Shown piece by piece: positions 1-42,590 of a stretch of DNA of 42,590 bases. Every line of letters begins with the position of its first letter. The first letter of the stretch is position 1. The notes beneath the pieces were generated by a model that was given only the letters and a program-made list of their open reading frames with translations, had not been told where the DNA came from and made no database searches. The position numbers and the translations under genes are program-made. The DNA comes from Physocladia obscura (taxonomy: Eukaryota; Chytridiomycota; Chytridiomycetes; Chytridiales; Chytriomycetaceae), in assembly GCA_027596945.1 (NCBI GenBank), contig JADGJH010000019.1, positions 1-42,590 on the forward strand, read 5' to 3'.

Positions 1-189
1 CTTTTAAAAATGATGTCCAGCTTATGGGCGCACGAATCTCTCGCGATTTCGGTTTGAACCATTGAAAATGACAATCCATGACTTTTTTTTTCTTCCTCCC
101 AGTTTTTTATTCAGAATAAAATATTGTCGTTTCACATGAAAACGTCTGTTTTTTCCAAATAAACTTCAATTTTTCCGAGTTTTCAATGG

Positions 190-1150
190 AATTCCAGGCC
201 CAAGTTACGTCTGTGCAAGCCAGTGCAAACACGCGAGCGCATGCCCTCTACAAGTACTATTTACTTTGCATGTCAATGGAAAGGGTTGGGGCAATCTTCC
301 AAAAATCACCTTAAACAATTGCCCAATGGATAAACCAATTTGAATCGAATGCCGCGTTGACAAAAAGGCCAAGAAATATTGTCAATTGCAAGTTTTTTCT
401 GCATTACAAAAGCAATGGTTAGTGGAATACTTCACCGCATACTCTCTATCTTTTTTCGGATGAAGCCCAAGATGCATTCTGCAAATGATTCCAGAAAGCC
501 ATCAGCATATTGTATATTTGGCAAATTCTACAAGCAACCAGATTTACATGGAAAAGTCCCAAACACCAAGCAATGTTTGTACGGGATTCTAAAATTATGC
601 AATTTTCATGTAAGTTAAACTTACTTGATTGGTCGCCACACAATATTGTATTCTTGGATGAAGTGCTGTTTGATAATTGCAAAATGCTAAGATGATGGGG
701 ATATCCTCTAAAAGGAAAGAAGCTATATTTAAGAGGGGAGTACTTGAGACTTCCTTGCATCTCACTTCTTTGTTTTGTCAATAGTACGGGAGTACTTGAA
801 GTATACTAGACAGAAGGCACATTCAACAAGATGAAATTTGCTCATCACTGTCTAAACATGGCAACCAAGCACAACCAAACACAGCAATACCCTGGCTGTA
901 ATTCTGTCTGGATTATTGACAGAGCAAGGATCCATCAATCTGCCAAACTAGTTCTTCAACTGAGATCTGCTGGAACTTTTCCCTACTTTCTGCCTATTCT
1001 ATAATCCAATTAAAGTATTTTTTGGAATGCTTAAATCAAGGCTTTGACAGGACTACAAGGAAGGGAGAGTTAATGCTAAGAATCTTCATCTAGTTGTAGT
1101 ATCTGCTGTAATTAAATATTGAAATTTTGACATGAAACTTAGGAAAAAAC
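190..1150 (+). pseudogene. Decayed Tc1/IS630-like (DDE_3) transposase
   Basis: Translation of the plus strand in several frames gives consecutive pieces of a Tc1/mariner-IS630 type transposase, broken by stops and frameshifts. An N-terminal helix-turn-helix-like piece lies near 230-350 (LYKYYLLCMSMERVGAIF, later IAQWINQFES). The first catalytic acid block (PHNIVFLDEV) lies near 640-665, and an LKGKKLYLRGEYLRLP block near 705-750. The second acid block (VWIIDRARIH) lies near 905-935. The expected final NPIE-type block reads NPIKVFFGML near 1005-1030, so the last catalytic acid is replaced by Lys. A C-terminal AKNLHLVVVSAV piece follows near 1075-1110. No intact reading frame remains and no clear terminal inverted repeats or TA duplication were found. 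Recognition rests on recalled family motifs. Confidence 0.7.
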
Positions 1151-1299
1151 CATCAATTCTGTTTCTTGCTGCTGTTGTGATGTTTTACTTAAAATTTAAA
1201 GAATCTGCAAGAGTGGCATAGTGTGATTGGCATGACCATTATAACTTTTAAGAACTTGTGGCGCTGATTTCAGTTAAACTTGTTCAAAGTAAGGATTTA

Positions 1300-1389
1300 T
1301 CATATCCACTAAATTTTTTTAATTTTTTTTAATTTTTTTTTTTTGCAATAGAATATTTACATATTTTATTTGTTTGTTTTATTTGTTTG
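1300..1389. other. AT-rich spacer with T-tracts downstream of nicastrin
   Basis: Between the transposase relic and the nicastrin stop codon the DNA holds homopolymeric T-tracts and repeated TTTGT words, and no coding signal. It probably contains the nicastrin 3' untranslated region on the minus strand. Confidence 0.5.
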
Positions 1390-4275
1390 CTATTTAAATT
1401 GTGCATCCACATGTTTTTGCGCATAATACGATGCAACAATTGTGACAACTGTAAGCGCAATGCCAACTCCAATCTGCATTCCTTGATATTGCGGTGAAGA
1501 TGACAGAAATGTTCGAATTCGCTGTTCTGTAGAATTGAATCTTTGCAAAAAGTAAGTCATTAAACACATATACTCACAAAATACTGAATAGAGAGAAAAA
1601 AAAAAAAGAGAAAAAAACGAGTCAAATTCTCACCCACTCTGCACCCACGTCGCGCCCGTCGCGTTAACAACAACAAATTTGCCACTACTATAGTCCATTT
1701 CAAGACCCGTGCCGTATGCAAAATGTGGATTAGTCTGCGACCACACACAGTCGTTTGTAATGCAATTTGCACTTGCATCTGTACACGACGGAGAAGACTG
1801 TGTGCTATCACAGGCATTGTGTTCTCGTTTGGCTGCAGTGTAGTTTGCAAGGAGGTTATACATGATGTATGGCGGCACAGTCGTGAATGCTTGCTGAGAA
1901 AATACTGACGGTTGGGATGAAACATATGGAATTGTTTGATCTTGAGTGTGTGTGTGTGTGTGTGTGTGTTGAGGGTTCAAGTTTTTTTGTTTTTTTTTGT
2001 TATTTTTTTGGTAGTCTTGTTTTTTTGGGACTAGTACCTGGATAGATTGAATGTATTAATGAACATGTCGCATTTTTTGTGAAGCATGTGAAAAGTTCTT
2101 CAACAAGTGTACAATTTGCTGTGAATTGTGCCGCATCAGCGGCACTTCCTCCCGCAAGTTGAAAAACTGATCTTGCTGTCCGAGTCGCAACGCCACACAT
2201 TAACGCAATATTTTCAGATGTGACTTGAGATCCATCGTCAAAAATTGAGTTGTAATATCTATGTAACAAAAAAAATAAACACAAATAAATTTAGGGGATT
2301 AAAAAAATATATACATAAAAACTTACGGATTTGAAAACTCATCCTTAAAATCACCCAGAAAAACCGTCGGGATTTTCTTTTTTTTCAAAAATGCCATCGC
2401 CGATGCCGGTGGCAATCGGTTATTCCCAACATTCGAATTCGTACCACTGAAAGCCGGATTAAACAAAATAGTTGAGTTTCCAATGCCTCCATTATTTGCA
2501 ACAGTCACATTTCCACTCAAAATATTGACAAGTGCTTGCGTCTCCGCATCAGTCGCATCGTCTACATGCAGGAAAATCTCGTTATTGCTTCCTCCTCCAC
2601 TATTACTCATTCCAAATCCACCAACTTGCCCAATTTCAACAATATGGCTAATTCGATCGAATCCAATGCTGGCAAATCCGTCTGTGATTTGGCATGGATT
2701 TTGGCAAAATGGATTTTCGTATGCGCATGAACTTGTTGTCATGCTGGAGGCTGTTGGTTGTTGGAGGCAGGTGAAAGGCGTCGATATGTCCTTAACAAAA
2801 CGCTGGGAACCAGCAAAACCGAAATGCTCGCTGGAAAATAATGCAAATATGATATCATTTGGTAATGATGTTACTGCGCTATGGTTCTGTAGTGGAGTAT
2901 ATAATTTTTAAAACCACTTTTATCCAAATTGCAATAAATTCAAAACCTTTGAAAGCGCCTCAGCAGCGGCTAATACGGATACACATCCAGCCATCACTGT
3001 AGCAGCAGAATTTGTGAACTCATAAAAAAAGCCGTTCCCGTCAGCTTGAGCAATCAAAAAGACAATATTTTTTGTGTCCTCAATGGACATATTGTACGAG
3101 AATGTGCCCCATACCGAAGATGCTCCGATTGGAGAACACCATCCTTTTTATTATTATCAATATTATTGTCTTTTTTTTTAATTAATCAATTGGGATTAAC
3201 CTCTTCGAAGGCAGGTCTCGGAATCGATGGATCCGTACATGAATTCGTTCAACTCAATTGAATATAGAGGATATTGGGTATATCCGCGCTCAAGGTTGTA
3301 ATTAGCAGTCTTTTATTTCATTGTTATTTTTGAAATATTCTGTTGACAATTGTTTTCACACAGTTTTTGACTACAAACATACCTCAATTAGAGTGCCAAT
3401 AGCTTGTGGCCAAGACAAATCATTCGGATTAACAGGCATGACAAAGACTGGAAAATGAAACTGTCGATGCAATAAACCACTCCCCTAATTTTTAATTACT
3501 TTACTGAGTTCGATAATTTTTTTCACTAAATTCGTTAACATGCACAGCTTAGTATCTTAACGACTCGCATTACTCGCTGTTGCAACTTGCTACACCACCC
3601 GTGATGCACTGGGGGAAAAAAAGTAAATACATTGGGGTTCCAGACATGGATGGGTGAATCGGAGGAATTAGCGTAGAGTGAGAATTGCCAGTTTGGAAAG
3701 GGATCGTCGGGTGAGTCAAACGCAGGAATGGGAAATGAAGAAGAATAGTTCTGGACAAGAATAATTCCAGCAATTTTGTTTGAAGCTTCGAGCGCGTCAA
3801 CAACAGAGCTGGAAATAAGTGGTTACGGAATGAAATAAAAAAATTTGAAGGAGGCCAAGACTCACGCTGTGAACATTGTAAATGGAAGTACAACGGCGAA
3901 CGAGACAAAGGCAGGTGAGAAGGCAAGAAAAGCAGTGAGGTCATCTTGGGACAGGATTTGGTAAACGATACCGGCGGCATTCTTGCCTGTATTCACAAGT
4001 CGAGTGATAATAGGAATGACAGCAGCGGCAGCGGAATTAGCGCAACGCAAATTCAAGTAAATAGCAACAATCGAAGAAAAGATGTCGGGCCAGTGAGAAG
4101 GGATGGATAAAACAAGCACAAGCACACACATACCAGTCGGACCAGTGACAGCGGATGCGTTCAGCAGACGCAGGGCACCATATGATTCGATCTGCTGGTA
4201 GATGCCGCCTTCAATATAAGTGTTCTGGGCGCACGCAAGCAGGGCCAGTATTAAGGTGAGTATTAGTTGTTTCAT
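1390..4275 (-). CDS. NCSTN: Nicastrin, gamma-secretase subunit
   Basis: Ten exons, read on the minus strand: 4275-4134, 3986-3866, 3808-3631, 3484-3383, 3288-3201, 3143-2947, 2886-2327, 2258-2038, 1940-1634, 1540-1390. They join in frame with GT-AG introns to 688 aa; human nicastrin is about 709 aa. A signal peptide (MKQLILTLILALLACAQ) begins at the chosen ATG. Landmarks are an ALRLLNA block near the N terminus, ETCLRR, a large peptidase-like ectodomain, the block SSEHFGFAGSQR where animals have GETFDYIGSSR (the Glu is kept, DYIGS becomes GFAGS), the PTVFLGDF...YYNSIFDD block, many N-x-S/T sites, and one C-terminal membrane helix near QIGVGIALTVVTIVASYY with a short cytosolic tail. In known complexes nicastrin gates substrates for presenilin in the endomembrane system; a presenilin gene lies 15 kb away. 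Intron 1 (3987-4133) is a multiple of three and open, so its retention cannot be excluded. Confidence 0.88.
1950..1970. repeat. (TG)n microsatellite in a nicastrin intron
   Basis: About ten TG dinucleotides on the plus strand (CA on the coding strand), just upstream of the 3' splice site of the last-but-one nicastrin intron. In the transcript this is a CA repeat next to a CTCAAG acceptor. Its length is likely to vary between strains. Confidence 0.9.
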
Positions 4276-4331
4276 TGAATTGATCTGAGTGGTTTTGGTT
4301 TTGTTTTTGGAACTCAATTGATTTGAAAGAA
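4276..4331. promoter_or_regulatory. 56-bp divergent upstream region, nicastrin/SDHAF3
   Basis: Only 56 bp separate the ATG of nicastrin (minus) from the ATG of SDHAF3 (plus). It must hold both 5' leaders, and the core promoters of each gene must overlap it or lie inside the partner gene. No TATA box or known binding site is evident. Confidence 0.5.
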
Positions 4332-4758
4332 ATGTTCACTCCAACACATCTCCAGCTGTACGCGAACATCCGACGACTGCACAAACGCCTACCGCCAGCG
4401 CTACGATTCATGGGCAACAAGTATGTGCGCGACGAGTGGGCGCGCCATCGGCCGCTGCTCACAAACTCAACAGGCACGCTTTCGCCCACTGACGCTGCAA
4501 CGCGCGACCGTTTTGTTGCCGAGTGGGCGCGCTACCACGACACTCTGCGTATTCAGATTCTGCAGGCCGATCGTTGGGAGCCTACCACTTTTGGCCAGAG
4601 CATCACCCCCGAGCTGCTCGATGCAATGTCGGACCAGCAGATCGGTGAGTCTCCACCCCAATGCCAACCAATGCCGACAACCAATTGATACTTAATTTCT
4701 GTCCACAGGCCAGCTGCATTCTCTAAAAACTGAAGTCCAGAAAGCAAAGAAACAGTAA
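4332..4758 (+). CDS. SDHAF3: Succinate dehydrogenase assembly factor 3 (LYR family)
   Basis: Two exons (4332-4644 and 4709-4758) give 120 aa, typical for ACN9/Sdh7 proteins. The LYR-type start is seen as LQLYANIRRLHKRLPPALR, followed by the GNKYVRDEWARH block and a C-terminal DQQIGQLHSLK that is rebuilt only after removing the 64-nt GTGAGT...ACAG intron. Family members sit in the mitochondrial matrix and protect the iron-sulfur subunit of complex II during assembly. The start was set at the first in-frame ATG; upstream in-frame codons include no other ATG. An AATAAA lies at 4763, five bases after the stop. The gene converges on ERV1, with 14 bp between stop codons. Confidence 0.87.
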
Positions 4759-4772
4759 TAATAATAAAGCTT

Positions 4773-5343
4773 TTATTTGTCGCGACACCCCGTGCGCCAT
4801 CGCTCGAACACTTTAGAACAATCAAACTGTGGCTTGCCGAGTCTTTCGTTGACTTCATTATGCACTTCACACATCCTAGTCATGTTTTTTGTGTATTAGT
4901 GTTCAAAAACTGTGTCTGACAAAAAACAACCATTGACTGAATTCCTTCGACGACGAAACTTTGGGCGGCGACTTTCTCAGCTCTCCCTGCAAATGCTGCG
5001 CACAATATGAGCATGGATACAATTTGGCGAAAGATTTCATGAATCTTGCGGCATTCTTTTGCTCATGTTCGGTTGGGCTGTCCGGATAATACGCCGCCAT
5101 TGTGTGCAGAAACGTCCATGTATGTCTGCCCAGTTGTCTTGAGTCTGGCGGGCACGGTAATGCGCCATTGTTGGTGTTATATGAGCTGTCATCGTTAATA
5201 GCAGCTGCAGATGTGGAAGCTGAATCCCGCTTTGATGACGACTTTTTGACTTTCTTTGTTTGATCTGCCGTGAAGCCCCTGAAGCCATCGCAAACACCGC
5301 ATTCTTCCTGATCGCCGCCCGACTTCTTATCCTGACTTCCCAT
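4773..5343 (-). CDS. ERV1: FAD-linked sulfhydryl oxidase Erv1/ALR
   Basis: Two exons (5343-4928 and 4875-4773) give 172 aa. The N-terminal half is low complexity with a CGVC pair at residues 15-18. The catalytic domain shows [17 protein letters not shown], the redox centre YPCSYC, and, after splicing of a 52-nt intron, [19 protein letters not shown], which carries the FAD-binding H-N residues. In the mitochondrial intermembrane space this enzyme reoxidises Mia40 and passes electrons to cytochrome c. The usual distal cysteine pair after the HN helix appears here as FDC followed ten residues later by GC. That spacing is shorter than in the ALR proteins I know, so the C terminus looks trimmed. 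The start codon is 92 bp from the ECO1 start on the other strand. Confidence 0.9.
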
Positions 5344-5435
5344 TGCCAATTTGAAGAAAAAAATGAAAGTCAAGTGTGACGTGGGTTGGATTTCAAATAA
5401 ATAGTTCGGACAAAAATGGTGAAAAAAGTCACAAA
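5344..5435. promoter_or_regulatory. 92-bp divergent upstream region, ERV1/ECO1
   Basis: This is the short spacer between the start codons of ERV1 (minus) and ECO1 (plus). It is A-rich on the plus strand. It must contain both leaders and probably a shared bidirectional promoter; no specific element was recognised. Confidence 0.45.
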
Positions 5436-7381
5436 ATGAACGACACAGGCAGAAAAAACAGCACACCGAAGAGATGGGCCAAACGGGCACTCGATTCAGC
5501 AACAGCGCAAGCGCAACGAACGAGCAGTAATTCCAGCAAAAAGTCAAAACCGAACACGACAAACAACCAGCGTATCACAGCATTCTTTTCGCGGAGCGCA
5601 CCACCATCTTCGTCTCCGGTGCAGTCACTGTGCAGTCAGCCACCCCAGTTGTCGAATCTTTTGCTTAACCCTTGTGAGCAACAACCTTGCTCGCCGTCGC
5701 AAATGCCGTCTGTTTCCGCGCCAACTCTGACGTTACCGTTATCAATATCACCATTCGCATTACCAAAAAGTGCACCTGTTCTAACTATATTCAGCAGTTC
5801 TGCTCCGCAATCTCCGTCCAATTATAGAATAGAGGCGTCATATGGCCAGAATTCGCCGTCAAACAATCGCAACCAACAGATGCTAAGCCAGCAGATTACG
5901 GCGACCGCCGTAAAACGGAATTTCTCGCACAAACTGCATCCGCCATCCTTATTGTCTCATATAGAACCATTTTCTTTTTCTGTCTCTGCGCCTATTTCTG
6001 GTCAAAACGTACAGCACCAGCCCCAAACGCCAACATCAGTTATAACTTCGCGTTATTTGAATATGGATGAATCTGTTTTGTTTCATCCTTCGACACCAAC
6101 CCCGAAAAGACGGCATAACGTGTTGTCGTCGTCATCTTCACAATTGCTATCTTCGACTCCACCAGTAAACCCACCATCAAACATAACAACAACACCAATC
6201 ACATCAACAGCAACCCCCAAAATAATTGCAAACTTACCATCATTATCGTCGTCGTCAACAATAATCCCAGGCACAGCCCTAATCCAAACAGTCCTAGACC
6301 TCGGCCAAAAAAACGCTGGTCTATCCACCTGCAAAGCCTGTGGAATGCGCTTTACTCACGCTGCCAAAGAAGACTCGCAACTGCACATGAAATACCACGC
6401 GTCGGTACTCGCAGGCGGTATTGAATACAAGGGATACTCTGCCGACACGCGTGTCGAACTCACTTCCACCATACCATTATCGGTGATGACGCATCGCGCC
6501 GTTGTCAATGCGTCTGTTATAATGCTTCAGAATATTGCGGATTTGCCGCACGCGCATCGGCGTAAGGTTGCCGAAGTTTTGGATTTTGTGAATGCTGAGT
6601 TGGGTGCTGTTGATGTTTTTCAGTATCAGACGCAGACGCAGGAGCAACAGGCGCGACATAAAAAGCAGGAGGACAGTGACAGTTTTAAGGAAGCATTTAA
6701 TGGAGGCGCTCGTGGTCGCGGTAGTAAAAGCGGGAAAGTAGTGTTGACGTCAAATTCAAGTAACAACAGCAGCAACAACAACAATTCAACCGCCACAAAA
6801 ATGACCACAGTTGCTGTACGATCGACTCTCGATTCCCGTTCTCGATTGTTTTTGTATCTTTTGAAAGGGAGAGTGATTGGATGTTTATTAGCAGAGCCTA
6901 TTGAAACCGCATTTCGACTTACTGCTACTGATTCAAAAAATGGCGGAGACGGCTGTTGTTCAAATGAGAAAACCTCTATAGCGGGCGAGTTTACTGGAAA
7001 TATAAACATTGGGTGTGTGTTTTTTTTTCTGCTGCATTGAGTTAATTTTTAAATTATTTCCTTCGAAATACATGTGTATGTATGTGTATAGAGAGTCTGC
7101 CTCTCCGACACGAACAGTTTGTGGCATTAGCAGAATATGGGTCTCAAAAATGCATCGCCGGAAAGGAATCGCCAGAATTTTGCTGGAAGTTTGTCGGTGA
7201 GTTTCAGCAAACACAGCCCAAAAAACTTACTTATTCGCTCACTTACTCGACGCATAGGCACAAATTCTTGTTTGGATGCGTCATTAGCAAGGAGCAAATG
7301 GCTTTTTCTCAACCAACAGCCCAAGGCAGTAAACTGGCAGCCGAGTTTTTCGGAAAGCCTGATTTTCTTGTTTATGTTTAA
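5436..7381 (+). CDS. ECO1: Cohesin N-acetyltransferase Eco1/ESCO
   Basis: Three exons (5436-7012, 7092-7196, 7258-7381) give 601 aa. Residues 45-51 (QRITAFF) form a canonical PIP box for PCNA. A long Ser/Pro/Thr/Asn-rich linker follows. Near residue 299 comes the ESCO-type C2H2 finger (CKACGMRF...QLHMKYH). The C-terminal acetyltransferase domain carries RSRLFLYLLKGRVIGCLL, then CGISRIWVSKMHRRKGIA, the acetyl-CoA-binding and signature segment, and ends QGSKLAAEFFGKPDFLVYV. Both introns are needed to restore this domain. Known role: acetylation of Smc3 during S phase to lock sister-chromatid cohesion, recruited through PCNA. The ATG at 5436 is the first in the frame. An AATAAA follows the stop at 7393. 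The linker makes it longer than yeast Eco1. Confidence 0.92.
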
Positions 7382-9540
7382 ATATTAAAATCAATAAAAA
7401 AAATGCAGTTGAAAAATGTGAAGAATGTATGAGGTATTTTTTTCAATCCAACTAGTGTTTCAAAGTTCCCAGGACACAAGTTCTTCCATTATCCTACTAC
7501 CCTAAAGGCTGTAGTTTTTTCTGATGGCTCAAACTAAAGCCTTAGTGCAGTTAATGCAACAATCAGAAAGTTAAAGGGGAGTAGAATACCAGAAGAGGAG
7601 CTGTCAGTTCCTTGTCAATATGAGGATATCTGATTGCCAGATGAGTTTGTAAGGCAGTGGTTCTACTGAGTGACAGAATAGTATATAATTGGACATGATT
7701 CCTGATGAGCTAGGCTGAAAGCTGGCTGTACTATCAGCTATTGAGGACTAGGATGGCAATTGCTGGAGAAAGAAACAGGAACTAAATTTCCTCTAATTGC
7801 AACAACAAAAGCATATAATTCCCAGTTTGAAAAATTCATGATGAATCTGGCTGATTATAATGTTCATTTACAACCACTGCAATACTTCACTTGCAAGCTC
7901 ATCCAAGTAGAAATTTGTATTTTCTTCCACAAGTCTTCAGTTGTAAAAGAATTTTGCTTCACCCAAATAGTCCATTTTTGGAAGTTCTCCAATTAATGTC
8001 AACTATAAAATTTTAATTAGGCATTTAACATACAATATTATTGATCACAAATTGTTAACATGTGGCATTGATAGTGAAATTCCAAAAATGGAGGATGGGA
8101 AAAATGAAGTATTTGAAAAACAAAATTGAAATGTTTTACTGTTTTCTGAAAAATACACCAGATCAATTTTGAGACATGAAAACAAGTCTAAATAAATTTG
8201 CTCCCTGATGTTAATATTCTGGTAGGTTTATCAGAAGCTTAATAGTAGATTTTAAAGTTGAGAGTTGAGAGAGTTTTTTATTTGTTAAGATTCTATACAA
8301 ACTAAGTTTCAAGTTCTGTGGAAATAAGCAAGGGATATTCGGAAATTTTCTGTTTTTGAAACTTTGACATTTTTAATTTTGTTAAGTTTTACACTTTCTG
8401 CGAAAACTTGACAGGTATGATCTTCTTTTGATATTGAACAGTTTATTAAAATAAAAGGACCCTTTCTGTGAAAACTTGACAGTTTAAGCTCTACACTAAA
8501 ATGAAATCCAGAGCCCTCTTTACAGCCTGTTTTGAGTCATTTTTTTCAATCATTTTGTTTCTTGGGATGCCTCTGAATTTAAAATAATTTGAAATACATT
8601 AGTATAAAGGCATTTTCGAGTTTTTCTCTTTTTTCAATGAAAATATGTTTGAGAAAATCAAACAAATGTGGTTTTTCTGTCATTGCTTATAACTCAAAAT
8701 GATTGATGTCATAGTGAATGGCAATTGGTTCCTTCACTTAGTTTTTGTTGACTTTAGATAAATCACTGTTCTATTTAGCTAATAAATAGCTTAATATCTT
8801 TATTAATAAACTAAAGTTGACTGTGCCAACAGTGAACACATGTGCTGTGACCATTAACATATTCAAATCTGTTGGTATGAGAGACTGTGGATGCCTCTAT
8901 AGTGTCTTGCAACTGTTTTTTGTCTTTGACAAAAGATTTGTCTTTGCTACATTTTCTAAATGTTTTTATTGAATTCTAATACAATTATTTATGAAAATGC
9001 TTATGTTGAAAACCCTTGTAAGCTGCAGAGTATCTCTCACTCTCTTCTTTGGTCTACTATGTAAGCCATGCTCTTGTGTAGGATGATCGAGGAGAGTGTG
9101 TGTTTCCAGGCATTTGAACATTATAGTAAGTGGATTGGGTCTCTTACAAGTGACATACCAGATTCTTCTCAATGGTTTTCTGTTAATTCTGTTGGCACCT
9201 CTGCAGTAGTGTGTAAGAGCAACAGATCAGTTGAAACAGCATTGGTTAAATCTTTTCCTAAAGATTGTTTGCTTTTATCAACTGCCATAAATAAAGCTAT
9301 TATTATAATTTAACTTCATTGAAATAAACTAAAATAAACAGATTTGTAATGATTTTGCATTGTTAGTGTTTGTCTTGATTCTGCTCCATATGAATAGTAT
9401 CAAGAATGACAATTATGTCTATTTTGCCATTTTGCAAAATTGGATTGTTGACAAACAGTTTATTTCTTTTATTTGAGAAGAAACAAATAAATCTTAAATT
9501 AATGAAGAAAGAGTTATTTTGAATTACTTATTTTGTAATA
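7382..9540. other. AT-rich gene-poor region, no intact gene seen
   Basis: About 2.1 kb of AT-rich DNA without an open frame that looks like a gene. Scraps with plausible codon texture occur on the plus strand near 7750-7890 and 9060-9300 (for example FPLIATTKAYNSQFEKFMMN), but each is short and flanked by stops. With recognisable transposase relics at 190-1150 and 9545-10010, decayed mobile DNA is the most likely source. No terminal repeats were found by eye. Confidence 0.45.
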
Positions 9541-9544
9541 CACA

Positions 9545-10010
9545 TCTCTCACCACAGAGTTGCATATAATTCAACAATATTGCTCATTTGAGTGAGATGA
9601 TCCCAAGTTTTGCATGGACCACATTCCAGATTTCTTTCTTTCAATAGCATAACAATTTTTGTGAACATGTTGGACCCTTTAGGAAAGGCACAGTCAACTA
9701 AGACCCCATGCTGTAGTGGTGTCTTACTCACATCCAGGAGTTTGTCACAAAATGATTGACTCATTTCACCATTATTTCATATCCTGGGCAGTTGTGTCTT
9801 ATGTATACAATATAAATATTTGCCCCCATCACAAATACAAAATGGAGCCATCTATTATAGATAACATTTTGTAATTCAGCATTACTTGGGGGTATGTGCT
9901 CAGTCAACAAATCCCCATTTGTTTTGAACAAGTGGCACTTTGGTAGTGATACACCAACTTTATTCTGCCTGTTCAGCATGTGTCAGCCAACAAATTTAAG
10001 TATCAGGTAG
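9545..10010 (-). pseudogene. Decayed DDE_Tnp_4-like transposase fragment
   Basis: On the minus strand, two adjacent pieces in different frames resemble the DDE superfamily endonuclease domain found in transposons of oomycetes and early-diverging fungi. The first (near 9980-9780) includes IYIVYIRHNCPGYE, corresponding to the conserved RHNCPGSW-like block. The second (9764-9549) includes SFCDKLLDVSKTP, GVLVDCAFP and FTKIVMLLKERNLE, with the Asp of the DCAFP block as a candidate catalytic acid, and ends near QMSNIVELYATLW. A frame shift separates the pieces and further stops lie upstream to about 10290, so it is inactive. The family name comes from recalled motifs. Confidence 0.6.
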
Positions 10011-11788
10011 TGCAGTTGCAATTATGCAAGAGCCAGCTGATGGTACTTAGAGGAATTGCAAACTTGCAATAGAGACTTTTTAGACTGACTAAATCAGTGT
10101 AGAAGCAAAGTAGCAGTCCAAGGATGGTTAATATGTTCATCAATTTTGTAAGTCAACACCACCTTCCTGATCCACAGTTAATAGCATAATGCAACTGAAA
10201 CTCTTTCAGCAGAGTGAAGTTGTGTTAATAAATGATACTTCACCTGTAATGATTCTGTGCCATGCCGATGTATTTGGATCTCCTAGAGCATTTGAAACAA
10301 AATATTTTCGAAACTTGACAGCCATACAAATGCAAAGAGCAACAGCAAGTTTCAGTTTTTGTTCCTGATTTTATCTTTGCTGCAGGAGCAGTAGGTACAG
10401 AAGTATTAAATTTTGTTTCATTTTCGGATAGTGCCTTTGGAGTATTTATTTTGTTTCACAAAATAGTGTGAAAATAATTCAATTTTGTTCTTGTCAAATA
10501 ATACGTTTTTGGAAGTTTTCCAATAATAGTGGATTATTATTTTTATCAAAAATTAAATTTCAACAGAATTACAAAATATATTTTGAAGTTGATTTTATAC
10601 AGTTATAGATATTTATTTTATGCATATTTTCCACAAAAAATGCTTTGGGATTGACCACAAATTTGCCGAAGAGAGTAATTCACAGAAAAAATGGCAACTT
10701 TTAAAAATGAGTGACTCTAATACAAACCATCAAGTAGCAAGATACTCTGATTCATAACCTTGCTGAATTCTTGATTTTTCACAAATTTCAGCTGAGACTT
10801 GTGCAACAGTTGAATTGATCTTTCCTAAGTCAATATTTCCTTTAATTTTATCTAAATCATACTGAGCTTTCACATCAGTTGTTAAATACTGCATGTTTAC
10901 ATGGAATGTTACTGAATAATCCACAATAAAAAGCTAATCAAAGCACTGGCTGTTGATTCATTTGATCCATCAAATTTTCATTATTTGAAAAACATAGCTG
11001 AACATACAAAAATTCTGGCCAAAGTCGGGAAGAACTTTGTGTAAGTAAATTTTGCATTCATGATTATAGTGTGAATTGGTATTTTCTGGGCTTTGTTAAC
11101 GTTCAGAAAAATGATTGATCCAGTAACACTAAAGTTTAGTCGAAATCTGGAGTGACTTTGGGGTGTTTGCAGCAGTAAATTTTGAAAGAGTTGAAAATAA
11201 TCATCGTGTTCAAATTAGAGTAAGAAATTTTGACTAAATTTGTATAGCTTAATTAGATGATGTGAAGTAGCAACTTTTGTAGCAGGACAAGGACATTTGA
11301 TTTCTGGAGTTGGTGGATTGCTGGTCAGGGAAAGCGGTGGATTTCTGAATTCCAAAATTTCCACAACCAATAAACCGCCGATCCACGCAATAGAATATAA
11401 ATAAAATAATAATACTTGGCCATTTTTATACTAAAGTGGCTGAATGGCTAACAACAGAGTTGTTTGTTCAGTATTTGAATCCCAATTTTAACATACTCAG
11501 GGGAAAATGTATTCACAGTGAGTTAAGATGATAGTAAAGTAAACTTTTGAAGGTGGCTCCTTTGAAAACATGAAATTATAGTTTTGAGAAACACAGTTAG
11601 CTTTGTTCAAATAAAATATTGTAGACCGATAATGAAAAACCCAGCCAAAAATGAGAATTTTAAGAAACTGCCAAGAAATGAAGATAAAGCACTTCTGTAA
11701 GTTGATTCTAGCTCTGTGCCATTTTGAGCTGCAATATTTGATGTGTTTTCTCAGGAATTTGAAATATCAGATTTCTTTGAGAGAAACA
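10011..11788. other. AT-rich spacer with coding-like scraps
   Basis: About 1.8 kb lies before the esterase-like gene. Near 10940-11040 the plus strand reads FDPSNFHYLKNIAEHTKILA in one frame, near 11150-11220 FGVFAAVNFERVENNHRVQI, and near 11270-11370 FVAGQGHLISGVGGLLVRES. These look more like protein than chance but do not form one frame. They could be exons of an unrecognised gene, a pseudogene or transposon debris. I could not assign a family or a gene model. An in-frame ATG for the next gene also exists at 11651. Confidence 0.35.
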
Positions 11789-12740
11789 ATGAATCTCCCT
11801 CATACCACATCAGCTGGGCCATATCGCAAGCCACCGCTTTTGGCAAGCGAATACCCATCTCTTGAATTCTCGTACGCGGGATCTGCGGATGGAATCGACC
11901 AGCATCTGCTGATACTACTGCACGGGCTCGGCGACACGCATGGCAACTTTATGCAGTTTGGGAAACGGATGGAGCTTCCGCAAACGGCTGTGCTTGCGGT
12001 GGGTGGACCGTTCCGCTTGGTTCCGGATGCGGCGGGATCATACAGATTTGATAGTTCGGACGTTGGTGGGGGATCAAACAGTGGGGGTTCGGTCACTGGC
12101 TCGTCGGAGGATGCTTGGCTGGTGAACGGGCGTACGTGGGTGCCGTCGTTTCATCCTGATGGACGCGAGGTAGATTTGTCATCATTGCTTGGGCAAACGG
12201 GGCTTGCGACGACGCGCACGCTGCTCCTGGGGCTTGTGCGGCTTTGTGTCCGCCGCTGGGGCGTCGATAGAGTGCTCGTTTTCGGCTTTGCACAGGGTGG
12301 CGTGGTGGCTGTCGACTTGATCCTGGCCCTGGCCGAGTCCGACGCCGTTCGTGTTCCCGTTGTGTCTGTGTGCGGTTGGCTGCCTGCTCCGCCCCATCCC
12401 TCGCCTTCGCCTCCCTCCACACAACAAGCCTCTGTTTTGATTATCCACGGTGAAAACGATGTTTCAATATCAAAAGAAATTCAATTCAAATATGTACGTA
12501 TCCATACAATTCTATATCGCGTAAACTAATTAGTGAGAAACTATGTTATAGGAAGCTTACTTGCGAAGTCGCCTGCCAAACAAAGATTCCCTAAAAATTG
12601 CGCGCATTCCAGGAAAAGATCATTGCCTTCCTGGAAAAGACCGCAACGAAATGCGCCATATCCTGGCTTTTTTTGCCTCCCATATGATTTTGAGAAATAT
12701 TCAGCTTGAATCAATGGCTGATGTGTACGAAGTCAAATAA
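11789..12740 (+). CDS. Alpha/beta-hydrolase, phospholipase/carboxylesterase-like, atypical nucleophile
   Basis: Exons 11789-12493 and 12552-12740 give 297 aa; an in-frame ATG at 11651 would add 46 residues. The fold is that of the acyl-protein thioesterase/carboxylesterase family: LLILLHGLGDTHGNF is the oxyanion-hole segment, then the nucleophile-elbow region VLVFGFAQGGVVAVDL, the acid loop IIHGENDVSI and the catalytic-His region PGKDHCLPGKD. In active family members the elbow is GFSQGG; here the Ser codon position reads GCA (Ala). Asp and His appear kept, so either activity is lost or another residue serves. The block 11870-12430 is much richer in G+C than its surroundings. The substrate is unknown and may be a palmitoylated protein or lysolipid if the protein is active. 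Confidence 0.7.
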
Positions 12741-13947
12741 TTTATGTCTATTCTGCAAAAGAACCTTTTATATTGCTGCAAGGTGAGAGAGAGATGAGGT
12801 TACAAACCTTCAAAATTAAGCGTTGTTCTTTCGTCGAATTTTTACTGGTTTTACATAAAGAAATTGAAATGAAATCAGGGAAATTCCAAATTTAAAATAA
12901 CTTCAGTTTATATGTTTTTAATTCTCATATTATACTCAAATTTCAGTCATAAAAACTGTACATAAAAAATGTGCTGAATATATTGCTAATATTAAAAAAT
13001 GTATTTAAATGTATTCAACATGCATTTCCAATGCATTTCAAATGCATTCAAAATTTTCATTTTCAATTCATTCTGTAGATTATGAATTCATTCCAAATTT
13101 TCTTAATTTAAAATAATGTATTTTATAAATTCTGAATTCATTTTAAATAAAAAAAGTTACACAATGCATAATTATTCGTAAATATGCATTTTAAATTTCC
13201 AAAATTTATTATGATGTATTATCAGGATTTTGTGAATTTCCTGATGTAAATTTTTCAAAAAAATTTCTTTCCCATTCCTTCCCATCTTTCCCATCCAATA
13301 TTGCATCTTTACTCACATAAAAAGCCTTCCATTTTCGATTCAATTCATTCAAAGTCTTGTTGTTCGTTGCAAGACAAATGACTTTTCATCATTTTCATTT
13401 TGAAATGTTTTCAATTGGTTTGGCAAATGAAAATAAAAAGCCCATTGAAATGGTACCATTGAAAATGATTAAATTAAAAATACCTTCAGAAAACTGCCAC
13501 ATCATCCCATTGATGTGAGTTTTACCATTTTTCTGAGGAAAAATACCAACCAAAGGAAAAATGCCAAAGCAGTGGTAAATGCACTATAAATAATGAAACC
13601 ATGGCAGCGCTACACAATCATCTAAAAATTAATAACTTGTAGTTCTGACAACTTGTTCCTAATGGTTCCCAACTCTACTCAACAATTTGAAGTAAGGGCT
13701 GAGTTTTGAGTGAGAATTTGAGTTTATTTATCTTTAAAATTAAATCCACAGTTGACTATCTTTTTAAAAAAACATAATCTCTTCCTTCACAAGTTTGATT
13801 GATATCTTATCCTTTATTGGATCAATGCTTCACCCATTTAACACAATACACAATCAGGTTCTAAAATTAATTTTCCAGTTGGCATTGGCACAAATGTATA
13901 TTTATTGCCTTCTATTAATTTCTTTATTGAATTGCTTGTCCATAATT
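12741..13947. repeat. AT-rich spacer with ATGCATT-like word tract
   Basis: This 1.2-kb stretch has no gene signal. Between about 13010 and 13200 the words AATGCATT, ATTCATT and TTAAATT recur in loose tandem, including three close copies of ATGCATT at 13021-13050. Around 13380-13480 several CATTTTCATT and GAAAATGA words stand in opposite orientation and could pair into imperfect hairpins. It may be a degenerate satellite or a non-autonomous element; no clean unit length was established. Confidence 0.45.
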
Positions 13948-16900
13948 TTAAAAAAAAAAATTAGATTTTTTGTCCATTTTTGCAATAAAAGCATCACGTT
14001 TGAAATTTTTTCCAGTGGTAGTCATTAACTCAATGACTTTTGACTCTGAATAATTGGCCTTTTTACCAAATACTTCTTTCCATACTAATCTTTCAGCTTC
14101 ATGAAAGTCATTCTCTTTTTTCAAAGATGCCAGCCAATTTGTTTCACGAAATTCCATATCACCATCAATCACTGTATATTGAAGGTTAAAATTGTTACAA
14201 AATGGAAAGTCCTTACCAGTCTCAAGCACTTCCACCACAATTGAAAGTAAACCACTAAATTTTGACAACCTTTTTTCTTCTTTCTTTAAGTTATTCTTGG
14301 CAATAGTATTGACTGCTTTTTCTCTGAGTGAAATAACAACTTGAGGTTCAAACTAAAATTTTCAATTATTGAAACCTACATCACAATATCTGCAGTTAAT
14401 GTGGCATGCTCTTCTGCGGCCATTAACTCCGCTTCATTTGCATTTTTAGTTTTTACTCTGAAAAGCAATCTTTTTTTCCGATTTTCTTCCACCTCATTCA
14501 AAATTTTTTTTCGTTTTGCCTCATCAATGTTGTTCAAAGTTTCGAAAAACGAAGACGCTTCAGAAGCTGGTGTTTTTAGAACTATTTCCAACTCTTTGAG
14601 CAGTTGGGCTTCGAAGCTAATGGAATGTGCCATTAAGTTTATTGTGATCATATTCATTGAGTATTTTCCTTGAAAAACTTTCAATTTTTTTTAGATTGGA
14701 CAATAGATTATGAAGAGCTCAAGCTTACTATATTGAACTTTTGTTAAAATTCCATGCACTATTTTACCAAATTTTGTCAGATTCAGCATCTCATCTCCAA
14801 TAAACCTGTTATTGTAGTTCGAGTGTTTTTGCGATTAGATGTCGTTTTGATGGGAGGATTTTTTTCCGAAACTTACACTCCTGGTTTCACGACCAATGAC
14901 TTTCCAATTGTGCGAGGCTTATTAGATTTTAAATTTCGTGCAGCAAATCGTTTGCGCTCCATTTCAGCAGCTTCTTCTTCGTCTTTTCTAAGCATCTCTT
15001 GTCGTTTCATCTCTTCATACAGCAAAGGATCATTATTGAGACCAAACGCTTTCGATTGAAGATCTGCATCTTCTCCTTCGTCACCATTGCTGTCATTGTC
15101 ACCCCAAACACCAAAAATATGCTTGTCCTCTTGCTTATCGCGAAGAAATCGCTCTTGTTCTGTCTGGCGTCTGTTAAATTCTTCGTCCACTTTATTTATG
15201 CAAGTAAATAGCTTATATCATTTTAATTTGATCAATTAAGTTTGGACGCACCTAATTTTCGGATGCGTTCAGCTTCTCCTCGAGCTCTTTCTGCTTTTTG
15301 TTGATTTCGATATGTAACCTTTATTTTAACAAGTTTAATATACGTTGACCAGAACCCTAAACTTTTTGAAAATGATTTCCATTCTGCGAGAAGTTAATAT
15401 TATCAATATTATAATTGGAAGCATCTGATGATTACAAACTTCTCATCAATAGCTTCAGACGTTTATCCTTTTTTTGCTTGGCAATGTAAAATTCTTTCAA
15501 TAGAACAAGTTCTTCGGTTTCAGCAAAAATAATGTCTTCTTCCGAAATTGGCACTGATTTATCATAGTTTTCATTGAGATTAAGTACTTTCCGTCTGGTA
15601 CTTTCCAGATATGATGCAATCTTTTCCTGCAAATTAAAATCTTTATCACTGTTGCTAAATATATTTCCAAGAAAATTGACGGTTTGAGAAAGATCAGGAA
15701 CTGAGTTTCTAAAATTTCGGAGGAAATGAACCTCCAAAGTTGCAGACAGTATGTTCACTGTTATTGCATATTGATTGACTGTAGATATTGTGTATAATTC
15801 TTGGGCCTAATTAAAAACTCAGGAATAATGCTACTATACTTATACTAATAATTTGCATGACTCACAGATATGCATTTTATAATTTTATCGCGCATAAAAA
15901 TCAGCATTGAACCACATATCCAAGCACATAATGAATCCATGGAAGGAAAATTTTCATCACCTGTTGACTCAAACGATGCAAGAATAAGTTGATCAAATAT
16001 AAAGCATTGAACACTCAAGCGGCACTTTCCGATAAATGCATCTCCAATCAAGTGTTGAGCAAATTTCCTAAAACCAGAAAAATCATACCCATTTGAACCT
16101 GGACCAGAGCAATCAATTAATTTCCAGAAACAAAATTCTCCACGCTGGGCTCAAACTCACTTTCGCCCAAAATTCTGGTTAAAAAATGGAATAAATCTGG
16201 GTCTTCAGTTTGTAGATATGTTTCAAGGTCTGCTGATATTGATTGAACCATAGATCTGCCTTCTTCTCTCCAACTAAATGGTATAATTGACCAAAATCGA
16301 GCATAGACCTCGGCAATTCTAGCTGTTCTTGCCTCATCCAAGTCAAGACTAAAACCTCCAGTTTTTTTCTTTGCAGTGATTTCGTTTGCGTGAAAAATGT
16401 TCAACCAGTCTTTTGTATTTGGTTCGGCAGCCTTTGCAACAAATTCTTGATCTGTATTAAAATATTTCGTCTTTTGCATTCTTTCTTCATGGCTTGCCCC
16501 GAAAGACATTATATCGGCATCATCCAACTCCATTGCTTTTAAAAATGGGACCATAAATAGCATTTGGCGTTGTCTTAAGTTTCCTTCTTTGAAAATCTGA
16601 AATTGAGCGAGTTCAGAATGCGATCTTTTTTGTGAAGATTGTTGTGTTGATTCGTCTGGTTCTAAAGATTCGATTGCGAGATTCAAAGAACGCAAATGTG
16701 GTATTGATTTATCGTGAATTAAATATCCCAAGACCTGTTCCATTCTCTTTACGACACGATATTGGCTCGTGAGTTTCAGCAAATGTTGATGATTGCCAAG
16801 ACATGATTGACATCTAGTTGAAATATAAATATGAAAAAAGAATGAAGCAAAAATTCGAACATGTGAAATAATGTTGATCCAAAAATTGCCGAGTTTTTTT

Positions 16901-17649
16901 CCACTCGATCCGTATTGATATAACTGAAAAAATCTTGTTTAAAAATTTAAAAATTATATATATTTAAGCCCTATATTAATTTAAAAAAAGGATAATACCT
17001 TTAGTGGTATCGCTATCTGAAAGAGCCGTTAACCAAGCTATTTTACGCAGATCTTTTGACAATGATACATTGATGCATCCACGCAAAGCAACGCGTAAAT
17101 CGGGCCATTGAGACAATAAACTCATTACCCCTTGTTCAGATTCTCGCATTACTAGTTTCATCTGTTTGTTTTATTAAGGTTGCGTAAAAAAAAAAATTTG
17201 TGCAAAATGTCAACCTTTGCTTCTAGTGTATCTAACCCAGTTGTGTAGATATTTTCCTCAATTTTTGCCATAATTGAAACTCCAAGTTGCTCATCCAAAG
17301 TCTTTTCGGCCTCCTAAATTTTTGTTGGGTGATGGATAGATATATAGAGCAGATAAACCTCGCGAATACTCAGCAATAAACTCATGCCAGATGAAAAATT
17401 AGCATTATCTTCACTGACATTCGAGGTGTGAGAAGTTAAAGCTGAAATGATGGTGTCTGTTACGGATCGAAATATGGAGTCACGATCCGCTTTATTCATA
17501 TTCGCAAATCCATGTGACTTCAATTTTCCGGCTTGTTTCAACTTGATATGAATCTCTCGAGCAATTTGAGCCCGCAAAATAGCTACATTTTTCGATGACA
17601 AGAGAAGTTTTTGTTTGGCGTTTCGAAGCCACTCTGGTGTTTCTGTCAT
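13948..17649 (-). CDS. Unidentified 1004-aa helical/coiled-coil protein, candidate flagellar
   Basis: I did not recognise the family. Thirteen exons fit in frame: 17649-17359, 17313-17215, 17161-16999, 16933-16861, 16813-16161, 16098-15866, 15806-15440, 15383-15252, 15189-14877, 14805-14768, 14677-14385, 14352-14217, 14171-13948. The total is an exact multiple of three. The proposed intron 14353-14384 is only 32 nt and is the weakest join. The N-terminal two thirds are helical, with a CQSCLGN pair near the start of the big fifth exon. The C-terminal third is charged and coiled-coil-like (QQKAERARGEAERIRKL, then YEEMKRQEMLRKDEEEAAE). There is no signal peptide or membrane segment. It is divergent from RSPH14 across 204 bp, which suggests co-expression with flagellar genes; this is inference only. 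Confidence 0.7.
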
Positions 17650-17853
17650 TGTAACTTATTTTGGAGAAATTCAAATATTAAAAAAATAAATAAACAGCAG
17701 GGTAATTAAATCGAAAATTAAAATGTTTAAAATTAATACTTATAAAACTGTATGTACAATACAATGTAAACAATTTTAAGGTTTCAAAATTTAGCTATTG
17801 TTTCATAAACAAAGGAGAAAAAAAAGCAAAGTAAATAAGAGGAAGTGTCTCAG
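17650..17853. promoter_or_regulatory. 204-bp divergent upstream region shared with RSPH14
   Basis: AT-rich spacer between the start codons of the unidentified coiled-coil protein (minus) and RSPH14 (plus). Probably a bidirectional promoter. No RFX-type (X-box) palindrome was recognised by eye. Confidence 0.45.
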
Positions 17854-19425
17854 ATGACTTCACTTAAAACTCCCGATACTCCGAAAGGCCGAAAATGGAC
17901 TGCTCAAGAAATAAACCAATCGGGTTTAACTCCATTGGAAGCCAGCAAGTTACTGGTATATACTCTTCCGCCGAATGTCGATCCAACAAAAATGCAACTT
18001 GCATATGGACGTAGAGCGATTCCGAAACTGGTTTGTTGGACTTTAACAATTTATGCCTTACTTTATATATGTAAAATTTATCAGGTCACTGAAATACCGG
18101 AAGGAAGCCTACAGCATCAACAAAAGTCCCTCGTGTTTCTTGCAGAACTGTTGCATAATCCGCTCAATATTTCGCAAGCACTGAAAAGAGGTTTTTTAAA
18201 AAAATAAGTGCTAAAGTTTTATTTTCAGAAAATTTTTGTAGATATTGTGAAACTTCTCCTTGAATTGAAAAGTTCGTTAGATTTAACAATCAAGCAAAAA
18301 ACGACAGAATGCTTATCTATTTTATCAAGTTAAGTTTTTGCAACATTCTTCGATTGAAAAATGCTTAATTTTAGATTTAGATCATGCTGTTGGGCGAGCT
18401 GAATTAATTAAACACGACACCTTACATGCATTGCTACCTTTGGTAGGTGGTCTTTTGCCAAAAGATTCTTTTAAGAAGTTTATTTATAGATTCTTGATCC
18501 TTGTGACTTGTCTCGCAGCAACGTGTTAAAAGTATTTGTTAACGTAACAAGTCAAGACGCAGGCAAAATATTAACAAAAAAAGAACCACACAAATAACTA
18601 ACTTGATGTAAAAAGGTGTAAAAAATTTTCTTCAATTCAATCTTTTGCCGCATTTGGTCAAAAGGCTTCCAGAAGAGCGTATGGATATCCAAATAATGAT
18701 TCTCGATACTCTATACAACTGCATCCGCCTTGGACGTGCTCCATACATTCCAGACGAGCCAATTAAGTGCGATGCAATGGGTGCGTTCACGCAAATTCTG
18801 AAGAATGAATCAGTTGCCGAAACGAAAGTGGCAGCCTCAAAATGTATTATGATGCTGAGGTATAAAAAAAATAATCTCTGACTTCCCGAAATAATAATTT
18901 TTAAAAACAAATGAAAGTTTCCACAAAATCTGCAAAACACTCGCATGTCAAGGCGAAACGACTAGCATTCTTATTTCAATGTTGAGTGATCGCAAGAGTG
19001 CCGTGCGTGCCGCAGCAGCTGGAGCACTTATGTCAATTACCATTGATGTTGAAGCGAAAAAGATGTTTGTTCGCGACGACGCCGTAAGCACCCTGATGGA
19101 ACTTTTAGGGGACGCAAATGAATCAGTGATATTGAACGTGATAAAGGTTTTCCTCTTTTATTGTTATTTCATTAAATGGTCTGAAGCTACTGTGTCACTT
19201 CAAGGTCATCACAAATGTTGCTGAGGATTATCGCGGACGATTTGAGCTTCACGCATGTGTCAAAAAGGTGATTAAACCTTGTTTTTAATGTTTTTTCGTT
19301 TTTTGTTTTTTTTAAGGTTTGGTAAATCAAACAACTAGCTGGAGAACTTTGCTAACAATTCAAAAAACGTCCATTTACGAGAAGTAGCAAAACGAGCAAT
19401 ACAAGTTATTACTTGGCGTCCATGA
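17854..19425 (+). CDS. RSPH14: Radial spoke head protein 14-like (armadillo repeats)
   Basis: Nine exons: 17854-18030, 18085-18190, 18242-18328, 18375-18442, 18490-18562, 18616-18859, 18918-19146, 19205-19267, 19339-19425. They give 377 aa; human RSPH14/RTDR1 is about 350 aa. The N-terminal block NVDPTKMQLAYGRRAIPKL, repeated armadillo-type helices and the terminus AIQVITWRP match this family as I remember it. The protein is an axonemal radial-spoke component of motile flagella. Intron 18563-18615 only keeps the frame if it starts with GC after CAG (GC-AG class); every GT donor nearby leads to a stop. Introns 18031-18084 and others are about 45-70 nt. The first in-frame ATG was used. Confidence 0.82.
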
Positions 19426-19587
19426 CTTCTTTTTTTTTTTTCTTTTTCTTTTTCTCCTTTTTTTTATCCTTGTCACCAACAGTTCAAAAATATATTACGA
19501 TAGGAGAAAAAAACTATAAATTAAATAAGTGTGAATAATAATATGAACTAATTAAGTAACAGTTCATTTCTTTGGTTTATTTTTGAA

Positions 19588-22117
19588 TCAGACATATATC
19601 ATACCGCTGCCCCCCTTCATTCCAACCAAAAGCCAGCTAGTCGCAGAACTATTCCATACACTTGGAAACTGTGGCATTGTTATCAAGTTGTTGATAAATG
19701 GAACAAGAATAAGCCCTGTTGTAAAATAAAAGAGCAAGCCAAATGCGATTGAAAATGGAAGTGCTGGAAGAGCCTTTTGCCAAATTACAAGCAAAAAAAT
19801 GGTAAAATTAAGCCCTGTTAGAAGTGCAATTGTCACCGCCATTGTTGGTACCCAATCCAGAAGTGCTGTATACACAACATAGTTAAGAGCATAAAGAATA
19901 AATTCATTGTTACTAACCTGCTCGTGATGCTAAAACGCTATAGAAAACAAAATCGCCTAACCCAAGCTTCATTCCGCCTTGATCATCCTCGTCATCATCA
20001 TCATGATTATCTTCTTCTTCGCCCTCATTATTGTTGACTGTTGGCGGATTGCTTCTACGCAGATTTTCTTCATCCATTCCTGCAAATACTTGTGACTGAG
20101 ATGCTTGTATGCTCTCAGCTTTGGAATTGCTTGGAAGAAGTTGCAGCTCGGTATCGTTGGATCGCTTTGGATTAGCTGACCACTGTAATGGTTGCTTTTG
20201 TTGTTGGCGGTTTGTATCAGGTGCAGCCATCATTGTTGTTGGGCCGGCTAACAAAAAAATTTGGTTAGAAAATAATAAATAAATTAAAATAAAATAAAAA
20301 ATCAAATAGATACCCGAATACAAAAGAGCAGGGATTTCTCGATTTTGCTTTTTTGATGTTTCAATAAGTAGGCGTAATGGCCCATATGGACACAGGACAG
20401 CAATTAAATCTTGAAGAAATGAGTGAACTTATTATTTTCTTTTTTAAAAGTAGCATTTACCCCAAACAGCCAACATTGCCAACAATATCCAGCTTGTTAT
20501 TGGAGGTATTGACGAGTTTGTCAACATATACGCCTGCACCAATAGCAATTAATCAGTTGTGCCATTTAGAAATAATTATTTCGCAGCTATTAGCTTCCTT
20601 ATTGCCTTTTATTTGATATACTCGTTTTTTAATGTTTTTAACATATTGTGTCTATGTCTGATATTATTCGCTGTTTGAGGTGAAATATTTACCATCATAC
20701 TGCTCATGAGAACCATATAAACTTGCTGTAGCCAAAGGGGACCTTTCCAAAACACAGCAACTATACCAACTGCTGCAAAATTCCAAATAAAAAAGGCAAA
20801 TGAAATATAATCTAGCGGCGCGTAGTTCATCCAAAGAAGGGTAACGCTTATGTAGTAACCAAAAAGGCCAAGTACACCTAGAATAATAGTACCAAAGATG
20901 CCGTAAAGAAGCTGGGAGTTTGAGCTCATTCAGAAAAAATATTATCAAAAATTTAAACAAATAGAACTCACTTTCATAAAATTGAAGTAAAAAAGCAGAA
21001 AAATTACCAAAGTTGCCCCAATGACTGAGCCGAGTGTTTTTAAAGCCATCAACAGGTCAGTTTGTTGTTGCGACGACGACTCACTGTTTGGATTGACAAC
21101 AGTGTTCGATGTTGTGGATGAATTTGAGTTCTGGCCACCGTAATTAAGTGCATAAATATCAGGAGCAGGGGAATACTCAAAGCCAGAAAAGTATTGAGTA
21201 GGCGGGTCAAGCGCTTTGACCCACAGGATTGCCATGAAGATACAAGCGAGTACGGGTTTGAGAATTTTGTAAATTTGAGAAAGGTAGTATGTCAGATCAC
21301 TAATTGTGTCAGCATGTAGAGTAAAAGCCAGATGTTGTTGTTGATGCTGCTGTTGCTCTTGTTGTTCGAGTTGATTTTGATGTTGTTGTTGCTGTTGTTG
21401 TTGTTGATTGCGAATAAGTGGAAACGGTGAAGATGTGGACCTTTGAGAAGACGAACCAGTTGAGCTGGTGGACGATGACGTTGCAACTGTGTCGCTACTG
21501 GCACGATAGAATACACTTCCACTGCCGATACTTTTGCTGTTGTTAACACTGTTTTTAATGGTGCTTTTGCTATTATTGTTACTGTTGGTCGTGGAGGCAT
21601 GAACACGCTTATGAACAGACCAGTGGGTGCGTTGACAAGTTTCGGAACAGTATTTCGCGGCATCTGTACTGATGCCAACAACAAGACCGGCATTTCCATT
21701 GTTATTGGCGTTAGTCGCGTTATCAGTGGTGGCTAAAACTGCAGCAGCTGCGGTGGTTGCGACCGATGAAGACACTGCTGATGACGATTTGGCACACAAT
21801 GAACAAACAAACAGTGCCCGCTTTCCGCATGCGTAACACCGCAGTCCTTCATCAATATCAGCGTCAGTACTGCCATCAGCATTCATAAACTGCCGTGGGT
21901 CTTGTTGTTGCGACTGCTTGCGTTGCTGATTTTCTTTCTTGGCTTCAGGGCTATTTACACTACCAATGTGATCCCGATCAGCCGCAGCCTCGGTATCGAT
22001 TTTCATGCTGGTTCTGATGCTTGCGTTTTTGTTGCTATTGGCAATGTTATTCACATTTGCGGTAATGATCGTGTTCCCTTGTATGCTCTTGGCATCAGTA
22101 TCTTCAGTGGTTTCCAT
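19588..22117 (-). CDS. PSEN: Presenilin with N-terminal MYND zinc finger
   Basis: Six exons (22117-20972, 20911-20693, 20533-20461, 20409-20314, 20247-19918, 19865-19588) give 713 aa; human PSEN1 is 467. Residues 94-173 hold a MYND-type finger: CYAC at 94-97, CSLC at 105-108, a 48-residue Ala/Asn-rich insert, then YCSETCQ and HWSVHKRVH, with the final ligand His instead of Cys. A Ser/Asn and poly-Gln linker leads to the first membrane helix (about 284-303, LKPVLACIFMAILWVKAL). Catalytic motifs are AVWDLIAVLCP (Asp480; animals have YD), GLGDFVFYSVL (Asp610) and KALPALPFSIAFG (PAL 655-657). An acidic loop (EEEDNHDDDDEDD) precedes GLGD. It is the aspartyl protease core of gamma-secretase in endomembranes. 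No in-frame ATG lies between the finger and TM1, which supports a true fusion. Confidence 0.92.
21337..21405 (-). repeat. CAA/CAG repeat encoding poly-Gln linker
   Basis: TTG-rich on the plus strand, so CAA/CAG on the coding strand. It encodes the Gln/His-rich spacer at about residues 238-262 between the MYND finger and the first transmembrane helix of presenilin. It is likely to vary in length. Confidence 0.85.
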
Positions 22118-22184
22118 CTTGAAAAATCAATTTCCATTCATGAAACTCATTTCCGCGATTGAATACCAAAAAGAAAAAAGCACG
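22118..22184. promoter_or_regulatory. 67-bp divergent upstream region, presenilin/PPR
   Basis: This spacer is all that separates the presenilin ATG (minus) from the chosen PPR-protein ATG (plus). Core promoter elements must be shared or lie within a transcribed partner. No recognisable motif was found. Confidence 0.45.
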
Positions 22185-25100
22185 ATGCGTTCTTTGGCTT
22201 CCGCTGTTGAATTCAATGTCTTTACCGCCACCGTTCGTCTATATTGTATCAGCCATTGTCCCAACCATTTCGACAGCCGTACTCGCAAACCTAATACAAA
22301 TAATTTTCGATACTATGGTACCCTTGCTCATATTACGAATGCGACAAATAATTCAGATAATTATAATCTACACCGGGGTTCCATTAAATTTTCCTGGGCT
22401 AAAGTTGCCACGCGTATGCGTTTGTTCGCTCTCGCTGACCAATGGCCCAGTGTTGCTGCTGAAGCTCGTTCTTGGCGGTATAACCTCTTTTCCTTTTTTT
22501 TTTCTAATTCACTCCGATAGCCTTACACCTACAGATATTATCAAATCCGTGTTTCCGTTGGAAGAGCAATTGGAAACAATTTCAGTCGATGAAATTCTTG
22601 CTGTTCGTATGGCATTTGTCTTGTCTTTGCGCGCACTACTATTTTCCCCAACCGTGTCACCACACCTCGCTACTAATGAATCACTCGCGCATTTGCACAG
22701 TGTTCTCTCAGATTTTCTGAAAGTGAATTCAAAAGAACTTCAAAGTGAAGAAAATATGCCTTTTGCGCAATTTCTTTCGTCGACCACAACTCCGCATATT
22801 CAACTTGAACTGTTGATTTCTCCGTTTATCAAAAGGAATCATACAAAAGCTGAAAATATGAATGATTCAAATCATTTATTAGCTGTTCTTGCTGAACATA
22901 CTGTTCAACTTTCTCTTTCTCAATTTGCCGGAATCTCCCCACAAACTCTTCTTGATTGCATTAATACGGCAAATATTTTGCACATACTACCTACGCCGAA
23001 TTCGTCAAATCTTCAGAAACATTTCTTACTCTCACGATCGACGCATTTAGCGCTTCTGAAACGCATTCATGCACATATATCATATCTTCCAAACTCTGAT
23101 TCATTGTCAAGCTATTTTATTTCTGTATTTGTATCTTTCATAACTCTTGCTCCATATTCTCAAAATATAAAAAGCATTTCTTCCAATGATATCAAATATT
23201 TTATCGACTCAACCACTCCAAACTCTGTATATGTGACAAACATGCTTATTCAATTAATGATTAAGACAACGAAATCGGCAAAACATACTCAGCAATATTC
23301 GCCTCAAATAACCACTGATAGTATCAAAAAACTTTTTGAAATGTCTATTGCTGCAAACTCTTTTGAATCACTCACATCTGCTGTTAAACTATGCAAGACA
23401 CTCCTTGTTATTGCCAATGACAACAGCTCCAACAATAATTGCAATAAAAATCATGTCTACAATAGCAGAATTCCATTTCCAGAAGCCCGCGCTCTAATTT
23501 GCGCTCTAGCCTCATCATCGCTTGTTCAAGCCGGGCATGCGAGCAAACTCATCAACCCCCTTGCGGCAAATTCATGCATTGGTGGCGCAATCGGGTGGTC
23601 CTGGAATAGCACAAACGGCGAGGACTCTTTAGCAACTGCAACAGAAATTAAGGGTATTGAAAAACAAAAGTATATTGTTGAAGCATTTTATGATGCATAT
23701 ATTACACTTGGCGAACGGATTCTGCGAGACCTGCATGACGCACGAACAAGTGATAAAGGGGAAGAAATGAAGCAGCAGTTTTGCGATGGTTTTTATCGAG
23801 CCGCGGTTTGGGTTGTTGAAAATGGTATAGTGCATAAAATGAAAGCAATTCAGGCCAAAAATGCACCACGATTTGATGTTGCAAGTAGCAGGGGCGGTGT
23901 GGCACTGCAGGAAGATGATGGACGAAGAAAGAAGAAAACTATTGCTATGTTGGCGGTAATTGAGGGATTGCGTATACGTGCAATGTGCCAAACAGGATGG
24001 AATTGTTGCAGTGTTGATAGCGGCAGCAGTAGCAGTGAAGTTTCTGGAACAGATAAAATTTTACGTGTTGTGAAGATTGGCGTGATGCGAGGAATGTTTT
24101 TTCAGCCAAATGTTTGGAAAGCAGTTGAAATTTCAACTGGGGTTTCAAAAACCATCATTTTAAAGGATTGCTTAACTGAGGTCAAGAATAACAGACAAGA
24201 GAATGTTGAGGTTCTCATTGTAAATCAAATTTTGAGTCTCAAAGAGAAGGAAATATCTTGCAAGGATGAACATCTTCTATTGCGGCAAAATTGGGATATT
24301 GCTACATTTACAATTTTTATCCGCAAAGCACTTGAAGCAAATAATTTGACACAAGCAGAGAAACTTTATCAGGAAATGGCAAATCGACGTATGAAAGTCA
24401 CGCCGAACGTGTTGCATTTATTTCTACATCATTTTGCGAGAGAGAAAGAGTCGGGCGCGGGTAAACGAAAATGGGTATTGGCGGAAATGGAAAAACACAA
24501 TATTCCAATTAATTCAATCACACTGACAATATTGCTGAGGGGAATAGCTGAAGATGGAGACTGGAAAAGAGTCGAAATTTTGTATAGAGAATATATCGAG
24601 GTTGTGCAGGAAGTAAACCAGCTAGATGAAATATTTTTCAACTCAATACTTGGTATTGCTGCAAACCAAGGAAGAACGGATATATTTGATATTTGGTTTG
24701 GGCGAATGTCTGAAATTATGACTCCAGGTTTGATATCACTATACCAAGCCTTACGTGCCGTTTGTTGGAACCATCGCGGCCAGTATCCAGATGTGCAATA
24801 CCTCGAAAAAAGAGCATGGAAACTATTAAAGCAAATATCCACCGTCTCTGCTGAAGAAAAAAATTCCGATTTGTTTCCAGTTACCTGTGAGTATTCATGG
24901 CTGGAAAATTTTTGAATGAACATTTTATCTTTTCAGATTGTCTTGTCATGCGAGCTTACGCTAAGTTATCAATTCCAGAAAAATGCGACGAAGTCCTTCA
25001 AGAGTTCAACAAAAATCTTTCATTCAGTAATTCGGTTGGCATTGCTTCTCCAATACTTGCAACTCGAATTCAATCTCATCAAGAAACCGTACATAATGCG

Positions 25101-26324
25101 TACCTGAGTTGTCTTTTGGTATGCAATGAATGGTTGAGGGCAAAGCAGCATTTTAAGACAAATCGAGACATGTTCAAGTCAGGATCACTAGTTGCCTACA
25201 CTTCAGCCCTAAATCTCTTGATTCGTGGAGTTCCCTACATCTCCAAAAACACTGCTGAATCCAAGAATTTGCAAATTTCTCAACAATTTGACGAAATTAT
25301 GATACAGGCATTTGCAATTCTGAAAAACTGCAGTAAAGATAGTGATCTTATCAAAATGAACGCAAAAAGTGTTAACTCAATTGAAAAGCTGAAGGCATCA
25401 CTTTTGATATCAAAGATTCGAAATGGAGAGAAGGAAAAAGCAAAAGAGTATTGGTATCGTTGGCTCAAAAAGAATATGCAACATGGTCTGGTTGTTGATG
25501 TTATTAAATCATGTTGGAACCCTGTTGATAGATGTTTGGTAAATGATCCCATACATTGGTTCAATTTTTTTGTTTCCGTAGATTCCTCTGTGAAGAAGAA
25601 TCCAATTGTTTGGACCTGCCTGATCAATGTACTTGCAGATTCAGGATGGAAAATTGCAGAATTGAAAGAGATGGCGCGTGAAATGCAAGAGTTTTGTGCT
25701 GCCGATGCCAAACAGCTGGAAGCCTTATACGTTGTTCTTGTAGCTCGAGTCGCGAAGCAAGGAAATTTCAAGGATACCGAAAATTTGATCGAAGAATATG
25801 GATTATTGAGTGGAAGAAAGTTGAATGAAAAGTTTTTAAGTGCTCGCATGACTGCATACAATCGTTCAGGAAATTTTAAGAAAGTCGATGCTATTTGGAG
25901 CGAAATTACGACACAGGTGTCGAAAGGATTAGCTAGTGAAGCATGTGTTTGTACATATTTGGACAGCTTCGGCTTTCGAGATGATTTTCTTGGACTTGAA
26001 CAAGCATGGCAGTTGCTTATTAGTTGGGCAAAGTCGAACAAACAGTCTGGCAAGCGGTTCATGATCACCGAAAATCATTGTAACTCATATATTGAAGCTT
26101 TAATTCGTCTGGGAAAAATAAATGAGGCATTGACGTTCGCGAAACAGTTATGGAATGAAGCTGAGCGTAACCATAGACTTGAGTCTTTGGAAATTTATCC
26201 AACGCAAAAGATGTACAACACAATAATTAGAGGACTTATTAATATCAAGATGGAGCGTGAGATGAAAGAGTTTAAAAAATGGTGCAAGGTCTATTGGCCG
26301 AAGCACTTGACACCCATTCATTAA
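22185..26324 (+). CDS. Large PPR-type protein, probably mitochondrial
   Basis: Three exons (22185-22477, 22521-24886, 24937-26324) give 1348 aa. The first intron (43 nt) joins an Arg/Ser-rich, acid-poor N terminus (MRSLASAVEFNVFTATVRL), which resembles a mitochondrial presequence, to the main frame. Pentatricopeptide-like helical hairpins are clear in the centre and C-terminal half. Examples are FTIFIRKALEANNLTQAEKL with YQEMANRRMKVTPNVLHLF, then ILLRGIAEDGDWKRVEILYR, and near the end YIEALIRLGKINEALTFAK. PPR proteins bind organellar RNA in a sequence-specific way and help in processing or translation. I cannot name an orthologue or its RNA target. It is divergent from presenilin and followed by NMA111 only 36 bp after its stop codon. 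Confidence 0.78.
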
Positions 26325-26360
26325 ATTTTTTTATTTTTTTTTTATTTTCAATTCTGCCAA

Positions 26361-29300
26361 ATGGTTCCACCACGACGGTCAAAACGCAAGCGTGCTAAAA
26401 ACGATAGCGAAGAAGACAATATTGAAGTGAATGCTGAAACTGTAGTGGAGGCGGTGGAAAATGGCGGCAAAATGAAAAGCAAGGCAAAACCCAAGGGCAA
26501 GGGCAAGGCGAGGGATGCGGATGTGGATGCGACAAATGATACTGATAACGGCAATGGCAAGGATCCTGTCAATAATGGCGAAATAGTACAGGAATTAAAA
26601 CAAAGTGAATGGCAGGAAACAATCGAACGCGCCGTCCGATCTATTGTGTCGATCCGCTTTTCACAGGTATGTTTGACGGTTGTTAAATTCGCACTATCAA
26701 AAACCTCTCGTCAAATATATACTTTCGCAGGTTTCTTCTTTCGATACGGAGCAGGCAGACACATCCGAAGCGTCTGGTTTTGTCGTCGATAAAACCCGTG
26801 GCCTAATTTTGACTAACAGACATGTTGCATGTGCAGGCCCATTTGTGGGCGAAGCTATCTTTCATGACCACGGTCTGTTATTTCATATTGGTTATTGGCA
26901 TTCTTCCTTATTCGATCTTATTTTCATTTATCCTGCCGTCAATTTATTTCTTTTGGATCTAGAGGAAGTTGATGTATTTCCCATATACAGAGATCCTGTT
27001 CATGATTTTGGCTTCCTCAAGTTTGATCCTTCGAAAATCAAATACATGGAGGTGGAAGAAATTTCTTTAGCTCCTGAGCTGGCAAAAGTTGGACTGGATA
27101 TTCGAGTTGTTGGGTTCGCGCTGCGTGTTCAATTATTTATTCTGATGGTATTTTTTTCTTTTTCAATGGTAGAAATGATGCTGGAGAAAAACTGTCGATA
27201 TTGGCTGGGCAAATTTCTCGGTTGGATCGAAATGCTCCTGATTACGGAGAGTTGAGCTACAACGATTTCAATACATTTTATTTACAAGCCGCGAGCAGTA
27301 CGAGTGGTGGAAGTAGTGGAAGCCCTGTTTTGGAAATCGGCGGTCGTGCGGTGGCTCTTCAAGCAGGTGGTCATACTCGTGCTGCAACTGATTTCTTTTT
27401 TCCTTTGGATCGTGTGAAGCGTTGCTTGCAAACAATTCAATGCAATATGCCCCTCAGTCGAGGAACTATCATGACCCAGTTTTTGTATGTCTTTGCTTAT
27501 ATTTATATCTTTTTGTTTTAGGATCTTAAACAAGTTTGTTTGAACCCATAGCTTTCGACCATTTGATGAATGCCGGAGGCTCGGTTTGCAAGAGAATACT
27601 GAAGCGCTCATCAGAAAGGCAAACACGACTGAAATTGGAATGCTAGTTTGTGAAACTGTTGTGCCAAAGGGCCCTGCGTCAGGAATGCTGGAAGAAGGAG
27701 ACGTTCTTGTCAGTGTCGACGGTGTTGTTGTAACTAAATTTGTTCCTCTTGAAGCTAAACTCGATGAAAGGTAAGAATATTATTGAACCTTACATTTGTA
27801 TAAGTGTTGTATTTTTTTAGTGTCGGAAGAGATGTTAAGTTAAAAATTGAACGTGGAGGAGAGCAGATGGAATTTATAATTCGTGTCATTGACTTGCATT
27901 CCATGTAAAAAAAAAAAGTTAAGCGAGTTTTCTGGAATCTAATATCTGAATTAGCACACCTGACCGTTATGTCGAAGTTGGTGGAGCAAAAGTGAATAAC
28001 TTGTCTTACCAACTCGCGCGCCAATTTGCAGTTCCAGTCGAAGGAGTTTATGTCAGCGAACCGGCTGGAATGCTGAAATTCGATAGTAGTACTGATCGTG
28101 GTTGGATTGTGGCTAGCGTTGATGCAAAACCAACAATTGACTTGATTTCATTCATCGAAGCTATAAAAAAAGTTCCAGATCGAAAAAGAATACCAATCAC
28201 CTACTACAGTATTGCTGATGTTCACACAGTCAATTTGGTTATTGTAAGTATGGAGAGGCATTGGTCTGGCTTCAGAATGGCTGTCAGAAATGGTAGGTTT
28301 TATTTTTATTATTTTTTCTATTTTTCTTATTTTATTGTTAGTCGCACAAATAAATTCATTCAAACAATGGGAATTAGATAAAACTGGGCTTTGGGACTTC
28401 ACTGATCTGGGCGATCCTTTGCCACCCGAACCTATCATTCCTTCGACTGCAACTTTCGCGAAATTAGATGACAGTTTGGGTGCAGCAAAAGATTTATTTA
28501 AATGTATGGTTAAAGTGAGCTATTATATGCCACTTCGATTGGATGGTTATCCCAAATCACGGAAACAAGGTGCAGGTCTAATTGTTGATGCTGAAAAAGG
28601 TATCATTGTTGTTGGTCGTAATATTGTTCCTTTCAGTATGGGTGATGTGAATATCACATTTGCGGATACTATAATTATTCCTGGAAAAGTTGTGTTTCTG
28701 CACCCTACCCACAATATCACTTTTTTGTCGTATGATCCCAGCCTTATTGCCGATACACCTGTCAAATCTGCCGTTGCGAGTGATGTGGAACTTGTTCAAG
28801 GGCATCGCGTTCAATTTGTTGCACTAAATCACAACTTCAGGCCTGTTTGTGTTGAAACTACTGTTACAGATATTACTTCGGTGATGATTCCACAAAACTC
28901 GACACCCAGATTTAGAGCAATTAATTTTGGTATGAATTTATTCCCTCATTGCCTCTGTCTTTTTAAATCTCTTATAACAGATGCATTGACTTTGGACACT
29001 CCACTGGCACAGCAATGTTCTTCCGGTATTCTTGCAGACGCACAAGGACGAGTACAAGGTCTCTGGCTTTCATTTCTTGGCGAAAGAAATCAAAATGGCG
29101 GCGATGTTGAATATCATATGGGCACATCATTTCGTATGGTCAAGCCGATTTTGAAACATTTACAGTCGACTGCAAATGACAATTTTCAACCTGCACCCAA
29201 ATTACGTGGATTAACGGTTGAACTCACACCCGTGCAAATGGCACAAGCACGACATATGGGACTTAGCGATGATTGGATTAAGAAAGTTGAAGCTGCGAAT

Positions 29301-30036
29301 CCACACAGACGGCAATTGTTTTTGGTGCGGCGATTAGAAGCTGGAGGGGAAACCAGCAAGTTTTTGAAGGAACTTGATTTGATATTATCAATTAATAGCA
29401 AAACTATTACACAAATTCATGAAGTTGATGTGAGTATGGACTGGGCTGATCATGTTGACGTGGTTTTATTGAGGGGTAAAGAAGAAGTAAAAGTCCAAGT
29501 GCCAACTGAATTGTTGGATGGAGAAGGAACTTCAAGAGTCGTTGTTTGGGCTGGTGCTGTATTTCAGGTTATTTCCTTCCCTCTAGTCTTTCCTCTTAAG
29601 ACTCATAATAAAATAAAAGGAACCTCACCGGGCAGTGCTGCATCAGTCTAATACATTGCCGTCACGCGTGTATGTCTCAGGTCGCAGCATGGGATCTCCG
29701 TCATTTATGTATGGGCTTGGTCAAACGCAATGGGTTACCAATATCAATGGAGTGCCAACGCCAGATCTTGAATCATTTCTCGCGGAAGTTTCGAAGCTTG
29801 ATGACAACGTGTATGTAAGGGTAAAGACTATTAGTTTTGACAATGTGCCATGTGTCCTAAGCATCAAGAATAATCTCCATTATTTCCCAACAAGTGAGAT
29901 GCGGATTGAGAACAGAGATGATGGTAAAAATGTATGGATGCACCGAAACGTGAGTGCAAGTGTTGTACAAGAGGGTGGTAATAACATTGGCAACGTGATC
30001 AATTTAGCAAACGGCGTTGACGGCATGAAGAAATGA
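26361..30036 (+). CDS. NMA111: Nuclear HtrA-type serine protease with PDZ domains, Nma111-like
   Basis: Ten exons: 26361-26666, 26731-26872, 26963-27113, 27173-27484, 27552-27770, 27821-27904, 27955-28292, 28378-28929, 28981-29567, 29620-30036. They give 1035 aa; yeast Nma111 is 997. The N terminus has a basic nuclear-localisation stretch (RRSKRKRAK). The first protease domain keeps the triad: His133 in LTNRHV, Asp164 in DPVHDFGF and Ser248 in [11 protein letters not shown] domains follow ([14 protein letters not shown] is a typical carboxylate-loop region), then a second protease-like domain without the triad and further PDZ-like segments. Conserved landmarks include [21 protein letters not shown] and EPHRAVLHQ, the last recovered only after removing intron 29568-29619. 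The yeast protein acts in nuclear quality control and apoptosis. It begins 36 bp after the PPR gene on the same strand. Confidence 0.93.
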
Positions 30037-30234
30037 ATGGAAAAAGAAAAATAAATTGTGACAAATCGTTTTGTTTTTTTTGATGGAACATGAATATTTT
30101 TGTTTTTCCAACTCCGAAGTGACAAAACCAATAAACAAAAAAAAAGAAGACAACCAATTCAAAAGCAAAATTGATTAACCAAGTATATTGGATCTTCAGC
30201 TGCCAAAAACTTCTATCCAAAACAGAGAGAAAAT

Positions 30235-31319
30235 ATGGTTGCTAGAATATACGCTGTTGATCAATTCGACAAAATCATGGATCAATTTTCTGAAATCATT
30301 AAGCCACATTTGCCTATGTTTGCACGTTTTTTGCTTTGCTCAACTTTCCTGGAAGATTCTTTCAGAATTATGTGAGTTGCAATTTGACTTCTTCAGGTTT
30401 TCAACCAAATTATTTACCACAATGCCCAGAACTCGATGGAGTGATCAAACATATCATTTAGAATATGAACAAAGTGAGTGATTTTAAAAAACTGTAATTG
30501 CAATCTAATTTTTGAACCTAAGAATTTTCCTATTATGGAGCCGTATCATTTCTGATCTTCAATGTTGTCACAATGGCAATTTGCTCCACTCTTGCTATTT
30601 TTAAAAAGCAAACAGATTTTGCTGTGATTGGCCTTTTTCTTGTTGTATTTTCGCAGTGCTATGGATATGGTCTTCTGTTCAACACTTCATGGATGCTTCG
30701 TTCGATTTCAGTATCTGGCGGGCTTCTAATGCTTCTTGCCGATTCTTTAAGTGCATTAAAAAGAAGAGAGCTATTTGCTCCACTTTTATTAAAGTCAAGA
30801 AGCTCTGGTTCGAAATCAGAACAAAAAACAAACTATTTGCAACTTTTTGGGAGAAGCTTGCTAGTCGCTTTATTTTTAAGTTTCATGGTTGCTGGAGAAA
30901 TGACTTTGGCCAGAGTATTTGTTGCAATTGTAAATTTTGTGGGCTGTTTAATGGTTGTTCTTGGGTTTAAGGCAAAATGGAGCGCATGGGTATTAGTTTC
31001 CTTTCTATGTGTCAGCAACTTTATGCTCAACAATTGGTGGAGTTTGCATCAGTTAAGTTTGTATATTTATTCGTTATTCTTTGCTTTTTTTATATTTGTT
31101 TATCATTATCTTATAACTTTTTTGTTTTTGTTTTTGTTTCCTTATAGTGATGATCCAAGAAAAGATTTCCAAAAATTCGACTTTTTTCAGGTAAAGTTTT
31201 TTTAAGTATCACCGAAAAATAATGTACATATGCAGACTTTAAGCGTTATGGGCGGTTTTTTGTTGCTTGTTAACTCCGGGCCTGGTGGATTGTCTTTCGA
31301 TGAGAAAAAAGATTTTTAG
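30235..31319 (+). CDS. SURF4: ER-to-Golgi cargo receptor SURF4/Erv29
   Basis: Five exons (30235-30371, 30430-30473, 30523-31051, 31148-31190, 31236-31319) give 278 aa; human SURF4 is 269. Recognisable blocks are KPHLPMFARFLLCSTFLEDS, SFRIITRWSDQ, a series of membrane helices, DFQKFDFFQTLSVMGG and the terminus SGPGGLSFDEKKDF. The last four residues, KKDF, form a dilysine ER-retrieval signal. The protein cycles between ER and Golgi and loads soluble secretory cargo into COPII vesicles. Intron 31052-31147 is in frame and open, so an isoform with 32 extra residues is possible. The stop codon lies 12 bp from the proposed stop of the convergent G-alpha gene. Confidence 0.92.
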
Positions 31320-31331
31320 AATAAGATTTTA

Positions 31332-32981
31332 TTACAGTCCCGACTGGTCCAAACTTGAACTAACACTAAAGATTAGCCTTAGTCACTTAAATTATGTCAA
31401 AATTTTTGATTATACCTCAAAATTATGTGATTAACAGTTGCAAGCACCTTTGATATTTGTTTTGTATCTGTCGCCCAAGTGAAGTGAACATACATTTTTT
31501 TCTCTGGAAATTTGTTTAGACACAAAAACTGCCTTGAAAAGTATTCCGATGCATTCTCAAAAGTATTTGCCCCTTTGAAATTTTAGTAAAACAAGAACAG
31601 TAACAATGATAATAATCACCTGTGAAACTTGGAAAATGCGTTTGTACAGGGCTAACTTCAAGCTTATCTTTGAAAATATCAATTTTGTTCATAAATATGA
31701 GCATCGAAGTTTTTTTAAAAGCCGGATGATTACAGATCGATGAAAATAATGTCATAGATTCGATGACTTCAAGCACATTTTTAATGAACTAATTTTGAAT
31801 TACAAGAGAACTTACTTCTATTTGTTTCATTATCTTCAAAACAAACTTGATCATATGAACTTATTGCCACCAAGAAGAGAATAGCTTGGACGCTGTCAAA
31901 ATACGGAATCCATTTTTTTCTCTCACTTCTTTGACCACCTAAATCGTATACAACAAACTGAATATCCTGAACCATAAATTTGATATCTGATACACGAGTT
32001 GTAAGAATTCTGGCAGCCAGAATGTCTTGATCTGTCGGTATGAAATCAGCCTGACATATTCGCAAAAGATCGTCAAGAAAACTGAGTCACGAGTTTTAAG
32101 TTTATGAAAAAGAATGAAAAAAAATACAAAACTTACTAAGAACAAGAGTCTAGCAATTGATATTCGTTCGCGCGGCTGTAACAATATTTAACTCCTGAGT
32201 CTTTCCACGCACTGAGAATAGCTTCAACAATTTCGCCTGGAACAACATTTTCTGATCCAAAACAAAAGGTTATGTCGCATCCTTCAATAAGACGTGCAAA
32301 TTCGGGAATTTTGTTTTCAAGCACAAAATTGCATTGAGTAATTGAGGCGACTGTTTCCAATCTTTTTTCAGAAACACCGTTTTCATGTTTATCCATCTCT
32401 ATAGAATTCAACCTAGTATCTGATGAAATTTGTACTGTTTGTGATGTAACATTTCGATCCACAGAAGTTGCGCTGATCCTAGAAGTGTATTTCTCATATT
32501 GTAGTCGCTGTGGATCGGAAAGTCGATCTTCGACTGGGTTATAACCGTAAGGTATTTTCAATTCAGCCATAGCTTTTACAAGAGTTTTGGCGCACGTCAT
32601 AATATTCAAAATTATTGCCGATCGAAATGTTTTTCGTTCATCGCTTGTGAAACCAATACCGTGGATTAATTTAAGTTGCTTTAAAACCGTTGATTTTCCC
32701 GTTTCACCAGCTCCTATAAAGAAGTTTAATTCAATAACGAATAGTAAAAATAGAATTTGAAGCATTGGAACACGAAATTGTTTTGCTCAATAAATTGATC
32801 TGAGTTCAGACACAAAAAACAGTTTCCGATCTCTTAAAACTTGATCAATAATACCTAGCAGCAGCAATTTCACAGTGGAGCCCAGGCTTTCTTGCTCCAA
32901 TTTTATCCGTTTGTCAATATCTCGATTGATAGTAGATGCTTCTCGATTTTCGACACTTTGGTCGGAAGTGCATTGACCCAT
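31332..32981 (-). CDS. Heterotrimeric G-protein alpha subunit
   Basis: Six exons (32981-32855, 32713-32137, 32081-31816, 31766-31620, 31572-31416, 31365-31332) give 435 aa; usual members are 350-360. The start MGQCTS fits an N-myristoylation/palmitoylation signal. The P-loop GAGETGKST (from residue 43) is created by splicing. Also present are the switch I region AARILTTR (usual TTG is TTR), switch II DLGGQRSERKKW, NKIDIF and TWATDT. The helical domain has an insertion of roughly 70 residues. Proposed last exon: skipping 50 nt (31366-31415) gives a tail ending LDQSGL, like the receptor-contact tails ending CGLF or SGL. Without that splice the frame stops at 31397 with a short tail, RYNQKF. It acts at the plasma membrane in receptor signalling, possibly zoospore sensing. 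Confidence 0.9.
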
Positions 32982-33134
32982 TTTGAAAAAGAAAAAATTG
33001 TTATATTTTGTCGTAGTGTACTACCAACATCTTCAGTATTCAAAATTAAAATAATAAACATCAGATGCAGAATTTTTCTGTTTCTTTCTTGCCCTCTACA
33101 CATTTTGCTCTATTTTTATTCAAATTTTTTAAGT

Positions 33135-34900
33135 TCATTTTTGCCCCAAAACCCAAACACTAGTCAAAAATACAAAAAATGCGACAGAAAAAGGAAGATT
33201 AACAAAATAAAACTCAGTTGACACTGTCTGAAGATTGTTTGTAATCTGGTTTCTCGGATTATTAACAGTCTTTTCAATTGTTGCTGCGTGACTTGATGGA
33301 ACAAAATTAAATTTTGCATCCGGACGCACTCTCAATCCAGTAAGTGGTACTTTTTTTTTTGGATATCCTTGGATCGTCAATTCAATATTTTGAACTGCAC
33401 CGAAAAAATCTGTGACAAGGGCCTGTTGATTTAATAACAAAACAAAACATATATTAAAACGTAAAAATAAAATAATAAAAATAAAAATCATACATTGTTG
33501 ACACCCCGTGGAAATAAATCCGTTCTAATGCCCGGGTTTGATAAAATAACATTTGGATCATATGTAGAAAACTGGAAAATTTAGTAGTTAATTGTTTTTG
33601 AGTTTTAATGAAAGCAAAAATTCCGCATACCAGCCCACCAAGAGTAGATTTATCTTGTCTCTCAAGCTTCTCCAGCGTTTCAAGATTTGAATAAGTCCAT
33701 CGATCAATTACAGCCGTGCCAATTTCCATATCATGATGATGAGAGTAAGAATTTTCGCCTACAAGAGAAGAGGTTGCAGCAATGACATTCGGAGAATAAA
33801 CATGCTTGTACATCGATGCGGCTTGACAAGTGTCCATCATAAAAAATATTTCATTATATCTCATTAAAACAAATAAATGCATTTAATGACCCTGAAAAGG
33901 AACACACAAATGGTCAAACCTCTTTTTCTCAAACATTTGCGCAATTGCATCTCCAATATCATGGCTTCCCATTTCTTCAGCGTCTTGAAATTTGAGAAAC
34001 TCTTTACCACCATGTCCTGTCATAAAAATCAGAATGTTTGAGCGATCGTCGGTTAAAAGTCTCTTTGACCGTGGGACGTGATCTTCATGGCGGCCTGTTA
34101 TTTGCCAGAGTTTAGGCGATTTTAGTAGCGGATCATTGCAAATATTATCAGAAATTACATTTTTTTCAAACATCATACCAGTCAAGACTCTGATGAAGCT
34201 TTCCACAGTAACTTCATATCCACGATAATCAACTTCGATATTATCACCATATAAATCGAGCTTGCGCTCGGCGTTGTTGTAAACAGTTGCAGGAAAGTGA
34301 TTGCGGGAATTACAGGCGACATCATCAGCAAGCATTAGGATAATGTTTGAGTCTGGAATTCCAAGTCGTTTAACGGTCCTTTAAAAAAAACTTCAGCAAA
34401 ACATGATGAAAATTATGAAAAATACCTATACATAGACAGAGTGTTTGCAATGTGTCTGTAATTGAACCAGAAACGCGATGTGCATACCTAAAATTTGATA
34501 CTTTATGAAAGCCGACGAAAAAGGATACCGAAACACACTAACCAGAACTGCCCAGTTGTTTGTGTGAGCAGAAGAAGTCATTACACCAGCGCCAACTGCG
34601 ATGGACTCCCCAAGACCATTAGAGTCTAAAAACAATTGTTTCCAACCAATTCATTACGTTACAGGTGTTAGTATCAAAAGATCCCGTGGAATATTCGAGC
34701 AGTAAAGTCGTCAAAAAAAGATAGAAGGAATGTTCGATTTATTCAAACTATTAATCAAAAAATAAATAAATAAAAAAGCTCCCACCAATTCGTCGAAGAG
34801 CGGAAATAGCACCAGATTTATCAATATCTAACTCTGCTCCAGCTGCCGTGGTTATTGCTGTTGTGCAAAGTGATATCGTCAGCAGCATTGCCGTCCGCAT
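33135..34900 (-). CDS. PIGK: GPI-anchor transamidase catalytic subunit (PIG-K/Gpi8)
   Basis: Seven exons (34900-34786, 34625-34543, 34487-34426, 34378-33920, 33859-33631, 33571-33494, 33422-33135) give 437 aa; human 395 and yeast 411. A signal peptide ([19 protein letters not shown]) precedes the caspase-like C13 peptidase domain: [33 protein letters not shown], then His209 in FMTGHGG and Cys251 in MMDTCQ. A C-terminal membrane helix ([17 protein letters not shown]) follows. In the ER the complex cleaves the C-terminal signal of precursors and attaches the GPI anchor. An insert of about 25-30 residues (near 155-180, [16 protein letters not shown]) sits before [14 protein letters not shown], where known members are shorter. 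It lies 153 bp upstream of the G-alpha gene, same strand. Confidence 0.93.
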
Positions 34901-35042
34901 TTTTCAAATGAAATTTATTGTTTCTTCCGAGTGAAGTGATAGAAAAAAAAAGGGGGTAAATAATTCATACCACGATACTTGCCTCTAGAACGTGGGAAAC
35001 ATAAAAAAGAAAACTAAAACTAAAACAAAGCAAAACACGGTA

Positions 35043-35993
35043 TCACACGTACTGGTAGTTTGCGTACCCATACTGGATCTTACTCCTATTGATCCTCCAT
35101 GCTTCATTCATAAGACTCTCACTTGCACGGTCTTTCTGCGCAATTTTGACAAACAGCAACACAGACATACCCAACCCAATCAACTCAATAAAACCCAACG
35201 CGATACCTGTACCACCAATAGTTGCCAAACTCCCTTGCAACGCACCCTTGACTGCACCCAAACACGGGGACTGGTAGTTAAAACTCTGTGCCGTAGCGCA
35301 GTTACTGGGAACGCTGTACGAAGTGACGTTACGGAATCCACAACATTGAAATGCGCGTTCAACATGCTGGATATTATTGAGCTGTTGGGTTGTGCCGCTG
35401 GCAACGCTTGCAATCCATGCTGTTTCGAGAAGGCTTTCAACTTCGTCGCTTTTGACGTATGCAGCGATTCCTACGCCGATTTCAAACACTACGAGTAGGA
35501 GAAGGAGGCCGAAATATGTCTTCAGAAGCATTCCTTTTTCGTTTGCAGCGCCAAAAATGCCTTTTTGATTTTTTGAAGGAGATAATTAAAACAAAAATAA
35601 CAAAATCAATAAAATAAACAATAAAGAACAATAAAACAAATAAACTAATTAAATGCAAACTTACCAAAAAGTGAAATCGCGGTGACCAAAACGCCAATTC
35701 CAATAGCAGCTGCAGCAGTGCTTCCAGACAAATCAATCAAATCATCTTGTCCAGCATTTGCCTGTATGTACGCACCGCCGCCAATCAGGATAACTCCTGC
35801 GAGCTATTTCCAGAGATATGAAAAAAAAATAGAATAACAAAAAAGAATGGGGAGAAAGTACACTTACAAGAGACAAGAAATTGACAAATAAGAGTAGGTT
35901 TTTAACAAAGGTAAATCCGCCTGATGAAAAGAACGCGTCTTTGTTGAACGAGAATGTTGAAATGCGAGAAAGAAATGGCATTATTTCTTTCAT
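35043..35993 (-). CDS. Tetraspanin-family membrane protein
   Basis: Three exons (35993-35868, 35803-35665, 35560-35043) give 260 aa. Four membrane helices are visible: FVKNLLLFVNFLSLLAGVIL; AAAAIGIGVLVTAISLFGIF; YFGLLLLLVVFEIGVGIAAY; and GFIELIGLGMSVLLFVKI near the C terminus. Between helices 3 and 4 lies a large extracellular loop with the tetraspanin CCG signature (FQCCGFRN) and two later cysteines (NCAT, SPCLG), the minimal four-Cys pattern. Tetraspanins organise membrane microdomains; fungal ones are linked to penetration structures, but I cannot assign this one to a subgroup. The start was taken at MKEIMPF; a second Met four residues later is possible. Confidence 0.82.
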
Positions 35994-36206
35994 TCATTTT
36001 ATTTTTTATATTATTTTGTCTGTTAAAATAGTACGTTATGTTATTACCTGTAACTAGTACTGTTCACCGCTAAAATTATTGGATTGATTGTGGTTGAATC
36101 CACAGTCTGTTTTTATTTTTTTTGTTGATCTTCGAAAATCTTTTTGACAACAAATCACAGCTCAACAATTTAAAAAAGATACTGAGACAGAATTAAATAA
36201 ATCTTA
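35994..36206. other. Spacer between TTI2 3' end and tetraspanin start
   Basis: 213 bp of AT-rich DNA between two minus-strand genes. It should hold the TTI2 3' untranslated region and the tetraspanin promoter. No gene or repeat was seen. Confidence 0.4.
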
Positions 36207-38537
36207 TTATCGATGCGGCTTAGTCAATTTTTTAAACGAGGGATCCAGTTTCACAAGCATACGAACATCGGGCTGTTTTTGTTTTGTTAAATTAAAAACT
36301 AAGAAAATAGACGGTTATTACCATCAAATCATCGCCACAAATCTCCCACAACACATTTATCACATTTTGCAAAGAATTTCTGAGATTTTTCCGCACTGTT
36401 TTTCCGAAGGTTTATGATTAATAACAATAAGAATAACAAAATAACACACATTCAGACTCCTTCAAATCTTTCAACCGTAAATCTCGAGCCTCAACAACAT
36501 CGTCGCGATCAAGGTTCATCCATACTGTTGCACATGCTTTTAAAACAGTTCCACTGTATACGCTAGCCCGTGGCCAACATGTCCTCAAAATTGCTGTCAA
36601 TGCGGTACATGCAAGAATTTGAGTTTTTGAATCCTGCGTATGAAGCTCGAGAATCTCACTTGTCAGTTCAACAAGGGACTTTCATAGCATATTATTACTA
36701 TTTACATAAATCGGTAATATTTTTTCTCACCCCTAGATATCGGATGGAAAGCAAACCCAACTCGTCAACGACCGGTGCAATCGATTTTAGTACTATCTAC
36801 GAATTACAGGAGTATATATGTGTGCGTGTGCGTACATTATTAGGTACAGGATGAGCATTTGTGAGATTTTGAAAACTCACTCGAATAACATCTAATTTGC
36901 CTCCAATAGAAAGTTTTAAGCCTCTCACAATTCCATCTTCCATAATCACAGCTAATTTCAAAAATGCATCCTCCGAATACTGAACATGTAGTGTTTTCAC
37001 AAGATGAACTATTGTTAAGAATGCTTCTCGAAGTACCAGTGGTTGAGAATGGAATGTCAAGCAATCTCGAAGTGTCTATATTTCGCGGATTAAAATTTGT
37101 ATGATCTTTTTTTTTTTTTTTTGGTCGCTTGTTCGCTTACTTTGAACTAAACTTCTTGTGCACTATATTCGCGACATACCTTAAAAAATACTTCCTCGAG
37201 ACCCGTTTGTCTGATACTTTGCGCCAAAAACAGACCACCACCATCTGCAGCATCAATGGTCTTATCAGTACCGCCCAAAACACGCGTCCGCAATAGCTTG
37301 ATCCCCAAAGTCTTGTATTTAGGATCATAGTCGTCCATAAGAACAAGAACGGTTGGAATAACCAACCCTTGCAGTAGCATATCGCCACTATTACTGCTAA
37401 TACTGCCACTATTACTTATAACTGAATTATCGTTAGAATGACTCGTTTTGTCATTGTTATCAATTTGCATTAGAATCCATTCGAAAACAGCGACACATTC
37501 AACGGATTCTGATTTCCAAGGCTGTTCATCATGTCCCATGAAGCGCATCGCTGCAGGTAGCTTTGGCTGTTTTCCAGGTACTTTTCTTTGAGCAGGATCA
37601 GCCCTTTTTTTTGCGGCATGTTGTTGTTCAAAGTATGGTTTGATGTGGTTCGTGAGTATACGTTTGGCGTGGCGCAAGATTAACCGATTATGGTCAGTGG
37701 AAGGAAATGTTCCTGACTGCTGTCTGTATTGTTGCTCGGATCGATACATTGTTGCAACAAGGGAATTGAGTAGATCTGGGTTGATAACAGAGTTGGAAAA
37801 CGACCAAAAAGAAAAATTACGAACCGGACGCTGCTGCGACAGAATTGGATGTGGACCATTTTTCGAGTCCCTCTTGCGTGGTTGCATCAGACAAGAATGC
37901 GGCGCAGCGGGCGAGAAGCAGCGAGATAGTATTATTGTCCAAATAATGAAGCTGGGTTTGTTGAGTTTTTTGAGTGTATAAAAGAAGATACATACGATAT
38001 GAGCTTGGTTGACAATATCAACTAAAATGGCAAGAAGAGAAAACAACGAGGCGGCTTCTATACGGAAGCGAGAAACAAGCACGGAGTCTAAATTCGAGTC
38101 TGGTTAATTGGTTTAGTAAGGATTGGATTCCATTTAAGTGTCCCAAGCAGGTAAAGGGGAATTAATATACGCTGTGTGATCGCAAAGATTGATGGAACGG
38201 CGAGCAGAGCCGCAAGCCGCAGGAAGGCTTCGTTAAGTCGCGTGCAAGCAGACGGAGTCAATTCGATGGATGGTCGAGCAGCGATAGATAGAGTACTATG
38301 AGCTAAAGTTGCTTGTGTTGGAGCGGTTGGGGCCATTTCAATGGAAGAGACAACGGACGCAAGAGTTGTAATGGCAGTCGTGGTTGTTGGGTTCGAGATG
38401 TTCGCGGCGGCACAAAAGGAAGGCACAAAGTCAACAAGAAGCTGGGCGGGTGACAGTAAGTGCGGTATTGCTATTTTTGCTCTTGTTGGCAGAGTATTTC
38501 CCGGCCCAGCCAGATCCTGTCTATCTTCTTCCATCAT
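36207..38537 (-). CDS. TTI2: TELO2-interacting protein 2 (TTT complex)
   Basis: Nine exons: 38537-38171, 38099-37996, 37951-37825, 37775-37180, 37075-36881, 36796-36731, 36678-36450, 36395-36322, 36272-36207. They give 607 aa; human TTI2 is about 508. It is a helical-repeat protein. Family-like blocks are PTVLVLMDDYDPKYKTLGIKLL, with a following TGLEEVFFK, and near the C terminus LTAILRTCWPRASVYSGTVL. The first intron has two in-frame acceptors 12 nt apart (after CCAG at 38100, or after TTTAG at 38088), which would add or drop four residues. With Tel2 and Tti1 it forms the Hsp90-linked TTT co-chaperone that matures PIKK kinases (ATM, ATR, mTOR). The start (Met-Met) is 51 bp from the start of the divergent PEX11-like gene. 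Confidence 0.82.
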
Positions 38538-38588
38538 AGAAACAAATCTGACAAAAAAAAAAGAAAGCTGGGCCACCAAGTTTTCATT
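38538..38588. promoter_or_regulatory. 51-bp divergent upstream region, TTI2/PEX11-like
   Basis: The shortest head-to-head spacer in the window. It is A-rich on the plus strand. The transcripts of both genes very probably start inside or overlap each other's leaders. No motif recognised. Confidence 0.4.
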
Positions 38589-41500
38589 ATGAGTGACGAC
38601 ACAACAACAACAACAGCAACAACGAAAACAGAAGGAACAGGAAAAATAACGGAAGCATCTACGGCAGCACCCGGTAGCAGGCGAAGCGCACCCCACGATC
38701 AGACTATCACTGAATCAACGAAAAAAGAACCCATGAGTCAAGCTCAAGCTGACACTTCATCACCATCACCACCACAATCTCCAATAGCCACTTCCACATC
38801 TGATCCTGATCCGAACTTTGCTACGACAGCCACCACCACTGTTGGTTATGTCGACGGAAATAACGCGAGCAATATCGGTAGCTGGACTGACGGTAATACT
38901 GAGACTGTTGCTATTGCTGCTGCGAACGTTACCGCGAATACTTTCGACGCTATCATTGATTATTTTCCACTAATCACCCCGACATTCGACGCGAAACTCA
39001 CTCTAGCTCGTTCTCGCTCACTGTCTCACGCTGCAACTCTCACTCAATCGCTGTCTCTCTCACACGCCGCCTCACAGTCTACCCTTCCACCGATCTCGCC
39101 ATCTTCAAAGTCACCGTCAAACATTTCCAAGATAAACGAAAAAATTGAGAGCGAAAACAACACAAACATAAATAGCAACTCTGAAAGCAATACCGCTGAC
39201 GCGCCTTATTCTAATATTCTTAGCCGCATAAGAGACCATATCTATACTTCTGCCACATCATCCCCACCACCAATATTTTCCTCCTCCATCCAACAAGTGC
39301 AGCAACAACCATCACTACCACCATCACCAATTACGGCCATTACAACATATACAATATCATCAAACCCACTTCTTTCTTTTGCAATTGCTTCTCTTGATTC
39401 TGTGTACGGAATTGACCTTGTTTATCGCTTTTCAATAGCTGCATTGCGCTTTCTCTTTGCCTATCTTTTAATACTTGCGAGAATCGAGGATGAAGAGGAT
39501 TCTGTTTGGGGTACGAAGTGAGCGAAATTAACGAGAATATGATTTTAGTGAGCTCAACTGATTTTAGTTTTTGGCAGAGATAGCGAATAAAAAATACAAA
39601 CAACCAAACAACCAGACAAGCTAATCATCGAATAAAAAAAGGAACCGTCTTGGAAACAATTGAAAAATCTCAGGAAAATAAAGTTCCAATAAGAATTGCC
39701 AGACATTCCTTGTTACCACTGCCACAATCCTCTACCAGCACTTCTTCAGCTGGAATTTTGCGTTGGTTCCGCATGGAATCTGTTGCAATTGGATACTGGC
39801 GCCTATGGTGCTGGTGGTCTCATGCTTCAGCCGCCGCCACAATCCTTGTCGATTCTCCTTCTCCACCTTCCACCATATCTGATCGCTTTGCAGTTGCCGT
39901 AGCCGGTTTTGGCGGATCCACAGATCGTACAAGACTTGCACTGAAAGTTTTCAGGCTTTTCGCAGTTCTTTCTCGAGCTCGTTGTCTTTTGCGGGTTATA
40001 ATTGGGGCAAAATGTGCTTTAGAAACTTGTGAGGGTTGTTTTTTTTTTCTACAGGCTTTTTCTTCTAAAAATTTCAAAGATACAGCAGCAAAAGCATCAA
40101 CAAACGGAGGATTTAACCCCGGCGGCAATAACTTTAAGTCCGGAAAATACGCTGCAGATACAATACACCGTCCTTCAAATTCTTCGAAACAGGAATCTCG
40201 AGCACACAGCCACAGTTCATCCGTTATTCGGCATTTTTCGTCAACATCTGTCCAAAAGCAAGGTATTTCGAGAAGCGCAAGCTCAGGATTTGCTGCTGGT
40301 GGTGTTGGGGGCAATTTGATCGAATCCACAAGCCGTGCCGCTAGTAGCCCTGGAAACTTGCCAAATGAAGCTGTAACTAGCGACGAAGATAACAACAAAG
40401 GTTTTGTGGATGGAGGAACTAAAAACAGTGATGGTAGCAGTATTTTAGAAAGCCAATACAATAGAGGCCGCCCGAGCAGGAAGAGCAGCTGCGGAGACGT
40501 GAGTGGAGACGATGGCGAAGCTGACAATGAATATTCTGCCATAGCAGTTACAAAAAACCGAGCTTTAAAAGAACCTAAGCGTTCAAAAAGTGTTGGCAGA
40601 AGCGGCGGCGCGAGCGTGGTCTCAGGCGATGTAGCTGTTACTGGTGAGGAATTGACGGCGACAGCTAGAGATCGAAAAAGCGTGAGTAGGATTAGACCTG
40701 TTAATAGTAGCGCCAGCAGCAATATTAGAAGGAAAAAATGTTCCAGCGTTGTTAGTGGCGATGAAGGGCAAGCCCTTGATCCGATTCCGCTTGGGTTTGA
40801 AAAAAACCGGAATGGCAATATGCTAGATTTGTCTGGCTCAATTGAAAATGGACAAGTTGCTTCATTGCATAGAATAGAAAGAATAAACACGGCACCTGTG
40901 GGAGTACCACTTTCGAATATTTCTGGGCAGCCTCAATTTCGACAATATCAAACAACCATGTACGAGTCATCAAATAGTTTTGGTGGAGCCACCCAAAATT
41001 TTATTACAAAGTCACTTAGTCGAATGCCTCATAGTGATTCTGTAGCATCGTTTGCTTCTTCACTTGTGGCACAATATAGATCTACAATGACTCCAAAATC
41101 CCCAAAATCCTATTCAACGACCCCGTTAGCATCTTTTCCACCGACAGCATACCCCACCACTCCGCCGCCACCGCTACCACAACAATCACAATTAGCAACA
41201 ACAGATCAGCGACAACAATCTTCGTTATTTTATCGCCTCCTACAAAATGATGCCAGTGACAAATTAACTCCTGTCCTCCAAACATGGCGGAAAATTATCC
41301 GCTTGGTTCATCTTCCTCTCCAAATTCTCCATTTACTTTTATGCACACGCGGCATAGCATGGAAACCACCTGTTAGATTGCAATCAGTGCACAGCGTGAA
41401 GTCATACTCGATTCAACGCACACGTGACATAACGCGGTGGCTTGGAATTATTTGGACTCTATTTATATGTGTTGATTCTGCGGTTACAATGCGGCGAATT

Positions 41501-42148
41501 ATTAAGATTGTGAAGCAACTTGGAGTCGTGCGTGGGCAACTTGTGTTAGCGATACGTAACAATGGTGGTGGTGGAAGAAAGTCTGTGAAGGGGGACAATA
41601 GTGCAATTGGCGGAGGAGGAGGTAGCAGCAGTCAGGACACCGCAACACCCTATGGTGTTGAAGATTTTCTTGTTGACTTGGTAGGGAAGGGTGTTATCGG
41701 AGCTTTTTTTGAAGCAATGAGAGTAGGTAATTGTGTTGGTGCAGGTGGTGTATTCGCGCGATTTAGCCCTAATTGTGGCGGCAGTATAGGCGTTGGGGAT
41801 TTTTTTCTGCAGCAGCAACAGCAGCAGCAACCTGTAGAAGTCAGGATGCTGTTTGAAGAGATGGCAGGACTGAAGAGTGAATTGCAAGATGCGTTTTTGA
41901 TCCTTCTTGCTGCTGGTGGAGATTTACCACAAGCATTTGGGTCGACTTTTAGAAGCACACGGCCATCAGCGGCACTTAGTAGATTGGCAGCAATCGCACA
42001 CAAGTCGAATGACGAAGCTTTATTAAATGAAATAAGAAATGAAACGAACCTGTTTCCAACCTGGTTTGTTGGAATAAGTGGGATTGCTGCAAGTCTTGCA
42101 GCTGCGCGGCTGAGATGGACGACTGGAGTTGTTGTAGACTCATTGTGA
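38589..42148 (+). CDS. Very long PEX11-like protein with disordered linkers
   Basis: Two exons (38589-39517, 39703-42148) give 1124 aa; PEX11 proteins are normally about 230-400. The join is inferred: the second frame has no ATG before 39774 and a GTGAGC donor at 39518 keeps frame with an AG at 39702. A Thr/Ser/Asn-rich N terminus leads to LLSFAIASLDSVYGIDLVYR with a hydrophobic helix, resembling the first PEX11 helix. Exon 2 opens with STDRTRLALKVFRLFAVLSR, followed by a long Ser/Gly/Asn-rich segment. The C-terminal part has membrane-like helices (WRKIIRLVHLPLQILHLLL, RDITRWLGIIWTLFICVDSA), a Gln run near 41810-41832 and TWFVGISGIAASLAAARL. PEX11 proteins shape and divide peroxisomes. Two separate genes, or an unrelated membrane protein, remain possible. 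Confidence 0.5.
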
Positions 42149-42208
42149 TATTGAATGAATAAAAAAAAGAAATTTGACGATGGCTTTTTTGTGTAAAGTG
42201 AAAAATTT

Positions 42209-42590
42209 TCAAGGAAGCATAAAACCAATGTTTTGGTTTTTCAAACCCCATCCATAATACATTCCACCCCATTTTATCGGGCTTGGTGTATGGAAAAAGA
42301 CGTATCCAGGCCACAAGAGCGAGCGAATTAACGACACGGATCCGCTCCGTTCCGTTTGAATCGTCCAAACACCTTTTTCCCCCAGTAAATTATCAATTCA
42401 TGAAAATAATAATAATAATAATAATGATAATAACCTCTTGGCTCATCTCCAGAAATACTATCAAAAATATCAATAGTTTCATCAAAATTTCCAGCTCTTT
42501 CAGCCGCAGTCTTTTTGTTGATGTTGAAACCTTCGCGGAAATGGTAGTAGTTTGACAATTGGCCAAGTTCACTTTGCGCCAACCCTTTCC
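42209..42590 (-). CDS. RSPH9: Radial spoke head protein 9 homolog, 3' part (cut by window edge)
   Basis: Two exons are visible (42590-42435, partial at its 5' end, and 42372-42209). They encode the C-terminal third of RSPH9: LAQSELGQLSNYYHFR, then DIFDSISGDEPRG spliced to VWTIQTERSG, followed by SLIRSLLWPGYVFFH and the terminal NIGFMLP, close to the family ending PFML. The 62-nt intron (42373-42434) contains an ATT/AAT repeat. RSPH9 is part of the radial-spoke head in motile 9+2 axonemes, with RSPH1/4/6. The stop converges on the PEX11-like gene with 60 bp between. The start and first exons lie outside the window. Confidence 0.88.
42405..42434. repeat. (AAT)n microsatellite in RSPH9 intron
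   Basis: Trinucleotide AAT run with one ATGAT interruption. It forms most of the 5' half of the last RSPH9 intron on the minus strand (ATT repeats). Confidence 0.85.

Follow-up and report, generated by a model that had tools for sequence, protein, structure and literature searches.

The presenilin locus of Physocladia obscura

The stretch of DNA analysed here (the window) is the 42,590 nucleotides of contig JADGJH010000019.1 of the chytrid Physocladia obscura (Chytridiomycota, Chytriomycetaceae). On its minus strand, from 22117 to 19588, lies a reading frame of 713 amino acids with its stop codon, distributed over six exons in a splice model predicted from the sequence (Table 1). The five introns, of 60, 159, 51, 66 and 52 bases, all run from GT to AG. 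Judged by its sequence, the product is a predicted presenilin, the cutting subunit of gamma-secretase. The Pfam presenilin profile (PF01080) matches residues 277-679 of the 713-aa protein with 342.1 bits against a cut-off of 34.3 (E 5.3e-102), and exon 1 alone matches the start of the profile with 25.1 bits, below that cut-off. Both catalytic aspartates, D480 and D610, align with human PS1 at its YD and GLGD motifs. The placement of GLGD and PAL in later exons by a first-pass annotation of this DNA was borne out, with GLGD at 607-610 (exon 5) and PALP at 655-658 (exon 6). Nine helices were assigned to the membrane by inspection of an AF2 model of a relative from Obelidium (P0002).

Table 1. 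Features of the presenilin gene and of two neighbouring genes in the window.
Feature	Position	Strand	Content and basis
Exon 1	20972..22117	-	382 codons: N-terminal tail, MYND finger, linker, TM1, TM2; open frame and splice site
Exon 2	20693..20911	-	TM3 to TM5 region; splice model, presenilin profile
Exon 3	20461..20533	-	TM5 end to TM6, first base of the Asp 480 codon; splice model
Exon 4	20314..20409	-	Remainder of the Asp 480 codon and LIAVLCPYGPLR; alignment to human PS1
Exon 5	19918..20247	-	Acidic TM6-TM7 loop, GLGD (Asp 610); alignment to human PS1
Exon 6	19588..19865	-	TM8-TM9, PALP, stop codon; alignment to human PS1
MYND-type zinc finger	21599..21838	-	Residues 94-173: C4 half 94-108, loop 109-155, C2-H-H half 156-173
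Low-complexity loop within finger	21653..21793	-	Residues 109-155, 47 aa
Linker, finger to TM1	21290..21598	-	Residues 174-276, without Met
Nicastrin	about 2326-3834	-	PF05450 large lobe and PF18266 small lobe
HEAT/ARM-repeat gene	17929-19270	+	Tail to tail with the presenilin gene

The top database match is the NCBI annotation of the same gene, 'Presenilin-2 [Physocladia obscura]' (P0001), a protein of 701 aa. It lacks 12 residues of TM2, VIFLLFYFNFMK, which are encoded at 20972-21007 and are present in the 713-aa model. We prefer the longer model because relatives such as P0002 retain residues matching VIFLLFYFNFMK, and the public annotation has likely used a wrong donor site.

Other components of the complex were also found. 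Nicastrin lies about 16 kb from presenilin on the same 42.6-kb contig of the 21.8-Mb assembly, its large and small lobes each being the only match of their Pfam family there. An Aph-1 gene is located on another contig of the genome (C447), and a search of the genome for Pen-2 gave no match even at an E value of 10, with control genomes equally silent. A relative of the neighbouring HEAT/ARM-repeat gene is fused to presenilin in gene models of Batrachochytrium salamandrivorans (P0027, P0037) and Polyrhizophydium (P0105). These fused models suggest that the neighbourhood of the two genes is conserved, in a seemingly different orientation.

A MYND finger ahead of the membrane helices

Exon 1 encodes a MYND-type zinc finger upstream of the first membrane helices. 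The first-pass annotation had described the two as parts of one uninterrupted 382-codon exon, and the open frame, the splice site and Pfam all agree with this. The finger ligands are C94, C97, C105, C108, C157, C161, H169 and H173. All eight places of the pattern C-x2-C, C-x2-C, C-x3-C, H-x3-C are thus occupied by Cys or His, the last of them by His in place of the usual Cys. Methionine occurs at positions 1, 38 and 78 of the 713-aa protein and next at 295, inside TM1. By its sequence, then, the gene has no ATG from which translation could begin between the finger and the membrane part, and the earlier statement that the first ATG after the finger already lies in TM1 is correct.

Profile scores depend on how much of the surrounding sequence is included. 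Against a cut-off of 22.7 bits, zf-MYND (PF01753) scores 21.9 on the whole 713-aa protein, slightly below the threshold, 22.9 on exon 1 alone, 26.5 on a 97-aa finger piece, and 35.6 once most of the inner loop is removed from the finger. The related profile zf-C6H2 (PF15801) ranges from 17.1 to 28.8 bits and stays below its cut-off of 30 in every piece tested; zf-MYND outscores it in all four. The 47-residue loop splits the finger at a place where 71 listed relatives hold 3-22 residues, and AF2 block means fall to 46-48 in mid-loop. Two in-frame GT..AG stretches of 105 and 117 bases lie within the loop; both start with GTC, as none of the gene's five introns does. An intron here was considered and set aside as improbable; its excision would still leave both halves of the finger joined in frame.

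Distribution among fungi and aphelids

Two homology searches were pooled, one with the window presenilin as query (best 120 of 863 matches) and one with the presenilin of Basidiobolus, P0069 (best 120 of 600). Together they list 149 distinct proteins, the window's own product included, from fungi and aphelids plus one nematode (P0021, without a finger). A finger is present in full or in part in 105 of the 149, which excludes chance co-occurrence of finger and presenilin. By ligand pattern, 91 listed proteins have a full finger and nine a half or nearly full one; five further half fingers were recognised by eye in late-starting or garbled gene models (P0007, P0012, P0025, P0028, P0029). The view in the first-pass annotation that no such architecture was known is consequently overturned, since 91 full and 14 partial fingers among the 149 make it a frequent one in the early-branching fungi whose presenilins were listed. 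The same order of domains, which that annotation had proposed seeking in other chytrids, was found in them, in other early fungi and in one aphelid. A search with the finger only (P0069 residues 15-75) returned P0069 itself as its sole match.

Among the 149 listed proteins, those with a full finger are spread over Chytridiomycota, Blastocladiomycota, Basidiobolus, Mucoromycotina, Mortierellomycotina, Glomeromycotina and one aphelid. The organisms include Allomyces, Catenaria, Blastocladiella, Basidiobolus, Mucor, Rhizopus, Mortierella, Rhizophagus and many chytrids, along with the aphelid Amoeboaphelidium protococcarum. NCBI taxonomy places aphelids within Fungi, as Aphelidiomycota. The Sorochytrium finger lacks only its last ligand, and the Syncephalis model starts with half a finger. 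The last ligand of the 91 full fingers is Cys in 82 and His in nine, the window's own included. In their sources these proteins are named presenilin or presenilin-domain-containing, MYND-type, or hypothetical protein.

No finger is visible in the remaining 44 of the 149. Ten of these have fewer than 45 residues ahead of TM1, 19 have room enough for a finger (three of them fused or odd models with more than 380 residues before TM1), and 15 were left unplaced by the script. Fingerless models from Mortierella alpina, Cladochytrium, Geranomyces and Umbelopsis have finger-bearing sisters in the same genus, which points to truncated gene models in several cases. Long tails without a finger are found in Gonapodya, Amoeboaphelidium occidentale and some Spizellomycetes, which may truly have lost the finger if no first exon has been overlooked. 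Six models (P0014, P0031, P0065, P0096, P0120, P0122) begin at a Met just ahead of the second CxxC and so hold half a finger. In these models the first exon may have been missed, or translation may really have a second start there.

Conservation, predicted structure and history

The finger is conserved nearly as well as TM1 and far better than the linker that joins them. Over the 52 finger-bearing rows of alignment A1 (70 of 120 proteins; a second alignment, A2, held 33 of 120 and the window piece), mean pairwise identity is 50.5% in the finger, 14.5% in the linker and 57.7% in TM1. Linker lengths span about 23 to 162 residues (72 rows). The AF2 model of the Obelidium relative has pLDDT block means of 88-94 across the finger and low pLDDT along the linker. 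The model suggests a folded finger, a linker that is probably flexible, and then a nine-helix presenilin. A MYND fold is predicted for the finger, and its best structural matches, all weak, are ETO, MetAP1, ZMYND8, ZMYND10, BS69 and DEAF-1. A motif AAQ(V/I/L)(I/L)N stands ahead of TM1 in six of the 105 TM1-placed proteins (P0011, P0014, P0015, P0034, P0074, P0122), which come from distant fungi; with so few occurrences it was rejected as a general linker motif.

Two trees bear on the age of the architecture. In the first, of 70 of the 120 proteins and the window, the full-finger label changes 19 times, a count in which truncated models were entered as having none and P0017 and P0038, which both have a full finger, were mis-scored as fingerless. 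The second, a quick tree rooted on aphelids, contains 51 presenilin domains (50 of the 149 and the window), with finger and linker left out. There the label changes seven times, which vertical descent with losses here and there could account for. Its main clades agree with fungal phylogeny; the two aphelids do not fall on one side of a branch, and several of the deep forks are uncertain. Clustering of the label is no better than in shuffled data (as low in 180 of 500 shuffles), as scattered losses or truncated models would lead one to expect.

The trees also reveal a duplication of the family. Clade A contains the window gene (SH-aLRT 100), clade B contains P0008, P0010, P0025 and others, and fingers or parts of fingers occur in both. 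All seven fingers seen in clade A end in His (P0001, P0002, P0003, P0005, P0006, P0009, P0018), as do those of P0010 in clade B and of P0067. A second P. obscura presenilin, P0025 (515 aa), is listed in the databases; a search of the assembly for it found the window gene only (four matches, all on contig C19). The architecture seems to be old and passed on by descent. On the simplest reading it was gained once, early, ahead of the divergence of these groups, and then lost in scattered lineages; independent gains in separate groups are less likely.

Putative peptide contacts and a proposed role

Four places of the finger were matched to Y532, Y540, Q546 and W550 of BS69 by their spacing and by what we take to be the BS69 sequence. 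Across the 91 full fingers, the first of these places is aromatic in 87 and the second is Tyr in 90, while the third is Gln and the fourth Trp in all 91; the finger-finding pattern constrains the Y540 place and leaves the Y532, Q546 and W550 places unconstrained. In the window protein the residues are F103, Y156, Q162 and W166. The BS69-EBNA2 crystal structure is reported to show PxLxP contacts by Y532, C534, Y540, Q546, W550, C558 and R560, and the Q546A change to lower the affinity of BS69 for the peptide (PMC4742278). The R560 place is not conserved in the full fingers. For DEAF-1, the residues named as important are Met512, Glu514, Thr516, Gln529 and Trp533 (PMC3555993). Two of these five, Gln529 and Trp533, are kept in the window protein, which has L102, V104 and S106 at the places aligned to Met512, Glu514 and Thr516. 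Gln and Trp alone do not prove a PxLxP ligand, as both are also found in SMYD3.

From these residues a mechanism can be proposed, of the kind that the first-pass annotation had put forward as a tether to a cytosolic or nuclear partner. The finger would bind zinc and would lie on the cytosolic side of the membrane, as the N-terminal part does in animal presenilins. There it could dock a short PxLxP-like (proline-leucine) motif of a cytosolic partner, and such docking would tether and position gamma-secretase and so steer where the enzyme cuts. The range of linker lengths fits this tether reading. We lean narrowly towards the view that the N-terminal MYND finger, common to presenilins of early-branching fungi and an aphelid, binds PxLxP-like motifs of partners and thereby likely positions gamma-secretase. 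The first-pass annotation had also imagined the finger being released with the N-terminal fragment of presenilin. This is unlikely, because that fragment retains TM1-6 and would stay in the membrane with its six helices.

We speculate, more tentatively, that the finger is a built-in docking module which captures a PxLxP adaptor and so links cleavage within the membrane to a route of signalling or sorting without Notch in early fungi and aphelids, where animals use short sorting motifs. Control of location through presenilin itself has a precedent, in that a sorting motif is reported to direct the animal PSEN2 complex to late endosomes and lysosomes (PMC7601421, PMC8466058). Among MYND proteins, CHB-3 is described as necessary for a membrane guanylyl cyclase to reach cilia (PMC2991246). 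Flagellar targeting as a general role of the presenilin finger was set aside, since the finger is kept in Mucoromycota. Members of that group lack flagella.

Alternative explanations

The finger could instead be a structural module that assembles or stabilises gamma-secretase, binding another subunit or a loop of presenilin rather than an outside partner. Its occurrence in most of the listed proteins would suit such a role, as would the encoding of nicastrin and Aph-1 in the same genome. A linker so variable in length and so low in pLDDT suits a tether better than a fixed contact, however, and the gamma-secretase complexes of animals and plants function without a MYND finger. Further, a P.L.P motif for the finger to bind occurs anywhere in only 29 of 120 listed presenilins and is absent from the window protein. 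We regard such a structural role as unlikely.

More improbable is a finger of the methionine aminopeptidase 1 (MetAP1) type, a C6H2 domain whose contact would be a zinc chaperone, RNA or the ribosome, perhaps so as to serve nascent membrane proteins. The last ligand of the MetAP1 finger is His, as it is in nine of the 91 full fingers, the window's among them, and the structural ranking puts MetAP1-ZNG second and yeast Map1 fifth. The Pfam zf-C6H2 match, at up to 28.8 bits against 30, is weak, the zf-MYND score exceeds it in four pieces out of four, and 82 of the 91 full fingers end in Cys, as ordinary MYND fingers do.

It is more doubtful again that the finger has no function and persists as a passive, tolerated remnant of an ancient fusion. 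Several lineages do lack it, and the window finger tolerates a 47-residue loop. A relic is hard to reconcile with a finger so much better conserved than the adjoining linker (50.5% against 14.5% identity), or with the replacement of the lost last Cys by His, a possible metal ligand, in nine of 91.

The fusion is hardly credible as an artefact of two transcripts or of an assembly or gene-model error, even if the gene structure is predicted from DNA alone and some relatives' models begin at a Met inside the finger or without one (a second start being possible there), given that finger and presenilin share one open exon without a Met between residues 78 and 295 in P. obscura and that many other genomes repeat their order, which also makes the assembly error once named as a possible refutation very unlikely.

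Significance and comparison with known systems

In 2009, presenilin was reported as absent from fungi on the basis of four genomes, one of them microsporidian (PMC2770060). Our literature searches naming presenilin, which covered the titles and abstract beginnings of open-licence papers, found no paper on a MYND-presenilin among those listed. In these searches, the MYND-presenilin is an old, conserved and apparently undescribed variant, of which the gene itself was already annotated as a presenilin. That the catalytic subunit carries a conserved finger from a class that binds peptides offers a concrete handle on the role of gamma-secretase in fungi, as the ligand could be fished for with the finger. 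If the positioning role is true, it would be a natural case of presenilin setting the location of gamma-secretase through a folded domain of its own.

Human PS1 is the closest PDB match, by sequence for the window protein and by fold for the Obelidium model. With known presenilins (PF01080; human PS1) the P. obscura protein shares the two catalytic Asp motifs and PALP. In animal presenilins the part ahead of TM1 is a disordered tail, whereas in P. obscura a finger of the MYND class precedes TM1. The MYND-presenilins already in databases, such as those of Obelidium (P0002), Phycomyces (P0109), Allomyces (P0130) and Amoeboaphelidium (P0127), have the same order of finger, linker and presenilin as the window; their finger loop is shorter, and three of the four end in Cys.

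The finger itself resembles those of BS69/ZMYND11, ETO, DEAF-1 and ZMYND8 in its ligand pattern and in the fold predicted for it, and four places of the fungal finger (aromatic, Tyr, Gln, Trp) correspond to peptide contacts in BS69. In the window it shares a His as last ligand with the zf-C6H2 finger of MetAP1, which ranks second among the structural matches, and its Pfam score for that family lies below the cut-off. Unlike the fingers of BS69, ETO, DEAF-1 and ZMYND8, it is attached to a membrane protease, and in the window it carries a last His ligand and a 47-residue loop.
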